Source of the DNA: Paenibacillus ginsengihumi DSM 21568
Lineage (GTDB): Bacteria; Bacillota; Bacilli; Paenibacillales; NBRC-103111
Direction: 5' to 3'
Length of the DNA stretch: 64,000 nt
Assembly (NCBI RefSeq): GCF_000380965.1
Contig: NZ_KB905573.1
Location: 1 to 64,000 of the forward strand
Shown: in pieces, positions 1 through 64,000 of the stretch
How positions within the stretch are numbered: the first letter of the stretch is position 1
Layout of the letters: every line of letters begins with the position of its first letter
Notes under the pieces: model-generated
Told to the model about the DNA's origin: nothing
Databases searched by the model: none
Seen by the model: the letters and a program-made list of their open reading frames with translations, nothing else
Position numbers and translations under genes: made by a program

Positions 1-799
1 AACGCCTGTCAAGGAGACCGCTTGACAGGCTTACGTTAGAGGGTTGGGCCCGGAGGCAAAGGATAGGGATAAGAAGGAAAGATCCGCGTTTTCGATCTTG
101 CACAGGGAAACAATTTTCCCCTACGTGCGAAATAAGTTTACGGGTAGTTCCTTTTGACGAATAGGTTACCTTGTGGTTTCAACCCACGGATAGCAGTGTG
201 CCGACCGTCGCTCACATTTTGCCTCCGTGCCGAGCTCCTTTAGCGCACGTAAATTTTAAAAATGAAAATCCAGGTCTCACCTATGTGCTCAAAATGTGGA
301 GCTTGACATTTACGTTCATAGCAGATCGAACAAAAACCTTATTCGACCTGCTGTAGGTAGAAACGGGCGATTTCGCCCTGGATAAGCACGAAAATCAGTC
401 TTATTTTGGCGTTTTACTGATTTTCTTCAGGGATAAGATCGAATTTCGAGCTTATTCAAGCAGTTCCTCCATAGGAAGGCCGCTTGACAGCTAGCCTCCG
501 CGAGAGCAACTGCTGAACCCCCTCCTAAAAGCAGGCAATATCGAAGTTTCGGAAGTGCCGCCGCAATTTTCCTGCGAAGCTTGCGAAGGAGAGAGGTACC
601 CGGAGGGGGGCATGGATATGAATTCGGGCCATAGGCTTTGCATCCAACGTATGGGTTTGCACGATTAAGGACTTAGGCGAGGTTTTTCTTATCCGCCTGT
701 GAAACCTTTTGTACTTTGCCGTCGTCCATAAATGACAAGGCCGTTTATCACGAGAGACAACCGGCGACAATAAATTTGGATCGAAAGAAGGGTGTGGCC
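1..799. other. Intergenic region with hairpins, no supported gene
   Basis: No convincing coding sequence. Positions 4-30 hold a perfect hairpin, GCCTGTCAAG and its complement around a six-to-seven base loop, possibly the end of a transcription unit that lies outside the window. Around 391-427 a second inverted repeat pairs AAAATCAGT with ACTGATTTT. Positions 645-692 resemble a stretch near the right end of the window (63939-63985). The small open frames here lack ribosome binding sites and recognisable protein character. Confidence 0.5.
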
Positions 800-2266
800 G
801 TGTTGAGACATAAGCTTTTTGTCATATGTTCGATGGTGCTAATTGCCGTTATGCTGTCAGGCTGCTTTGGCGCTACCGGAGGTGGAGCGCCTGCGCTGCC
901 GAATGAATCGGCGGGACAGGCCGATCCCGGAGGAGTAGCCAGCAATCCGGGCGCGGGCAGCCCGTCCGGCGAAGAGGGCGGGTCAGACGCCGCCAATCAA
1001 CCCGGCGAAGGCGGGTCAGACGCCGCCAATCAACCCGGCGAAGAGGGCGGGACGGACGCCGCTGATCCGCCCGGCAAAGGCGCGTCAGGAGGCGCGGAGG
1101 CGCCCGGCGAAGGTGCTGCAACCGGCCCTGAGGCGCCCGGAAGCAAGCCGGACCCGGTCATGGAGCAGCTGCGGAAGCTGACGCTCGACGAGAAGATCGG
1201 GCAGCTGGTGCTGGTCGGGATGGACGGGACCGAGCCGAACGAGCAGACGAAGGAACTGATCCAAACGTACCATGTCGGCGGGTTTATTTTTTTTAAGCCG
1301 AATATTCAAAATGCGCAGCAGGCGGTCGAGCTGTTTAACGCCCTGAAGACGTTGAATGCCGCTCATCATTCGGTGCCGCTGTTTATGAGCGTCGATGAGG
1401 AGGGCGGCCGTGTCAGCCGATTGCCGAACTCGCTTGTCAAGCTTCCTGCCGGGGCGGAGATCGGCAAGGCGAACGACCCGGATTTTGCGCGGGAGCTCGG
1501 CGAGACGCTCGGAGAGGAACTGAAGGCGTTCGGGCTCAACGTCGATTTTGCGCCGGTGCTGGATGTGAACAGCAACCCGGACAATCCCGTCATCGGGGAC
1601 CGATCGTTCGGCAGCGATGCGGGTGCCGTCAGCCGGCTTGGCGTGCCGCTGATGAAGGGGCTGCAGACCGGCGGTGTCATTTCCGTCGTCAAGCATTTTC
1701 CCGGTCATGGGGATACGTCGGTCGATTCCCATCTGGGGCTGCCGGTCGTTAACCACGATCTGAACCGGCTGCGGAAGATAGAGCTCGTACCGTTCGCCGA
1801 TGCGGTGCGGGAAGGTACCGATATGGTCATGGTGGCGCACATTTTGCTGCCCAAGCTGGATCCCGACCATCCGGCGTCGTTCTCCAAAAGGGCAATCACC
1901 GATCTGCTGCGCGGAGAGCTCGGTTATGACGGCGTCGTCATTACCGACGACATGACGATGGGAGCGGTCGTCAACCACTACGACATCGGCCAAGCGTCGG
2001 TGGAGGCGATCAAGGCGGGCGGCAGCATCGTGCTGGTCGGACACGAATACGACAAGCAGACGAAGGTGCTTCAGGCCTTGAAAGCGGCCGCAGCGAGCGG
2101 CGAGCTCTCGCAGGAGGAAATCGACGATCGCGTATACGGAATTTTAGCGCTCAAGCGAAAATACAAGCTGACGGATGAAGAAGCTTCGAAAGTGGACGTA
2201 GAGCGGCTCAACCGGTCGATGAACGAGGTGTTGGAGCGTTATATGCCGCAGCAGGCCGCCGGATAA
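800..2266 (+). CDS. Glycoside hydrolase family 3 lipoprotein, NagZ-like beta-N-acetylhexosaminidase
   Basis: Predicted secreted, lipid-anchored hydrolase of 488 residues. GH3 NagZ-type enzymes remove N-acetylglucosamine from muropeptides or chitin oligomers. The GTG at 800 is chosen because GAAGGG lies 8 bases upstream and the next residues form a lipoprotein signal ending in LSGC (Cys about residue 22). A Gly/Glu/Pro-rich linker of three near-identical repeats follows. The catalytic domain carries the NagZ signature KHFPGHGDTSVDSH at about residues 298-311, which holds the catalytic His, and the ITDDMTMG segment with Asp 383-384, where the nucleophile is expected. Length and order fit Bacillus NagZ (YbbD) without its C-terminal domain. 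The substrate cannot be told from sequence. Confidence 0.9.
   Translation: MLRHKLFVICSMVLIAVMLSGCFGATGGGAPALPNESAGQADPGGVASNPGAGSPSGEEGGSDAANQPGEGGSDAANQPGEEGGTDAADPPGKGASGGAEAPGEGAATGPEAPGSKPDPVMEQLRKLTLDEKIGQLVLVGMDGTEPNEQTKELIQTYHVGGFIFFKPNIQNAQQAVELFNALKTLNAAHHSVPLFMSVDEEGGRVSRLPNSLVKLPAGAEIGKANDPDFARELGETLGEELKAFGLNVDFAPVLDVNSNPDNPVIGDRSFGSDAGAVSRLGVPLMKGLQTGGVISVVKHFPGHGDTSVDSHLGLPVVNHDLNRLRKIELVPFADAVREGTDMVMVAHILLPKLDPDHPASFSKRAITDLLRGELGYDGVVITDDMTMGAVVNHYDIGQASVEAIKAGGSIVLVGHEYDKQTKVLQALKAAAASGELSQEEIDDRVYGILALKRKYKLTDEEASKVDVERLNRSMNEVLERYMPQQAAG
971..1075 (+). repeat. Three tandem 33-36 bp repeats in the GH3 linker
   Basis: Units at 971-1006, 1007-1039 and 1040-1075 encode variants of GEEGGSDAANQP. 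The first two are nearly identical in DNA, so the linker has probably grown by slippage or unequal crossing-over. It is likely a flexible spacer between the membrane anchor and the catalytic domain. Confidence 0.85.
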
Positions 2267-2419
2267 GGCGGTCTGTTTGCCCTGCGCGCCGGGCGTCGGC
2301 GCCATCTCTGCGGTGTAAATTCGGATCGGCGTCGGCCGGCGGAGGGGCTCGCAACTTCCTATCCCCAATGTGCGTCTAATGGATATTGCTTGCATACTGG
2401 GAAGAGAGAAGGAATAACG

Positions 2420-4264
2420 ATGCATCATAGGAAACGATCGCAACGAGTAGGCCGGACCGGCCGCATCCGCCGCGGTTGGCTAAGCAGGTTGTGCACTGCG
2501 GCGTTCGCTGCCGCGCTTGCGGCCAGTTTGCTGCCGGTGCAGCAGGCGAAAGCTGCAGGCTCGCTAGCGATGCAGTTTGCGGGAGCGGCAGGTTCGCTGC
2601 CGGAACAGCCATCAGGAACCGCAGGCTCGCTGCCGGTACAGCCGGCGGGAGCGGCAAGCCCGTCCGGGGCACACCGTATCGGCGACGATGTCGGGGACGT
2701 GCTGGCAACGGATATCCGGGCCTATGTCCGCAACACTCCGATTCGCTCGATGAATATTGACGGATATACGGCTATCGTCGTCGAGGATTTGCGCGATTAC
2801 GGCTTTGACGTCGCCTGGACGCCCGCCGAGCGCAAGGTGGCGATCTATAACCGTCCGTCTAAAAAGGTGCAGGCGCCCGCCGTTGAAGAAGCATCATCGC
2901 TTCCGGTAGGAACGAAGCTGAGCGACGTGCTCCATACCGATATCAAGACGTACTACGAGGGCCGCGAGATTCCGTCGTACAATTTGGACGGACGAACGGC
3001 CATCCGGCTGAACGATCTGGACCGGATGGGGCTTGTCGAATGGAACGAGGAAGCGAAAACGATCTCCTTCACGCCGGCGGCCGACGAATCGCCCGAATCC
3101 CCTCCGATGGAGCAGGCGCCGCTCGTAGTGCGCGAGACGAATACGGTGGAGATTAGCGGCATCGCGATCGGAGCCCAGTCTGTAGAGTACGAGGGCCGGA
3201 AGATCGGGACGGTCGTGAACGGCGTCCCGATGATCTCGCTCGCTTTTATGGGAGAAGCTCTCGGCTATCGCCGCGACGGATTGGCCGCTGGCTGCGGCAA
3301 GGTATCGCTATGTTTGGACAATGGCACCTACGGCATGCTCACGTATGTGTCGAACGCGGCGGCTTATCCCGAACATCCGTTGGACGTGTTATTGTATTGG
3401 ATGGGCGGGGAGAAGGGGAAATCATCCGTGAAAGCCGTGCCTGCGGGGGGCGGAGCTTCCGACGTGTATGTCAGCGAACGCGACCTGAAGTGGCTGTTCG
3501 GCTATCAATCGCAGTGGGACCCGCAGACGGGGCGGCTCGACATCCGGTATGTGGACTATCGCGTCGACGATTACGGTCTTCCGTCCGATGTTCGCAATTA
3601 TTTTTATGCGGTGAAAGCAGTCGGTTATATGCGCGGCTCCGGCGATGTCCTGCCTTCCCTTATCGTTAGGGACTGGAAGGGAGGCCCCGGGGGCGCGGTG
3701 AGCTCGATGGCGCTTGTCGGCGAGCCCGGCACTTATGAATACGGCGGCAAGCCCGGATTGTCCAAATACGGGTTCGAGTCGGATCTCGAGCTTGATACGG
3801 GATCCTATGCCTACGACGTCGGATTGCAGGTCGGACTGCGCAAGCTGTACAGCTCGACGCTGGACATCCGGCTGACGCCGGAAACGGCCGAGCCGGTCAT
3901 CGCTTATCCCGATATGACGAGTTTCGGGGAGATCAGCCGCATCCGTTTCGACCAGCCGGTTCAAGGCTATATTGCGACGAATGAGAAGCAGGTTGCTTTT
4001 GCCGGGACTGTGGAAAAACAGGTTGGCACAGGACTGACGGTTGTCGTGGAACGCGAGGTATACGGCGGCGGCTTTGAGACGCTGAAGCAGTTCAAGGTAC
4101 CCTTTGCGGATGGACGCTTTTCGTTTGCCGTCGATACGCTGGACGATCCGCGTTATTTGACGAAGGTGACAGTCAAAGGCACGGTAACTAATCCGCGCTT
4201 GACGTATGACAAGGATGTCGCCCGGTTTTATTTGAAGCGGAGCGACAGCGGTCAGCGCAAGTAA
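2420..4264 (+). CDS. Secreted protein with two stalk-type (copper amine oxidase N-like) repeats
   Basis: Secreted protein of 614 residues with a basic N-terminus, a hydrophobic signal segment and a likely AKA cleavage site. The ATG at 2420 follows GAAGGAA with good spacing; a TTG 30 bases earlier is less likely. A low-complexity Ala/Gly/Ser stretch of AAGSLP-type repeats comes next. Two related modules follow, beginning DVLATDIRAYV and DVLHTDIKTYY, each ending in a VxWxxxxKxxxI-like strand. These resemble the stalk or copper amine oxidase N-terminal-like modules common in secreted Paenibacillus proteins. The remaining 400 residues are beta-rich and unrecognised. A cell-envelope or extracellular structural role is inferred; no catalytic motif is visible. 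Confidence 0.65.
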   Translation: MHHRKRSQRVGRTGRIRRGWLSRLCTAAFAAALAASLLPVQQAKAAGSLAMQFAGAAGSLPEQPSGTAGSLPVQPAGAASPSGAHRIGDDVGDVLATDIRAYVRNTPIRSMNIDGYTAIVVEDLRDYGFDVAWTPAERKVAIYNRPSKKVQAPAVEEASSLPVGTKLSDVLHTDIKTYYEGREIPSYNLDGRTAIRLNDLDRMGLVEWNEEAKTISFTPAADESPESPPMEQAPLVVRETNTVEISGIAIGAQSVEYEGRKIGTVVNGVPMISLAFMGEALGYRRDGLAAGCGKVSLCLDNGTYGMLTYVSNAAAYPEHPLDVLLYWMGGEKGKSSVKAVPAGGGASDVYVSERDLKWLFGYQSQWDPQTGRLDIRYVDYRVDDYGLPSDVRNYFYAVKAVGYMRGSGDVLPSLIVRDWKGGPGGAVSSMALVGEPGTYEYGGKPGLSKYGFESDLELDTGSYAYDVGLQVGLRKLYSSTLDIRLTPETAEPVIAYPDMTSFGEISRIRFDQPVQGYIATNEKQVAFAGTVEKQVGTGLTVVVEREVYGGGFETLKQFKVPFADGRFSFAVDTLDDPRYLTKVTVKGTVTNPRLTYDKDVARFYLKRSDSGQRK

Positions 4265-4279
4265 AGGAGGTCTGCCGGA

Positions 4280-4924
4280 ATGGTTCAACCGCCCTTCATC
4301 GGCATATACCTTGCCGCAGGCTTCAGCCGGCGCATGGGGACGAACAAGCTGGCGCTGCCGCTCGGCGATTCGACGCTGGGCAGCAGTGCGCTCGGGCAGG
4401 CGCTGCGCTCGCGGCTGCAGCATGTCGCGATCGTCACAAGGCCGGAGGACGGCATGGAATGGCTGGACGCTTCCTTTCATGACGAGGCTTGGGCCGGCAG
4501 GTGGTCGCGCGTTGTTTGCGAAAATGCTTTCGAAGGCCAATCCCGGTCGCTCATCAGCGGCCTGAAGGCTTGCGAGACCAGGCAGGCCGGTGCAGCCGTC
4601 GTGCTGCTGGCCGATCAGCCGTTCGTGACGAAGCGGGTGATCGACGAGCTGGTCGGCCGGTTTCTCGCTGCCCTGCAAGAGGGGCGTCCCTGCGCTTATG
4701 TGGCGGCAGCCTATCAAGGCGTGACGATGCCGCCTTTGCTGCTGGCGCGCGAGCTTTTTCCCGAGCTGATGCGTCTGGAAGGGGACCAGGGGGCGCGCGG
4801 ATTCATCCGCAGCGGCAAAGCGGGGGAGGGGGACATCGTGGAATACGAGGAGCCGTCGTTGTTTTGCGATATCGATACGATGGAGGATTACCATTCTGCG
4901 CTTCGAATGGTATCTGAAGGTTAA
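4280..4924 (+). CDS. MobA/MocA-like nucleotidyltransferase
   Basis: Cytoplasmic NTP-transferase of 214 residues. The N-terminal LAAGFSRRMGTNK matches the nucleotide-binding LAAGxSxRMGxxK signature. LLADQPF is the metal and nucleotide loop, and GDQGAR near residue 170 is typical of MocA/PucB-type proteins, which transfer CMP or GMP to molybdopterin. AAAGGAGG lies 7 bases before the ATG at 4280, only 15 bases after the preceding gene, so the two are probably cotranscribed. No molybdoenzyme lies in the window, so the molybdopterin role rests on family alone. Confidence 0.8.
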   Translation: MVQPPFIGIYLAAGFSRRMGTNKLALPLGDSTLGSSALGQALRSRLQHVAIVTRPEDGMEWLDASFHDEAWAGRWSRVVCENAFEGQSRSLISGLKACETRQAGAAVVLLADQPFVTKRVIDELVGRFLAALQEGRPCAYVAAAYQGVTMPPLLLARELFPELMRLEGDQGARGFIRSGKAGEGDIVEYEEPSLFCDIDTMEDYHSALRMVSEG

Positions 4925-4926
4925 GA

Positions 4927-4978
4927 CAAACCATCCCGAACGCCGTCGCTGCTTAGGCGGGGGATGGTTTGATTTTTC
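4927..4978 (+). terminator. Intrinsic terminator after the MocA-like gene
   Basis: A perfect 11-bp stem, CAAACCATCCC at 4927-4937 with its complement at 4961-4971, is followed by ATTTTT. It ends the rightward transcription unit. Confidence 0.85.
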
Positions 4979-5100
4979 CAGGCGCTTTGCTGGCAGGATC
5001 GGCGTTTCGCTATACGTCGATGCTTCATTGCATGACTGAGTTTCACAAAATGCCGGCATTTCCGCTGCATGACGATGGATCGCTTTAAGCGGACATTTCG

Positions 5101-5592
5101 CTACATGCTCAACGCTTGGTTCGCATTTTTCACATCGCCGGCCAAAAGCTGCTCCAAATGATAAGAAGGGTACAATCCGCGTTCAAGCATGAAATAAAAT
5201 ACTTTGCCGTGCAGGGCAATCGCCTCATTCAGATGCCTCTGGAACGTTTCCCTGAGCTGGGGCGTCGCGGTTTCCGTAATCGCAATCGCATAGTTGCGAA
5301 CCGCCGTTTTGGCGAAGCCGAGCAAATGCCCGGCATAAAAGGCGGTCAAATCGCCTTCCGCACCTTTTCTCGTTGCCATAGGCGCTTGGGGATAAAACTG
5401 CAGCAAATCCTTTAAGTTGTGCTCCAGGCTTTGAATCGCTTCGGCGTACAGCGCTTTTAGCTGCGGGTCCCTCACATCGCCGATGTGCATTTTGAAAGCC
5501 ATCAGATGATTAGCTTGAAATGCTGTCAATTCATGCATTTCCAGCGTTTCGTGCCACGCCAGATGAGCGGGATGCCCTTTCTTGGAAGACAA
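5101..5592 (-). CDS. CotF-like spore coat family protein
   Basis: 163-residue, helix-rich protein with the pattern HETLEMHELTAFQANHLMAFK near its start, followed by alternating amphipathic helices. This fits the CotF/DUF2383-like group of ferritin-like spore coat proteins. The TTG at 5592 is chosen because AAAAAGGAGG sits 8 bases upstream; longer readings of the frame lack a ribosome site and are low in protein character. It faces the MocA-like gene and shares no operon. A coat function is inferred from family resemblance only. Confidence 0.65.
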   Translation of the reverse strand: MSSKKGHPAHLAWHETLEMHELTAFQANHLMAFKMHIGDVRDPQLKALYAEAIQSLEHNLKDLLQFYPQAPMATRKGAEGDLTAFYAGHLLGFAKTAVRNYAIAITETATPQLRETFQRHLNEAIALHGKVFYFMLERGLYPSYHLEQLLAGDVKNANQALSM

Positions 5593-5802
5593 TGCAGATA
5601 CCTCCTTTTTATCGATGCCATACCATATGCTGTAAACGCCCAGAAGGGAATTTGTCTGACCCGGTTCCTGCACCGATTCGATCCTATCGCTGCAGTCGAG
5701 GCTGTCTGAAGAAAGCAGACTGCTGCTGCTGGGCCGTGCATCGTGCAGGACACATTCTGTTGAAAGATGCGGAGCGTCTTCAGGCCCGAATCGCGTCCGC
5801 AT

Positions 5803-6014
5803 TGAATATTCGCGAAATAAAGCCCTGCGAAGGTGTTATGAAGCCGAAAATGGGCGCGCGGAGGGAAATAGCGCCGTGCGAAGGCGTTATTTCGCAAGCC
5901 GGCCCGATTGTAAGCGCTTGACATATGAATATTCGCGAAATAAGGCCCCGTGAAGGCGTTAAGAAGCCGAAATGGACGCGCGGAGGGAAATAGCGCCGTG
6001 CGAAGGCTTTATTC
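5803..6014. repeat. Two direct copies of an about 88-bp sequence
   Basis: Copy 1 (5803-5893) and copy 2 (5926-6014) both start TGAATATTCGCGAAATAA and contain GCGCGGAGGGAAATAGCGCC. They differ by a few substitutions and are separated by about 32 bases. They lie upstream of the CotF-like gene, read leftwards. No open frame spans them. Confidence 0.85.
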
Positions 6015-6052
6015 TCTCATGCGCTCGATTTTCCTTGGCTCACCTATCGCCA

Positions 6053-6131
6053 TTTTGCGGTCGTCATGCTTCGGTAAAGAAGCGAGTGGCGGATTTGCGG
6101 TCGTCATACTATAGGTAAAGAAGCGAGCGGC
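6053..6131. repeat. Two direct copies of an about 38-bp sequence
   Basis: TTTGCGGTCGTCAT followed by GGTAAAGAAGCGAG occurs at about 6053-6090 and again at 6093-6131, with a few changes in the middle. The rest of 5593-6477 has no gene I can support. Confidence 0.8.
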
Positions 6132-6477
6132 CGATCTAGATGCAGTTTGTCTTCGGCTGTCTGCACGGGCAGCCGACGCTTGTCCGCCCCGGTCGCTCTT
6201 CACCGGATGGGGGCGAGTGCGCTAGGAAACGCTTCGCTCGCCCCAGCCGCCTTTTCGGAGATGGATGCCAGGTAGCGCCGCCCTGCTCGCACTTCAGCAA
6301 TGGAAGGCGGGAACGGCGGTCGCCCCGTCACCCTGTGCACACCTACTGCCAGATATACTTCGGCGACAGCCCAGATCGCCCCCCCTCCCGAGCGGCCCTT
6401 CGAAAAACAGCAGGCGGCACCCAGCAGCGCCGATGTCCCCCGGCAGCGCCGATCGTCGGACTGCGCGCCATGGCCGC

Positions 6478-7257
6478 TTACTTCGCATACTGCTTGCGGA
6501 ATTGGAGAGGGGAAAGCCCCTCTTTTTTGCGGAAGCAGCTGGAAAAGTAAGGCGTATGATGAAAGCCGACATGCTCCGCAATGCGGGCGATCGGCCATTC
6601 CGTCTTGATCAGCAGCAGCTTGGCTTGATCCAGGCGGTACTGATGAAGATATTCCATCGGCGTGCAGCGGTAAACCTCCTGCATGCAGCGGGTAATATAG
6701 TTCGGATGAAAATGCAGCGCCTCGGCCAGCTTGCGGTTGCTCAGATCGGATTGAAAGTGTCTTTTAATGTATGCCTCCGTTCTTTCCGCAAGACGCTGCG
6801 CCGGCGAATCCCGCTCCGCATCCTCCACCCACTTCAGCAAATCGGCGAACAACTGCTGCTCCTCCCAGAACGCAACGCTCCGCAGCACGGTCGACAGCTC
6901 CATCAGGCGGCGGATCAGATCGCAAGCCAGCTCCGGCGAGGGCAAAGACGCATACTTGGGCAGCACGATGCGATATGGAGCTGCGCGCCGTTCCCTGGCT
7001 TGAACCGGCAGCGAAGCAGGACGGGCTTCGACTTCCTCCCATTCGCCGGCGGCCTGAAAATGCAGCCAATAAAAACGGGTCGTTGCCTCGCAGGCCTGGA
7101 CCGCATAATGAGAACCATCCGGCCGCAAAATGAGCGCTTGCCCCGGGGAAACCTCCCATTGCCGCCCGTTTTCCCCGATATACAGCTTGCCGCAATCGAC
7201 GAGAATGAGATCGAAAAAGCCGATTTGCTTGCGGTCCGGATGCTGTTCGCCGGGCAT
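6478..7257 (-). CDS. AraC-family transcriptional regulator
   Basis: Cytoplasmic DNA-binding regulator with an N-terminal cupin-like sensing half (GKLYIGE, SPGQALILRPDGSHY) and two C-terminal helix-turn-helix motifs, the second ending in the AraC signature HTPYFSSCFRKKEGLSPLQF. The first ATG in frame is at 7257 but it has no ribosome site. Upstream in the same frame the reading continues as plausible family sequence (LSPPLPYYVECGQATY) to 7350, where AAAGGAGGG (7353-7345) stands 6 bases before an ATC codon at 7338. The true start may therefore be non-AUG at 7338, or the 5' end carries a small error or mutation. No target operon adjoins it. Confidence 0.85.
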   Translation of the reverse strand: MPGEQHPDRKQIGFFDLILVDCGKLYIGENGRQWEVSPGQALILRPDGSHYAVQACEATTRFYWLHFQAAGEWEEVEARPASLPVQARERRAAPYRIVLPKYASLPSPELACDLIRRLMELSTVLRSVAFWEEQQLFADLLKWVEDAERDSPAQRLAERTEAYIKRHFQSDLSNRKLAEALHFHPNYITRCMQEVYRCTPMEYLHQYRLDQAKLLLIKTEWPIARIAEHVGFHHTPYFSSCFRKKEGLSPLQFRKQYAK

Positions 7258-7682
7258 ATAAGTCGCTTGGCCGCATTCGACGTAATAGGGCAGCGGAGGA
7301 GAAAGAAAGGACAGGTGCGTGGAACCGGTACCGACGATACAAGACCCTCCTTTCGTGTGAGATCGTCATGATCGAATCCTGGACGAGTCGGCGATATCCG
7401 TGGCATGGAGCGGCGGGACAAAGGGTATTTTGACCGGCATCGGATCGGGATCGCCGGTCATCAGACAGTAATTGACCGGGCTTTTCCTTTATATTAAGCG
7501 ATAGCCTTTGAAGACGAAAGGGGGAGATTGCCATCATCCTTGAAAATCCGGTTAGAGCAAAAAAAGAGAGTCATTTCGCGTAAAGTATGGTAAGATATTC
7601 CGAAAAATGAAGTGCCGCATCGTTTCCAATACCCGAGAAGGACGTGCTAGTGCGGCGAGGCGAGGGAGAGGGAGGAAACCCG

Positions 7683-8474
7683 ATGGAAAGAAAAAACACA
7701 TTCAACGAGGTGGCCAAAGAATACGACCGGTACAGGCCGGATTATCCGGATGAGCTGTTCGCCGATATTGCGGAATACGCGGGGTTGCGGCCAGACTCGG
7801 ACCTTCTGGAGATTGGATGCGGAACAGGGCAGGCGACGAAAGGCTTTGTGCAGCGGGGGTTCGACCGGCTGACCTGCATCGAGCTCGGAGAACAGCTCGC
7901 TGCACTGACCAGGGAAAAATTCAAAGAAAGGCCGAACGTGCAAGTCATCCACTCCTCGTTCGAAGCCTGGTCGAGCGACAAACGCTTCGATGCCGCCGTC
8001 TCCGGAACGGCGTTTCATTTTATTGAGCCTCAAAGCTCAGGCTATCGCAAAGTGCACGAACTGCTGCGGGAAGGGGGGAGCATCGCCTTGTTCTGGACGG
8101 TGCATGTGGCGTCGGGCGATCCGGTGTTTCAACACATTCGGGACTGCTACAAGCGGCATGCGCCGCAATTGGACGATTCCCGCAAGCCGACGGTAGAGCA
8201 GGTGATCGAAGACAGGACCCGGCTGACATTGGCGGACGGCCTCTTTGAAGATCTGAGCGTCAGGCAGTATCGCTGGAATGACGCTTATTCCGCAGACGAA
8301 TACGCGGCGCTGCTGAACACGAACTCCCGGCACCGCCTGCTCCTCGATGCGGCCAAAGCTTCGCTGCTGGGCGAGATTCGCCGGACGATCGAGGACCACG
8401 GAGGAAGTGTGATCAAGCCGCAGGCGGCCGTATTGTTTCTGGCCCGAAAAAAGCCGCTTGCAGCGAACAGATGA
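7683..8474 (+). CDS. Class I SAM-dependent methyltransferase
   Basis: 263-residue cytoplasmic methyltransferase. The SAM-binding motif I LLEIGCGTGQATKGF lies near residue 45, followed by a Rossmann-like order of strands (CIELGEQLAAL as the acidic loop, FDAAVSGTAFHFIEP as motif post-I). The ATG at 7683 follows GGGAGGAAA; an upstream frame extension has no such site. The substrate is unknown. It is convergent with the large AraC regulator and appears to be a single-gene unit. Confidence 0.85.
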   Translation: MERKNTFNEVAKEYDRYRPDYPDELFADIAEYAGLRPDSDLLEIGCGTGQATKGFVQRGFDRLTCIELGEQLAALTREKFKERPNVQVIHSSFEAWSSDKRFDAAVSGTAFHFIEPQSSGYRKVHELLREGGSIALFWTVHVASGDPVFQHIRDCYKRHAPQLDDSRKPTVEQVIEDRTRLTLADGLFEDLSVRQYRWNDAYSADEYAALLNTNSRHRLLLDAAKASLLGEIRRTIEDHGGSVIKPQAAVLFLARKKPLAANR

Positions 8475-8534
8475 GGAGCGGATTCATCACTCGAATCAGG
8501 AGACGGGCCTTCATCGACCCGAATCGGGAGACGA

Positions 8535-10808
8535 TCATCCGTCTTTCGACTCGCCGCGAAGCCGCTTGTTTTTCCGGTATTCCCCCGGCGGGATGCCGGT
8601 TATTTTTTTGAACATCCGAATGAACGACGTCACGTTGCGGTAGCCGATGCGCAGGCTGATCTCCTGCACGCTGAGGTCGGTATCCGCCAGCATTTCCTTC
8701 GCCTTGCGAATGCGCACGGCGTTCAGATGCTCGCTGAAGTTGGTGCCGGTTTTCTCCTTGATGTAGACCGACAGGTAGGCTGCGGACAGATTGAGTTTGT
8801 CGGCCAGCAGATCGAGCGAGAGATCGTCGGCGAATTTCGTCTCGATAATGTCCATGACGAGCGAGATCGTCGGGTCCTGCTTCTCTTTCTTAGACTGAAT
8901 GACCGCCGCCGCGGCATCGAACAGCTCGGCGAAGAGCCGTTTGAACTCGCCGATCGTGAAGCATTCGCCCATGCGCTCGAGATAGTGCTGCCGCATCGAT
9001 GCATCGCCGTCCGCCCCGGAAGGCCCCAATATTTTGGCCACCCGCGAGATGACGCCCCCGGCAAGCTCCCTAAGCTGCTGAATGCTCGCGCCTTTTTTGT
9101 CCATCTGATCGAGCGTCCGGTCCATGAACGAGATGCAGTAGCTGTGATTGCCGGCCTGCAAATTGGCGTACAGTTCCTGCTCCTGGGGCACCGTCAGCAG
9201 CAGGTCGGGGACGGTTCGCCGGCCGCGGATGATTTGGCTTCCGTCGATCGGCCTGGCCTGCCGCGCCATGTCCAGCACTTCACGATAAGCGGCGTTGAAC
9301 TGGGCGGAGCCGTCATGAACGGAGCTGACGGCGATCGTGACCAGCAAATATTCCTTGTCGCGGTCCAATATCGCCTTCAGCATCTCCAGCGCGTCGTCCA
9401 GCGCCTCGCGAATTTCCTCGCTGCGAATCAGCGACAAAATCTGATTGTTCTCAATCTGGAAGGTGTGGGAAGACGGCATCCGTTCCGACATGACGACATT
9501 GATGTATTCCTGAATATAATAGGCCATCCGGTCGGTCTTCAGCTGCCTGTCGGCGACCGTCTGCGATTTGAAGTGCAGCTGGTACAGCACCAGAACGAAC
9601 GGCTCGTCGATGCCGGCGATGTCCTTCCAATCGTTGATATCGGATGTAATCGCCTTCAATTTGTTGATGTAGCCAAAGCTTGTCAGCAGCGACCGCTTGC
9701 CGAGCAATTCGCGGTGAATCGTCTCCTTCTCCTTCATCAGCTCGCCGATATTGCGCTGGATCAGGTCGAATTCCTGAATCTTGCTCTGCACCTTCACCGG
9801 ATCGCGCCGCAGCAGCGAGGTCAGCATCTCCTTCACCGGCCGGTTGATTTTGCGGCTGAAATAGAGGGAAGCGAGAACGCACATGACGATTGATACGGCA
9901 AAAAGCAACAACAGCAGCAGGCTGGCACTCCTCACCCGCGACGTAATATCCGCAGACGGAACGGCCGTAATGTAGGTGAGCCCGGCTGAGCCGTCTTTCT
10001 CGGCAAAATAATAATAATCCCCCGACAACACATACTCGCGGCCGTTCTCGAACGGGGGAATGTCCTCCGCGGACAAGGCGGCGGAAGAGCGGTAGATCAT
10101 CGCGCCGGTCTCGTCCATAATCATGAACAGCCGGTTATCTCCCTCCGTTCCGTAGAAAGCTTCCTGCAGCCGGTGCCCGTCCATCAGCGCGATAATCTGA
10201 TACCGGGACGACGGCATGCGGAACGAGAACGGAATCAGCTGCGCCGTCTCGGAATCATTCAAGCCGTTGATCGTGAACGTGCCTTCCGGATGCAGCACGT
10301 AGTTGCTTTTGCGGGTAAACTGCTCCTTCCAGTAATCGGCAGGATAGCTCGGGCTAATATAAAAGCGTGAAAACATCATCTCCGCATCGACCGTGCCTTC
10401 TTTATCCACGATCAAGGAGGCGGGCTCGAAATAGACGAGCAGGTTGTGCAAATAATACATCGGATTGAACGCCTCGGCGCGCACCGTCTTCAGCACCTCT
10501 TTGGCCTGCCACAAATCGATGCCGTCTCCCACTCTTGCCAGCTGCCGATTGAAAGCAACGATATGCTCGTCCCGATACATATCGAACAGCATCGTCCTGA
10601 CCCGCTCGAAATGCGTGCGATACCGGTCCGCCGAATGTTGCAGCATCAGCCGGTTGTACCGGATGACCTCGTTTTGTACCCCTTTGTTAAACAAAAATAT
10701 GCTAAGTACATTAAAGACGGAAAACAACAGGATGATGCTGAGAAAGCTGATGAAAATTTTAAATACGAGCGTTCGTCGATTAAACAAGGTCCATTTCAAC
10801 GTCTGCAT
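8535..10808 (-). CDS. Membrane-anchored AraC-family sensor-regulator
   Basis: 757-residue protein with a transmembrane helix near residues 15-37, an extracellular sensing domain of about 250 residues, a second transmembrane helix (SLLLLLLFAVSIVMCVL, about 285-305), a linker or HAMP-like part, a degenerate central domain and a C-terminal AraC double helix-turn-helix ending NVTSFIRMFKKITGIPPGEY. This architecture is frequent in Paenibacillus beside LplB/YtcP-type sugar ABC operons. The gene is divergent from exactly such an operon at 11110, so it probably senses the substrate outside the cell and activates those genes. ATG 10808 is chosen because the hydrophobic segment follows; its ribosome site (GAGGAG) is close. 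Confidence 0.85.
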   Translation of the reverse strand: MQTLKWTLFNRRTLVFKIFISFLSIILLFSVFNVLSIFLFNKGVQNEVIRYNRLMLQHSADRYRTHFERVRTMLFDMYRDEHIVAFNRQLARVGDGIDLWQAKEVLKTVRAEAFNPMYYLHNLLVYFEPASLIVDKEGTVDAEMMFSRFYISPSYPADYWKEQFTRKSNYVLHPEGTFTINGLNDSETAQLIPFSFRMPSSRYQIIALMDGHRLQEAFYGTEGDNRLFMIMDETGAMIYRSSAALSAEDIPPFENGREYVLSGDYYYFAEKDGSAGLTYITAVPSADITSRVRSASLLLLLLFAVSIVMCVLASLYFSRKINRPVKEMLTSLLRRDPVKVQSKIQEFDLIQRNIGELMKEKETIHRELLGKRSLLTSFGYINKLKAITSDINDWKDIAGIDEPFVLVLYQLHFKSQTVADRQLKTDRMAYYIQEYINVVMSERMPSSHTFQIENNQILSLIRSEEIREALDDALEMLKAILDRDKEYLLVTIAVSSVHDGSAQFNAAYREVLDMARQARPIDGSQIIRGRRTVPDLLLTVPQEQELYANLQAGNHSYCISFMDRTLDQMDKKGASIQQLRELAGGVISRVAKILGPSGADGDASMRQHYLERMGECFTIGEFKRLFAELFDAAAAVIQSKKEKQDPTISLVMDIIETKFADDLSLDLLADKLNLSAAYLSVYIKEKTGTNFSEHLNAVRIRKAKEMLADTDLSVQEISLRIGYRNVTSFIRMFKKITGIPPGEYRKNKRLRGESKDG

Positions 10809-10997
10809 GCTCCTCTGTCTATATGGTCGTATTTCGATGGAAACCCTTCTTGTATTGTACATGAACCTTGCGCTTCGGCAATACTCGCTTTTTTTTAGAA
10901 AGTTATCATTTCTTTAAACCGGTCAATCTGGCGCAAGGGAACGAAAGAAGTGTAAATACCGCTCTGCAGCGGGCTTTGCTATACTCCGGTCAGGACA

Positions 10998-11090
10998 GAC
11001 GCTATGGCGAACAACGCTCGCCTTCAGTCGTCGCCTTTGGTTGATGAAAATTTGTCGGCAGCTTACCGTCAAATTTTCAAGATAGACGAA
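10998..11090 (+). repeat. Two-hairpin dispersed repeat, copy 1
   Basis: Begins GACGCTATGGCGAA and contains GTCGTCGCCT, then TGAAAATTTG and its complement CAAATTTTCA around a loop, ending GATAGACGA. It matches copies at 19707, 19795, 40060 and 52728. It lies between the divergent AraC regulator and the ABC permease, inside the likely leader of the permease operon. Nothing else is evident in 10809-11109. Confidence 0.8.
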
Positions 11091-11109
11091 AGCGGGGTGA
11101 AACGCAACA

Positions 11110-12066
11110 TTGAAAAAACAAGCAACTATTCCGGCGGCGCAAGGGGGCGCCAAGACGATCCGCTCCCCCATCATAAGACAGATACGCAAAAACTGGGATT
11201 TGTACCTGCTGCTGCTGCCGGTCATCGCCTTTTTTATCATTTTCGAATACGTTCCGATGTATGGCGTACAGATCGCGTTCAAAAACTTCATCGCCACCAA
11301 AGGCATCTGGGGAAGCCCGTGGGTCGGGCTACAGCATTTCGAACGTTTTTTTGACAGCTATTACTTTTGGCGGCTCATCAAGAACACGCTCGGCATCGGC
11401 TTATATCAGTTATTTGTCGGTTTTCCGGTACCGATTCTGCTCGCGCTGATGATTAACGAGGTGCGCTCGCAAAAGTTCAGCCGGTTCGTGCAGACCGTCA
11501 CTTACGCTCCGCACTTTTTATCGACCGTCGTGGTGGTCGGGATGATCTTCATTTTCCTGTCGCCGCAGACCGGCCTGGTCAATATGGTCATCACTTGGTT
11601 CCGCGGCGAGCCGGTCGAATTTTTGACGGATCCGATCTGGTTCAAGAGCATCTATGTGCTTTCCGGCGTCTGGCAGCAGATGGGGTGGAGCTCGATCATT
11701 TATTTGGCCGCGCTGACGTCCATCGACCCGCAGCTGCACGAGGCGGCCCGCGTCGACGGAGCCAGCCGCTGGCAGCGCATCTGGCACATCAATTTGCCGG
11801 GCATCATGCCGACGATCACCATCCTGCTCATTCTCAATATGGGCTCGCTGCTGAGCGTCGGATTCGAAAAGGTATACCTGATGCAGAACTCGCTCAATAT
11901 GGCGGCTTCGGACGTCATTGCGACGCACGTGTACAACAAAGGGATCATTGACGGGCAGTACAGCTACTCGGCGGCCGTCGGCCTGTTCAACTCCGTCGTC
12001 AACTTCATTCTGCTGGTGATGGTCAACCGCATCGCCCGGAAAGTGAACGACACAAGCTTATGGTAG
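11110..12066 (+). CDS. Sugar ABC transporter permease, LplB-type
   Basis: 318-residue inner-membrane permease with six predicted helices. The EAA loop, EAARVDGASRWQRIWHINLP, contacts the ATPase. The N-terminal NWDLYLLLLPVIAFFIIFEYVPMYG is typical of LplB homologues in Paenibacillus. A TTG at 11110 is the likely start, with GGGGTGA about 10 bases upstream. As usual for this family, the operon has no ATPase gene, so a shared MsmX-like ATPase elsewhere probably energises it. Confidence 0.92.
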   Translation: MKKQATIPAAQGGAKTIRSPIIRQIRKNWDLYLLLLPVIAFFIIFEYVPMYGVQIAFKNFIATKGIWGSPWVGLQHFERFFDSYYFWRLIKNTLGIGLYQLFVGFPVPILLALMINEVRSQKFSRFVQTVTYAPHFLSTVVVVGMIFIFLSPQTGLVNMVITWFRGEPVEFLTDPIWFKSIYVLSGVWQQMGWSSIIYLAALTSIDPQLHEAARVDGASRWQRIWHINLPGIMPTITILLILNMGSLLSVGFEKVYLMQNSLNMAASDVIATHVYNKGIIDGQYSYSAAVGLFNSVVNFILLVMVNRIARKVNDTSLW

Positions 12067-12073
12067 GAGGCGC

Positions 12074-12967
12074 TTGCAAGCCATGAATAATGAAACCTTG
12101 GGCGATAAGCTGTTCGACTGGGCCGTGCATGCGCTTCTTGCGCTCGTCTGCGTCATCGTGCTGTACCCGCTGATCTTCGTGCTCGTCGCCTCATTCAGCA
12201 GTCCCGACGCCGTCATGCGCGGCGAGGTATGGCTGTGGCCCAAAGGGCTGACGTGGGTCGGATATACGAAAATATTCCAAAACCACGAAATCTTGACGGG
12301 CTACATGAACACGATTCTGTATACGGTCATCGGCACATCGATCAATCTGGTCATGTCCATCGCGGCAGCTTATCCGCTTTCCCGCAAAGATTTGTACGGA
12401 CGCAACGTGATCTCCGCGATGATGGTTTTTACGATGTTTTTCAGCGGCGGCATGGTGCCGACGTATTTGCTGATCAAAAACCTCGGCATGCTGAACACGA
12501 TGTGGGCGCTCATTATCCCCGGAGCGGTATCCGTTTACAACGTCCTCATCATGCGGACGTTCTTTCAGAACGGCATTCCGTACGAGATGCAGGAGGCCGC
12601 GGCCATCGACGGCTGCTCGAATATGAGCACGCTGATCCGGATCGTGCTGCCCTTGTCCATGCCGATCATCGCGGTCATGATACTGTTTTACAGCGTCGGC
12701 CACTGGAACGCGTACTTCAGCGCGCTGATGTATTTGACCGATCGCGACAAATATCCGCTGACGCTGTTCCTGCGGGAAATCCTGATCCAAGGACAGATGC
12801 AGGAGATGCAGGGCATCGGCGACGATTCGCACGCGAATGCCGTGATGGAGAGCGAGGCGATCAAGTACGCCGTCGTCATCGTGGCCAATCTGCCGGTGCT
12901 GATGCTGTATCCGTTCCTTCAAAAATATTTCGTAAAAGGCGTCATGATTGGGGCGATCAAAGGCTAA
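12074..12967 (+). CDS. Sugar ABC transporter permease, YtcP/LplC-type
   Basis: 297-residue partner permease with six helices and the EAA loop EMQEAAAIDGCSNMSTLIRI. It ends KYFVKGVMIGAIKG, a C-terminus highly conserved in YtcP homologues. Translation may begin at TTG 12074 (3 bases after AGGAGG) or ATG 12083 (12 bases after); I keep the first. It follows the first permease by 7 bases and is certainly cotranscribed. The same C-terminus appears as a 14-codon relic at 56912. Confidence 0.92.
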   Translation: MQAMNNETLGDKLFDWAVHALLALVCVIVLYPLIFVLVASFSSPDAVMRGEVWLWPKGLTWVGYTKIFQNHEILTGYMNTILYTVIGTSINLVMSIAAAYPLSRKDLYGRNVISAMMVFTMFFSGGMVPTYLLIKNLGMLNTMWALIIPGAVSVYNVLIMRTFFQNGIPYEMQEAAAIDGCSNMSTLIRIVLPLSMPIIAVMILFYSVGHWNAYFSALMYLTDRDKYPLTLFLREILIQGQMQEMQGIGDDSHANAVMESEAIKYAVVIVANLPVLMLYPFLQKYFVKGVMIGAIKG

Positions 12968-13078
12968 GCGGTTCAAGCCCTGCGGAATCGGCTTATGAGC
13001 CGATTTACAAAACTTTAAGGTTAAATGGGGGTGACACCCTGTTAGCCGATAGATACAATAACAAAGGGAGGCAAAGAC

Positions 13079-14710
13079 ATGCACACAACAAGATGGACAG
13101 CAGCGGCATTGTCCCTGGCAATGGCCGGAGGCCTGCTTGCCGGCTGCAGCGGCGGACAGACTGGAGGAGAAGGAGAGCCAGCCCCGAGCGGTGGCGAAGC
13201 CGCGGCGAACGTCAACAAGACAGGCATGCCGATCGTCAAGGAACCGATCAACCTGACATTTTTCACGGGGAAAGCGGCGACGAACGGCAACAACTTCGAG
13301 GAGACGCTCGTTTGGAAAGAATACGCGAAGATGACGAACATCAACGTGAAATTCCAGCTCGTGCCGTTCGAGAACTTGACCGAGAAGCGCAACCTGGCTC
13401 TGGCCGGCGGCGATTATCCGGACGCCTTCTATTCGGCCCGCGTACCGGCATCCGACCTGATGAAATACGGGGCTCAGGGGACGTTCGTCAGACTGAACGA
13501 CCTGATCGATCAATACGCTCCGAATTTCAAGCGCCTGCTGGAGAAGTATCCGGATCTGAAAAAAGGGCTGACGATGCCTGACGGCGGCATTTATTCGTTC
13601 CCGTCCTTCTACAGCCCGGAATTTCTGTCGATGCTGATCGGAACGCCGCTTTGGGTGAAGCAGGAATGGCTGGATAAGTTGAATATGAAGGAGCCGACGA
13701 CGACCGAGGAATTTTACCAGTTCCTGAAAAAGGTCAAGGAGACCGACCTGAACGGCAACGGGCAGGCGGACGAAATTCCTTATGCGGGCACAGGCATCAA
13801 TCCGCTGATCGAGCAGATCCGCGGAGCGTGGGGCTTCGGCAACCGCGGCCTCGGCCACAAATTCGTCGACGTCGATCCGAATACGAACGAACTGCGCTTC
13901 TTCCGCACCGATCCGAAATATAAAGAAGTCATCGAGTATGTGCGCAAGCTGTATACCGAAGGCTTGATCGACAAGGAAATTTTCACGATCAAGACGGCGG
14001 CGCTGTACGCGAAAGGGCAGCAGGGCATTTTGGGCGCTACGATCAACCCGAATCCGAAAACGCAGATGAACCAGGACGGATATATCGGTCTCGGCGCGTT
14101 GAAAGGACCGCACGGAGACCAGCTGTATTCCCATATTAAAGTGCCGGCAGTATGGCCGGGAGCGTTCGTCATCACCGACAAGAACAAGCATCCCGAAGCG
14201 ACGGTGCGCTGGATCGACCATTTCTACGGCGATGAAGGGGCCACCTTCTACTTCATGGGCATCGAAGGCCAGACCTATACCAAGACGGCCGACGGCAAGC
14301 TGGAATTCGTCGAGGAGATCACGAACAATCCGAACGGGCTGACGATGGACCAGGCACTGGCCAAATACATTACGTGGCTGGGCGGCAGCTACCCGGGTTA
14401 CGTCCAGGAGAAATATTTCAAAGGCTCGGAAACGCTGCCCGAATCGCTGGCCGTCGGCGAGAAGGCGCAGCCGCACAAAATTCCGGAGATTTGGAACGCC
14501 TTCAACTTCACGGAGGAAGAGTCCGAATTCCGCTCCACCATCGGCTCCGACATCGAGACCTACATCGGCGAGATGGAAGCGAAGTTCATTACCGGCGCCC
14601 AGCCGATGTCGGAATGGGATAAATATGTCGCCAACGTTCAGAAGATGGGACTGGACGAGTATATGAAGGTGTACAATCAAGCTTACGAGCGGTACAAAAA
14701 CAGCAAGTAA
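13079..14710 (+). CDS. Extracellular solute-binding lipoprotein of a sugar ABC transporter
   Basis: 543-residue family-1 binding protein. The signal peptide ends in the lipobox LLAGC (Cys about residue 22), so it is anchored outside the membrane. The body has the features of LipO-type proteins (GGDYPDAFYSARVPASD, DLNGNGQADEIPYAGTG). AAAGGGAGG lies upstream of ATG 13079. It is the third gene of the permease operon and delivers an oligosaccharide or uronide-like ligand; the ligand cannot be named from sequence. Confidence 0.93.
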   Translation: MHTTRWTAAALSLAMAGGLLAGCSGGQTGGEGEPAPSGGEAAANVNKTGMPIVKEPINLTFFTGKAATNGNNFEETLVWKEYAKMTNINVKFQLVPFENLTEKRNLALAGGDYPDAFYSARVPASDLMKYGAQGTFVRLNDLIDQYAPNFKRLLEKYPDLKKGLTMPDGGIYSFPSFYSPEFLSMLIGTPLWVKQEWLDKLNMKEPTTTEEFYQFLKKVKETDLNGNGQADEIPYAGTGINPLIEQIRGAWGFGNRGLGHKFVDVDPNTNELRFFRTDPKYKEVIEYVRKLYTEGLIDKEIFTIKTAALYAKGQQGILGATINPNPKTQMNQDGYIGLGALKGPHGDQLYSHIKVPAVWPGAFVITDKNKHPEATVRWIDHFYGDEGATFYFMGIEGQTYTKTADGKLEFVEEITNNPNGLTMDQALAKYITWLGGSYPGYVQEKYFKGSETLPESLAVGEKAQPHKIPEIWNAFNFTEEESEFRSTIGSDIETYIGEMEAKFITGAQPMSEWDKYVANVQKMGLDEYMKVYNQAYERYKNSK

Positions 14711-14799
14711 GAACACCCAGTTCAACATCACCGCATGGAGGCAGCGGCATGTCCGCTCCTCCTCGTTCATTTTTTCAAATCAGGAAAGGATGTGGGCGA

Positions 14800-15816
14800 A
14801 TGCCGCGCTATCGATGGGTACGCGCTATAAAAACAGGCGCCGCGTTAGTTTCCGCCGCGCTGCTAGTGGCGGCCTGCCTGCAATCGGGACCGGCTGCAGA
14901 GCCGGCCGCCGCACCTGCACCGCCGGGGCCGCAGGAGCCTGCCCTCCGGACAGAGCAAGTATTCGACCAGGAAGCTTACAAGGGCAAGCTGACGATCCGT
15001 TATTTTCGTTTGGACGGGGAAAATTTGGCGGGCGACAGCTTCCTCATCATCTCGCCGGAAGGGCGAACGATGCTCGTGGACGCGGGCTTGCCGGAGGCCG
15101 GCTCGCAGGTGGTCGATTATTTGAACAGGCTGAACATCGACAAGCTCGATATCGCCTTGAATACGCATCCGCATATCGACCATATCGGCGGCTATGCCAC
15201 GGTTGCGAAGGAGAAGGAGATCGGGGCCTTCTACATGGTCAATCTGCCCTACGAGAAGTCTTCGGCCTACCGGAACGCGATCGCAGCCGTCGATGCGAAG
15301 AACGTTCCGAAGCGGACGCTGCAGGAGGGCGACACGTTCGCCCTGGGAGACCAGCTCCGCTTCGAGGTGCTGAGCCCGCCCAAGGATGCGTTGCCGGATG
15401 CGGTGAAGACGTTCTCCGCGCAGGAAATCAACGATTACTCGATGGTGCTCAAGCTGACTTATGGCGAGCGTTCATTCCTGTTTACGGCAGACATTTACAA
15501 GCACAGGGAGATCGAGCTGACCGGGTCCGAATGGAAGGAGAAGCTGAAGAGCGACATGATGGATGCGCCTCATCACGGCAATGAATCGACGTCTTCGTCG
15601 ACCGCATTCATGGATGCTGTCTCGCCGAGTATCGTCGTCATGAGCCAAAACATTTTCCAGAGCCCGAACCTGAAAGAGCGCATCGAGAAGAAGGGAACCA
15701 AGGTGTACTCCACCGGTCTGCACGGCAACATATTGCTGCACTCCGACGGCAAGACGATCGACGTGCTGACGGAAAAAGATTGGCAGCCGCCAAGAGCAAG
15801 CGCTGCGGACAAGTGA
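14800..15816 (+). CDS. Secreted metallo-beta-lactamase-fold hydrolase, ComEC/Rec2 C-terminal type
   Basis: 338-residue protein with a hydrophobic signal and a lipobox-like VAAC, followed by an MBL fold. The metal site NTHPHIDHIGG is the HxHxDH motif near residue 125; a later Asp (TADIYKHREIE) and His (DAPHHGNES) complete the set seen in ComEC-like hydrolases. ATG 14800 is chosen with AGGAAAGG 10 bases upstream. It follows the binding protein closely and precedes a beta-helix protein. A phosphodiesterase or polymer-processing role outside the cell is possible; the family is not specific enough to decide. Confidence 0.8.
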   Translation: MPRYRWVRAIKTGAALVSAALLVAACLQSGPAAEPAAAPAPPGPQEPALRTEQVFDQEAYKGKLTIRYFRLDGENLAGDSFLIISPEGRTMLVDAGLPEAGSQVVDYLNRLNIDKLDIALNTHPHIDHIGGYATVAKEKEIGAFYMVNLPYEKSSAYRNAIAAVDAKNVPKRTLQEGDTFALGDQLRFEVLSPPKDALPDAVKTFSAQEINDYSMVLKLTYGERSFLFTADIYKHREIELTGSEWKEKLKSDMMDAPHHGNESTSSSTAFMDAVSPSIVVMSQNIFQSPNLKERIEKKGTKVYSTGLHGNILLHSDGKTIDVLTEKDWQPPRASAADK

Positions 15817-15885
15817 GAGCCTTCCATTTAAGAAAGCGATTGTTGCAACGAGCTCGCTAATTGTTTGGGAAAGGAATGGTTGATT

Positions 15886-17709
15886 ATGCCGGGCAATGAA
15901 CAAGCTGCCGAAAAAATCAGCAGAAGAAAACTGCTCGCCTCGCTCGGGGTGACCGGGGCCGCGCTTGCGGCCGGGAGCAGCTGGCTGAATGCCACCGCCG
16001 CCGCTGTCGGACCTGCGGTGACGGAGACCGTTTACGGAAATGACGCCAAGTCTCATCCCAGATTCGAGACCGGGTCGATGCCGATATACAACGTCCGGGA
16101 TTTCGGCGCCGCCGGCGACGGCCAGGCCGACGATACGGCCGCCATTCAGCAGGCGCTCAGCCAGGCTGCGCAAGGGGAGTATTCGCATGTCGTCATTCCG
16201 AAGGGGACGTACAAAACGACCGATACGCTGCGCATTTACCGCCGCACGCGGCTGACTTTGGCTCCCGGAGCAACCATCCTGCGCTGCCACGATCATTCGT
16301 TTCTTGTGAACGGAGATAACGGCTCGATGTTCGAAGGATACGAAGGGCACGGCGATATCGTCATCGAGGGTGGAGTGTGGGAGGGCAACATCCTGCAGTA
16401 CCCGGATACGTTCAACGGGTTTGGCCTGGCCAGGGGCAGCGGCATTGTAATCCGCGGCATCGAGATGCGGGACATCGTGAGCGCGCACGGCATCGATATG
16501 AACGCTTGCGAGAACGTGCTGATCGAGAACTGCCGTTTTCTCGGTTATCGCGACGGCACGGCCGATCAATCGCGGGATTACGCCGAGGCGATTCAGCTGG
16601 CCAACCATACGGCGGCCGGATTTTCGCAGATGGGCGTCTTCGACGGAACGCCTTGCCGGAATGTGATCATCCGCGGCTGCTACTTTGGCGCCAGCGGCAC
16701 GCCGGGCACGCAAGCTTGGCCGGCCGGCGTCGGCAACCATTACGCTGTGCACAATCTGTATAATGCCAACATCAAGATTACGGATAACACGTTCGACGGG
16801 ATGACGTTCGCCGGCGTCCGCAGCTTCAAGTTCAATGATCTGCTTGTTTCCGGCAACTTGTTTCTAAACTGCACCCGCGGCATCATGCTGTCGAACCCGC
16901 AGGGCGGGACCGAATCGTCCAAGGATGCGGACGGGGTGCAGAGCGGACTGCCGCAATCGGGCAAGCGCATCGTCATCTCGTCCAACGTCTTCCAGGGGAC
17001 GACGGGCGAGAACATCTACTGCGCCGGCTGGCCCAAGACGAACGAAGCGTATGCCAAGGTAGAGTCGCTTGTCATCGCGGACAATGTGTTCGAGGCCGGT
17101 TCTGCGAACCGCAACTGCATCACGATGCGCTGGGCGCACAATGTATCGGTCACCGGCAATTTGTTCCGCAGCCAATACCGGGGCATGCTGCTTGCCTATG
17201 TCAGCGATGCGACGATCAGCGGCAATCATTTTCTGGACATAAAAATGGAAGCGGTTTATATGGAGGAGCCGGATGCGGAGTACCGCAATCAGGGACATAC
17301 CCGGGGTCTCGACATCAGCCACAATCTCGTGAGCCGATGCGGCAGAACGGGCATTTTCGTGCAAAATGCGGACGGCTTCCAGGTATGCGGCAACGTCGTC
17401 GATTCCGCGGCGACGGAGACCGACAATACGAGAAGCGGCATCCTCGCGGCCAACGGGGCGAAGAATGGGACGATCGCCGGCAATACCGTCGTTAAAGCGC
17501 GGTCCGGCAACCAAAATCAGTACGGCGTCAGCGTGACCGGGACATGCAGCAACGTGCAGGTCTCGAACAACCGCTGCGAAGGCAAGACGGCAGCCGTATC
17601 GGTGCAGGGAGCGAGCAACTTCGACGGCGTCTATCTGCATGCGCCAAGCGGAGCCCGTTACCGCATGACGGTAGGCAATGACGGCAGCCCTGTGTTTACG
17701 CCGGGCTGA
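15886..17709 (+). CDS. Secreted right-handed beta-helix (pectate-lyase superfamily) protein
   Basis: 607-residue protein. The N-terminus SRRKLLASLGVTGAALAAG resembles a Tat-type signal, though only one pair of Arg is clear. The pectate-lyase-3 entry motif VRDFGAAGDGQADDTAAIQQAL is followed by many coils of about 22 residues with repeated NxF and G-N patterns. Such proteins bind or cleave polysaccharides such as pectin, alginate or inulin. It is the last gene of the ABC operon, which suggests that it makes or trims the imported sugar. ATG 15886 is preceded by AAAGGA; a TTG 6 bases earlier is an alternative. Confidence 0.8.
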   Translation: MPGNEQAAEKISRRKLLASLGVTGAALAAGSSWLNATAAAVGPAVTETVYGNDAKSHPRFETGSMPIYNVRDFGAAGDGQADDTAAIQQALSQAAQGEYSHVVIPKGTYKTTDTLRIYRRTRLTLAPGATILRCHDHSFLVNGDNGSMFEGYEGHGDIVIEGGVWEGNILQYPDTFNGFGLARGSGIVIRGIEMRDIVSAHGIDMNACENVLIENCRFLGYRDGTADQSRDYAEAIQLANHTAAGFSQMGVFDGTPCRNVIIRGCYFGASGTPGTQAWPAGVGNHYAVHNLYNANIKITDNTFDGMTFAGVRSFKFNDLLVSGNLFLNCTRGIMLSNPQGGTESSKDADGVQSGLPQSGKRIVISSNVFQGTTGENIYCAGWPKTNEAYAKVESLVIADNVFEAGSANRNCITMRWAHNVSVTGNLFRSQYRGMLLAYVSDATISGNHFLDIKMEAVYMEEPDAEYRNQGHTRGLDISHNLVSRCGRTGIFVQNADGFQVCGNVVDSAATETDNTRSGILAANGAKNGTIAGNTVVKARSGNQNQYGVSVTGTCSNVQVSNNRCEGKTAAVSVQGASNFDGVYLHAPSGARYRMTVGNDGSPVFTPG

Positions 17710-17893
17710 TCGGTTGAGCAGGCATGCATAGTTCCGCCCGGAGAGCGAGCGGCTGCTGAGGCAGCAAAGCTCGGCTTCCGCGACGATATCCTGCACCGGG
17801 AAGCCGCTGAAGGTCTGCGGCTGATCATCGCGGCCGATTCCGGCTTCTCTGCGGCTTCCGGTGCGGGCGGTGCGTAAAGCGAAGCGCGCCGGC

Positions 17894-18157
17894 TTAATGC
17901 TTGTCGGCCGGCGCCGCCTCGACGGCAATCTGATAGGCCTCCATGACGGATTGCGCTTCCTCCGGATCGTCGATGCCGACGAGATACTGCTCTCCGTCCT
18001 CTTCCTCAATGCGCATCAGCAGAAGATCATCCTCCGAATGAAGCAAAGCGTAGCTTTGCTGCTCCATATCGAACAAAGCCTCGATCGTATATTGCAGCTG
18101 CTCTCCGCGCTCATTCTCAATCGTAATCTTATCCCTGTGCTCATGGCTCGAATCCAT
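17894..18157 (-). CDS. DUF1292 (YrzB-like) protein
   Basis: 87-residue acidic protein with the DUF1292 core KITIENERGEQLQYTIEALF and LLLMRIEEEDGEQYLVGID, close to the usual 85-110 residue size. AAAGGAG is well placed before ATG 18157. The function of the family is unknown; it is widespread in Bacillales. It is divergent from the AI-2E family gene. The 184 bases on its left to the beta-helix gene hold nothing recognisable. Confidence 0.8.
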   Translation of the reverse strand: MDSSHEHRDKITIENERGEQLQYTIEALFDMEQQSYALLHSEDDLLLMRIEEEDGEQYLVGIDDPEEAQSVMEAYQIAVEAAPADKH

Positions 18158-18309
18158 CGTTGATGCTCCTTTGCTTATTATCGTCAAGGATAGGTGCAGC
18201 CGCCCATAGCGTTTGATGAAAAACGGAAAAATATGCAAGCCGCAGGCTAAACCATGCTATCGCGCGAGTACAGCGCCTGGCAAAAAGGTATCGAATGGCC
18301 GCATTGGAC

Positions 18310-18315
18310 TATAAT
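18310..18315 (+). promoter_or_regulatory. Likely -10 element of the AI-2E family gene
   Basis: A perfect TATAAT stands 32 bases before the ATG at 18348. No good -35 box lies at 17 bases, so the promoter may be weak or need an activator. Confidence 0.45.
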
Positions 18316-18347
18316 GAAATATATACATACTGCAAGGGGGGCGGCTC

Positions 18348-19490
18348 ATGGGGAATTTTCTCTCCCGGGCGGATCGATTCAAGTGGTTGTTTCTCAATAA
18401 CAAATTCGTCATCTTTCTGCTGGTGCTGCTGCTGATCGGGCTCAATATTTGGGTATTGAACCATATCCCGTTTGTCTTCAGGCCTTTGGTGGTGCTCGTC
18501 AAAACGGTGCTGCTCCCGCTCCTGCTGGCAGGCATCGCTTATTATTTGCTCAATCCGGCGGTGGATTGGCTGCAGCGACGCGGGGTAAGGCGGATTGTGT
18601 CCATCGCCTTGCTGTATTTGACGATCATTCTCGCGGCCGGGCTGATCGTCTCCAAAGTCATCCCGATCGTGCGCGAGCAGATCACCGGTTTAATCCATAA
18701 TGCGCCGCATTTCATACGGGAGATCCAGTTTCAGCTCGAGCAGCGGCTCGGCAGCCAGCTGTTCCATCAGCTGCAGTCGCTGATCGGGCTCAATTCGGAC
18801 GATTGGATCAACACGCTGACCGACAAGCTGTCCGGCATTGTCAACCGGGCGGGGCAAAGCATCGGCGGATTCCTGGGGGCGGTGACCGAGATCGTTCTCG
18901 CTGTCGTGACCCTGCCGTTTATTTTGTTTTATTTGTTGAAGGACGGGAGGAAGCTGCCATCGTACATTTTGCAGTTCGTGCCGGTCCGCTTCCGCGAGCA
19001 GACGCATCGGGTGATGGCAGAGATGAATCACCAGATCAGCTCTTACATCCGCGGGCAGATCATCGTGAGCTTTTGCATCGGATTTTTGCTGTTTGTCGGA
19101 TACCGCATTATCGGGCTGGACTATTCCCTGGTGCTGGCCGCCATCGCCGCTTTGACGAGCGTCGTGCCTTATTTGGGACCCGCGATCGCCATCACGCCCG
19201 CGCTGATCGTCGCCCTCGTCACATCGCCGGTCATGCTCCTGAAGATGGTCGTCATTTGGACGATCGTTCAGCTTGTCGAGGGGAAGTTCATTTCGCCGCA
19301 AATTATGGGGAAGACGATGCAAATTCATCCGATCACGATCATCTTCATCATTTTGACGGCAGGCAACCTGTTCGGGGTATGGGGCGTTTTGCTGGCCGTT
19401 CCCGGCTACGCCGTGCTGAAGGTCATCTGCTCGCACTTGTTCGCCTGGTTCAAAAGCCGCTCCGGCTTGTACGATCCTGCTCAGATGTAA
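18348..19490 (+). CDS. AI-2E family transporter (UPF0118)
   Basis: 380-residue integral membrane protein with about eight predicted helices and the family pattern [20 protein letters not shown] followed by [19 protein letters not shown]. It ends [15 protein letters not shown]. Members export autoinducer-2 or act as Na+/H+ or other exporters; sequence alone does not separate them. AAGGGGGG precedes the ATG at 18348. It stands as a single gene. Confidence 0.9.
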
Positions 19491-19660
19491 TTCGTTGGCC
19501 GCCCGTCACATCTGCGGAAGCCATCTCCTTAAGGAGGGAGGCGGCGCGGCCATCGCGGCGATGCGATGCGGGAAAAGGATACGCTGAAGAAGGCTCCGGC
19601 TTGATTTACGCCCGAATGTCATATACAATAAGCTTATTCCTTTTAAAGGAGAGATTTTGA

Positions 19661-19684
19661 TGTCGGTGAGCGTTCTTAACTAAT
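19661..19684 (+). CDS. Seven-codon leader ORF MSVSVLN
   Basis: ATG at 19661 is preceded by TTTTAAAGGAGAGATTTTG, a strong ribosome site, and runs seven codons to TAA. It sits upstream of two tandem terminator-like hairpins and the MutS2-like gene at 20130. It may be a translated leader peptide, or the stump of a gene cut by the repeats that follow. The last bases, GTTCTTAACTAA (19672-19683), are repeated in inverted form at 19945-19956. Confidence 0.4.
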
Positions 19685-19706
19685 AATTCCATAGGAAGCT
19701 TGCGCA

Positions 19707-19793
19707 ATCTTGAAAAATTGGCCGGAATCCTCTGGCGAATTTTCAGGCACCGAAGGCGACGACTGATGACGAGAGATCATTCGTCATAGGCGC
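19707..19793 (-). repeat. Two-hairpin dispersed repeat, copy 2
   Basis: Read on the minus strand it begins GGCGCCTATGACGAATGAT, continues TCGTCATCAGTCGTCGCC and ends with the TGAAAATT hairpin. It is tandem with copy 3. Confidence 0.8.
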
Positions 19794-19794
19794 C

Positions 19795-19884
19795 TATCTT
19801 GAAAATCAGCTTCTATCTACAAGCTGAATTTTCAATGCCGCAGGCGACGACCGATGACGAGAGAATCATTCGTCATAGGCGTCC
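19795..19884 (-). repeat. Two-hairpin dispersed repeat, copy 3
   Basis: On the minus strand it begins GGACGCCTATGACGAATGAT and holds TCGTCATCGGTCGTCGCC, TTGAAAATTCAGCTT and its complement, ending GATAGGCG. Copies 2 and 3 are joined head to tail and lie between the 12-bp inverted repeats at 19672 and 19945. Confidence 0.8.
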
Positions 19885-20004
19885 AGGTGAAATTTTACGC
19901 CCGATGCGGGTGTGTTTTCTCATGCCCGAATGCGCAGCTTCGGATTAGTTAAGAACAGCGGATACCGAACATCGCCCAAGATCATGCTATCCTTGCGCCG
20001 AATT

Positions 20005-20029
20005 CGTGCTGTCTTCAGCACGTTTTTTT
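20005..20029 (+). terminator. Intrinsic terminator upstream of the MutS2-like gene
   Basis: CGTGCTG at 20005-20011, loop TCTT, CAGCACG at 20016-20022 and seven T. It ends the 500-base leader region. Confidence 0.8.
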
Positions 20030-20059
20030 CGTTTCGGCGTTTTTAAGGATAGACCGACG

Positions 20060-20105
20060 AAGGCAAAGAATGACGCTACCCGCGCGCCGTTCTTTGCCTT
20101 TTTTT
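20060..20105 (+). terminator. Second terminator-like hairpin, 25 bases before the MutS2-like gene
   Basis: AAGGCAAAGAA at 20060-20070 pairs perfectly with TTCTTTGCCTT at 20090-20100, followed by TTTTT. No promoter is visible between it and the ATG at 20130, so transcription of the gene must either read through or start inside the hairpin. This layout fits an attenuator. Confidence 0.75.
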
Positions 20106-20129
20106 ATTTGCACAAAGGAGCGATTCGAG

Positions 20130-22418
20130 ATGAACGAAAGAACGATGCGCCAATTGGAGTATGACCAAATCAAACAGAAGGTGGCGGAGTACGCGGTATC
20201 GTATCTGGGCAAGGAACACGTCGAACGGATGGGGCCGCTGCTCGAGTGCCGGGCCGTACGAACGGCGCTGGACGATGCGAATGAAGCGCTGGCGATTCTG
20301 AACGCGGGAGGCAGCGTGCCGATTCCTTCGCTGCAGGGCATCGACGCGGTGCTGAACCTGCTCGGGACAGGCTATGTTTTCAGCGAGGACGATTTTTCCA
20401 ATATTTATACGTTTCTGCATAGCTGCACGCAGCTTAGGAAATATATGGCCTCGAAGGCGGCTGTCGCGCCGCGGATCAGCCAATTTGCCGCCTCGCTGCA
20501 CGAGCTGGACAGGTTGAAAGCGGAGATCGAACGGTGCCTGTGTCATGGCAGCATCGTCGATACGGCGAGCAAAGAGCTGAATAAAGTGCGCAAAAAAATC
20601 GCCGTCATCCAGGAGCGCATCAAGAGCAAAATTCAAGCGCTGCTGACAAGACATCGCGACATTTTGCAGGAGAATCTGGTCGGGATGCGCGGCGACCGGT
20701 ACGTGCTGCCGGTCAAAAAGGAGCATCGGAAGCGAATCGCCGGTACGGTGCTAGGCGAATCGTCCAGCGGCCAGACCGTATACATCGAGCCCGGCGATAT
20801 CGCCCACCTGCAGCATGAGCTTCACGCGCTCAGGGCGGAGGAGGCGCGGGAGGAAGCCAAGGTGCTCAGCCATTTGACAGGTCTGGCCGAGGAAGCCGAG
20901 CATGAACTGCGCATGAATGTCGAGACGATCGGCGAATACGACTACCTGTTCGCCAAGGCGAAGTACGCGCTGTCGATCGGAGGAAGGAATGTGGAGGTGA
21001 ACGATGCAGGGGTGATCGACTTCCGCGGCGCCGTTCATCCGCTGCTTGGCAGCAACATGGTGCCGCTCGGCTTCTCCATCGGTCGGAAGTACCGGTCGCT
21101 CATCATTACGGGCCCGAACACGGGCGGCAAGACGGTGGCGCTGAAAACGGTCGGACTGCTCACCTTGATGGTTCAATCCGGCCTGCTCGTTCCGGTGCAG
21201 GAAGGCAGCACCTTTGCCGTTTTCGCGCAAATCGCCGCCGATATCGGGGACGGGCAAAGCATCGAGCAGTCGCTGAGCACATTCTCCTCCCATATCCGCA
21301 ATATGATCGAAATTTTGCAGGACGCAGACCGGTCGACGCTCGTGCTTGTCGACGAGATGGCGACAGGCACCGATCCGGGCGAAGGCGTCGGACTTTCGAT
21401 CGCGATTTTGGAGGAGCTGTACCGCAGGCAGGCAACTGTCATTGCGACGACTCATTTTAACGAAATCAAGCATTTTGCCGCGACGACGGCCGGATTCGAG
21501 AACGCCAGGATGGAGTTCGATACCGATACGCTGAAGCCGCTGTACCGGCTGCGCATCGGCGAAGCCGGCTCCAGCTACGCATTCGTCATCGCCCGCAATT
21601 TGGGGATGTCTCCCCAGATCATCCGGCGCTCCCAAGAAATTATGGAAGGCTGGGGCAAGGACGAGCGGGCGATTGAGCCGACGCTGACAGAGCAGGGGCG
21701 CGGGCCGGAGGCGAGGCGGGCGGAGCAGGAAAGCATGCCGGAGGCGACGCAGGCGAAGCAAGAAAGCATGGCGGAGGCGACGCAAGCGAAGCAGGAAAGC
21801 ATGCCGGAGGCGAAGCGGACGGAGCAGGAAAGCGTGCCGGAGGCGACGCGGGCGAAGCAGGAAAGCATGCCGGAGGCGACGCAAGCGAGACAGGCGTGCA
21901 TGGCGGAGGCGAAGCGGACGGAGCCGGGGCAACCGGCCACCGATGCGGGAGAAGGCCATAGCGAGCCCGCCGGTTCCCTTCTCCATCCGGCTGGCGGCAA
22001 GCAGGGCGGTTCGGACGGAGCCGGACATACCGGGGCTGACCAGGGCCTGCCAGTCCACGGCATGCGCGGCGAAGCGGCCGATACAGCCCGGCCGATGACG
22101 GAGAAGCGGGAGAAGCCGCCGGCTTCGCCGAGAAAATTCCGCATCGGAGACAGCGTCTACGTGTCTTCATTGAACAAGACCGGGATCGTGTACCGGGAGG
22201 AGGACGCCCAAGGGCTTGTCGGCGTCATGATCCAGAAGCAGAAAGTAACGGTCAATCAAAAACGGTTCTCCCTGCATATTCCGAAGGAGGAGCTGTATCC
22301 GGACGACTACGACTTCGACATTATCTTTGAAACCAAGGAAGACCGGAAGAAAAAGAAGCTCATGAGCCGCAAGCATGTGGAAGGGCTGACGATCGTAAGG
22401 AAGCCGGAGGAGCTGTGA
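20130..22418 (+). CDS. MutS2-like ATPase without Smr domain
   Basis: 762-residue ABC-type ATPase. The first 320 residues are helical, with the MutS2 clamp pattern. The ATPase has Walker A GPNTGGKTVALKTVG, the signature STFSSHIRNM and Walker B LVLVDEMATGTDPGEG, then TTHFNEIK. A repeat-rich linker of six 11-residue units follows, then a KOW-like segment (KFRIGDSVYVSSLNKTGIVY). The protein stops where MutS2 normally carries the Smr endonuclease domain. MutS2 in Bacillus suppresses recombination and acts on collided ribosomes; this paralogue cannot cleave through Smr. ATG 20130 has AAAGGAG upstream. It is convergent with the chelatase gene. Confidence 0.85.
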   Translation: MNERTMRQLEYDQIKQKVAEYAVSYLGKEHVERMGPLLECRAVRTALDDANEALAILNAGGSVPIPSLQGIDAVLNLLGTGYVFSEDDFSNIYTFLHSCTQLRKYMASKAAVAPRISQFAASLHELDRLKAEIERCLCHGSIVDTASKELNKVRKKIAVIQERIKSKIQALLTRHRDILQENLVGMRGDRYVLPVKKEHRKRIAGTVLGESSSGQTVYIEPGDIAHLQHELHALRAEEAREEAKVLSHLTGLAEEAEHELRMNVETIGEYDYLFAKAKYALSIGGRNVEVNDAGVIDFRGAVHPLLGSNMVPLGFSIGRKYRSLIITGPNTGGKTVALKTVGLLTLMVQSGLLVPVQEGSTFAVFAQIAADIGDGQSIEQSLSTFSSHIRNMIEILQDADRSTLVLVDEMATGTDPGEGVGLSIAILEELYRRQATVIATTHFNEIKHFAATTAGFENARMEFDTDTLKPLYRLRIGEAGSSYAFVIARNLGMSPQIIRRSQEIMEGWGKDERAIEPTLTEQGRGPEARRAEQESMPEATQAKQESMAEATQAKQESMPEAKRTEQESVPEATRAKQESMPEATQARQACMAEAKRTEPGQPATDAGEGHSEPAGSLLHPAGGKQGGSDGAGHTGADQGLPVHGMRGEAADTARPMTEKREKPPASPRKFRIGDSVYVSSLNKTGIVYREEDAQGLVGVMIQKQKVTVNQKRFSLHIPKEELYPDDYDFDIIFETKEDRKKKKLMSRKHVEGLTIVRKPEEL
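21723..21920 (+). repeat. Six tandem 33-bp repeats inside the MutS2-like gene
   Basis: Six in-frame units encode variants of KQESMPEATQA. They extend the linker between the ATPase and the KOW-like segment. The DNA is highly repetitive, so the copy number may differ between strains. Confidence 0.9.
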
Positions 22419-22459
22419 GCAGGAGGCGCAAGCCGCTCCCCGGGCGTTGCGGGAAGCGG

Positions 22460-24619
22460 CTACTTCGCCAGATCGTGCAGGGCGACGCAGCGGCTCGCCT
22501 GCATCACGCCGGCCAGCCTGCGGGCGAGACCGAGCCGGACCGTGCCGATCTCCGTATCGACGACGGTAATCCGGCACGGCTGCTCGGCCAGCGCGCGGGC
22601 CGCGGCGATTGCTGCCTCGAACGAGCTGTCCGGATGCGCGGCGCGGGCAGCAGGGCGCACTCTCCCGTCCGTCACGAGGTAGATGTGGGGCTGCAGCTCC
22701 GGGCGGGCCGTGCGCCACCGTTCGAGCAGCTCGCGGCATGCTTTCAGTCCGGCTGCCAGCGGCGTCCCTCCGCCGACGGTCAGCTGCTCCAGCGCTTGGC
22801 GGGCCAGGCCGACGCTGCGGGTGGGAGGGCAGAGCAGCTCGGCCTGGCGGTGGCGAAAGCAGAGCAGCGCGAATAGATGCCGGTCGCGGTACGCCTGCTC
22901 GATCAGCGACAGCACCGCCGCTTTCGTCTGCTTCATCCGCTGGAAGCTGGCCATCGAGCCGCTGGCGTCCAGCGCGATGAGCAGCACCTGCCTTAGCGTC
23001 CCCGCGATCACTTTCTCGTGCAGGTCAGCCCTGGCGACGACAGGCCCAGGAGGGCTGTCGCGGCGTGCCCGCCGTACAGCCGCCGCTTGAATCGTGCGCG
23101 GCCAATCGATGCGCTGGCAGGCGAGGCCGCCGCCCTCGGCAAGCTTGCGCGAGCGGAGATGCCGGCCGGGAGCGTTCGGCGGCAAGAGGACGCCGCCTTT
23201 GCGCACGCCGAAGGCCGCCCTCGGCGTGCCGCTTGCCGCCCGTTCCGCTTCGGAACGGAGCAGGGAGGCGTCGAGCCGGAAGGCGCTGTCGATCGGCAGC
23301 AGGCGCTCCGAGAGCGGGCCGAGCGGCGGGGCGGAGCCGTCACGCGGCGGAGCCGCGCTCGCATCCTCCACTTCCGACGTCGGCGGCGGGGAAGAGAACG
23401 GCGGGCGGGAAGGCGCGGAGCCGCCGCTGCCGGGCGGCGATTGGCCGGCATTGCCGTTCCCGTGGCCGTCCGCGTTCCGTGTCCCGGCTCCCGCTTCCGG
23501 TCCGTTCTGCCGGCCATCGCCGTCACCCGGACCTGGGTCCGGCCCGTTCTGCCGTCCGCCGCCGTCTTGCGGTCCCGGATCCGCCCCGTCCTGCCGTCCG
23601 CCGCCGTTATCCGGTCCCGGGTCCGGTTCGGGATCGGGCTGCCACGACTCGCTGCTACGGTGGCGCAGCGCCAGCGGCGCGGCGTCGTTCACATCCGCCG
23701 CCGTCACCTCCGCGCGCTGCCGGTAGGCGGCGATCGCCTTCGCCGTCTCGCAGATGACAAGATCGGCGCGCATGCCTTCCGTCTTCGCCTCCAGGCAGAT
23801 GCGCGCCACCTGCTCCAGTCTCGCGTAAGGCAGCGAGACATTGGCGAAGGCGTCCCGCGCCTGGCGCAGCCGCTCCCGCTCCGCCTGCATCTCGTCCTCC
23901 CACTCGGCGGCGAAGGCGAGCGGATCGGCGTTGAAGCGGATGCGCCGGCTCATGATTTCGGCACGCTCGGCGATGTCGGTCGGGGAGGATACCTCCACGC
24001 ACAAGCCGAACCGGTCGAGCAGTTGCGGGCGAAGCTCGCCCTCCTCCGGGTTCATCGTGCCGACCAGGATGAATTTGGCCGGGTGCGAGACGGAGAAGCC
24101 GTCGCGCTCGACCCGGTTCCACCCGGATGCGGCGGCGTCGAGCAGCATATCGACGAGATGGTCTGGCAGCAGATTGATTTCGTCGACATACAAAATGCCG
24201 CGATGCGCCTTTGCCAGCAGGCCGGGATGAAAGGAGAAGCGCCCTTCGGCCATGGCCGCCTCCACGTCCATATGCCCGACCAGCCGGTCCTCGCCGGCGC
24301 TGACCGGCATCTCTACGAACGGGGCGGGGGCGTAGCCCGGCTCCCCGTCCCACGGCCGGCCCTTGCACACCGGGCAAAACTCGAAGGGCGACGCCGGGTC
24401 GCACAAGCTCGGGCAGCCGGGCACGACCGGAACCGGCGGCAGCAGCTCGGCCAGGGCGCGCACGGCCGTCGACTTGGCGTTGCCCTTCTCGCCCTGGATC
24501 AGCACGCCGCCGACCGACGGGGAGACGGCGTTCAGCAGCAGCGCCCATTTCGTCTGCTCCTGGCCGACGATCGCCCCGAACGGGTAAATGGGCCGCTTGG
24601 CGTTAGCTATTATGGTCAC
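22460..24619 (-). CDS. Fused ChlI-ChlD (magnesium/cobalt chelatase AAA + VWA) subunit
   Basis: 719-residue ATPase subunit of a CobN/ChlH-type metal chelatase. The N-terminal AAA+ part has Walker A GEKGNAKS (43-50) and Walker B ILYVDEINLLPDHLVD. A Pro/Gly/Asp linker with repeated DPGPxxGGGRQNG units follows. The C-terminal VWA domain has the MIDAS motif LDASGSMAS and LVTDGR. It thus joins small and middle subunits in one chain. The start overlaps the end of cobN by 17 bases, so the two are translationally coupled. With CobN it would insert cobalt into a corrin; no CobS or CobT occurs here. It belongs to the riboswitch-controlled leftward operon. Confidence 0.9.
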   Translation of the reverse strand: MTIIANAKRPIYPFGAIVGQEQTKWALLLNAVSPSVGGVLIQGEKGNAKSTAVRALAELLPPVPVVPGCPSLCDPASPFEFCPVCKGRPWDGEPGYAPAPFVEMPVSAGEDRLVGHMDVEAAMAEGRFSFHPGLLAKAHRGILYVDEINLLPDHLVDMLLDAAASGWNRVERDGFSVSHPAKFILVGTMNPEEGELRPQLLDRFGLCVEVSSPTDIAERAEIMSRRIRFNADPLAFAAEWEDEMQAERERLRQARDAFANVSLPYARLEQVARICLEAKTEGMRADLVICETAKAIAAYRQRAEVTAADVNDAAPLALRHRSSESWQPDPEPDPGPDNGGGRQDGADPGPQDGGGRQNGPDPGPGDGDGRQNGPEAGAGTRNADGHGNGNAGQSPPGSGGSAPSRPPFSSPPPTSEVEDASAAPPRDGSAPPLGPLSERLLPIDSAFRLDASLLRSEAERAASGTPRAAFGVRKGGVLLPPNAPGRHLRSRKLAEGGGLACQRIDWPRTIQAAAVRRARRDSPPGPVVARADLHEKVIAGTLRQVLLIALDASGSMASFQRMKQTKAAVLSLIEQAYRDRHLFALLCFRHRQAELLCPPTRSVGLARQALEQLTVGGGTPLAAGLKACRELLERWRTARPELQPHIYLVTDGRVRPAARAAHPDSSFEAAIAAARALAEQPCRITVVDTEIGTVRLGLARRLAGVMQASRCVALHDLAK
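23515..23640 (-). repeat. Pro/Gly-rich linker repeats in the ChlI-ChlD gene
   Basis: Tandem imperfect units of about 36-42 bp encode DPGPxDGGGRQNG-like sequence between the AAA+ and VWA parts. The repeats are GC-rich and open in more than one frame. Confidence 0.7.
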
Positions 24620-27600
24620 GCGGATCGTCTCCTTCCTCCAGATAGGCTTCGGTCTGCAGCAGCGCGTCCATGAGCGCCTGGATCGTCTCCGGGTTCGGCT
24701 GCTCCCACAGCTCGCGCTGCGCCGCTTCGAGCAGCCGCTCGGCGATATCTTTCAGTGCCCACGGATTGGACTCCAGCAAAAACTGCCGCATCGACTCGTC
24801 CAGCACATAAGCTTCGCTGACCTTCTCGTACATCCAGTCCTCGACGACATGCGCCGTCGCGTCGTAGCCGAACAGAAAATCGGTCGTGTTGGCCATCTCC
24901 AGCGCCCCTTTGTAGCCGTGGCGCTTGGCGGATTCCAGCCATTTCGGATTGACGACGCGACTGCGGAACACGCGCCTCGCCTCCTCCGCCAAGTCGCGGA
25001 TGCGGACGTAGGCCGGATTCGAGGAATCGCCGAAATATTTTTTCGGATCTTTCCCTGTCAGCGAGCGGATCGTCGCCACGAGTCCGCCGTGCTCCTGGAA
25101 GTAGTCGTCGCTGTCGAAGATATCGTGCTCGCGGTTGTCCTGGTTTTTGGTGGCAATCTGCACAAGGCTCAGCCGGTGCTTGAACTCCGCGGCGGCCGGT
25201 CTGCCGTAAGCTTTCTCCGTGTAGGCGTAGCTGGACCAGTTCGTGAACACCTCCGCCAGGTCGTCATCCGTCTGCCATTGGCCGCTTTCGATCAGCGCCA
25301 GCATGCCTGCGCCGTACGTGCCCGGCTTGCTGCCGAACACGCGGTATTTCGACGTCTCCAGCGCCTCCTGCGGCGTCATGCCGAGCCGCTCCTTCTGCGC
25401 CGCTTCCTCCAGCACGGCCTTGCGAATCGGATTCATCTCCAGCGGCTCGTCAAGGCCGCTGACCAGCTCCACGGCGTCGTTCATCAGCTTGACGAGATGA
25501 GGGAAGGCGTCGCGGAAAAAGCCGCTGATTCTCACCGTCACGTCGATGCGCGGGCGGCCGAGCTCCTCCAGCGTGATCAGCTCCAGCCCGGTGACGCGGC
25601 CGCTGGAAGGGGCCCATATCGGACGGACGCCCATCAGCGCCAGGATTTGCGCCACATCGTCGCCGCGCGTGCGGATCGCCGACGTGCCCCACAGCACGAT
25701 AGCGACCGTCTTCGGATACTCGTTCTCCTCCCGCACGTACCGGGCGATCAGCTCATCGGCGAGCTGACGGCCGACGCGCCAAGCCGTAGCCGAAGGCAGC
25801 GCTCCCGGATCAACGGAGTAGAAGTTGCGCCCGGTCGGCAAAATGTCGGCCATGCCGCGCGTCGGCGCGCCGCTCGGACCCGGGGGCACGAACCCGCCGT
25901 CCAAGCCGCGCAGCAGATTGCCGATTTCGTCCGGCATCATCAGCAGGCGCGGAATCAGAATGTCCCGCACATAATCGAGCGTTCTCCGCGTCTGCGGAGC
26001 GTCTGGCGCGTCGGTAGGGATGGCGGACGCCGGCAGTGTCCGTTCCGAAGGCTGCGGAGCAGGCAGCCGCTCCGCTTCAATCATCTGCTCCAGCAAGCCG
26101 CGGCAGACGAGCTCGACCGCTTCCTTCATATCGCGGAAGCGCGGCGCGAAGGCGGCGGGGAAGCCGGGCAGCGAGCGGAACGCCTCCGGCACAGACCCGT
26201 TCCACGGCTCGCCTAGCGTCTCCTCCTTCAGCAGCTGCGACCAATCCAGGCCGAAGCTGTCGGCTACCGCGCCCGGCAGGGAAGGAATGTCCCCGTTCGG
26301 CAGCTGCACGAGCGAGTAGAGCATATCCGTCCATGCCCGCATGCTGTCCGGCAGCTGGCCCATCGTATGCAGGCCGTCGCGGATCTGCGCCGCCTTCAGT
26401 TCGCAAATGTAGCCGTCGACCTTTTTCAGAAACAGTTCGAATTCCTGCGGATAATCGTTCTGCTGCAAATCCCGGTCGAGCTGCGCTTTGCGGACCGTGT
26501 CCCAAATTTCCTGCTGAATATGCGGCAGCTTCTTCGGATCGAGCAATTGCAGCTGATAATATTCCTCGAGCAGCAGCTCGATGCGGCTGAGCTCATCGTA
26601 CGTGCCGGCGGCCGTCAGCACCGGCACCATATGATCGACGATGGTCGCATGGCTGCGCCGCTTGGCCTGCGTGCCTTCGCCCGGATTATTGATAATATAG
26701 GCGTAGAAATTCGGCAGGTCGTCGAGCACGACCTCCGGAAAGCAGTTCTCCGACAGGCCGACGCCTTTGCCCGGCAGCCATTCCAGCGTGCCGTGCTTGC
26801 CGAGATGGATGACCGCGTCGGCCTCGAATTCGTCGCGCAGCCAGCGGTAGTAGGCGACGTAATGGTGCGTCGGCACCAGGTCCGGGCTATGATAGATCGC
26901 CGACGGGTCGTCCCCGAAGCCGCGCGGCGGCTGCAGGCCGACGAACACGCGGCCGAAGCGGATGCCCGGTATGATCAGCCTGCCTTCGTAGACGAAGATG
27001 TCGCCGGGCGGCTTGCCCCACGTCCGCTCGATGCGCTCCCGCGCTTCGCCCGCGACCGAGCGCCAGCGTTCCGCATAGCGCTGCTGCGGCAAGCCTTCGG
27101 CCGTGCGCAGCTGCTCCTCCGTCAAGTAGTCGCGGTCGTTGCTGCAGGTGGCGATCACGCGCTGCGCCAGCTCGTCGCCGCTCGCCGGCAGCTTCGCCGG
27201 ATCGCCGACATCGTATCCGGCCTCCGCCAGCGCCCGCAGCACGAGGACGACGGAGTTCAGCGTGTCCAGGCCGACGCCGTTGCCGATGCGCGAATTTTTG
27301 GACGGGGAGTTGTTGAAAACGAACGCGATGTTTTTGTCGCGGTTCGGCTTCCGCCGCAGCCGGGTCCAGCGCAGAACCAGCCTCGTCAAATAAGCCGTCC
27401 GGTCGGGACGGGCGATATAGCGCCGGACCGGCGTCTGCAGGACGGGGTCCTCCGGACCGGTCTCCTTGAAGCAGAACGGCACCGTCACGATGCGGCCGTC
27501 GAACTCCGGCAGGGCGACGTTCATCGCCGTATCGAGGGGCGTCAGGCCGGCGCCGCTGTCCAGCCACTGGCGCTGCCCGTTAAACGAGATGAGCGCCTGG

Positions 27601-28454
27601 AAGATCGGCACGTCGAGCTTCTCCAGCGTCGATCGCGCGTCCCGGCTCGGCGGACACACGTCCGCTTCCCGCGAGTGGACGGAGAAGCTCATCGTGACGA
27701 TCAGCGCGTCGACGAGCGGCTTGCGGTCCGGACCGAGCAGCAGGGGGAGGAACGATTCGCTCTCCGGCCTGCGCGCGTCTTCTTTCATGCTTTGCGCGAA
27801 TATCGGAAGCGGAATGCCGCCCTGCCGCTCGATCTCCGCGCACAGATCGTCGACAAACGCCACATTGCGGCTCATCCAGTGAGCGCGGTAGAACAGGACG
27901 CCGACGACCGGGCGTCCTTCCTCAAGCTGTGCCGCATAGCGCGCGCTCCATTCGTCCCGCTGCAGCGGCTGCAGCCGTTCCGGCGAATAAATGCCCGACC
28001 AGGGCATGGCGGCAGGCTTCTCGTAGCTGTAGCGCGTGCCGAGCCACGTGTCGCTGACGAATCGCAGCATATGCGTGAAGTTGTCGATGCCGCCGTAGAC
28101 GGCGTACGTCATCGCCTGCTTCGACAAAGCGAGCGGCACGTTGGTCGCCTCGTCCAGCTCGGCGTAATGCTCATGATCGCCCGGCCAGGCGAGCAGCGGC
28201 ACGCCGCTCTCGTAGCAATGCGCTTCGATGCGCTCGAAGGCGTACGGATGCGCTTTTTTGCCTCCCAGAATGCGCATGATAACCAGCGAGGCCTGCTCCA
28301 GATGCTCGTCGAGAAAAGCCTGGGCCGCCGCTTCGTTGTCCAGCCAGTCGGTCAGATTGGCGGCGCGCAGCGGGGCGAAGCCGTCCGGCAAATACGCGAG
28401 GCTGGTCTGAATCGACAGCAGGTCGGTATCGGTCGTAGTCAAATACAGAATCAT
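24603..28454 (-). CDS. cobN: CobN-type cobaltochelatase large subunit
   Basis: 1283 residues, the usual size for CobN. This subunit binds hydrogenobyrinate a,c-diamide and receives cobalt with ATP hydrolysis by the AAA+ partners. Recognisable segments include [20 protein letters not shown] (a conserved CobN/ChlH His motif), [31 protein letters not shown] and [21 protein letters not shown]. The ATG at 28454 overlaps the stop of the [2Fe-2S] gene (ATGA), and its end overlaps the ChlI-ChlD gene. A magnesium chelatase role is unlikely since no chlorophyll gene is present; cobalt is favoured by the cobalamin riboswitch. Confidence 0.93.
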   Translation of the reverse strand: [1283 protein letters not shown]

Positions 28455-28792
28455 TGCGGTGCTCCTTTTCCGGAAACGAACGTTTCCCCGTTATATTCCG
28501 CAAGGACGGCGGGCGCGTAGTTTTCCGACCGCTTCAGCGAGCGGACAATCTGCCGTCCGACGCTAGGCGTCACTCCCTTGTACCAGACGCCCTTCGGATA
28601 GACGATCACGACGCAGGCGTCGCCGCACCGCCCGTTGCAGCGGGTGCGGCTCGTATGGACGAGCGACTGCAGCCCCTGCGCCTCGATCTCCTGGCGCAGC
28701 TCCTGCGTCACCTGCTCGCCGCCTTGCTGCATGCAGCTTCCGCCGTTGCAGATCAGCACATGATACTTGGTTAAGGTCAAATCCCGATCCAT
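28451..28792 (-). CDS. Thioredoxin-like [2Fe-2S] ferredoxin
   Basis: 113-residue small protein with Cys15, Cys20, Cys52, Cys56 and Cys60 in CNGGSC and RCNGRCGDAC, the pattern of thioredoxin-fold [2Fe-2S] ferredoxins. Such proteins, including CbiW-type ones, occur in cobalamin operons of Bacillales, with an unproven role in redox steps around cobalt insertion or reduction. GGGAGG lies 11 bases before ATG 28792. It is the first gene after the leftward riboswitch and is coupled to cobN by a 4-base overlap. Confidence 0.8.
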   Translation of the reverse strand: MDRDLTLTKYHVLICNGGSCMQQGGEQVTQELRQEIEAQGLQSLVHTSRTRCNGRCGDACVVIVYPKGVWYKGVTPSVGRQIVRSLKRSENYAPAVLAEYNGETFVSGKGAPQ

Positions 28793-28984
28793 CGAATGGT
28801 GTACCTCCCTGGCAGCAAAATCTATGTCCGGCGGAACACGTCAAAAAAGCTTTTCTCCCCGGATGGAAGAAATGCTTGTCGAACGCGGCAGTATCGTCCG
28901 GCGTATGTACGGGCGGCAAAGCGCAGCACCGTCGGCCGGCAGCGTATCGACACCTCCCCAAGTCCCGTAGGTCGTAGCGGTGCG

Positions 28985-29185
28985 GTCGAAACAGGCAGGT
29001 CTCCTGGCTTCGGGCATGAGGCGCCGGCATGTCTTCCCGGACTTGCAAGGTCCAGTGACTGGTCGACCGAGCGCCGCCGGCAGCATGCCGGCTCCCTTCA
29101 CAGTGGCGGGTCCGCGTTGGCTTTGCACCAAACTTCCCTTTTCACCGGACGGCACGCGCAAAATCATACCGTCCGACACCCATTT
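28985..29185 (-). promoter_or_regulatory. Cobalamin riboswitch for the ferredoxin-cobN-chlID operon
   Basis: On the minus strand the conserved pieces appear in order: GGTGAAAAGGGAAGTTTGGT, GCGGACCCGCCACTGTGAAG and the B12 box AAGCCAGGAGACCTGCCT (29010-28993). The order and sequence match the AdoCbl-type aptamer. About 190 bases of expression platform separate it from the ferredoxin gene; I see no clear terminator there, so control may act on the ribosome site. High cobalamin should switch the operon off. Confidence 0.93.
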
Positions 29186-29197
29186 CCTATAAAACAT

Positions 29198-29226
29198 AGA
29201 CTATCATCATTCCATAGGCTTGTCTA
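29198..29226 (-). promoter_or_regulatory. Promoter for the leftward riboswitch transcript
   Basis: On the minus strand TAGACA (29226-29221) and TAGTCT (29203-29198) are spaced 17 bases apart, just upstream of the aptamer. The match is fair. Confidence 0.5.
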
Positions 29227-29278
29227 TCGAACTATTCGCCGAATCGAGAAGCGCTCGGGAGCTTTGTGCGGCAGACAA

Positions 29279-29307
29279 TTTACAAATTTGCGCCGATTCT
29301 CTATACT
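29279..29307 (+). promoter_or_regulatory. Promoter for the rightward riboswitch transcript
   Basis: TTTACA (29279-29284) and TATACT (29302-29307) are spaced 17 bases apart, about 25 bases before the aptamer stem P1. This is a good vegetative sigma-type promoter. Confidence 0.7.
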
Positions 29308-29329
29308 GTACCACAGCACAGAAATCGAA

Positions 29330-29524
29330 TAAGCAGCCTGCTAGGTTCCTTTGCGAGATTCGTAGAGACGTAAAGGATGAAAAGGGAAGATCGGTGAAAT
29401 TCCGACGCGGTCCCGCCACTGTAAGCGCAGAGCGAGCCTCGATAAACCACTGTGGCCTTCAGGTCATGGGAAGGGAGAGGGGAGCGGTGAAGCGCGAGCC
29501 AGGAGACCTGCCTAGGCAGTGCTT
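29330..29524 (+). promoter_or_regulatory. Cobalamin riboswitch for the corrinoid importer operon
   Basis: It contains AAAGGGAAGATCGGTGAAAT, GCGGTCCCGCCACTGTAAGC and the B12 box GAGCCAGGAGACCTGCCT (29496-29513). The P1 arms AAGCAGCCTGCTAGG and CCTAGGCAGTGCTTA enclose the aptamer. Cobalamin binding should favour the terminator at 29657 and shut off the importer genes. Confidence 0.95.
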
Positions 29525-29656
29525 ACATTCATGTATCCTTCGAGGAAAAGGATGCGGATCATAGCGGGGATAGAGAGCTTGCCGCCCTTAAGGCTTCCTG
29601 ATGCGGCCGCGAGGGCTTGAAGGCAGGCGAAGCCGCTATTTTGAAGCATGTCCTTT

Positions 29657-29688
29657 CGCCTTTTCCTAGCGGGATCGGCGTTTTTTTT
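29657..29688 (+). terminator. Riboswitch-linked terminator
   Basis: CGCC at 29657-29660 and GGCG at 29677-29680 close a stem with an internal CC/GG pair, followed by eight T. It lies between aptamer and btuF ribosome site, as expected for a transcriptional riboswitch, but the stem is short. Confidence 0.6.
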
Positions 29689-29717
29689 GTGCAAAAAAAA
29701 GGAGGAGCGACAGAGAG

Positions 29718-30752
29718 ATGAAGAAGTTCAGCGGAACAACACTTAACGGGCTGATGAAACGGTCCGCGGCGCTGATGCTGCTGGTCGTCCTGCTGGCATT
29801 GACCGCCTGCGGCACGACGCCGGAAGCTCAGCCGAACAATGGCGCGCAGACGGCCCCGCCGGCCCAGAACGCCGGAGCGGGGCAGGAGGGCGCGGCGCCG
29901 AAAAGCGCGGCCTATCCGGTCACCGTGACCGACGGAGCGGGACTTCAGGTTACGATCGCCGAGGAGCCGAAGACGATCGTGACGCTCATTCCGAGCATTA
30001 CGGAAACGGCGTTCGAGCTCGGACTCGGCGAGAAGATTGTCGGCGTATCCAATTACTGCAATTTCCCCGAGGAGGCGCTGAAGAAGGAACGGCTCGGCGG
30101 CCGGGAGATCGATGTGGAGAAGCTGCTGCAGCTGGCGCCCGACGTCGCGTTCGTGACGAATCACCATCATGAGAAATATCCCGATGTGCTGGATAAAATC
30201 CGCCAGGCGGGCATTCAGGTCGTCGTCGTCCAGTCGAGTGCGAACAGCTTCGAGGATGTGTACCGTTCGATCCGCCTGATGAGCGCGGTCACAGGTACGG
30301 GAGACAAGGCGGAGCAACTGATCGCGTCCATGATGAAGAAGAAGCAAGAGATTCAGGAAAAGGCGGCGAAGATCGACAAGCCGAAGCGTGTCTGGATCGA
30401 GGTATTCTCGGGGCTGCATACGACCGGCGCCAATACGTTCATGCACGAGATGCTGCAGACGATCAACGCCGTCAACGTCGCAGGAGATCAGAACGGCTGG
30501 ATTCAGCTCACCGAAGAGCAGGTCGTGGCGCTGGACCCCGAGGTCATCATTACCACTTACGGCAAACGCAACGGTCAAACCGAGGAAGAAGTCATGAAGC
30601 GGCCGGGATGGTCCGGCGTATCCGCCGTCGCCAACAAGCAGGTGTTCGATGTGGACAACGAGCGGGTCAACCGCCCCGGCCCGCATATGATGGATGGAGT
30701 GGAGATTCTTGCAGCCGCCATATATCCCGAAATCTTCAAGCAGCCGGAATAA
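29718..30752 (+). CDS. btuF: Corrinoid ABC transporter substrate-binding lipoprotein, BtuF-like
   Basis: 344-residue lipoprotein with lipobox LTAC near residue 33, then a low-complexity linker and a type III binding fold (PF01497): VTIAEEPKTIVTLIPSITE, LQLAPDVAFVTNHH and AVANKQVFDVDNERVNRPG. Position directly behind a cobalamin riboswitch supports corrinoid as ligand. AAAAGGAGGAG precedes the ATG at 29718. It captures cobalamin or cobinamide outside the membrane for the permease encoded next. Confidence 0.9.
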   Translation: MKKFSGTTLNGLMKRSAALMLLVVLLALTACGTTPEAQPNNGAQTAPPAQNAGAGQEGAAPKSAAYPVTVTDGAGLQVTIAEEPKTIVTLIPSITETAFELGLGEKIVGVSNYCNFPEEALKKERLGGREIDVEKLLQLAPDVAFVTNHHHEKYPDVLDKIRQAGIQVVVVQSSANSFEDVYRSIRLMSAVTGTGDKAEQLIASMMKKKQEIQEKAAKIDKPKRVWIEVFSGLHTTGANTFMHEMLQTINAVNVAGDQNGWIQLTEEQVVALDPEVIITTYGKRNGQTEEEVMKRPGWSGVSAVANKQVFDVDNERVNRPGPHMMDGVEILAAAIYPEIFKQPE

Positions 30753-31776
30753 GCTCGTTCTGCTGTATACGCTAAGCGCCGCGCTGGCCGTCGGCATCTG
30801 CTTCCTGGCGCTCGTGGCGAGCAGCGTCAAGGTGCCGCCCGAGCACGTTCTGCAGATCGTCTGGTCGCATGCGGCCGGCCGCGGGCCGTGGGAGGCGGTC
30901 TCCAAATCAGTCGATCTGATGATTTGGGATATCCGGCTGCCGCGGGTCGTGCTCGCTTTCCTGATCGGCAGCGCCCTGGCGCTCAGCGGCGCGGCGTTTC
31001 AGGGGCTGCTGCACAATCCGCTGGCCGATCCGTACACGATCGGCGTGTCGTCGGGCTCGGCGCTCGGCGCCGTGGCGGCGATGTTCTTTGGCATCGCCGT
31101 ATTCGGCGCCTTCACGCTGCCGGTGTTCGGCATGCTCGGCGGTTTGACCGCGCTCGCCGCGGTGTTTGCCCTGACGCGGCTTACGGGGCGGGGGGTTACT
31201 ACCGAAACGGTCATATTGGCGGGAATTATCGTCAGCTCGTTCCTCGGTTCGTTCATCTCCTTGATCCTGGCGCTGAGCGGCGACGATCTGAAGCAAATCA
31301 TGTTTTGGCTGATGGGCAGCGTCGGGATGCGGGGCTGGAGCTATGTGCAGCTGCTGCTGCCGTTCTTCGCCGCCGGCTCGCTGATCGTGCTGCTGAACCG
31401 GCGCGAGCTGAACGCCCTGGCGATGGGCGAGCAGTCCGCGCACCATCTGGGCGTTGACGTCCGGCGGCGCAGAGCGCTGATTGTCGTCGGCGCGTCCTTG
31501 CTGACGGGCGGCGCGGTGTCCGTGTCGGGCACCATTGGCTTCGTCGGGCTCGTCGTGCCGCATTTCGTGCGGCTGATCATCGGCCCGAACCACCGGCATT
31601 TGCTGCCGCTGTCGATGCTGTGGGGCGGCGCCTTCCTCGTGCTGGCCGACCTGGTCGCGCGGACGATGCTGTCGCCGCAGGAGCTGCCCATCGGCGTCGT
31701 GACGTCGCTGGCCGGGGCCCCTGTCTTCGCGCTTCTGCTGATGAGAGAACGGTTGGCGAGGAGGTGGCCGGCGTGA
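30694..31776 (+). CDS. btuC: Corrinoid ABC transporter permease, FecCD/BtuC-like
   Basis: 360-residue membrane protein with about ten helices and family motifs IRLPRVVLAFLIGSALALSGAAF, NPLADPYTIGVSSGSALGA and GFVGLVVPHFVR. It overlaps btuF by 59 bases if ATG 30694 is used; TTG 30709 preceded by GTGGAG is an equally good start. It forms the channel of the corrinoid importer. Confidence 0.92.
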   Translation: MEWRFLQPPYIPKSSSSRNKLVLLYTLSAALAVGICFLALVASSVKVPPEHVLQIVWSHAAGRGPWEAVSKSVDLMIWDIRLPRVVLAFLIGSALALSGAAFQGLLHNPLADPYTIGVSSGSALGAVAAMFFGIAVFGAFTLPVFGMLGGLTALAAVFALTRLTGRGVTTETVILAGIIVSSFLGSFISLILALSGDDLKQIMFWLMGSVGMRGWSYVQLLLPFFAAGSLIVLLNRRELNALAMGEQSAHHLGVDVRRRRALIVVGASLLTGGAVSVSGTIGFVGLVVPHFVRLIIGPNHRHLLPLSMLWGGAFLVLADLVARTMLSPQELPIGVVTSLAGAPVFALLLMRERLARRWPA

Positions 31777-33155
31777 TCGAACTAAGCGAGGTTCACGGCG
31801 GCTACGGGGAGCGGATGGTCGTCCGCGGCGTCAGCCTGCGCGTCGAACGCGGCGAGTTTTTCGCCCTGCTCGGTCCGAACGGCAGCGGCAAGACGACGCT
31901 GCTGCAGCTGATCACCGGCCTGCTGCCGCCCGCCCGGGGAAGCGTCCTGCTGGACGGCCGGCCGGCCTGCGAATACTCCGCCATCGAGCGGGCGCGGCTC
32001 GTTACGGTACTGGGGCAGGAGGAGCGGATCAGCTTCGATTTCACGGTGGAGGAGATCGTCGCCCTGGGCCGTTACCCGCACCAGCGCGGATGGTTCGCGG
32101 CGCTAACGAGAGAGGACCGCGCGGCCGTCGAGGAAGCGATGGAGCTGACGCAGGTGTCGGCTTACCGGCATACGGCGTTCCGCCGCCTGAGCGGGGGCGA
32201 GAAGCAGCGCGTGCTGCTGGCCAAAGCGCTGGCGCAGCAGCCGAAGCTGCTGCTGCTGGACGAACCGACGAACCATCTCGACCTGCATCACGCCTACGGG
32301 ATGCTGAGCCTCCTGAAGGAGAGGCAGCGGACGCAGGGCCTCACGGTGCTGGCCATCCTGCACGACCTCAATATGGCGGCGATGTTCGCCGACCGCGCGG
32401 CAATTCTGGACGGCGGCGGGGCCGTCGCCGAAGCGGGGGCTCCGTCGTCCCTGCTTCGGCGAACGGAGCGCATCGGCTCGATCTACCGGATGGAGCTGTC
32501 GGCCGTCGCCCATCCCGCCGTGCCGGCCGCTCAGCTTCACGCCGTACCGGCGCCGGAGTCGGGCGGCCAGGCGCTGGCCTGGCGGCTCGAATCGTCGGAC
32601 GGCATCACACGCATTGCATTCGACCGGGCTGTCAGGACGCTTTCGAACGCTGCGCACGGAGCCGGCTTTCAGTGGACCCGGCATATCTGCTTTGCCGGAA
32701 AGTTGGCCGGGGAGCAGGCGGTCGGGCCGGAGCCGACGCCGGACGAGCTGCTGACGGCGCGCGGCATTCCCCCGGAAACGGCAGTCGTGCTCGAAGGCGC
32801 CGATTCCGCGGGCGAGCCGACGATCGTTCGGAAGTCCGGTCCGACGCCGGTCGAGGCTGTCGCGGCCGGCGGACGCGGGTCGCTGCGGCTGTGCGTGATC
32901 GTCGGCGGCGGTATGAGCGACGGCGGCTTCGCCGGCGCTCTGCTGGCGGCGGGCGAAGCGGCGGCGCGGGCGATTGCGGACGCCGGCGACAACCGGGCTG
33001 CGGGCGAGCCCGGCGCCGTGCGGAGCATCGCCGTTGCCGGCCTGCCGATGTCCGGCGGAGACGCGCAGCGGGAACGGGAGCTGTCGCCGTCCGTTAGCCA
33101 AGCCGTTTACGAAGCCGTGAGCGCGGCTATTCAGGGAGGAGCCTACGAAGTCTGA
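31773..33155 (+). CDS. btuD: BtuD-like ABC ATPase with C-terminal CbiZ-like domain
   Basis: 460 residues, about 200 longer than a plain BtuD. The N-terminal ATPase has Walker A GPNGSGKT (34-41), signature LSGGEKQR, Walker B LLLLDEPTNHLD and the H-loop AILHDLNM. From about residue 265 a second domain begins (LSNAAHGAGFQWTRHICF, ARGIPPETAVVLEGAD, LRLCVIVGGGMSDGGFAGAL); its pattern resembles the adenosylcobinamide amidohydrolase CbiZ, which removes the nucleotide loop from foreign corrinoids. That match is by eye and moderate. GTG 31773 has GAGGAGG 8 bases upstream. The ATPase energises btuFC; the tail suggests remodelling of imported corrinoids. Confidence 0.88.
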   Translation: MIELSEVHGGYGERMVVRGVSLRVERGEFFALLGPNGSGKTTLLQLITGLLPPARGSVLLDGRPACEYSAIERARLVTVLGQEERISFDFTVEEIVALGRYPHQRGWFAALTREDRAAVEEAMELTQVSAYRHTAFRRLSGGEKQRVLLAKALAQQPKLLLLDEPTNHLDLHHAYGMLSLLKERQRTQGLTVLAILHDLNMAAMFADRAAILDGGGAVAEAGAPSSLLRRTERIGSIYRMELSAVAHPAVPAAQLHAVPAPESGGQALAWRLESSDGITRIAFDRAVRTLSNAAHGAGFQWTRHICFAGKLAGEQAVGPEPTPDELLTARGIPPETAVVLEGADSAGEPTIVRKSGPTPVEAVAAGGRGSLRLCVIVGGGMSDGGFAGALLAAGEAAARAIADAGDNRAAGEPGAVRSIAVAGLPMSGGDAQRERELSPSVSQAVYEAVSAAIQGGAYEV

Positions 33156-33253
33156 AATCGTAGCACAAAGCACACAGTAGGGAAAATGGGCAAGCCAAAG
33201 AAGCCGCTCATAAAACGACCGGATGGAAAATGTTGTATTTCAAGTAAGTAAAG

Positions 33254-34501
33254 TCAGGTCGGAGCGACCATAATTCGGTACCCCTGAGCCTGAGCCAATT
33301 GAAGGGCCTGTTCTACCGTAATTTCACGTTCTACTGGACGAACGTCATTTTTTCGGTACAATTCAGGGTTATAGGGCTCTTTGTTCTTCAAGATGTGGTA
33401 GATGGCTGTTAACAACATTCGCGCAATGGCAATAATCGCGCGTTTGTGGCCTCTACGCCTCTTGAGTTGCAAATAGCGGTTTCGGATTTCGGGATGCTTT
33501 TCGCTTTTGACGACAGCAGTGGCACACTGAACCAAAAGCGGCTTGATGTAGACGCCAGCTCTCGAAATCCGGACTGACTTTCTCTTGCCGGCGCTCTGAT
33601 CATTAGAAGGTGTAAGTCCTGCCCAGGAACACAAATGCTTGGCTGTCGGGAACACGTCCATATGTACACCGATTTCCGAAACCACGGCAATGGCGGAAAA
33701 GATGTTTTTGAAGGACGGAACAGTCAAGATCAAGTTGAGTTCTTCGGTGTAGGCGTCGGCAAGGGAAAGGACAATCGATTCCAGTTCAGCTTTGCAGGAT
33801 TCAAGGTTTTCGTAATGTTGTTTGATGACCTTGATTTTCCCGGCTTGCTCAGGTGCAAGAACGCCGTCAATGGCAAGCGTAAGTTCAGGCAGTTTGCGCT
33901 TCAGAGAGCCGTGAATCAGCGGTTCAAGATCGAAAGACGTATCACTTGGATCGTCCAGCAGCTTGTCCATAATATTCATCGCGCTTTTGCCGAATGTATC
34001 CGAAACGACACTGCCAAGTTGGATGTTGGAAACGGTCAGACTGTTCTGGAACCGGTTTTTCTCACTCGACGTAAAGTTCGTCAGCTTGAAGCGGTAGCGC
34101 ATCAGGTCGCGCAGTTGCCGAATGGGCAAGGGAGGCATAAAGCTTCCGGCGACAAGATCGTGCTTGAACAAGTCGGCAATCCACTTCGCATCCTTCTTGT
34201 CCGTCTTCTTGCCGCGAATGGCTTTGACGTACTTCGGATGAGCGAGTGTGATGTTGCAGGAAGGCTCCAGGATATTGAACACGGGAATCCAGTATTTCCC
34301 GGTCGATTCCATGCAGACATCCTTGCAGCCATGCTCACAAAGCCACTGTGACAGCTCATTCAAGCCTTTGGTGAAGGTTGAAAAGCGATGGCTTTTGTAA
34401 GTGGTGATGCCCTTGCTGTTGGTGGAAGCGATACAGGCGACCACGAAGGTTTTGTGCACGTCGATACCACAACAGATGGGGTACACAATTTTTAAGGCCA
34501 T
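33254..34501 (-). CDS. IS110-family transposase
   Basis: 415 residues with the N-terminal RuvC-like DEDD domain (CGIDVHKTFVVACIA, CMESTGKYWIPVF, KTDKKDAKWIADLF) and the C-terminal Tnp_20 part (SIAVVSEIG-like segment, CSWAGLTPSNDQSAGKRK, RISRAGVYIKPLLVQCA). AAAGGAG lies before ATG 34501. It appears full length. Codon use and GC are lower than in the neighbouring corrinoid genes, indicating recent arrival. It lies opposite to the operon it interrupts. Confidence 0.95.
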   Translation of the reverse strand: MALKIVYPICCGIDVHKTFVVACIASTNSKGITTYKSHRFSTFTKGLNELSQWLCEHGCKDVCMESTGKYWIPVFNILEPSCNITLAHPKYVKAIRGKKTDKKDAKWIADLFKHDLVAGSFMPPLPIRQLRDLMRYRFKLTNFTSSEKNRFQNSLTVSNIQLGSVVSDTFGKSAMNIMDKLLDDPSDTSFDLEPLIHGSLKRKLPELTLAIDGVLAPEQAGKIKVIKQHYENLESCKAELESIVLSLADAYTEELNLILTVPSFKNIFSAIAVVSEIGVHMDVFPTAKHLCSWAGLTPSNDQSAGKRKSVRISRAGVYIKPLLVQCATAVVKSEKHPEIRNRYLQLKRRRGHKRAIIAIARMLLTAIYHILKNKEPYNPELYRKNDVRPVEREITVEQALQLAQAQGYRIMVAPT

Positions 34502-34657
34502 ATCCAGACTCCTTTCTGTGAGGTACAGAGATGGCCAGCAGGGACTGATTGCCCAGCTATAAACGAGTTGTTTATCAAAGATAAGTCTGCGTGCTCGAGG
34601 CGACACTTATTTGTGCTTGGAAAGGCAATCCACACATATAATCATGCGGTCATCTTA

Positions 34658-34693
34658 TAAAAACGATGGCCCACTTAAAAACGATGGCCCACT
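34658..34693. repeat. Two tandem 18-bp repeats beside the IS110 element
   Basis: TAAAAACGATGGCCCACT occurs at 34658-34675 and 34676-34693 without a mismatch. It may mark the end of the element or the remains of another insertion sequence with multiple end repeats. Apart from this, 34502-34819 has no gene. Confidence 0.8.
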
Positions 34694-34819
34694 CCCCTCC
34701 ACGTGATTTGTAGTGTGCCGGATATCTCTGCAACTTCAGAATACAAAAAAAATCACCCAAGGCAAACGGATTTCATTCCGTTTTGTGCCTTGAGCGAAGC
34801 GAAAGGAATGGGCATAATC

Positions 34820-35983
34820 ATGAAACGAACGCATACCTATGTGCTCATGACGGCTTTATGGCTCGTCATGCTGCTCATGTTTGCCGCCTGCGGCGGCAGC
34901 GGCGCGGGGACGCCGGGACCGGAGGCGCCGGCGTCCGGGGGAGCGGGCGGCGCTGAGAAGGCGAATGCGCCGAAGCAGATGACTTTCAAAGATACGGCCG
35001 GAACGGAGCATACGCTCTCGCTCCCGATCGAACGGGCGGTCGTCATCAACCGCAATACGGCCGAAGCGCTGCAGCTGCTCGGGGTTCAGGACAAGGTCGC
35101 GGCGACAGGGGATACGACGCTGACGAACAACCCCTATTTGAGCTACGGAGAGCTGCCCGACGTCGGCAAGACGGGCGAGATCAATCTGGAGCTCTTGATC
35201 AGTCTGAAGCCGCAGGTCGTGTTCGCCTATACGAACAGGCCCGACCGTACGCTCGAGGACAAGCTCGGTCCGGCCGGCATTCCGGTCGTCCGGATCAACA
35301 ATTATTTGCCTGGCCAAATGGAGGACGAGCTTCGCCTGCTGGGACGGCTGTTCGGCAAGGAGGAGCAGGCGGAGCGGTACTTGTCGTGGAAGGGCGAGCT
35401 GGAGAAACTGCTCGAGGAGCGGGTGAAGAGCATCCCCGACGAGGAGAAAAAAAGCGTCCTGGCGCTGTCTGCCGGCTTCCTGCATACGAACGGCGGCTAC
35501 CGCGTCTTCCCGAGCCGCTCTTCGGACGGAGCGCCCGGAGTCGGCGAAGGGTACGCCACCCTGCTGGCCGGCGGCAAGGACGCGGCCGATCTGCAGTGGA
35601 ACTCCGCCGAGGCGTCGACGACGGTGCAGGTCGACGAGGAGTATGTTCTCTCCCGCAATCCCGAAGTCATCACGCTGCACGGCACTTGGCTCGGCGGATA
35701 TGACGCCGCCGACGCAACCGAGCACCGGAAGGTGCTTGATACCATCCTGGATATGGATACCATCAAGCAGCTGAAGGCAGGACAGCAGAAGGAGATTTAT
35801 TTCTTCCACACGAATGTGATCGGCTCGGACAAGCGGTACATCGGCGTGCTGCAGCTCGCCAAGTATTTGTATCCCGACCGGTTCGCGGACATCGATCCGG
35901 ATGCGTATTTGCGGGAATATTTCGAGAACTGGCTCCATGTCCCTTATCAAGGCGTGTGGCACTATGCAGCCAAAGCCGATTAA
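34820..35983 (+). CDS. Second type III ABC substrate-binding lipoprotein
   Basis: 387 residues with lipobox FAAC and a PF01497 fold (ALQLLGVQDKVAATGDTTLT, LISLKPQVVFAYTNRP). It is the first gene of a second importer set downstream of the IS110 insertion. By position it was probably part of the same riboswitch operon, so a corrinoid, cobalt or siderophore-type ligand is likely. ATG 34820 is chosen because the signal peptide begins there. Confidence 0.85.
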   Translation: MKRTHTYVLMTALWLVMLLMFAACGGSGAGTPGPEAPASGGAGGAEKANAPKQMTFKDTAGTEHTLSLPIERAVVINRNTAEALQLLGVQDKVAATGDTTLTNNPYLSYGELPDVGKTGEINLELLISLKPQVVFAYTNRPDRTLEDKLGPAGIPVVRINNYLPGQMEDELRLLGRLFGKEEQAERYLSWKGELEKLLEERVKSIPDEEKKSVLALSAGFLHTNGGYRVFPSRSSDGAPGVGEGYATLLAGGKDAADLQWNSAEASTTVQVDEEYVLSRNPEVITLHGTWLGGYDAADATEHRKVLDTILDMDTIKQLKAGQQKEIYFFHTNVIGSDKRYIGVLQLAKYLYPDRFADIDPDAYLREYFENWLHVPYQGVWHYAAKAD

Positions 35984-37049
35984 CCCCGGGCCCGAGGCGC
36001 TGCGCGGCGCATATCGCGGCGCTGCGGGCAAGAAATGCCTGATACTCGCGCTGCTGGCTGCCGCGCTGCTCTTGGCGGTCTTCTACGCGGCCGGGACGGG
36101 AACGGTTCCCATCGCTTTCCAAGAAATGCTGCGGATCGCCGCCGGCCATGAGCAGGTCGACCCGACCCACGCTTACATCCTGCGCGAGGTTCGCCTTCCG
36201 CGGATATGGATGGCCGTGCTGACCGGCGTCTCTCTGGCCGGCGCGGGCGTGATCATGCAGGCGATCCTGAGAAATCCGCTGGCCAGCCCGTTCACGCTGG
36301 GCGTCTCCAGCGGAGCCTCCTTCGGAGCGGCGCTGGCGATCGTGCTCGGCACGAGCCTGTTCGGGTTCGAGCAGGCGGTTCGCTCCGCGCGCTGGCTGAT
36401 CGCGCTGAACGCTTTTCTGTTCGGCGGCCTCGCCGCGCTGTTCGTATACGGCATCGCCAGTCTGAAGCGGGGCTCCGTCGCCGTGCTGCTGCTGGCCGGC
36501 ACCGCCATCGGGCATCTGTTCTCGTCGGGCGTGTCGGCGCTGAAATATTTTTCCGGCAACGAGGCGCTCAAGGATCTGGTCGTCTGGCTGATGGGCGGCT
36601 TCTGGGGCGCCGGCTGGGAGACGATCCGCCTGCTGGCTCCTCTCGTGCTGCTCGGGATCGCCGTGCTGATGAGATATGCCTGGGACTTCAACACGCTCGG
36701 TCTGGGCGAGGAGGTGGCCGCGACGGCCGGCGTGCGGGTGCGGCGAATGAGGCTCGTTACTCTCGCCACGGTGACGCTGATCGCCTCGGCGTCGATCGCC
36801 TTCACAGGCGTTATCGGCTTCGTCGGCCTCGTCGCTCCGCATATCGCGCGAATGCTGATCGGGGTCGATCACCGCTTCCTCATTCCGGCTGCGTGCCTGT
36901 GCGGGGCGATCATGCTGCTCGTCTCGGATACGCTGGCCCGGTCGGTGCTCTCGCCCGTGGAGATTCCCGTCGGCATCGTCACCTCGATCGTCGGCGTTCC
37001 GTTTTTCGTCTATTTGCTGATCCGCAAGCGAAGGGAATATTGGAGTTAA
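35964..37049 (+). CDS. FecCD-family ABC permease (second importer)
   Basis: 361-residue membrane protein with the FecCD motifs REVRLPRIWMAVLTGVSLAG, NPLASPFTLGVSSGASFGA and GFVGLVAPHIARMLIG. The ATG at 35964 overlaps the previous gene by 20 bases. With the neighbouring binding protein and ATPase it makes a complete importer. Confidence 0.92.
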   Translation: MQPKPINPGPEALRGAYRGAAGKKCLILALLAAALLLAVFYAAGTGTVPIAFQEMLRIAAGHEQVDPTHAYILREVRLPRIWMAVLTGVSLAGAGVIMQAILRNPLASPFTLGVSSGASFGAALAIVLGTSLFGFEQAVRSARWLIALNAFLFGGLAALFVYGIASLKRGSVAVLLLAGTAIGHLFSSGVSALKYFSGNEALKDLVVWLMGGFWGAGWETIRLLAPLVLLGIAVLMRYAWDFNTLGLGEEVAATAGVRVRRMRLVTLATVTLIASASIAFTGVIGFVGLVAPHIARMLIGVDHRFLIPAACLCGAIMLLVSDTLARSVLSPVEIPVGIVTSIVGVPFFVYLLIRKRREYWS

Positions 37050-37067
37050 GGAGCTGAGGAGGCGTTT

Positions 37068-37835
37068 ATGGACCTGCAAACCGTCGATCTGTCGTTCGGC
37101 TACGGAAGCAAAGAGGCGATTCGCGGGATTTCGCTCGCCTTTCGGCAGGGCGAATGCGTATCCGTTGTCGGTCCGAACGGCGCCGGCAAATCGACGCTGA
37201 TCAAATGCCTGGCGGCGATTCACAAACCGCGGAAAGGAACCGTGCTGGCAGGCGGCAAGCCGCTCTTCGCACTGCCGCCGAAGGAGCGGGCGAAGCGCAT
37301 CGGATACGTGCCCCAGCAGACGGCGATGACGTTTCCGCTGACGGTGACCGAGACGGTGCTGCTCGGCCGCAGGCCTTATGTGCGGTGGGGCGTCAGCGAC
37401 GAGGATCTGCGCATCGCCGGACGCATTCTGGAAGATCTCGATCTCGCCCGACTGGCCGACCGGTATGTCGACGAGCTCAGCGGCGGCGAGCGGCAAAAGG
37501 TGCTGCTGGCGCGGGCGCTGGCCCAGCAGCCGGGCATTCTGCTCTTGGACGAGCCGATCGCGGCGCTCGACATTCGCCACCAGCTCGGCGTGCTGGAGAA
37601 GGTAAGGCAGCTGGCCCGCCGGGACGGCACGCTGATCGTCATGATTTTGCACGATCTGGAGCTGGCGTCGCGTTACTCCGACCGGATCGTACTGATGAAG
37701 AATGGGGAAATTTATGCGGCCGGCGCGCCCGATCGGGTGCTGACCGCTGAGCATATCCGCGACGTATACGGCGTCGAGACGCTGCTGGAGCCGGGAGCGT
37801 ACGGAATGAAAATCACCGCCGTTCAACCGGTGTAG
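37068..37835 (+). CDS. FecE/BtuD-type ABC ATPase (second importer)
   Basis: 255-residue ATPase with Walker A GPNGAGKST, signature LSGGERQK, Walker B ILLLDEPIAALD and the H-loop MILHDLEL. GAGGAGG precedes the ATG at 37068. Unlike the first ATPase it has no extra C-terminal domain. It energises the permease encoded just upstream. Confidence 0.93.
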   Translation: MDLQTVDLSFGYGSKEAIRGISLAFRQGECVSVVGPNGAGKSTLIKCLAAIHKPRKGTVLAGGKPLFALPPKERAKRIGYVPQQTAMTFPLTVTETVLLGRRPYVRWGVSDEDLRIAGRILEDLDLARLADRYVDELSGGERQKVLLARALAQQPGILLLDEPIAALDIRHQLGVLEKVRQLARRDGTLIVMILHDLELASRYSDRIVLMKNGEIYAAGAPDRVLTAEHIRDVYGVETLLEPGAYGMKITAVQPV

Positions 37836-37839
37836 GAAG

Positions 37840-38745
37840 GTGGGGATCGTCCTGTATTACGGAACGAGACTGCAAACGGATTATAAGCGGGTATGGCTTG
37901 AAGGCATGAAGGACTGGCACGGCCGGCTGCCCGTACGGATGACGGACGACGAGCTGGAAGAGCAATTTTGGCGGGAATATATTGCGAGAAAACGGGAGCA
38001 GGGCCTGCTGCCGCAGCCTGATCCTTACGCCGCTCCGCTGCTTGGGGAGCTGCAAGCGCTCATCCCGCCGGGCAGCTCCATACTGGAGATCGGGCCGGGT
38101 TGGGGCAACTATACGATGGAGATGGCGAGAACGGCGGCGGCGTACGCCTGCTTCGACAGCTCGGCCAGCATCCTCGCTTATTTGGAGGAGGCGTCGGCGC
38201 GGCTTGGAATCGGCCATATGGAATTCCGGCACGGCAAGTGGGAGGCATATGAAGCGGAGGAAGACGCCTTCGACGTCGTGTTCGGCATCAATTGTTATTA
38301 CCGCATGCAGGAAATCGACCGCGCCCTATGGAATATGAACCGTATCGCCCGCCGACTCGCTGTCGTCGGCATGACGAGCGGGCCGGAGGCGCCGCATTTG
38401 CGGGAAATCCATCAGCAGCTCGGCTACCCGGTGAAGTTCGCGCGGCGCGACTATATTCACCTGACGAATCTGCTGTATCAGCTCGGCATTGACGCGAGCT
38501 GCCGAATCGTTCCGCTGGAGCGGACATATACCTTCGAATCGGAGGAGCAGTTGATCGACGCGCAGATGAAAAAAATACTGGAGCCGAACGCCGACCGGGA
38601 AGCGGTCGCGCGCATCGTATCGAGGCATATCCGGGATATCGACGGCAAGCCCGGCTACGTGCACCGTTTCTCGGCGGCGCTGTTGTACTGGGAGCCGGTG
38701 CCGGAGCAGCGGATCATTCGAATATGGGAGGATGGGCAATCATGA
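37840..38745 (+). CDS. SAM-dependent methyltransferase in the corrinoid operon
   Basis: 301 residues with SAM motif I SSILEIGPGWGNYTMEMA near residue 80. The GTG at 37840 overlaps its own AGGAAGG site, so the start is uncertain; an ATG lies 66 bases downstream. It starts 4 bases after the ATPase gene and overlaps the adenosyltransferase gene by the ATGA at 38742-38745. Operon position suggests a role in corrinoid or siderophore metabolism, but it does not resemble the precorrin methyltransferases, so the substrate is open. Confidence 0.8.
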   Translation: MGIVLYYGTRLQTDYKRVWLEGMKDWHGRLPVRMTDDELEEQFWREYIARKREQGLLPQPDPYAAPLLGELQALIPPGSSILEIGPGWGNYTMEMARTAAAYACFDSSASILAYLEEASARLGIGHMEFRHGKWEAYEAEEDAFDVVFGINCYYRMQEIDRALWNMNRIARRLAVVGMTSGPEAPHLREIHQQLGYPVKFARRDYIHLTNLLYQLGIDASCRIVPLERTYTFESEEQLIDAQMKKILEPNADREAVARIVSRHIRDIDGKPGYVHRFSAALLYWEPVPEQRIIRIWEDGQS

Positions 38746-39326
38746 GAATTTATACGAGAACCGGAGATCAGGGAGAGACGAGCATCGTCGGCGGCCGGGT
38801 GCCAAAGTCCAGCGCCAAGGTGGAGGCGTACGGGACCGTGGACGAGGCGAACAGCGTCATCGGCATCGCCATGACGTTCATACCGGAGTCGCAGGCCGAG
38901 GCGCGCGCCGAGCTGGAGAATGTGCAGCAAATGCTGTTCGACTGCGGCAGCGATCTGGCCCGCAAGGAAGGAATGGAGGAGCGCCGGCCGTTCAAGGTGA
39001 CGGATGAGGCGATCCCGCTTCTGGAGGAGCGCATCGACGCTTATATCGCCGAAGCGCCCGAGCTGGAGCGCTTCGTGCTGCCAGGGGGCTCGCAGGCGTC
39101 GGCCTTCCTGCATTTGGCCCGCACCGTCGTGCGCCGGGCGGAGCGGCGAGTCGTCGCTTTAGCCAAGGAAGAGAAGATCAACCCGCACGTGCTGACCTAT
39201 TTGAACCGGCTGTCCGACTATTTGTTCGCGCTGGCCCGCGTCATGAACGCCCGGCTCGGCGTGAAGGACGTCGAGTACGAGCGCAGCGCCAAGGTGTTCC
39301 GGGATATGAAGCGGAAAGGCGATTGA
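38742..39326 (+). CDS. pduO: PduO-type cob(I)alamin adenosyltransferase
   Basis: 194-residue enzyme that transfers the adenosyl group of ATP to cob(I)alamin or cob(I)inamide. The N-terminal IYTRTGDQGETSI is the ATP-binding TRTGDxG motif; LPGGSQASAFLHLARTVVRRAERR is the corrin/ATP helix. Length is standard for PduO. GGAGGATGG stands upstream of ATG 38742. As last gene of the importer operon it would convert salvaged corrinoids to the adenosyl form. Confidence 0.93.
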   Translation: MRIYTRTGDQGETSIVGGRVPKSSAKVEAYGTVDEANSVIGIAMTFIPESQAEARAELENVQQMLFDCGSDLARKEGMEERRPFKVTDEAIPLLEERIDAYIAEAPELERFVLPGGSQASAFLHLARTVVRRAERRVVALAKEEKINPHVLTYLNRLSDYLFALARVMNARLGVKDVEYERSAKVFRDMKRKGD

Positions 39327-39377
39327 CCGCGGCAGAAGAGCGTTGGCGGGAAATGGCCGAATAGGCGCCGGCAAGCG

Positions 39378-39914
39378 CTACTGCTTCCAGCTTAACACCT
39401 TATCCGGGTCGGCGAGCAGCCTTCCGTAATATCGCTTGGCCCGGAAATTATGAATTTCCTCGCAAGCTTTCTCCATGCGTGCCATAATTTCGCTCTCCGG
39501 CAGATCGGACTGCGACCAGTACAAAATATGCATCGGATACGGCCGCCCCTCATCGTCTTCTCGCACGTAGCGAATGCTCTCCGCCAGCCGAAAGCCGTTT
39601 TTGAAATAAAACGACAGCCGGCGCTGCGCATCTTCATTGTCGGGGGAGTCCGGCTCCGCTTCCAGCAAAATCATCTTGCCCTTGCTCTTCAGCCGGCCGA
39701 GCACCTTCGTTCCGATGCCCTGGCCCCGGGAACGGGAGGTGACAAGCAGGTAGTCGATGAAAATAAACGACGGAAATTCGGCGTACAAGACGATATAATC
39801 GTCGGTTTCGACGAGATGGTAGACGTCTTTTTCTTCAATCAGGTCTTTCAACTGGTTCGGGTCCTTCATTTCGTGCTCGGGAAAATAATCGTTCAGCTTT
39901 TCGTACCAGTCCAT
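39378..39914 (-). CDS. GNAT-family N-acetyltransferase
   Basis: 178 residues with the acetyl-CoA loop SRSRGQGIGTKVLGRLKSKG near residue 80 and the following MILLEAEPDS strand, as in GNAT enzymes. AAGGAG lies 12 bases before ATG 39914. It is a single gene convergent with the adenosyltransferase. The substrate is unknown. Confidence 0.85.
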   Translation of the reverse strand: MDWYEKLNDYFPEHEMKDPNQLKDLIEEKDVYHLVETDDYIVLYAEFPSFIFIDYLLVTSRSRGQGIGTKVLGRLKSKGKMILLEAEPDSPDNEDAQRRLSFYFKNGFRLAESIRYVREDDEGRPYPMHILYWSQSDLPESEIMARMEKACEEIHNFRAKRYYGRLLADPDKVLSWKQ

Positions 39915-40059
39915 GCGAGTAATCCGCTCCTTCCGAATGGAATGTCCATAAACGTTGAACAAATGTTTTCAGCCAGGGCCGCCGTGTGACATGATCTTCG
40001 CTTCTCCAGAACATGTCACACTTTGGTCAAGCCGTGCCGATGGTTTCTTTCTGTCATCT

Positions 40060-40150
40060 GACGCCTATGACGAACGAACCTTTCGTCATTGGTCCTCACC
40101 GCAGGCCACTGAAAATTTGCCGACGATCATCATCAAATTTTCAGGATAGG
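40060..40150 (+). repeat. Two-hairpin dispersed repeat, copy 4
   Basis: GACGCCTATGACGAA and TTTCGTCAT form hairpin one; CTGAAAATTTG and CAAATTTTCAG form a perfect 11-bp hairpin two, ending GATAGG. It lies between the GNAT gene and rocB. Nothing else is seen in 39915-40231. Confidence 0.85.
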
Positions 40151-40231
40151 TAAGTTTTTCCGTTTTGGTGTAAAATTATGTTCATCCAGTGAAAGAAGGA
40201 GCTATTTTCAACCAAAAAAGGGGGGCGGCCT

Positions 40232-41914
40232 ATGGCTATGCTGCCGTGTCAGGAAGACGTGCTGTTGTATACGAAGCTGCTGGTTCGCATCGAAAGCATC
40301 GTAGGTACGAGCGGGGAGAAGGAGATCGCAGAGACGCTGCATGCCTTGCTCGCCGCACTGCCCTATTTTCAGCAAAACCCGTCCTATCTCGTCAAATCGC
40401 CGACGTTGAACGACGAGATCGAGCGCTATAATGTGATGGCCTTTGTCAAAGGAACGAAACGGCCCAGCGGGAGAACCGTCATCTTAATGGGCCACCTCGA
40501 TACGGTCGGGACCGACGATTACGGCGCGCTAAAGTCCTCGGCATGCGAGCCGGACGGGCTGAGGCGCGAGCTGATGCGGCAGGAGCTGCCCGATGATCTC
40601 CGCAGGCAGCTGGAGTCGGGCGATTGGCTGTTCGGACGCGGAGCCTTGGATATGAAGAGCGGCCTCGCCAGCCACCTGTACCTGCTCCAATATTACAGCG
40701 AGCGCCCGGAGGAACTGGCCGGCAACATCGTGTTCGTGGCCGAGTGCGACGAGGAGGACGGCTCGCATGGCATTTTGTCGGCGATCCGGCAGCTGCTGGC
40801 GTGGCAGGAAGAGCACGGCTTCGATTACATTGCGGCGATCAATGCGGACTTCGTATCGCCTCGCTATCCCGGAGATCCTAACCGATACATATATAAGGGA
40901 ACGGTCGGCAAGCTGCTGCCCGCTTTCTATATCACCGGAGCGGAGACCCATGCAGGAGCCTGCTTCGAAGGGCTGGACCCGAACTGGCTCGCCGCGGAGC
41001 TGACGAGGGAGCTGAATTACAATCCGGAGCTGTGCAACGCGGCGCACGGGGAAGTCGGCGCGCCGCCGGTAACGCTGAAGCAGACGGATCTCAAACCCTC
41101 GTATGACGTGCAGACCGGCCTTGCCGCTTACGTATATTACAATATGCTGATCTATACCTGGACGCCGAAGGAAGCGCTGAGCAGATTGAAGCGGCACGCC
41201 GAAATTGCCTTCGGCAGAGCTTTGGCGCTGTATGCCGAGCGGTACCGGGCTTATTGCCGCATGAGCGGCGAGCCGGAGCGGGACATTCCGTGGCGTCCGC
41301 GGGTACTGACGTATGACGAAATGAACCGGATGCTGCTGAGCGAGCACGGCGATCGCTACGGGCAGCATATGGAGCGGTTCAAGCGGGAGCTGCTGCTGGA
41401 CCGGACGCTCGATCTGCGCATGTATTCGCTCAAAGTGGTGGAGGAGGCCTGGCGCTGGATGAAGGACCGGAGCCCGGCGATGGTGCTGTTCTTCGCCTCG
41501 CTTTATTCGCCGCGCGTCGAGCTGTCCGGCAGCAATGACAAGGAGCTGCGGCTGATCGAGGCGCTGGACGAAGCAGTGCGCTCGGTACAGGACCGGTATG
41601 AGCATCCGATTCGCATCAAGCCGTTCTTTCCCTACATATCGGACATGAGCTTCGTCGGCATCAGCGACGACGACGAATCGATCGCGGCGGAAGCGGCCAA
41701 CAATCCTTCCTGGAACAGCAAGCTGCTTGTCGATTACGAAGCGATTCGCCGGCTCGACGTGCCGGTGATCAATATCGGCCCTTACGGAATGGATGCGCAT
41801 AAGAAGCACGAGCGGGCGGAGATTCGCTATTCCATGTTCATCGTTCCGAACATCACGCATCGGGTCGTTCAGCGACTGCTGACACCTATCGGTGAGCAGG
41901 CGGGCGAGGGATAG
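40232..41914 (+). CDS. rocB: M20-family peptidase, RocB-like
   Basis: 560 residues, typical of RocB, an amidohydrolase-like protein linked to arginine use in Bacillus whose reaction is not firmly known. Metal-site segments include VILMGHLDTVG (His, Asp), WLFGRGALDMKSG (bridging Asp) and VAECDEEDGSHGI (catalytic Glu pair). AAAAGGGGGG precedes the ATG at 40232. It is a monocistronic gene here, with no rocA, rocD or rocF nearby. Confidence 0.88.
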   Translation: MAMLPCQEDVLLYTKLLVRIESIVGTSGEKEIAETLHALLAALPYFQQNPSYLVKSPTLNDEIERYNVMAFVKGTKRPSGRTVILMGHLDTVGTDDYGALKSSACEPDGLRRELMRQELPDDLRRQLESGDWLFGRGALDMKSGLASHLYLLQYYSERPEELAGNIVFVAECDEEDGSHGILSAIRQLLAWQEEHGFDYIAAINADFVSPRYPGDPNRYIYKGTVGKLLPAFYITGAETHAGACFEGLDPNWLAAELTRELNYNPELCNAAHGEVGAPPVTLKQTDLKPSYDVQTGLAAYVYYNMLIYTWTPKEALSRLKRHAEIAFGRALALYAERYRAYCRMSGEPERDIPWRPRVLTYDEMNRMLLSEHGDRYGQHMERFKRELLLDRTLDLRMYSLKVVEEAWRWMKDRSPAMVLFFASLYSPRVELSGSNDKELRLIEALDEAVRSVQDRYEHPIRIKPFFPYISDMSFVGISDDDESIAAEAANNPSWNSKLLVDYEAIRRLDVPVINIGPYGMDAHKKHERAEIRYSMFIVPNITHRVVQRLLTPIGEQAGEG

Positions 41915-41985
41915 GACAGCGCTGATCGCAACGGGCCGCGAGGAGCCGCTGCAGCGCTTCGGCAGGCGGCGGCATCGGTCGGCTT

Positions 41986-42255
41986 CTATTGGCTTCGGTT
42001 TGCCGCCATCATCCGAGCGGTTGTGCGCAAACGCGAAAAACGCCCCCTGCTAAGACTAGAGAACAAGGGCCGGTTTATGCTAACATAGTATAGTCGGACG
42101 GTGTCGTATATATACATCAGGGTAGCGGCTCCTACGCCGGCCAGGAGTTCGCCTGCCTTGGGCGGGCTGCCGCGGGCGACGGGCATCAGGATCAATGCGG
42201 CAGCCGCAAGCCGGATCAATGGGCGAATCCATACGTTTGTGCACAATGCGGTCAA
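41986..42255 (-). CDS. Possible small membrane protein
   Basis: Open frame of up to 89 codons with two hydrophobic stretches (IRPLIRLAAAALILMPVA and AGVGAATLMYIYDTVRLYYV) and GC-rich third positions. There is no good ribosome site and only TTG starts, so it may begin further inside or be non-coding. It lies upstream of, and divergent from, the TPR gene. The rest of 41915-42313 shows nothing else. Confidence 0.35.
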   Translation of the reverse strand: MTALCTNVWIRPLIRLAAAALILMPVARGSPPKAGELLAGVGAATLMYIYDTVRLYYVSINRPLFSSLSRGRFSRLRTTARMMAANRSQ

Positions 42256-42313
42256 CCGGCGTTGGCCGTTTTATTTTGCTTGCTTACATATTTTGAATTG
42301 GCAGGAGATTGGA

Positions 42314-43528
42314 ATGGAAATGACATCAAGCGATCAATACCCGGAGCAGGAACGGCTCGAACGCATGTATGATACAGTGAGAGCACTGTACCGGGCGAAG
42401 CGATACGAAGACGTGCTGGAGAGCGTCCAGGACATTCTTGCGGAGGATGCGAACGATCTGCTGGCGCTGTTGTACCGCTCGAGGTCTCTGCTCAGTCTCG
42501 GACAGCACGAGGAAGCCGAAGCTTGCGCCCGGCATATGTTGGCCGTCGATCCCGATAACGAGGACGGGCTGTGTCTGATGGGCGATATTCACAGCAGCAG
42601 GAATGAGCTGGATGAGGCTGCTGTTTACTACGAGCAATGTATCGCCAAAGACCCCGAGGACATCGATTACCGCTACGCCTTGGCGCGTGTCGTATTAAGC
42701 GGAATCGATCGGAACCGCATGTACAAGCGGTTTCCGTCCCGTAAGGTTCGGCCCGAAGCGATGGCGCGGCTGCAACGCGGGCTGGACGTGCTGCAGGAGG
42801 CGAACCGGTTGTTTCCGGGCAACTCGGAAGGACACTGGATGCTGGCCCAATGCTACGATTGGCTGTGCAAGCCCGACGAAGCCATGGAGCATCTGCGGTC
42901 GGCCATCGTCCTTAATCCTTCCGATGCTGAAGTTCATGCGAGAATGGCCGATTATTTCATTTATAACGGCGATCTGGCTACTGCCCGGTCCCACTGCGAG
43001 CAGGCTTTGGCGTTGGACCCGCATCATGCGAACAGCCTTTTTTTCATGGATTTGATTAAAAAATTTCAACGCAATCAGAAGCTTTATTACCGCAAACTGG
43101 TCAATTATCAGCAATCGCTGTGCGATATGTACCCGGACGATGCCGCCAATTGGCTGAGGCTGGCGCAAACCAAGCAGAGCTTCGGCAAGGAGCCGCCGGT
43201 CAAGGAGCTGAAGACATATGTGAAGCTGAAGCCGGAAGATTGGGATCAGCAGTTTGCTTACGGAAAAGCGCTGTACGACGATAAAATGTATTGGTCGGCC
43301 CGCAGCCATTTTCGCCAGCTGGAAAAGGAGCTGCCGGGCAATTCGGCGATCGCGGCATGGCAAGACACGTTAGCCAAAATCAGCATGGGGGCGTATATTT
43401 GGTCGGCATCCCGCATGCTTGTCCGCAAGTTCGCGGTGGAACCGCTGAAGCATGCTTTCCATCTGGTGCTGATCGTTCCGCTCGCCATGATCTATCAATT
43501 CATGAATGATTCGAAAAGCCGAAAATAG
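42314..43528 (+). CDS. TPR-repeat protein with C-terminal hydrophobic segment
   Basis: 404 residues with several tetratricopeptide-like repeats (ALLYRSRSLLSLGQHEEAEACARHM-type, GHWMLAQCYDWLCKPDEAMEHL, ADYFIYNGDLATARSHCEQALAL). The C-terminus ends in HLVLIVPLAMIYQF, a probable membrane anchor. CAGGAG lies 7 bases before ATG 42314. It is 35 bases upstream of the four-module protein, and the AAA ATPase follows, so the three form an apparent operon. TPR proteins mediate protein contacts; no specific function is known. Confidence 0.8.
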   Translation: MEMTSSDQYPEQERLERMYDTVRALYRAKRYEDVLESVQDILAEDANDLLALLYRSRSLLSLGQHEEAEACARHMLAVDPDNEDGLCLMGDIHSSRNELDEAAVYYEQCIAKDPEDIDYRYALARVVLSGIDRNRMYKRFPSRKVRPEAMARLQRGLDVLQEANRLFPGNSEGHWMLAQCYDWLCKPDEAMEHLRSAIVLNPSDAEVHARMADYFIYNGDLATARSHCEQALALDPHHANSLFFMDLIKKFQRNQKLYYRKLVNYQQSLCDMYPDDAANWLRLAQTKQSFGKEPPVKELKTYVKLKPEDWDQQFAYGKALYDDKMYWSARSHFRQLEKELPGNSAIAAWQDTLAKISMGAYIWSASRMLVRKFAVEPLKHAFHLVLIVPLAMIYQFMNDSKSRK

Positions 43529-43563
43529 AAGAAGCCGCGACAGTGAAAGGAGAGATCGCTTCT

Positions 43564-45531
43564 TTGTATAGTTCTGCGTTTCTGCAAGCGATCGTCGATG
43601 TATGCAAAGGCTACGAAACGAAAAAATGCTACGCTGGAGTCATCCCGAACAAGATCGAAGCCCGAGTCCGGGAAAAATTCAACGTGCCGGCGAATCAGGG
43701 ACTGCTTGCTTTTATTGATTTTACGATATTCAGCTACGCGAAAGACGGCATGGCCATTGCCGAGAACGGCATTTACTGGAGAGAGTATGGCTCGGTCTCT
43801 TTTGTTCGCTGGTCTACCTTGGCTGACCTTGAGAATATACGTGTGGACCATAACATTCGTCTGGGCGACTCGGAGTTCAGCAAAAACGGCTGTCCGCTGC
43901 CTGGCGAAAAGCTGCTTGCCCTGCTGACGGAGCTGGCCGATACAGCGCGGGCGTACGCTGCCGAAGGCGGCATATCCGCCGCAGAGCGGGGGGGAAGCGG
44001 GGATGAGACCCTGGAGCAGGCGATCGTTCGCATTTGCGCGTCTTTTGCCCGCAACAAGACGTATGTTCACCCGATCCCTCGCGACATCGAGGCCAAGCTG
44101 CGCAAAAAACACCGCTTGGGTCCGGACGAGACCGTCCTCAGCTTCTTTAATTACGCGCTCTTCGGCAAGAGCGGGGAAGGGGTGCTTTTTACCAACAAAG
44201 GCGTTCGCTGGAACGATGCGAGGAATTATTTGCTGGCCTGGGAATATGTCCGTCCTGCGGCGGATGCGGACGAAGGCGCGTCGCAGACGCTGCTTGCTTT
44301 GCTGCATCAAGAATTCACAAGACATCTCAGTCCGTTAAAATGGATCGAATGGCGCGATTTGCTGGCGCAGGTGGATGCGCTGCCGCAGCTGGCCGCCAGG
44401 CGGCAAAAGGCGGCGGAGCTTGAGAACGCGGCGGTCGATGAGGCGCTGAGGTATCTCCTGCTGCCTTACAATGGCTGCGAATTTTATCGGGCGCCGCTTC
44501 CCGAGGACGTGGAACAACAGGCGCGGGCCCGTTATCGCGTCCCTGATGGTCTGGCCATCTGGGCATACATCGATATGATCACTTACCATCCGGGAAAATA
44601 CGGCGCTTTGCTGACTCAAGCAGGCTTGCACTGGAATAGCCCCGGCGCATCCGTTTTCCTGCCGTGGGATGAATTCCTGCGCGCCGACATTGCGGTAAAG
44701 CATGCATCCCCAAAAAACATGCTGGTTCTCGGTTCCGGCCAGGAACTGTCGCTGGAGGAAAGCACGTTGCCGCCGGAGCAATGGATTGAGCTGCTTGAGC
44801 GGCTTCGCTCGCTGCCGCAGCTCGGCCGCCTGAAGGAACGGGAGCTTGTCGAGCCGCATTTGGACGATTCCCATCCCGAGTTCGACGACATGTTCATTGA
44901 GGCGATCTGCCGCTCGCATTCATTCTTCGATAAATTGAGCAGCTACAGCGCGGTCGGGGACAAGGAAGCCGCCGTCCGCATCAGCTTCAGGCTGGCGCCG
45001 TCGGAACGCATCGTCGCGTTTCGCGACGACAGCCCCGGCCAAGACGGCAAGTACGGGCTGCTGGTGACGGGGCGGTCTGTCTACGTGCGGTTGCCGATGG
45101 ACTCGCGGACCGTTCGCGAATCGGTCTTGCCCTTGTCCGGCCTGGAGGGGGCTGATTTTTTCGTCGAGGGCCAGTCGTTATACCACGGCAACGAGCTGGT
45201 CTACCGCGGCGGCGGGGCCAGGGAGCTGTTAGTCCTGATGAACGACCTAAAGCTGTACGTCGCTTCGCTTGAGGCCGCAGGCAATCCGGTCGTCTACCCG
45301 TACGATGCCGCTTACGCGGAGCCCTGGAATTTGCCGGTGCCGCCAACGGACGATACGCGGTGGATCGTTGCGGAGGGCGGTATGCTGCGGGGCATTCATA
45401 CTGCGGCGGAGCTGGCGTGGGCGGCCGGGAGGGGGCTGCTCGATCCGGAGCGCACCCGTTTCTGGCGCCGCGGATTAGCGGAATGGATATCCGCGGAAAC
45501 GGCCGGCTTCGGCGGCCAGGAGTCTTTATAG
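43564..45531 (+). CDS. Protein of four PH-like modules plus C-terminal GYF-like domain
   Basis: 655 residues, not recognised as a named family. Four related modules of about 110-130 residues occur in tandem, starting near residues 5, 140, 285 and 440. Each has a helical lead with an IExxxR- or VExxxR-like stretch, then a strand pair of the type FSYAKDGMAIAENGIYWRE, FGKSGEGVLFTNKGVRWND, YHPGKYGALLTQAGLHWNS. This pattern resembles bacterial PH-like domains. The last 60 residues (WIVAEGGMLRGIHTAAELAW ... FWRRGLAEW) resemble GYF_2/DUF4339 peptide-binding domains. TTG 43564 is favoured since AAAGGAG lies inside the longer GTG reading. It sits between the TPR and AAA genes. Confidence 0.7.
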   Translation: MYSSAFLQAIVDVCKGYETKKCYAGVIPNKIEARVREKFNVPANQGLLAFIDFTIFSYAKDGMAIAENGIYWREYGSVSFVRWSTLADLENIRVDHNIRLGDSEFSKNGCPLPGEKLLALLTELADTARAYAAEGGISAAERGGSGDETLEQAIVRICASFARNKTYVHPIPRDIEAKLRKKHRLGPDETVLSFFNYALFGKSGEGVLFTNKGVRWNDARNYLLAWEYVRPAADADEGASQTLLALLHQEFTRHLSPLKWIEWRDLLAQVDALPQLAARRQKAAELENAAVDEALRYLLLPYNGCEFYRAPLPEDVEQQARARYRVPDGLAIWAYIDMITYHPGKYGALLTQAGLHWNSPGASVFLPWDEFLRADIAVKHASPKNMLVLGSGQELSLEESTLPPEQWIELLERLRSLPQLGRLKERELVEPHLDDSHPEFDDMFIEAICRSHSFFDKLSSYSAVGDKEAAVRISFRLAPSERIVAFRDDSPGQDGKYGLLVTGRSVYVRLPMDSRTVRESVLPLSGLEGADFFVEGQSLYHGNELVYRGGGARELLVLMNDLKLYVASLEAAGNPVVYPYDAAYAEPWNLPVPPTDDTRWIVAEGGMLRGIHTAAELAWAAGRGLLDPERTRFWRRGLAEWISAETAGFGGQESL

Positions 45532-45577
45532 ACCGGCAAATTCATCTAAACGGTAAGATGGGGAAGGAGAAGGCACG

Positions 45578-47053
45578 ATGGACAAACTCGCCTTTTTACA
45601 ACGTATGAAGAAGCTGCATCCGGACGACCCGGAGGCGGTCTACTGGCTCGCGCAGGAATTGGCGGCCCGCGGCCGCTGGGTGGAGGCGATCGGGCAGTAC
45701 AGCGCCGGGCTGGCCCTCGGCCCGGGCGAGGAGATCCGGGCAGCGCTGCTCGCCGGGCTGACGGAAGCGTCTGCCAAGCTGCAGCAGGGCGCCGCGGAGC
45801 CGGCGGATGCGCCGGCAGAACTTGCCGCACGGGAGGCCGAGGAAGCGGACGAGGCGGAGGAAGCAGACGGCGTAGCCGCGGCGCAGGATGAGGATACTGC
45901 CGCGGACGACGATGCCGAAGCTGAGGACGATGCTGTTGAGGACGACGATGATGCTGATGACGACGATGTCGCGGACGATGATGTCGAGTACGACGACGAT
46001 GATGCTGATGACGATGATGCCGCGGATGACGGTGAAGAGGCCCGCAGGGAACAAGCGGCAGCGCTCGTCCAGCAAGCCGGCGGCGGACCGGAGGTTGGCC
46101 GCACGAGCGATGAGATCGTCTTTGCCCGGTCAACCATCGGGCTGCACGTCGTGGATGGCGGCAAAGCGTCGGGAATGCGGGCTTCGGCGCCGGCCAAGGT
46201 GACGTTCGACGATGTGGCGGGGCTTAAGGAGCTGAAAAAGACGATCCAGCTGCGCATCATCAGCCCGTTCCAAAATCAAGGGCTGTTCTCCAAATTCCGC
46301 AAGAAAGCGGGCGGCGGCGTGCTGATGTACGGCCCGCCGGGCTGCGGCAAGACGTATATCGCCAGGGCGACGGCCGGGGAATGCCGGGCTTCGTTCATTC
46401 CCGTGCATATTACGGATATTTTGAACAAATACATCGGCGAGAGCGAGCGCAACTTGAAGGATATGTTCGATAAAGCGCGCGGGCAGAAGCCGAGCATCAT
46501 GTTCTTCGACGAAGTCGATACGATCGGCTTCAACCGCTCCCACTCTTCCTCCAGCATGCGGGGGGTGATCGATACGTTCCTGACTGAAATGGAGGGCATC
46601 GATACGAGCACCGATCAGGTGCTGATTATCGGGGCGACCAATATGCCGTGGGATGTCGACGATGCGCTCAAGCGTCCGGGACGGTTCGACCGGCTCGTCT
46701 TCGTCGCTCCTCCGGACGAGGACGCAAGGGAGCATTTGTTTCGGCTTAAGCTGTCGGGACGCTATGCCGATTCGATCGATACCCGCTCGCTGGCCCGTCG
46801 TACGGAATTTTTCTCCGGAGCGGACATCGACAACCTGTGCGAGCGGGCGGCCGAGCGCGTGCTCGGCGAAATTCTCGAAACCGGCGTGGAGCGCCCGATT
46901 CGCATGGAGGACTTCGAAGCGCTCCTGCAGGAGGTGCGGCCGTCGACGCTGGAGTGGCTGCGCAAGGCCAAAAATTTCGTGAAATATGCCAATCAATCGG
47001 GCATATACAACGATGTGGAGGATTATTTGAGAAGGTTCGGCCGGCAAATTTAG
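45578..47053 (+). CDS. AAA ATPase with TPR-like N-terminus and poly-Asp linker
   Basis: 491 residues. Residues 15-60 look like a TPR pair. Residues 85-152 are extremely acidic, with long Asp runs. A single classical AAA module follows: VTFDDVAGLKELKK, Walker A GPPGCGKT (252-259), Walker B IMFFDEVD (307-314), sensor GATNMPWD and arginine fingers RPGRFDR (366-372). There is no protease domain and no transmembrane helix, so it is FtsH/CDC48-related but probably an unfoldase or remodelling ATPase. GGAAGGAGAAGG precedes ATG 45578. It is the third gene of the cluster and the presumed motor of the system. Confidence 0.88.
   Translation: MDKLAFLQRMKKLHPDDPEAVYWLAQELAARGRWVEAIGQYSAGLALGPGEEIRAALLAGLTEASAKLQQGAAEPADAPAELAAREAEEADEAEEADGVAAAQDEDTAADDDAEAEDDAVEDDDDADDDDVADDDVEYDDDDADDDDAADDGEEARREQAAALVQQAGGGPEVGRTSDEIVFARSTIGLHVVDGGKASGMRASAPAKVTFDDVAGLKELKKTIQLRIISPFQNQGLFSKFRKKAGGGVLMYGPPGCGKTYIARATAGECRASFIPVHITDILNKYIGESERNLKDMFDKARGQKPSIMFFDEVDTIGFNRSHSSSSMRGVIDTFLTEMEGIDTSTDQVLIIGATNMPWDVDDALKRPGRFDRLVFVAPPDEDAREHLFRLKLSGRYADSIDTRSLARRTEFFSGADIDNLCERAAERVLGEILETGVERPIRMEDFEALLQEVRPSTLEWLRKAKNFVKYANQSGIYNDVEDYLRRFGRQI
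45893..46030 (+). repeat. Asp-codon-rich repeat in the AAA gene
   Basis: A run of GAC and GAT codons broken by Ala, Val and Tyr encodes an acidic linker. The DNA repeats GACGACGATGATGCTGATGA-like units twice (about 45940 and 45994). Confidence 0.8.
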
Positions 47054-47086
47054 CCGGCGGCCGGCCGTCATAGGGTGTGAGCAAGC

Positions 47087-47113
47087 AAGCCAGCGAGCGG
47101 TCGCTGGCTTTTT
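47087..47113 (+). terminator. Intrinsic terminator after the AAA gene
   Basis: AGCCAGCGA at 47088-47096, loop GCGG and TCGCTGGCT at 47101-47109 form a perfect 9-bp stem followed by TTTT. It ends the three-gene cluster. Confidence 0.9.
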
Positions 47114-47259
47114 GCGCATATTCCCGGGCTCGGTGAAACGAGTCAGCGGCTTTCGCGATCGGCGGACCCGAGCTGCCGGGAATGGATTGCTCGCTTCGCC
47201 AGTCCTTCGATTAACGTTCCGCTGGCCGTGGTCCCGCGTTTTGTCGGGCGAACCTTAAG

Positions 47260-47444
47260 CTAACGCAAGCCACAGAGCTTATTTTGCTCAAAACCATCGA
47301 TTTGAAATTGTAACGCAAGTGAGCGGCCTTATTTCGCGCTTTGGGCTACCCGATTCAGCGTTTTTGGCAAAATAACGCTACCAGCCTGCGTTACATTTTA
47401 AAAAGAGTACATTCCGGCAAAATAGCGTTTGTCACTTGCGTTAG
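47260..47444. repeat. 185-bp dispersed element, copy A
   Basis: Bounded by CTAACGCAAG (47260-47269) and its exact complement CTTGCGTTAG (47435-47444). Inside are further TAACGCAAG and TGCGTTACA motifs. A second copy of the same length lies at 56468-56652, and similarity extends about 100 bases to the left in both places (GCTGCCGGGAATGGAT). No protein is encoded. Confidence 0.85.
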
Positions 47445-47455
47445 AGATGAGATTG

Positions 47456-47607
47456 CGACTCATATTCGCGTGGATGCGCCGCTGTGGTCGAACACGCTGT
47501 TTCCCGTCTATATTGCCGTCCTGATGTGGGGAGGCTTGTGGCTGAGAAACGAGCTGGTGCGCAAGCTGTTCGTATCCGCGGGCAAGCAGCGCAGCGGGTC
47601 GATGTGA
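47456..47607 (+). pseudogene. Possible 3' remnant of a membrane-protein gene
   Basis: Directly after the 185-bp element an open frame reads VDAPLWSNTLFPVYIAVLMW, then GGLWLRNELVRKLF, to a stop at 47607. It has one clear hydrophobic helix but no start codon with a ribosome site. It may be the tail of a gene whose front was lost when the element inserted. The parent family is not recognised. The remaining bases up to 47748 show nothing. Confidence 0.3.
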
Positions 47608-47748
47608 TCGCGGCTTTACGCTACATCGCGGACCCGATTCCATGGCCGTCCATGCGGGCATCGCCGTCATCGGCAGATCTAACCGGCGCGCTTTTTTTGA
47701 GAAATCGGGGGCGCTTATCGTAAGCTGCGCTGCGTCCTGCCGCGGCTG

Positions 47749-48378
47749 TTACCGAATCCACATATGAAGCAAAAAAAGCAGCAGCAGATGGGCCGGATAA
47801 AAGCTCCGGTACAGCCACCGGTAATGAAATTCGAAGCGCAGCGGAGGAGGATACACGATCAGGAACGTTCCGATAAGGCTGTACATTTGGATCAGATAAC
47901 CGGGGCCGTACAGCACAGTGAAAATCAGGTTGACGAGCAGATGTCCGGCGATCATCTTCCACTGCTCCAAATAACGGAACACGAAGATCAGCAGCACGCC
48001 GTACAGCCCGTAATCCATCGGAATCAGCGTCGCTGCCGCGAGCACGCAGGCTATCAGGGCGATCTTGCGGTTTTCCGATTGGACGCGGTCCATGACGTAC
48101 ATGCCGACGAGCGAGAGCAGGAGCGTAAAAATAACGTTCAGCTCCCATGTCTGCATAGCCAGCGAATACGGCACCTGGGAGAGGCAGGCGAGCCAGAGCA
48201 GCCTGCGCATATATCGTTTATGATCCCGCGTAAGACGGTAGCCCTGCACCAAAAACCAGCAGTACAGCGGAAAGGCGATGCGCCCGACGATGCGCGGCAG
48301 GCTCGTCTCGGGAAAGAAAAGCGCGCCGATATGGTCGACGAGCATCGTGATCATAGCTACTACTTGCATCAATCGCAT
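47749..48378 (-). CDS. TraX-family membrane protein
   Basis: 209 residues with six to seven hydrophobic helices and the TraX family opening LMQVVAMITMLVDHIGALFF, followed by GRIAFPLYCWFLVQGYRLTRD. TraX was named for F-pilin acetylation, but chromosomal homologues in Firmicutes have no known role and may be acyltransferase-like. ATG 48378 is the likely start; the ribosome site is weak. It stands alone, behind a palindrome that may be its operator. Confidence 0.85.
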   Translation of the reverse strand: MRLMQVVAMITMLVDHIGALFFPETSLPRIVGRIAFPLYCWFLVQGYRLTRDHKRYMRRLLWLACLSQVPYSLAMQTWELNVIFTLLLSLVGMYVMDRVQSENRKIALIACVLAAATLIPMDYGLYGVLLIFVFRYLEQWKMIAGHLLVNLIFTVLYGPGYLIQMYSLIGTFLIVYPPPLRFEFHYRWLYRSFYPAHLLLLFLLHMWIR

Positions 48379-48410
48379 CACCCGGATTCGATGAGTTGGT
48401 ATTGTTCGTA

Positions 48411-48433
48411 ACTGTACGTAAGCTACGTACAGT
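48411..48433. promoter_or_regulatory. Palindromic site upstream of the TraX gene
   Basis: ACTGTACGTA and its perfect complement TACGTACAGT flank a 3-base centre. It lies 33 bases before the TraX start and next to a TATAG-like box. The size and symmetry suit a dimeric repressor. Confidence 0.55.
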
Positions 48434-48638
48434 ATAGCACGGCCTGCAGCTTGACTAAAGCCAACTTCGCTTGCGAAAGCCGAGCGAAGCGCCGCTGTGC
48501 ATCGGCGAAATCCTTTTGACAACAGTCAGACTGATGCCCGCCGCCATGTTCTTTGGTTGCGGGTTTTTCCATTTTATGTAATATGTCCCATAATTGGGTT
48601 GGTAGTTTTCCGGGAATCGTCTCCCCGCTGTAGTACAC
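48423..48638 (-). CDS. Doubtful small ORF upstream of TraX
   Basis: 71-codon frame reading VYYSGETIPGKLPTQLWDIL and containing HGGGHQSDCC. The composition is protein-like, but no ribosome site precedes the GTG and the frame runs into the palindrome. It may be a relic or chance. The remainder of 48639-48827 is the leader of cysJ. Confidence 0.25.
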   Translation of the reverse strand: MYYSGETIPGKLPTQLWDILHKMEKPATKEHGGGHQSDCCQKDFADAQRRFARLSQAKLALVKLQAVLYCT

Positions 48639-48688
48639 TTCAGGTAAAAAGGCATGTTCGCCGGCGCAGCGCGTCTATCCCGCCCTTT

Positions 48689-48755
48689 TATCAGTTTCGC
48701 TGATATATTTTATAAGATGAATCTAATTGACCCTTCGCGGTAAATGTGGTAGCTT
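48689..48755 (+). promoter_or_regulatory. Probable cysJI promoter with upstream hairpin
   Basis: TTGACC (48727-48732) and TAGCTT (48750-48755) are spaced 17 bases apart, about 70 bases before the cysJ start. TATCAG-TTTCG-CTGATA (48689-48705) lies upstream and may bind a regulator such as a CysL-type activator. Confidence 0.4.
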
Positions 48756-48827
48756 CAATAGAGAAACTTTTCAATCTTCATTTGAATACTAGGAATTAAC
48801 TACAGCATGCCGCGAGGTGGATACGAG

Positions 48828-50690
48828 TTGGTACTTCAAGTAACGAACAGTCCTTTCAATCAGGAGCAAGTCGAGCTGCTTAACCGGCTTCTGCCCATGC
48901 TGACGGATACGCAGCGCAACTGGCTCAGCGGATATCTTGCCGCCCAATCCTGTGCGACAGCGGCCGCGCCTGGACCGGCGGCAGCGATTGCGCCCGGACC
49001 GGCGGCGCAGGCCATCGAGGGAGCGGGCGCTCCCGTTGCGGCAGCCCCGCGGGAAGTGACCGTGCTCTTCGGGTCGCAGTCCGGCAACAGCCACGGACTG
49101 GCCAAGAAGCTGGTCAAGAAGCTGGAGGAGCAAGGCTTAAAGACGACGCTGTCGGCGATGAGCGATTTCAAGCCGAACACCTTGAAGAAGGTGCAGGACC
49201 TTCTGCTGGTGGTCAGCACTCACGGAGAAGGGGAGCCGCCGGACAACGCGATTTCCTTCTACGAATTTCTTCACAGCAAGAGGGCTCCGAAACTGGACGA
49301 TTTGCGCTTTTCCGTGCTGGCGCTCGGGGATACGTCTTACGAGTTTTTTTGCCAGACGGGCAAAGATTTCGACAAACGGCTTGAGGAGTTGGGCGGCAAG
49401 CGCCTGATTCCGCGCGTCGATTGCGACGTCGATTTTGAAGGGCCGGCTGCAAAGTGGATCGACGAGGTCGTCAAATCCCTAAGCGTTGCCTCTGCAACCG
49501 CGTCCTCTCCGTCTGCGGCAGCCGCTCCGGGCGCGACGGCTGCAACCGGCGCCGCCGAGTCGGCATATTCGCGCTCGAATCCGTTTCACGCCGAGGTGCT
49601 GGAAAATCTCAATTTGAACGGCCGCGGCTCGGATAAGGAAACCCGCCATCTTGAGCTGTCCCTGGAAGGCTCGAACCTTCAGTACGAGCCGGGAGACAGC
49701 CTGGGTGTGTATCCGGAGAACGATCCGCGCCTGGTCGACGAGTTGATCGCAGCGATGGGCTGGAACGCCGACGAGCCGGTGGCTGTCCCCAAGAGCGGAG
49801 AAGAGATTCCGCTGCGCGAGGCGCTGCTTCGTCATTACGAGATTACCGTGCTGACAAAGCCGCTGCTTGAGCAGATAGCGAAGCTGGCTGGCGGCAGCAA
49901 GCTGCAGGAATTGGTGGCTGCAGGAGACAGGCAGGAGCTCAAGGCTTATATGCAAGGCCGCGACCTGCTCGATCTGGTGCAAGACTACTCCTTGAAAGGC
50001 GTACCTGCGCGCGAGCTCGTTCCGCTGCTGCGGAAACTGCCGGCCCGGCTGTATTCGATCTCCAGCAGTCCCAAGGCCACCCCGGACGAGGTGCACATTA
50101 CCGTGCGGTCGGTGCGGTACGAAGCCCACGGTCGCGACCGTTACGGCGTTTGCTCCGTTCATCTGGCCGAACGGGTGCAGCCCGGCGATACGCTGCCGGT
50201 CTTTATTCAGCGTAATCCGAACTTCAGGCTGCCGGAGAATCCGGATACGCCGATCATCATGGTCGGTCCGGGTACAGGCGTCGCTCCGTTCCGGGCTTTC
50301 TTGGCGGAAAGAGAAGAGATCGGCGCCGAAGGGAAAGCATGGCTGTTCTTTGGCGACCAGCATTTTTCCACCGATTTCCTGTATCAGCTGGAATTGCAGC
50401 GCTGGCTCAAGGACGGCGTGCTGACGCGGCTGGATGTGGCCTTCTCCCGCGATACGGAAGAGAAGGTGTACGTGCAGCACCGGATGCTCGAGAAGAGCCG
50501 CGAGCTATACCAATGGCTGGAGGAAGGCGCCGTCGTGTACGTGTGCGGAGACAAGAAAAAGATGGCTAACGACGTCCATGCCGCATTGACGACGATCATC
50601 GCCCGCGAAGGCGGTTTGAGCCCCGAGGCAGCCGCGGAATATTTGAACCGCATGCAGCAGCAAAAACGTTATCAGCGTGATGTATATTAA
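48828..50690 (+). CDS. cysJ: Sulfite reductase (NADPH) flavoprotein alpha subunit
   Basis: 620 residues. It passes electrons from NADPH through FAD and FMN to CysI. In order: flavodoxin domain (VLFGSQSGNSHGLAKKL, about 70-215), an Ala-rich linker, FAD domain (ARLYSISSSPK) and NADPH domain (IMVGPGTGVAPFRAFLAERE, YVQHRM, VYVCGD). The start TTG 48828 is preferred over ATG 48807, because GAGGTGG lies 7 bases before it and the following QVTNSPFNQEQ matches the usual CysJ N-terminus. It forms an operon with cysI. Confidence 0.95.
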   Translation: MVLQVTNSPFNQEQVELLNRLLPMLTDTQRNWLSGYLAAQSCATAAAPGPAAAIAPGPAAQAIEGAGAPVAAAPREVTVLFGSQSGNSHGLAKKLVKKLEEQGLKTTLSAMSDFKPNTLKKVQDLLLVVSTHGEGEPPDNAISFYEFLHSKRAPKLDDLRFSVLALGDTSYEFFCQTGKDFDKRLEELGGKRLIPRVDCDVDFEGPAAKWIDEVVKSLSVASATASSPSAAAAPGATAATGAAESAYSRSNPFHAEVLENLNLNGRGSDKETRHLELSLEGSNLQYEPGDSLGVYPENDPRLVDELIAAMGWNADEPVAVPKSGEEIPLREALLRHYEITVLTKPLLEQIAKLAGGSKLQELVAAGDRQELKAYMQGRDLLDLVQDYSLKGVPARELVPLLRKLPARLYSISSSPKATPDEVHITVRSVRYEAHGRDRYGVCSVHLAERVQPGDTLPVFIQRNPNFRLPENPDTPIIMVGPGTGVAPFRAFLAEREEIGAEGKAWLFFGDQHFSTDFLYQLELQRWLKDGVLTRLDVAFSRDTEEKVYVQHRMLEKSRELYQWLEEGAVVYVCGDKKKMANDVHAALTTIIAREGGLSPEAAAEYLNRMQQQKRYQRDVY

Positions 50691-50729
50691 GCCTGATTTC
50701 CCTTGAAGTGTGAAAGGAGACAGCCCAGC

Positions 50730-52454
50730 ATGTCAGAAAACAATTTGCTGTCGCCGAACAGCGCGCCGCACAGCGACGTAGAACGTATCAAGCGTGAAAG
50801 CAACTATCTGCGCGGCACACTGGCGGAGACGCTCGAGGATAGAATAACGGGGTCCATTCCCGATGACGACAACCGGCTCATGAAATTCCACGGAAGCTAC
50901 ATGCAGGACGACCGGGATCTGCGCAACGAGCGCCAGAAGCAGAAGCTGGAGCCGGCTTACCAATTCATGCTTCGCGTCCGGGCGCCCGGCGGCGTCGTAA
51001 CGCCGGACCAGTGGCTGATGATGGACCGGATCGCGCAAAAGTACGCCAACGGCACGATTCGCCTGACGACAAGGCAATCGTTCCAGCTTCACGGCGTGCT
51101 CAAGTGGAACATGAAGAAAACAATCCGCGAGGTCAATGATGCGCTGCTGTCGACGTTGGCCGCCTGCGGCGACGTGAACCGCAACGTGATGTGCAATCCG
51201 AATCCGTACCAATCGGAAGTGCACGGCGAAGTATACGAATGGGCCAGCCGGCTCAGCGAGCATTTGAACCCGCGCACCAGAGCGTATCATGAAATTTGGC
51301 TGGACGGGGAGAAGGTGCTGGACAGCCGCGACAATGACACGGAAGAAGAGCCGATCTACGGGCCTGTCTATTTGCCCCGCAAGTTCAAAATCGGCATCGC
51401 CGTGCCGCCGTCCAACGATGTCGATGTCTTCTCGCAGGATCTCGGACTTGTGGCGATCGTCGAGGAAGGGAAGTTGATCGGCTTCAACATCTCCGTCGGC
51501 GGCGGCATGGGCATGACGCACGGCGATCCGAACACGTATCCGCAGGTCGGTCAGGTCATCGGTTTTTGCAAGCCGGAGCAGATCATTGACGTGGCGGAGA
51601 AAACGGTCACGATTCAGCGCGATTACGGCGACCGCTCGGTGCGCAAGCACGCGCGCTTCAAGTATACGATCGACGACCGCGGCATCGACTGGTTTATCGG
51701 CGAGCTGCACAACCGCCTTGGCTGGCAGCTGGAAGCGCCGCGCCCTTACCGCTTCGATCACAGCGGCGACCGCTACGGCTGGGTGAAAGGCAGCAACAGC
51801 AAATGGCATTTCACCTTGTTCATCCAGAACGGCCGGGTCAAGGACGAGGACGGTTACCTGCTGATGACGGGCCTGCGCGAGATCGCCAAGGTGCATACCG
51901 GCGACTTCCGCCTGACGCCGAATCAGAACCTGATTATCGGCAACGTAACCGCCAAGAAGAAGAAGCAGATCGAAGCGCTGATCGAAGAGTACGGCCTGAC
52001 TGACGGCAGCCGCTACACGGCGCTGCGGAGAAATTCGATGGCCTGTGTCGCGCTTCCGACCTGCGGTCTGGCGATGGCCGAATCGGAGCGCTATTTCCCG
52101 ACGCTGCTTGAGAAGATCGAGCCGATGCTGGCGGAAGCCGGCCTGCAGAACGAGGATATCGTCATTCGCATGACCGGCTGCCCGAACGGCTGCGCGCGGC
52201 CGGCGCTCGCGGAAATCGCGTTCATCGGGAAAGCGCCGGGCAAATACAACATGTATCTTGGCGGCGGCTTTGCCGGCGAGCGGCTGAACAAGCTGTACAA
52301 GGAAAATATCGGCGAGGCGGAAATTCTCGAATCGCTGAAGCCGATCATCGCCCACTATGGCAAGGAGCGCAAGGAAGGCGAGCATTTCGGAGACTTCGTC
52401 ATCCGCGCGGGCTATGTCAAGGAAGTCCGTTCGGGCCAAGATTTTCATTCTTGA
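50730..52454 (+). CDS. cysI: Sulfite reductase hemoprotein beta subunit
   Basis: 574-residue enzyme that reduces sulfite to sulfide with siroheme and a [4Fe-4S] cluster in cysteine synthesis. The cluster ligands are in [17 protein letters not shown] and [10 protein letters not shown] (CxxxxxC and CxxxC). The siroheme-binding Arg-rich stretch [16 protein letters not shown] is intact. AAAGGAG precedes ATG 50730, 39 bases after cysJ. Assimilatory, not dissimilatory, use is indicated by partnership with CysJ. Confidence 0.96.
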
Positions 52455-52539
52455 GTGGAAAACGGCATTTGACCGCGAAGCTCGCCCATGCTATAACGAG
52501 TTATAAGCAGCGATGATCAATGGTGCGAAGCCTTCGAGG

Positions 52540-52650
52540 CCGTGCCGCCCAGAGAGGGAACGCCGGTTGAAATCCTCTTTGGCAATCTAAGGTCTTTATC
52601 CCCTGGAACCACGAGCGCGCTCGTCCCTTTGCGGACGGGGGCGCTTTTTT
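52540..52650 (+). promoter_or_regulatory. T-box-like leader ending in a terminator, no gene behind it
   Basis: AGAGAGG (52551-52557) resembles the T-box stem I AGAGAG element. TGGAACC (52604-52610) matches the T-box bulge TGGNACC. ACGAGCGCGCTCGT (52611-52624) could form the antiterminator, while GTCC and GGAC with AGCGC and GGCGCT form the competing terminator ending in six T at 52650. The bulge TGGA would pair with an acceptor end having U73, as in tRNA-Cys, tRNA-Gly or tRNA-Thr. The specifier loop is not clear and stems II-III are missing. It may instead only terminate cysJI. Confidence 0.45.
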
Positions 52651-52727
52651 AAATTGAAGGCATTCTCATCGGCGGTTCGATCTGCCAAAAGCATCCTACC
52701 GTGCACGAGAAGGAGGCCGCGGGGAGA

Positions 52728-52818
52728 GACGCCTATGACGAACGATTCCTTTTTGTCATCGGACGTCACCTGAAGTACCTAAAAATTCAGCATGCGGGTA
52801 GCACTGAATTTTCGGGGA
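52728..52818 (+). repeat. Two-hairpin dispersed repeat, copy 5
   Basis: GACGCCTATGACGAACGAT, TTTGTCATCGGACGTCACCT and TAAAAATTCAG with its complement CTGAATTTT. It is the most diverged copy. Confidence 0.75.
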
Positions 52819-52829
52819 GAGTCCGCAAA

Positions 52830-53014
52830 TGTTGTATTTTGTACAACAAAAACGGGGGGATAACCCCTATTTGCGGCTCAATGTTGCACTTTGTGCAACA
52901 ATTCGGGCGATGTTCCCGGATTTGAAGCTAATCTCGCCTAAATTGTTGCATAAAATACAACATTACCCTTATTCTGGCAAGCAGTGTGCGGAAAATGTTG
53001 CATTTTTTGCAGGA
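52830..53014. repeat. Four spaced 19-nt TGTTG..CAACA palindromes
   Basis: TGTTGTATTTTGTACAACA (52830), TGTTGCACTTTGTGCAACA (52882), TGTTGCATAAAATACAACA (52944) and TGTTGCATTTTTTGCAGGA (52996). Starts are 52, 62 and 52 bases apart. They may be tandem binding sites or hairpins. Confidence 0.75.
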
Positions 53015-53112
53015 TTCGCCGCCTCATATGCCCGGGAAGGGGGGGACAACCTGATGATCGGGAAGCGGATCGCCTCATGCGCCCAGGTGTGCCCGGAAAG
53101 AGGGGGAGCGCG

Positions 53113-53334
53113 AGCGCTAACGCGAAGGCCGAAAGCAATGCGGAGCTCGAGCGCCAACGCGCAGGTCGACCGCAATGCGGAGCTCAAGCGCCAACGCGCA
53201 GGTCGACCGCAATGCGGAGCTCAAGCGCCAACGCGCAGGTCGACCGCAATGCGGAGCGCGAGCGCTAACGCGAAGGCCGAAAGCAATGCGGAGCTCAAGC
53301 GCTAACGCGCAGGTCGACCGCAATGCGAAGTCCG
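53113..53334. repeat. Six tandem 37-bp repeats
   Basis: Units begin AGCGCCAACGCGCAGGTCGA and end GCAATGCGGAGCTCA, starting at 53113 and running six full units to 53334. Two unit variants alternate (AGGTCGACC and AGGCCGAAA). They are contiguous without spacers, so this is a minisatellite, not a CRISPR array. No promoter, gene or RNA is otherwise seen in 52455-53471. Confidence 0.9.
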
Positions 53335-53471
53335 GGGCCGTCGTCGGCGGCGCTGCTCTTTCGGCGGCATCATTTATCAGCTAGAATAAGAAGGGGTTCG
53401 CATAAGCTCCAGAATCAGGATTAGGTAGCAGAACCAAAAAATCCATTCATTGGAGAGAAACGGAGGCGCAA

Positions 53472-54413
53472 ATAGACCGAATCGCAACGATCCTGAAAGC
53501 TAACTACGATATAGACGCTGCCGATATTTCGCCGCAGCAAGGCGGCTGGGCGGCGCTCGCTTATCGGGTGTCAGACGCCAGCCGCAGCTATTTCCTGAAG
53601 CTTTACGAAAAAAGCAGGGCGTCCACCCCCAAATGGACAGCTCAAATCGATGTGTACGCGCCCATTCTGATGTGGCTTGCGCAGCACAGCGGCTTGAAGG
53701 GCAAGCTTCCTGTACCTTATGTCGCGAAGAACGGCCGATACCGGTGCGAGGACGAGGAAGGCATCTATATGCTGTACGAATATATCGAAGGAGAGACGAT
53801 CGGCGCTCGTCCGTTGAACGGGGAGCAGGTGCGCTTGTTCGCGGACATCGTCGCCGAGCTTCATGCCTATGGCGATAACATTCCCGCGGCAACGGATGCG
53901 GTCATCGAAGATTTTGCGGTTCCGTTCCTGCAGCCGCTCAGGCAGACATTGGAGAAGGGGGAGAGCGGGCTTCCCGGCGATCTGGGCAAGCTGCTCGCCG
54001 CTCATGCGTCTGCGCTGCGCGAGCTTATCGGGACGGTCGATCGACTGGCGGCTGTTTTGAAAACGAGCGGACGGCGTAAGGTTCTATGCCACATGGATTT
54101 GCACCATTGGAATTTGATGCAATCGGGCAGCCAGTTGATGCTGATCGACTGGGAAGGGCTGCGGCTGGCGCCGCCTGAGGCGGATTTGATGTTTATCGCG
54201 GAGCAGCCGTATTTTGCCGAATTTATGAGCATTTACCGCAAGCGCCATAGCGATTATGCGATTCATCATGATGCACTTCGGTTTTATCAAGGCAGGCGGA
54301 GGCTGGAGGATATCTGGGAATTCATGGAGCAATGGCTGTTCGACAATCAGGAACCGGAAGAAAAGGCGAAAACGTTAGCGTTGCTGAAGAAAGAACTGGA
54401 AGAGCTGGCCTAA
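53472..54413 (+). CDS. Aminoglycoside-phosphotransferase-like (APH/ChoK) kinase
   Basis: About 313 residues from an ATA at 53472, or 281 from GTG 53568. The family N-terminus (RIATILKANYDIDAADIS, QQGGWAALAYRVSD) begins upstream of the GTG, and GGAGG lies 5 bases before the ATA, so the earlier start is more likely although non-standard. The catalytic loop CHMDLHHWNLM and LIDWEGLRLAPPEADL give the Asp, Asn and DxD-type residues of the APH fold. It probably phosphorylates a small molecule; antibiotic resistance cannot be assumed. Confidence 0.75.
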   Translation: MDRIATILKANYDIDAADISPQQGGWAALAYRVSDASRSYFLKLYEKSRASTPKWTAQIDVYAPILMWLAQHSGLKGKLPVPYVAKNGRYRCEDEEGIYMLYEYIEGETIGARPLNGEQVRLFADIVAELHAYGDNIPAATDAVIEDFAVPFLQPLRQTLEKGESGLPGDLGKLLAAHASALRELIGTVDRLAAVLKTSGRRKVLCHMDLHHWNLMQSGSQLMLIDWEGLRLAPPEADLMFIAEQPYFAEFMSIYRKRHSDYAIHHDALRFYQGRRRLEDIWEFMEQWLFDNQEPEEKAKTLALLKKELEELA

Positions 54414-54577
54414 AGCCGTTGCGCAAATTCAGGCTAATCGCTTGCGCATTGCACAGCCACACCTTCGCCTGCAGCACAGCAATCGTTTGCTGTAAATCGC
54501 CCGCCAGCGTTGCTGATTACCAGCGATTTCTTTTTTTGATATAATCGAAGGATCTCATGGTGGAAAAGGGGTACTGT

Positions 54578-55057
54578 ATGTATCATATGCGGGTGAGGCC
54601 AACTGCGCTTATTCTTAAGGATGAACACGTGCTGCTCATTGAAAACCGGGATGAGTACGGGGTTCATTACAATTTGCCGGGCGGCGGCGCAGAACCGGGA
54701 GAGACGTTGGAGGAAGGCGCAGCGCGAGAAGTATGGGAAGAGACGCGCGCGGAGGTCGAAGTCGGCCCTGTTGCGTTGCTGTATGAATGCGCCCCTCATC
54801 GCCAATCGGGAGAATACGATTCGCCTACGCATACATTGAGCGTCATTTTCGAATGCCGGCTGAAGGAAGGCTCGCGGCCGCGCATGCCCGATGTACCGGA
54901 CAGAACGCAATCCACCGTTCGGTGGGTGCATTTGAACGAGCTGGACAGCATCGTCATGTTTCCGCGAATTCAACGCTTCATCAAGCAGTTTGCCCGCCGG
55001 CGAACGACTGTCCCCATGATTAACGACTATGAATTGCAGCGCTATTCGGACGGATAG
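54578..55057 (+). CDS. Nudix hydrolase
   Basis: 159 residues with a complete Nudix box, GGGAEPGETLEEGAAREVWE followed by ETRAEV (about 37-60), with the metal-binding Glu residues intact. AAAAGGGG lies 6 bases before ATG 54578; ATG 54557 is in frame but has no site. It hydrolyses a nucleoside diphosphate linked compound; the substrate is unknown. It follows the kinase gene by 164 bases with its own TTGATATAAT-like promoter around 54536-54545. Confidence 0.88.
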   Translation: MYHMRVRPTALILKDEHVLLIENRDEYGVHYNLPGGGAEPGETLEEGAAREVWEETRAEVEVGPVALLYECAPHRQSGEYDSPTHTLSVIFECRLKEGSRPRMPDVPDRTQSTVRWVHLNELDSIVMFPRIQRFIKQFARRRTTVPMINDYELQRYSDG

Positions 55058-55429
55058 CGGGGATCGGGGCTTGAAACAAAGTGTCCGTCGTATTTCGCCA
55101 AGATGTAGGAAGCGTCTTGATTTTTGTTCATGCAAGGGCCATGATTGAAAGGGCGGTCTCCGGCGAACCGCCGTCGATTGAACTGCGCATGCCCGATCGT
55201 CCATGGGCGGTCGATTCCGCCGGCTGTTCTTACAGGTGTAAAGCGGGCGGGGAGCCAGCCAGCAAAAAGCGGCGTTATCAGAACAAGGATGCCGGGCGGA
55301 TCGGGCCGGGATCGATTTCTATTGAAGCATTGGGCGGACAACGCCGATTGATAGGGCTGTCATGTTGTCGAGACAGTCCTTCGCTGCTTGTGCACACCAG
55401 TTTCGCACCTAAGAAGGAGGCATCGAGCA
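55058..55429. other. Intergenic, nothing recognised
   Basis: Short frames on both strands lack ribosome sites and family character. No repeat from the families described above occurs here. Confidence 0.5.
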
Positions 55430-56035
55430 TTGAAATTGTTATTCGGCTTGCCAAAGCCGGACCCCGAGCGGGAAGAAGCATTCATTCAAGAGCAATGGAA
55501 GAGAGTTAAGGAACCGAAAACGATGTTGGCGACGATCTTGCTGTCGATTCCGATGATGGCGGTCGCCGGGGTTGTGACCTGGTTGCTAATCGGCCTGTTT
55601 AGACCGATGCGCTTGTCGGACTACGGTTTCGGAGCCGAGTCGATTACGCTGCAAATCAACCCGATCCATCTTGTTTGGCTGCTGGCCTTATTGCTTGTAC
55701 ATGAACTGATTCACCTGCTCCTTGTGCCAAAAGTGTTCCAATCCGAAAAAACGTGGCTCGGTCTTACTTTGTTCGGCGGGTTTGTGCTGACTGAAGAAAC
55801 GATGACGCGGAGACGATATTTGGTCATTACGTTGGCGCCGTTTGTTGTGATTTCCGTGATCGGACCGCTCGTAATCGGAGCGCTCGGCTGGCTGACGCCA
55901 GCGATTTCGTTCCTTATGCTGCTCAATGCCCTCGGCTCTTCGGTCGACCTGCTATCCGCGGCGTTGATCGTTTCCCAGGTTCCCTCGAAAGCCCGGGTCA
56001 CGAATCGGGTTACTAAGACCTTTTGGAAAATGTAA
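55430..56035 (+). CDS. DUF3267 zincin-like membrane protein
   Basis: 201 residues with four to five predicted helices and a VHELIHLLL motif (His 91, Glu 92, His 95), the HExxH zinc-site pattern that defines DUF3267. The other usual features, PKVF after the motif and a C-terminal NALGSSVDLL segment, are present. AAGGAGG lies 9 bases before TTG 55430. It may be an intramembrane metalloprotease; this is not shown for the family. Confidence 0.85.
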   Translation: MKLLFGLPKPDPEREEAFIQEQWKRVKEPKTMLATILLSIPMMAVAGVVTWLLIGLFRPMRLSDYGFGAESITLQINPIHLVWLLALLLVHELIHLLLVPKVFQSEKTWLGLTLFGGFVLTEETMTRRRYLVITLAPFVVISVIGPLVIGALGWLTPAISFLMLLNALGSSVDLLSAALIVSQVPSKARVTNRVTKTFWKM

Positions 56036-56046
56036 GCAAGCGCCAA

Positions 56047-56082
56047 AGAAGCATTTGATCGCAGGAGATCGAATGCTTCTTT
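56047..56082 (+). terminator. Intrinsic terminator after the DUF3267 gene
   Basis: AAGAAGCATTTGATC and GATCGAATGCTTCTTT pair with one mismatch around a GCAGGA loop. Confidence 0.8.
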
Positions 56083-56467
56083 ATGATGCTGAGGCTGAGC
56101 GGGATTAAGGAAGGCGCAGCATTGTCGGGGATGGAAGAACGGAAAAATCGACTCAAGCTGCTGGTCTGCACAGAGGGCCGTCAGGGGGCGGTCAAGGGGC
56201 CGTGGAAGGGTGCCACGGAAGTGTCATGGAAGGGGGCATGGCATGACCTGCAGCTCGCTTTCGGCTCGATTCTGGAGCGGCGCCAAGGCAGAGTGCTTGC
56301 GTTCTCTGCAAACGATCGTCGCCGGCACTTGCGATCGGCGAACCCGCGCTGCCGGGAATGGATGGCTCGCTTCCGGATTGCGGCCAAGGCGGATCGCTCG
56401 CTTCGATAGCCTCGTTAGGCATGCCTTGGGCTCACGGTTTGCCGGCTAATTTTGCGCAGACCCTGAG

Positions 56468-56652
56468 CTAACGCAAGCCACAGAGCTTATTTCGCTCGAA
56501 ACACTCAATTTGAAATTGTAACGCAAGTGAGCAGCCTTATTAGGTATTTTGGGCTACCCGATTCAGCATTTTTGACCAAATAGCGCTGCCCGGATGCGTT
56601 ACATTTCCGAGAGGCTGCATTTCAGCAAAATAGCGTTTGTCACTAGCGTTAG
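56468..56652. repeat. 185-bp dispersed element, copy B
   Basis: Begins CTAACGCAAG and ends CTAGCGTTAG, one base from the perfect inverted end. It has the same length as copy A at 47260 and about 80 percent identity by eye. A third partial end lies at 63801-63837. The area 56083-56467 holds sequence similar to the left flank of copy A but no gene. Confidence 0.85.
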
Positions 56653-56911
56653 AAGGATAGGCCGATCCGGAAGGCGCGCTTTTCGTTATCGGTCAGCTTC
56701 TCCGTGCCGCAATGCCCGTTTTTGCTGCCAAAGTGATGTCTTGCGCTTCGAGTTATATACCGAACCCCGCCGAAAGCGATTCTTCCCAAATTTTTCTCCA
56801 TGTCCCGCCCTGATCCGGGCAAACGCCGGAAAATAAAGCAAGATTGCCCGATGAAATCGGCACAATCGGCCAGTACCCGTCGCTTGGCTCGCCGCTATAC
56901 TAGAACAAACT

Positions 56912-56956
56912 AAATATTTCGTCAAAGGCATCATGATCGGGTCGCTCAAAGGGTAG
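56912..56956 (+). pseudogene. C-terminal relic of a YtcP-type ABC permease
   Basis: Fourteen codons read KYFVKGIMIGSLKG and a stop. This is the same C-terminus as the intact permease that ends at 12967. The upstream codons are scrambled, so the gene is lost. Confidence 0.85.
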
Positions 56957-57005
56957 CCGCAGGCGGCATTCGAACTCCAACATTCCATGAAAGAGGGGAA
57001 AGCTC

Positions 57006-57550
57006 ATGGTAGTGAGCAAGTCAAAGGGCCGGACTTCGCGCTATACGGCTCGCTGTTCAGCAGCAAGCTGGCGAGCCAGCCGGAGAAGCTGCTGCAGTAC
57101 GTCGACTGGTCGGCGACGCCGGAGGGGCTATTGTTCAATCAGATGGGCGTGGAGAACTTGACCTATGTCGTGAAGGACGGTATTCCGGTATACAAGGACG
57201 ATCTCGATCGGAATAAGGTGCTGGAGCAGTACGGCTTCGACTGTTATTTGTCCAAAAGCGAGGAAGCTCAGAAGGGCGACCCCATGTATCTCATTACGCA
57301 GGAGGCGGCGCCGCATTTCCAGGAGATGCCGACGCTGTATGCCGAGCATGCCGCGCTGAATGAACAGGATACGGCGACCGTCAACACGGTCATGTCCGGC
57401 GTCTGGAACGAGGTGTACCAGTTCGCCACGAAGGCGGTGATGGGCGTGGTGGACATCAACAGCGATCAAGTATGGCAGGATCATTTGCAAACCTTGAACA
57501 AGGTCGGTCTCGACAGGGCGATGGCGATTTACACGAAAGCGATGAAATAA
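57006..57550 (+). pseudogene. Truncated sugar-binding lipoprotein gene
   Basis: GAAAGAGGGGAAAGCTC and ATG 57006 look like an original start (MVVSKSKGR), but the frame is lost at once. From about 57023 another frame gives the C-terminal 175 residues of a family-1 solute-binding protein (LLQYVDWSATPEGLLFNQMG, PTLYAEHAALNEQDTATVN, WQDHLQTLNKVGLDRAM). Signal peptide, lipobox and most of the N-domain are deleted. Together with the permease relic it marks a dead ABC importer upstream of the sugar-acid genes. Confidence 0.8.
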
Positions 57551-57580
57551 ATGGGCAGGGCCGCAGGGAGCACGTTTGGC

Positions 57581-57655
57581 CGGCTGACTGCTGGTTGGCG
57601 GTCACCAGATCGGTCCGGTCGGCTGACTGCTGGTTGACGGTCCAGATCATCTGGT
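57581..57655. repeat. Tandem 39-bp repeat after the pseudogene
   Basis: CGGCTGACTGCTGGTTG at 57581 and again at 57620, each followed by CGGTC and CCAGATC. A weaker third copy may follow. Confidence 0.7.
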
Positions 57656-57741
57656 CGCTTGTCAGCTGATTAGCCGGTCGGCATGCTGCCGCTTGATTGA
57701 ACTTTCGTAGCTTGGGCCATGAAGAAGGGAGGTAAGGATCG

Positions 57742-58512
57742 ATGCGTCTTAAGGGAAAAGTTGCCGTCGTGACCGGCGCGGCTTCCGGCATCGGCCGGGC
57801 GATCGCCGTTCGCTTTGCTGCGGAGGGGGCGTCCGTCGTTCTGGGAGACGTCTCCGAGGGCGGCCGTGAAGCTGCCGAGTCGATCCGGTCGGCCGGCGGC
57901 GAGGCGCTCTTCGTTCAGGCCGACCTGCGCCGGGAGGCGGAGGCATCCGGACTCGTTCGCGCCGCCATGGAGCGGTACGGGCAGCTGGATGTGCTGGCGA
58001 ACAACGCCGGCGTGTCGGGAGGCCGGACCGTCGTCGAGGCGGACGAAAGCGACTGGGAGCGGATTATGGACCTCAATCTAAAAGGGGCCTGGTACTGCTG
58101 CAAACACGCCATCCCGCTGATGATCGCCAGCGGCGGCGGCAGCATCGTCAACATCTCGTCGACGCACGCGTTCCGGACGCAGCCGAATCACTTCCCGTAT
58201 CAATCGTCCAAGGCGGGGATGATCGCCATGGCGGCCGGCATCTGCGTCGACTTCGGCAAGCATGGCATCCGGGCCAACAGCATCTGCCCGGGCTTCATCG
58301 AGACGCCGCTCGCCGAGGCGTTCCTGAGCCAGTTCGCCGACCGGGACCGGCGCACGCAGGCGATGCTCGCCTCGCATCCGCTTGGCCGCTTCGGCAAGCC
58401 GGAGGATGTGGCGGCTGCCGCCGTTTTTCTCGCATCGGACGATGCCAGCTTCATCTCGGGGACGAGGCTCGTCGTGGACGGCGGCCGCTCCGCGCTGCAG
58501 AAGTCGGATTAG
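57742..58512 (+). CDS. Short-chain dehydrogenase/reductase
   Basis: 256 residues with the cofactor motif TGAASGIG (11-18), NNAG (87-90), the catalytic Ser in NISS (about 139-140) and Tyr153-Lys157 in YQSSK. AAGGGAGG precedes ATG 57742. It probably oxidises an acid-sugar or sugar hydroxyl with NAD(P). It leads a run of three catabolic genes. Confidence 0.9.
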   Translation: MRLKGKVAVVTGAASGIGRAIAVRFAAEGASVVLGDVSEGGREAAESIRSAGGEALFVQADLRREAEASGLVRAAMERYGQLDVLANNAGVSGGRTVVEADESDWERIMDLNLKGAWYCCKHAIPLMIASGGGSIVNISSTHAFRTQPNHFPYQSSKAGMIAMAAGICVDFGKHGIRANSICPGFIETPLAEAFLSQFADRDRRTQAMLASHPLGRFGKPEDVAAAAVFLASDDASFISGTRLVVDGGRSALQKSD

Positions 58513-58658
58513 CGTGGCGGCGGTATGCCGCCATAGCTCGCCGGCAAGCTTAAGCCGGTGCTCAAGGCGATCCGCGGGATGGATAACCGAGAGGGCGAGC
58601 GCCTGTTTTCCGCCGTATTCCTGCCCGCAACAGATGATGACAAGGAGAGGATCAGGCA

Positions 58659-59555
58659 ATGCATACCGCTTTTCGAGAGGCAATCCAGGGCATTAACGCC
58701 ATTCCGGTGACCCCGTTCGACGAACGGGGCAATATCGATTACGCGGCTTACGGGAGCGTGCTGGACGATCTGCTCCGCAGCGGGCTCCCTGCCGTGTACC
58801 CGTGCGGCAATACGGGCGAGTTTTATTCGCTGACGATCGAGGAGGCGAAGGAGGCTGTGACGTTCGCGGTGCGTCATACCGCGGGGCGGGCGAAGGTGAT
58901 CGCCGGCATCGGATACGATGCCCGGACGGCCGCTGCGCTGGCGCGCCACGCCGAGGAAGCCGGGGCGGACGGCGTGATGGTTCATCAGCCGGTCCATCCG
59001 TTCGTGCTGGAAAGCGGCCTCGTCGGCTACTACCGGGCGATCGCGCAGGCGACGAAGCTGCCGGTCGTGCTCTATGCGCGGAGCGAGACGGTCACGGCCA
59101 AAGCGCTGCAGCAGGCCGCGGCAGAGACCAATATCGTCGGCGTCAAGTATGCGCTGAACCATGTGCCGTCGTTCGCCAAGGCGGTGCGGGCCATCGGCGA
59201 CCGCTACGTCTGGTTGTGCGGTACGGCGGAGATGTGGGCGCCGTTCTTCTTCGCGGCCGGAGCGGTCGGCTTCACCTCCGGGATGGTGAACGTCGACGCC
59301 CGCCGATCGTTCGCCATGCTGGACGCGCTGCGTGCAGGCCGTTACGACCGCGCGATGGAGATCTGGGAGGAAATCCGCCCGTTCGAGGAGCTGCGGGAAG
59401 CGCGGCGCAGCGGCAACAATGTCAGCGTCGTCAAGGAAGCGATGGCCCAGCTCGGCAAGTCGAACGGCGTGCTGCGCCCGCCGGCCGCGCCGCTTCGTCC
59501 GGAGGAGAAGCAGGAAGTGCGGCGCATTTTGCAGAGCTGGGGCTTGCTGTCTTAG
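58659..59555 (+). CDS. DapA-family aldolase or dehydratase
   Basis: 298 residues with the TIM-barrel lyase motifs of the dihydrodipicolinate synthase family: GNTGEF (50-55), Tyr139 in VVLYA and the Schiff-base Lys163 in VGVKYAL. Sequence around NTGEFYSLT fits 2-keto-3-deoxy-sugar-acid aldolases or 5-dehydro-4-deoxyglucarate dehydratases better than true DapA. AAGGAGAGG precedes ATG 58659. With the enolase-superfamily gene downstream it suggests acid-sugar catabolism. Confidence 0.85.
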   Translation: MHTAFREAIQGINAIPVTPFDERGNIDYAAYGSVLDDLLRSGLPAVYPCGNTGEFYSLTIEEAKEAVTFAVRHTAGRAKVIAGIGYDARTAAALARHAEEAGADGVMVHQPVHPFVLESGLVGYYRAIAQATKLPVVLYARSETVTAKALQQAAAETNIVGVKYALNHVPSFAKAVRAIGDRYVWLCGTAEMWAPFFFAAGAVGFTSGMVNVDARRSFAMLDALRAGRYDRAMEIWEEIRPFEELREARRSGNNVSVVKEAMAQLGKSNGVLRPPAAPLRPEEKQEVRRILQSWGLLS

Positions 59556-59595
59556 GCGGCAGAAGTGCCGGGGCCGTCTGGTTCTATCCGGAGCC

Positions 59596-59633
59596 ATCCG
59601 GTGCCATCTGGTACCAGATGGTACCATCCGGAT
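59596..59633. promoter_or_regulatory. Palindrome between the aldolase and dehydratase genes
   Basis: The core CCATCTGGTACCAGATGG (59604-59621) is a perfect 18-bp palindrome, flanked by ATCCGG and CCGGAT. ATCCGGAGCC is repeated on both sides. It could be an operator or an mRNA-stabilising hairpin; no T tract follows. Confidence 0.5.
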
Positions 59634-59763
59634 AATCATCCGGAGCCATTTGGCTGTACCCTTCGCCTTTCGTTTCGCTGCTTTGGCCATTCATTTCGCC
59701 GCCGCAGGTCGGGGGCCTTCGGGTGCTCCTCTCAATAGCCGAATAAAGGAGCTGTGAACAACG

Positions 59764-60936
59764 ATGAAAATCGTAGATGTGCAACTGGATATCGTGCGGA
59801 TACCGCGGCATACCGGCTTTGTGTGCCAGCATGCGATCGTGCGCATCCATACGGACGAAGGCTTGACAGGCGTGGGGGAAATGTCCGATTTCTCCCATTT
59901 GCCCAAATATTCGCTGGACGCGGAAGACTTGCGGCGCACGCTGAAGGCGCATCTCGCCGGGCGCGATCCGTTCGATCTGGCCGCCTTGAACCGGGAGATG
60001 GCGGATTTGTTTCCTCAGACGATGTATTACTATGAGAAGGGGACGTTCATCCGCTGCGGCATCGATATTGCGCTGCACGATCTCGTCGGCAAGGCGCTCG
60101 GCGTCAATGTCAGCCGCTTGCTCGGCGGCCGCGTCCGCGACCGGATCAAGGTATGCTATCCGATCTTCCGCCACCGTTCGATGGGGGAGGTCGCGGCCAA
60201 CGTGGAAGTCGTGCGCAAGCGGCTCGCCGAAGGCTTCGACGCCTTCCGGCTGTACGCCGGGCAGCATCCGGACGCCGATGAGGCGTTCCTTGCGGCCGTG
60301 CGCAGCGAATTCGGCTCGAAGGTGACGATCAAGTCGCTCGACTTCAGCCATTTGCTCGATTGGAAGACGGCGCTGCGTCAGACGCGGCGGCTGCTGCAGT
60401 ACGGCATTCAGCTCGTGGAAAGCCCGGCGCAGCTCAACGATGCGGAAGGGCTTAGGCATTTCCGGCTGGCGGTCGATGTGCCGGTCAGCGAGCACGTGTG
60501 GAGCTTCAAGCAGTTGCACGATCTGATCCGCCGCGACTCCGTCGACCTGTTCAATATTGCGCTCATCTTCATCGGCGGCTTCGCTGCGGCGCGCAAGGCG
60601 GCGGCCGCGGCAGAGGTAGCGGGCAAGGGCGTGCTGATCGGCACGACACAGGAGCTCGGCTTAGGGACAGCGGCCCAGGCGATTTTCGGCGCCGGACTGA
60701 CGAATTTAAGCGCGATCTCCGATCCGACCGGACCGGCGCTGTACGTCGACGACATCACGGCGGAGCCGGTACGCTACGTCGACGGCTATTTGCTGGCGCC
60801 GGATGAAGCGAAGCCGGGCATCGGCGTCGACATCGATTGGGACAAGGTCGAGCGGCTGCGCGATCGCAGCTTCAGCTGGGGCGACCAGCGGGTCGCCAAC
60901 CTGCAGGACCGGACTTCGCCCGGCGCCGCCGTATAG
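59764..60936 (+). CDS. Mandelate racemase/enolase-superfamily acid-sugar dehydratase
   Basis: 390 residues. The capping domain is followed by a barrel with metal ligands Asp193 (SLDFS), Glu219 (LVESP) and Glu243 (SEHVW). The usual Lys of the second strand appears replaced by the segment FRLYAG, so the precise mechanism is uncertain. AAAGGAG precedes ATG 59764. It probably dehydrates an aldonate or uronate to a 2-keto-3-deoxy acid for the aldolase encoded upstream. Confidence 0.85.
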   Translation: MKIVDVQLDIVRIPRHTGFVCQHAIVRIHTDEGLTGVGEMSDFSHLPKYSLDAEDLRRTLKAHLAGRDPFDLAALNREMADLFPQTMYYYEKGTFIRCGIDIALHDLVGKALGVNVSRLLGGRVRDRIKVCYPIFRHRSMGEVAANVEVVRKRLAEGFDAFRLYAGQHPDADEAFLAAVRSEFGSKVTIKSLDFSHLLDWKTALRQTRRLLQYGIQLVESPAQLNDAEGLRHFRLAVDVPVSEHVWSFKQLHDLIRRDSVDLFNIALIFIGGFAAARKAAAAAEVAGKGVLIGTTQELGLGTAAQAIFGAGLTNLSAISDPTGPALYVDDITAEPVRYVDGYLLAPDEAKPGIGVDIDWDKVERLRDRSFSWGDQRVANLQDRTSPGAAV

Positions 60937-61092
60937 GCGGCAATCGGGGGCCGCGATATGTTCGATTCGCGGCGATGCCGCGAAAGGCTTCTGCGGGAGC
61001 GGCCTCCGGACGGTGCATCTTTTTCACGATGATGTCCAGGATGACGCCGGATCGAAGCCCAATTTCAGGCTTAAATACGGGGGCTCCGCCGA

Positions 61093-61215
61093 ATGAACGC
61101 GCTCGGACGGCTTGGCGAACCGGAGGATATCGCGAATGCGGCCGAGCTAATCGTCAGCGATATAGCCCGTTGGTTGACAGGGCAGACGATTCGCGCGAAC
61201 GGCGGGTTTAATTGA
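61093..61215 (+). pseudogene. C-terminal fragment of a second SDR gene
   Basis: Forty codons read LGRLGEPEDIANAAELIVSD, then WLTGQTIRANGGFN and a stop, the standard SDR C-terminus. The catalytic part is absent. It lies after the dehydratase gene, in line with loss of a further catabolic gene. Confidence 0.8.
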
Positions 61216-61599
61216 ATCGGAGGGGCGAAGGCGTGCTCTGCAGAGCTTTGCAGGGCATTGCCATGGATCGCGCAGTGAGCAGGGCTGGCTTGGCATGTTG
61301 TAAGAGTTGTCACGCCGTTAAAAAGGGGAACCGGAAAGCGGGTGAAAACATGCGCAGGCATCAGCCGGCGGACGTTACGGCTTGCCCGGCGGAGCGATGA
61401 ACAATTCCGAATCGTGGTCTGGAGTTTATCGATGCCGATCGCTTTCCCGACAACATCCCGGAGAGCCGCAAAGGAGATCATTAACCGCTGCAAAGCTATG
61501 TTGAACAGGCAAGGCGAGTAAGTCAGCAATCGATAAGAAACATTGAAACCGCCACTATGCTATATTCCTCTTATTCAATGCTCAAGATTGGAGTTGAAG
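61216..61599. other. Degenerate intergenic region
   Basis: No intact gene. At 61421-61484 a short frame reads LEFIDADRFPDNIPESRKGD before a stop and may be another gene tail. A weak reading of the opposite strand is not supported. Confidence 0.4.
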
Positions 61600-62169
61600 A
61601 TGACGATGGGCAATATCGTGTTGACGATGCAGGCGTCGTTGGACGGCATGGTGACGGGCGAAGAGCAGTGGATGACGATGAGCGAGGACATTTTGCAGGA
61701 CTATTTGGATTACTATCGCACGGTTGATGCGATTATCGTCGGAAGCCGCTCCTATGCTTCGTTGGCGGAGTATTGGCAGCACGCGGAGGAGCATTCAGAC
61801 GATGCGTTGGAGCGGGACATTGCGAGGCGCATCAATGAAATTCCGAAAGCAGTCATTTCCCGTTCCAAAGTGGAGCTAACATGGAGAAACTCGCAGCAAA
61901 TCGTGATCCAAGACGAGCATTCGCTCGCCCGCGAGCTGGAACAGATGAGAAAACTGGCGGGTCACATTTCGGTCGAGAGCGGAGCGGGAACGTGGCAGCG
62001 TTTTATCCAAAACGGTCTTTTTGACGACTTGTGGCTGTTCGTTCATCCCGTCATCGCTGCCGGCGGCGAACGATTGTTCGCTCTGGCCGAGACGCAGTCT
62101 TCCCTCCGCTTGAAAAGCGCGAAGACGTACAACAACGGCGTCGTCGGGTTGTATTATCAAAAGGCATAA
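61600..62169 (+). CDS. RibD C-terminal/dihydrofolate reductase-like protein
   Basis: 189 residues with the DHFR-like order IVLTMQASLDGMVTG, DAIIVGSRSYASL, VISRSKVEL, ISVESGAGTWQRFIQNGLFD and a HPVIAAGGERLF strand. Bacterial members (YyaP/YwjB type) are unassigned reductases. TTGGAG lies 7 bases before ATG 61600. It is upstream of an MFS exporter, with that gene having its own promoter. Confidence 0.85.
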   Translation: MTMGNIVLTMQASLDGMVTGEEQWMTMSEDILQDYLDYYRTVDAIIVGSRSYASLAEYWQHAEEHSDDALERDIARRINEIPKAVISRSKVELTWRNSQQIVIQDEHSLARELEQMRKLAGHISVESGAGTWQRFIQNGLFDDLWLFVHPVIAAGGERLFALAETQSSLRLKSAKTYNNGVVGLYYQKA

Positions 62170-62268
62170 AGTTCACGGGAATTCCGGCTTCCCTATTGAT
62201 CATTGAAGGCGAGAAGACTCCTCCTCAAAAGCGTTTGCTTTCAGTGGAGGATCAATTCGCCAAATTTT

Positions 62269-62299
62269 TGTGTTCGACACCGAACGTATGTGCTATAAT
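62269..62299 (+). promoter_or_regulatory. Promoter of the MFS exporter gene
   Basis: A perfect TATAAT (62294-62299) lies 42 bases before the start codon. TTGTGT at 62269 is 19 bases upstream, a weak -35 box. Confidence 0.55.
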
Positions 62300-62341
62300 A
62301 GCTCCTGAATGTGATAAGGTACTCATCAGGAGGTCGTTGTT

Positions 62342-63769
62342 TTGAATTCCAAACAAAAGAAAATTGTCAGCGCGCTGCTGATTTCCACCTTTTTGGCGGC
62401 CATCGAAGTAACTATTATAAGCACGGCAATGCCGCGGATTGCCGACAGCTTGGGCGGCCTTGAGCTGATGAGCTGGGTGTTCGCCATCTACCTGCTTACG
62501 ACGGCGGTCTCGACGCCGATCTGGGGCAAACTGAGCGACCTGCTTGGACGAAAGCCCATCTATTTCATCGGAGTGATCGTCTTTCTGGCCGGCTCGTTTC
62601 TGTGCGGGCTATCGCAAACGATGGGACAGCTGATCGTCTTCCGGGCGATTCAGGGGCTGGGCGCCGGGGCCATCAACCCGGTGACGTTCTCGATGATCGC
62701 CGATGCATTTAATTTCGAGCAGCGGGCCAGGGTGCAGGGGCTGATCAGCTCGATGTGGGGCATCGCCGGCATTTTCGGTCCGCTCATCGGCGGTTTTTTC
62801 GTCGATTACATGACCTGGCATTGGGTGTTCTTCATCAATATTCCGTTCGGTCTCGTCTCGATGTGGATGATCGGCAAGCATTTCGAAGAGACGCTCGAGA
62901 AGAAAAAGCGGAAAATCGACTATGGCGGAGCCGTCACCTTCACCATCGGCATGACGAGCCTGCTGTACGTGCTGCTGTCCTTCGGCAACGAAGAAGGCGG
63001 AGATGTCAGCATCAGCACCGCTGCAGTGCTCGGGTTGCTGGCGGTGGCGGTCGTATTCCTGCTGCTCTTTATCGTCATACAGGCCAAGCATGAGGAACCG
63101 ATGATGCCGCTCCAATTGTTCAAAATCCGGTACGTGGCCGTAGTCAACGCCGGAGGCTTTCTGACCAGCATGATCCTGATCGGACTGACCGCTTATTTGC
63201 CGCTGTGGACGCAAAATGTGCTGGAGATGGGGGCGACCGCTTCCGGTCTGACCTTGATTCCGCTCTGTGTCGGCTGGCCGTTGGGAGCGATGGTCTGCTC
63301 GCCGCTGATCGCCCGCTTCGGGACGCGCAATGTAGCCTTGCTGGGCGGCGGCCTCATCGCGGCAGGCTCGCTCATGCTCGCGGCGGTGACGCCCGAGACG
63401 CCGGCCTGGATGCTGGTAGGGATCATCCTCGTCACCGGTCTCGGATTCGGCCAAGCGTCCACGGTATACGTGCTTGTCGTCCAATCTTCGGTCGATGCTT
63501 CGATGCGCGGCGCCGCCGGCTCGCTGCATATGCTGCTGCGGACATTGGGGCAGACGATCGGCGTAGCCGTTCTGGGCGCGGCGCTGAATGCCTATATTAG
63601 CGGACAGTCCGGTTCGCAGCAGGCTTTGGCGGAAGGGCTGCATGCGGTGTTCCTGCTCGCTGCTGTCATCAGCCTCGTCAGTCTCGCCGCGACGCTATGG
63701 ATTCCCAAAGCCGGCAATAGCGGGATGAAGGCCGCGGGCGAGTTATTGCCGGAGGACAACCGGATCTAG
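62342..63769 (+). CDS. MFS drug exporter, DHA2 (EmrB/QacA) type
   Basis: 475 residues with about fourteen predicted helices. Motif A GKLSDLLGRKPIYFIG lies after the second helix and RAIQGLGAGAINPV is the typical motif in helix four; WRWVFFINIP-like sequence is WHWVFFINIPFGL. AGGAGG lies 7 bases before TTG 62342. It probably exports a drug or metabolite by proton antiport. No regulator adjoins it. Confidence 0.92.
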   Translation: MNSKQKKIVSALLISTFLAAIEVTIISTAMPRIADSLGGLELMSWVFAIYLLTTAVSTPIWGKLSDLLGRKPIYFIGVIVFLAGSFLCGLSQTMGQLIVFRAIQGLGAGAINPVTFSMIADAFNFEQRARVQGLISSMWGIAGIFGPLIGGFFVDYMTWHWVFFINIPFGLVSMWMIGKHFEETLEKKKRKIDYGGAVTFTIGMTSLLYVLLSFGNEEGGDVSISTAAVLGLLAVAVVFLLLFIVIQAKHEEPMMPLQLFKIRYVAVVNAGGFLTSMILIGLTAYLPLWTQNVLEMGATASGLTLIPLCVGWPLGAMVCSPLIARFGTRNVALLGGGLIAAGSLMLAAVTPETPAWMLVGIILVTGLGFGQASTVYVLVVQSSVDASMRGAAGSLHMLLRTLGQTIGVAVLGAALNAYISGQSGSQQALAEGLHAVFLLAAVISLVSLAATLWIPKAGNSGMKAAGELLPEDNRI

Positions 63770-63800
63770 GAAGGACTTGGAGGATCAGGCCCCCCGTTGC

Positions 63801-63837
63801 CGCATTTCAGCAATATAGCGTTTGTCACTTGCGTTAG
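63801..63837. repeat. Partial right end of the 185-bp element
   Basis: CATTTCAGCAATATAGCG and TTTGTCACTTGCGTTAG match the last 37 bases of copies A and B. The rest of the element is missing. CTAACGCAG recurs at about 63869. Nothing else is seen to the end of the window except a stretch at 63939-63985 similar to 645-692. Confidence 0.75.
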
Positions 63838-64000
63838 AGAGGACTCATGGGCCCGGGGAGGAGCAGCGCTAACGCAGAATTCGAACGCTTCCATGGATTT
63901 GAGGGCTGCCATCTGAGCAATCCCTGTCGCAGCAAAGTATGGATTTGCACGCTAAAGGACTTTGCCGAAGGCAAGATTTTTTTCTGCTGCCTTGGCTATG

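Follow-up and report, generated by a model that had tools for sequence, protein, structure and literature searches.

A conserved TPR, PH/GYF and AAA ATPase gene cluster of Paenibacillus ginsengihumi that looks like a partner-swapped variant of an uncharacterised AAA + TPR/TM class

Do three neighbouring genes on one strand of Paenibacillus ginsengihumi DSM 21568 encode a single system, and what might such a system do? The genes, here called p1, p2 and p3, lie in the window, by which we mean the whole 64,000-nucleotide stretch of DNA that was analysed. p1 (42314..43528, +) encodes a TPR protein of 404 aa, whose matches to the TPR families of Pfam have E-values as low as 3.6e-24. p2 (43564..45531, +) encodes a protein of 655 aa with four PH-like modules and a C-terminal GYF_2-like domain, and p3 (45578..47053, +) a protein with an N-terminal TPR-like domain, an acidic linker and a single AAA module of the classical kind, which carries a helical motif at its C-terminal end. 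The p2 frame has a longer form that extends upstream to a GTG at 43543 (43543..45531, +). The start is most likely the TTG at 43564, because it is also the start of the relatives P0001 and P0002 and an AGGAG precedes it by 11 nt. The run of three genes ends in a strong hairpin followed by T's, an intrinsic terminator-like stem-loop at 47088..47115 (+; RNA fold z -4.28). A simple terminator scan misses this stem-loop and picks up a weaker stem ahead of p1. A terminator-like stem with a T run is found at 42248-42269, just upstream of p1 (z -1.92), and could be the end of the preceding transcript or an attenuator. The G+C content is ordinary (0.588 for the triad and 0.59 for the window).

p1 does not have several transmembrane (TM) helices. 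Its one hydrophobic stretch is at the C-tail, at about residues 375-393, and is borderline in the window copy (best 19-residue mean 1.48). Among eight relatives compared, the tail of the L007 copy reaches 1.47 and those of the other seven 2.0-2.4. We propose that p1 is a membrane-anchored receptor.

The PH-like modules of p2 were placed by a module HMM, an AF2 model and a fold search at about residues 6-126, 150-273, 293-417 and 444-562 of the 655-aa form. They were compared with the PH superfold, a seven-strand barrel with a C-terminal helix as its cap; the modules are PH-like, and module 2 is only partly modelled. Matches of the C-terminal domain to GYF_2 (PF14237), with a cut-off of 25.8 bits, amount to 12.8 bits in the window, 19.3 at L176, 18.9 at L188, 23.2 at L162 and 31.2 at L190; L052 gives no match to this family. 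The number of modules differs between relatives. There are four in the window, G454, G457 and G459, three in G355, two in both copies of G142 and in G306, one in G691 and G772, and none in G642, where the p2-type protein of 126 aa comprises nothing but the final helix and a GYF-like domain (counts for G180 and L163 are left out). The sequence-only reading had described a TPR protein whose C-tail is hydrophobic, a protein with PH-like modules and a GYF-like end, and a TPR-AAA protein as neighbours, and this is confirmed by Pfam, the module HMM and the model. The count of four modules stands for the window protein but does not define the family, in which relatives have three, two, one or none. 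What stays constant is the C-terminal helix with the GYF-like end. Since this part is kept from four modules down to none, it is likely the coupling element.

Are the three genes found together elsewhere? Homologue searches with p2 alone, and also with a p2 profile, gave three proteins among 7998 scored candidates sharing the most words, and whole-genome searches supplied the others. For these, the p2 profile was run on overlapping samples of 392 genomes of the order, 394 of family f10 and 398 of the class. The p2 family comprises 13 loci in 12 genomes (G000, G142 with two loci, G180, G306, G332, G355, G454, G457, G459, G691, G772 and G642), which belong to three GTDB families, include distant Bacilli and show two gene orders. 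Twelve of these loci have E <= 1e-20; G642 (5.5e-18) was added for its match in the GYF-like end. A p1-like gene adjoins p2 in 12 of the 13 loci and a p3-type AAA gene in 10 (11 and 9 of 12 at the strict cut of E <= 1e-20). The order is TPR-PH-AAA in five loci and AAA-TPR-PH in four, one locus is a PH-AAA remnant, and the remaining three are p1-p2 pairs alone, with an AAA gene elsewhere in G142 and G306 and none in G180. In G332 just a C-terminal piece of p2 was found. The TPR-AAA frame is interrupted in G355 (L052 8797-10127) and G332 (L053 9004-10538), and these broken copies are either decaying or assembly errors.

Lowering the threshold to E <= 1e-10 adds at least nine genomes (G146, G267, G294, G202, G326, G255, G249, G041 and G612); matches for family f10 were taken at E <= 1e-20, so that additional weak p2-module loci may exceed nine. 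G146 (3.8e-19) outscores G642 and yet stands outside the 13-locus set. At all nine extra loci p1-type and p3-type neighbours are absent, which brings the counts over all 22 loci to 12 with a p1-like neighbour and 10 with a p3-type AAA. Weaker still are G374 (4.7e-6, an unrelated-looking 481-aa ORF) and G057 (9.4e-4). That the genes are chance neighbours with no common function is hardly credible. The set is indeed rare, with a p2-family match at E <= 1e-20 in 6 of the 392 genomes of the order sample, but the linkage of the p3-type AAA at 10 of 13 p2 loci, in two gene orders and among flanking genes that vary between lineages, contradicts this explanation. Because of this recurring adjacency, p1-p2-p3 is a real, conserved gene cluster that forms one unit. 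The earlier idea of one system is therefore upheld, as the homologues do co-occur.

At eight of the extra loci one or two modules are found, sometimes together with a GYF part, either within a different operon type or as fragments. In this second operon type (L164 6848-9497; L165 7385-11771; L167 6524-11557; L169 6666-11531; L010 7337-10022), p2-like module/GYF proteins stand beside a protein of about 250 aa with MSVSIALIPVALTLR and an NrdG-like Fer4_12/radical SAM protein. A CDC48-like AAA of about 555 aa (adjoining in 3 of 8 loci) or an 82-aa DUF2997 protein also occurs there, and at L010 HhH repeats are fused to the module-GYF protein. We consider it very unlikely that p1-p2-p3 is an anti-phage or stress defence module, though PADLOC comparisons of p1-p3 point in that direction: the N-terminal part of BnzA from Bunzi is similar to the p2 module (E 3.3e-10), and the defence ATPase IetA is similar to p3 (E 1.6e-30). 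Against this, the NCBIfam IetA profile gives p3 only 96.9 bits of the 510 at its cut-off, and the p2 module also turns up in an operon that encodes a radical SAM protein besides DUF2997. Furthermore, a Pfam scan finds no TerB domain in p2, whereas TerB is tabulated for Bunzi in an excerpt of PMC10952713.

The motor of the unit would be p3. It matches Pfam AAA with 129.7 bits, its ATPase residues are invariant in 20 aligned sequences, and its model has four helices at residues 3-69. By structure the AAA module is of the Vps4 type, with archaeal Vps4 among the top structural neighbours and spastin near but not tied. The poly-Asp stretch reported for p3 is real as an acidic linker in the window copy, which is not alone in having one. 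It does not hold as a general feature: poly-Asp as a conserved character of the p3 family was rejected on a linker comparison that gives no values for the nine rows where the motif did not match.

Could p3 feed a protease encoded elsewhere with unfolded clients? The proteasome-activating and FtsH profiles give 134-192 bits on p3, though far under their cut-offs (FtsH 180 against 600; proteasome ATPase 134 against 504.75 bits). We consider this explanation improbable. Pfam finds no protease or peptidase domain in p1-p3, in agreement with the sequence-only reading of a motor without a protease; p3 ends in GRQI and lacks the C-terminal motif that docks onto the proteasome; and the recurrent partners are TPR, PH/GYF or TM proteins. 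Assignments of p3 to FtsH, proteasome ATPase, PAN, IetA or EccA were all rejected, with scores below the family cut-offs.

The structural likeness to Vps4 raises another alternative, in which p3 would disassemble ESCRT-III-like membrane filaments of the PspA/Vipp1 family as Vps4 does, with p1 and p2 as recruiters. An excerpt of PMC11237479 ties Vps4-like AAAs to an ESCRT-like theme, and the genome itself has five PspA/IM30 matches above the Pfam cut-off. However, there is no PspA match on the window contig C26, the matches being on C15, C38, C34, C74 and C7, and PspA is also present in 9 of 14 control genomes. Pfam gives 20 families for p3 at E <= 1; neither the MIT domain nor the oligomerisation domain Vps4_C is one of them, and weak TPR matches appear in place of MIT. 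The CdvC profile gives 173.8 bits, under its cut-off of 650. ESCRT-like action of p3 on PspA polymers is thus possible yet unlikely, and nothing ties the PspA genes to the p1-p3 locus. The five matches above the cut-off are L207-L211, on C15, C38 (twice), C34 and C74.

What company does this kind of AAA keep in other genomes? Relatives of p3, paralogues included, make up 4703 of 7991 scored proteins at E <= 1e-60. We compared 25 p3-type loci, from 13 of the 17 genomes at E <= 1e-100 (those left out, G001, G004, G009 and G024, are of the same genus) together with three and nine from further samples. Ten have the PH set, 14 a TM set, one (G306) neither, and none both. The TM set, in which the p3-type AAA gene is directly preceded by those for a small multi-TM and a TPR-TM protein, was judged from ORF lengths and N-termini at L047 and L055. 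It is present in Lysinibacillus sphaericus (L060) and Paenibacillus tyrfis (L059), and in Neobacillus drentensis only its small protein is called. Three-gene TM sets lie at L060 8641-11242, L059 8656-11401 and L204 5986-8499, with a small multi-TM protein of about 140-165 aa. The small proteins of L046 and L060 match no Pfam family, and that of L202 is a 153-aa hydrophobic ORF like the one of L201, with no BLAST match at 1e-3. A profile comparison of p1 with the TPR-TM protein gives a probability of 99.6, a value that generic TPRs alone would give.

One genome, G691, has two loci, one with the PH set and one with the TM set. On the AAA tree the partner label changes twice, against a mean of 6.9 when labels are shuffled, and none of 500 shuffles is as low; just 2% of the bootstrap trees show a single change. 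A first tree favoured one origin for the PH set (95/96) but a fuller one did not, and we do not claim it. Eight same-genus genomes have a p3-type AAA, and the four examined (G003, G005, G007 and G020) have the TM set. No p2 match is found in other same-genus genomes of the order sample, and in the P. ginsengihumi genome p3 is the sole AAA of its type and a TPR-TM match is no more than marginal. Horizontal transfer may have brought in the window set, or it may have persisted here while other genomes lost it.

The pairing of such an AAA with a TPR protein reaches well beyond these loci. Paralogous AAAs of about 320 aa without N-terminal TPRs (40-46% identity) are the only class in 70 of 87 genomes with an AAA match. 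In all 13 distinct places with an AAA ORF, the next gene encodes a TPR protein that has a C-terminal hydrophobic segment, and one of these places was in the training set of the TPR HMM; L039/L058 (one place) has no AAA ORF, and L056/L057 duplicate L032/L033. In the best 80 loci across many phyla, 77 have an AAA ORF and three have none. Within 400 bp on the same strand, 39 of these 77 and 0 of 131 control ORFs have a TPR neighbour that contains a hydrophobic segment. The training data of the TPR HMM were nine p1-type proteins and five of the TPR-TM kind, which is why L060, L129 and L059 (a near-copy) are not independent. Among the best 80 loci, those flanked on each side by 1.5 kb or more show the same pairing in 33 of 62. 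Five cross-phylum AAAs were scanned; TPRs precede the AAA in four, none being shown in L111, and the partners of all five are TPR proteins. Examples of the AAA + TPR/TM pairs, found in L063-L136, are L069 9485-12083, L098 9476-12117 and L080 9641-11880. A C-terminal motif of approximately T..W.....N....N..G.Y occurs at 51 of the 77 cross-phylum AAA loci (best 80). AAA + TPR/TM pairs occur in many bacterial phyla, and in the open-licence literature a single passage was found that seems to concern them.

On balance, we think it somewhat probable that p1-p2-p3 is one membrane-side AAA machine for protein extraction or disassembly, in which p1 would be the receptor and p2 the adaptor. p3 would form a ring of the Vps4/Cdc48 type and draw polypeptides through the pore, as suggested by the conservation of its ATPase and pore residues. 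The TPR receptor p1 would sit with its C-tail in the cytoplasmic membrane and dock the ring or its substrate. In the adaptor p2, the GYF-like end would be the constant coupling part, and the variable string of PH-like modules may set the reach or valency toward membrane or protein. Membrane-associated proteins or assemblies would be extracted or taken apart; this is likelier than degradation because there is no protease. Gene linkage, domain make-up, the varying number of modules and the separate occurrence of the two partner sets at the loci examined are observed; complex formation, membrane docking and the direction of force we infer. The PH/GYF set would be partner-swapped, the same kind of AAA working elsewhere with a TPR protein that carries TM helices. 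It is thus a natural partner-swap experiment, with one motor family, two partner sets that never occur together at the loci examined, and an adaptor with four to no modules. How a bacterial Vps4/Cdc48-like ring is recruited, and to what, is directly testable through this swap. A bolder and doubtful extension is that the set is a bacterial counterpart of ESCRT, in which a Vps4-like ring, recruited by a TPR receptor with a tail anchor and by a PH-superfold string whose length can vary, would remodel membranes or membrane-bound polymers, having arisen when a pan-bacterial AAA/TPR pair exchanged its multi-TM partners for PH/GYF proteins.

How does the set compare with known systems? Msp1/ATAD1 are membrane extractors with a single AAA module, membrane-protein clients and no protease. 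In the p3 set the anchor would instead sit in a separate TPR protein, and beyond the AAA the likeness is one of general description. Vps4/CdvC share with p3 the AAA fold, a single AAA module, a helical N-terminal domain and a proposed role in membrane-side remodelling, whereas the N-terminus of p3 is TPR-like and not MIT, Vps4_C is lacking and no PspA gene is linked. BnzA of Bunzi has an N-terminal part that can be aligned to the p2 module, but p2 has no TerB and its partners are others. The TM-set loci (L060, L059) have a related TPR-AAA motor, a TPR partner and a tight cluster; they differ in that the partners have TM helices and a PH/GYF protein is missing. In the window, too, the AAA gene is clustered with a TPR gene, p1 and p3 flanking p2. 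An excerpt of PMC11237479 (2024), whose example is ACB74714.1, describes a Vps4-like AAA with a TPR-6TM gene as 'membrane proximal'. As at many loci here, a classical AAA stands beside a TPR protein with membrane segments, and the pair seems to be of the same AAA + TPR/TM class. The likeness is one of description, and the two differ, with TPR-6TM there and, in the window, one weak C-terminal stretch in p1 and an extra PH/GYF protein. The statement that no described system has this make-up was therefore too strong, since the AAA belongs to a widespread class that apparently figures in that excerpt. For the PH/GYF variant itself we found no description in the open-licence literature, and the set looks like an undescribed, partner-swapped variant of the uncharacterised AAA + TPR/TM class.
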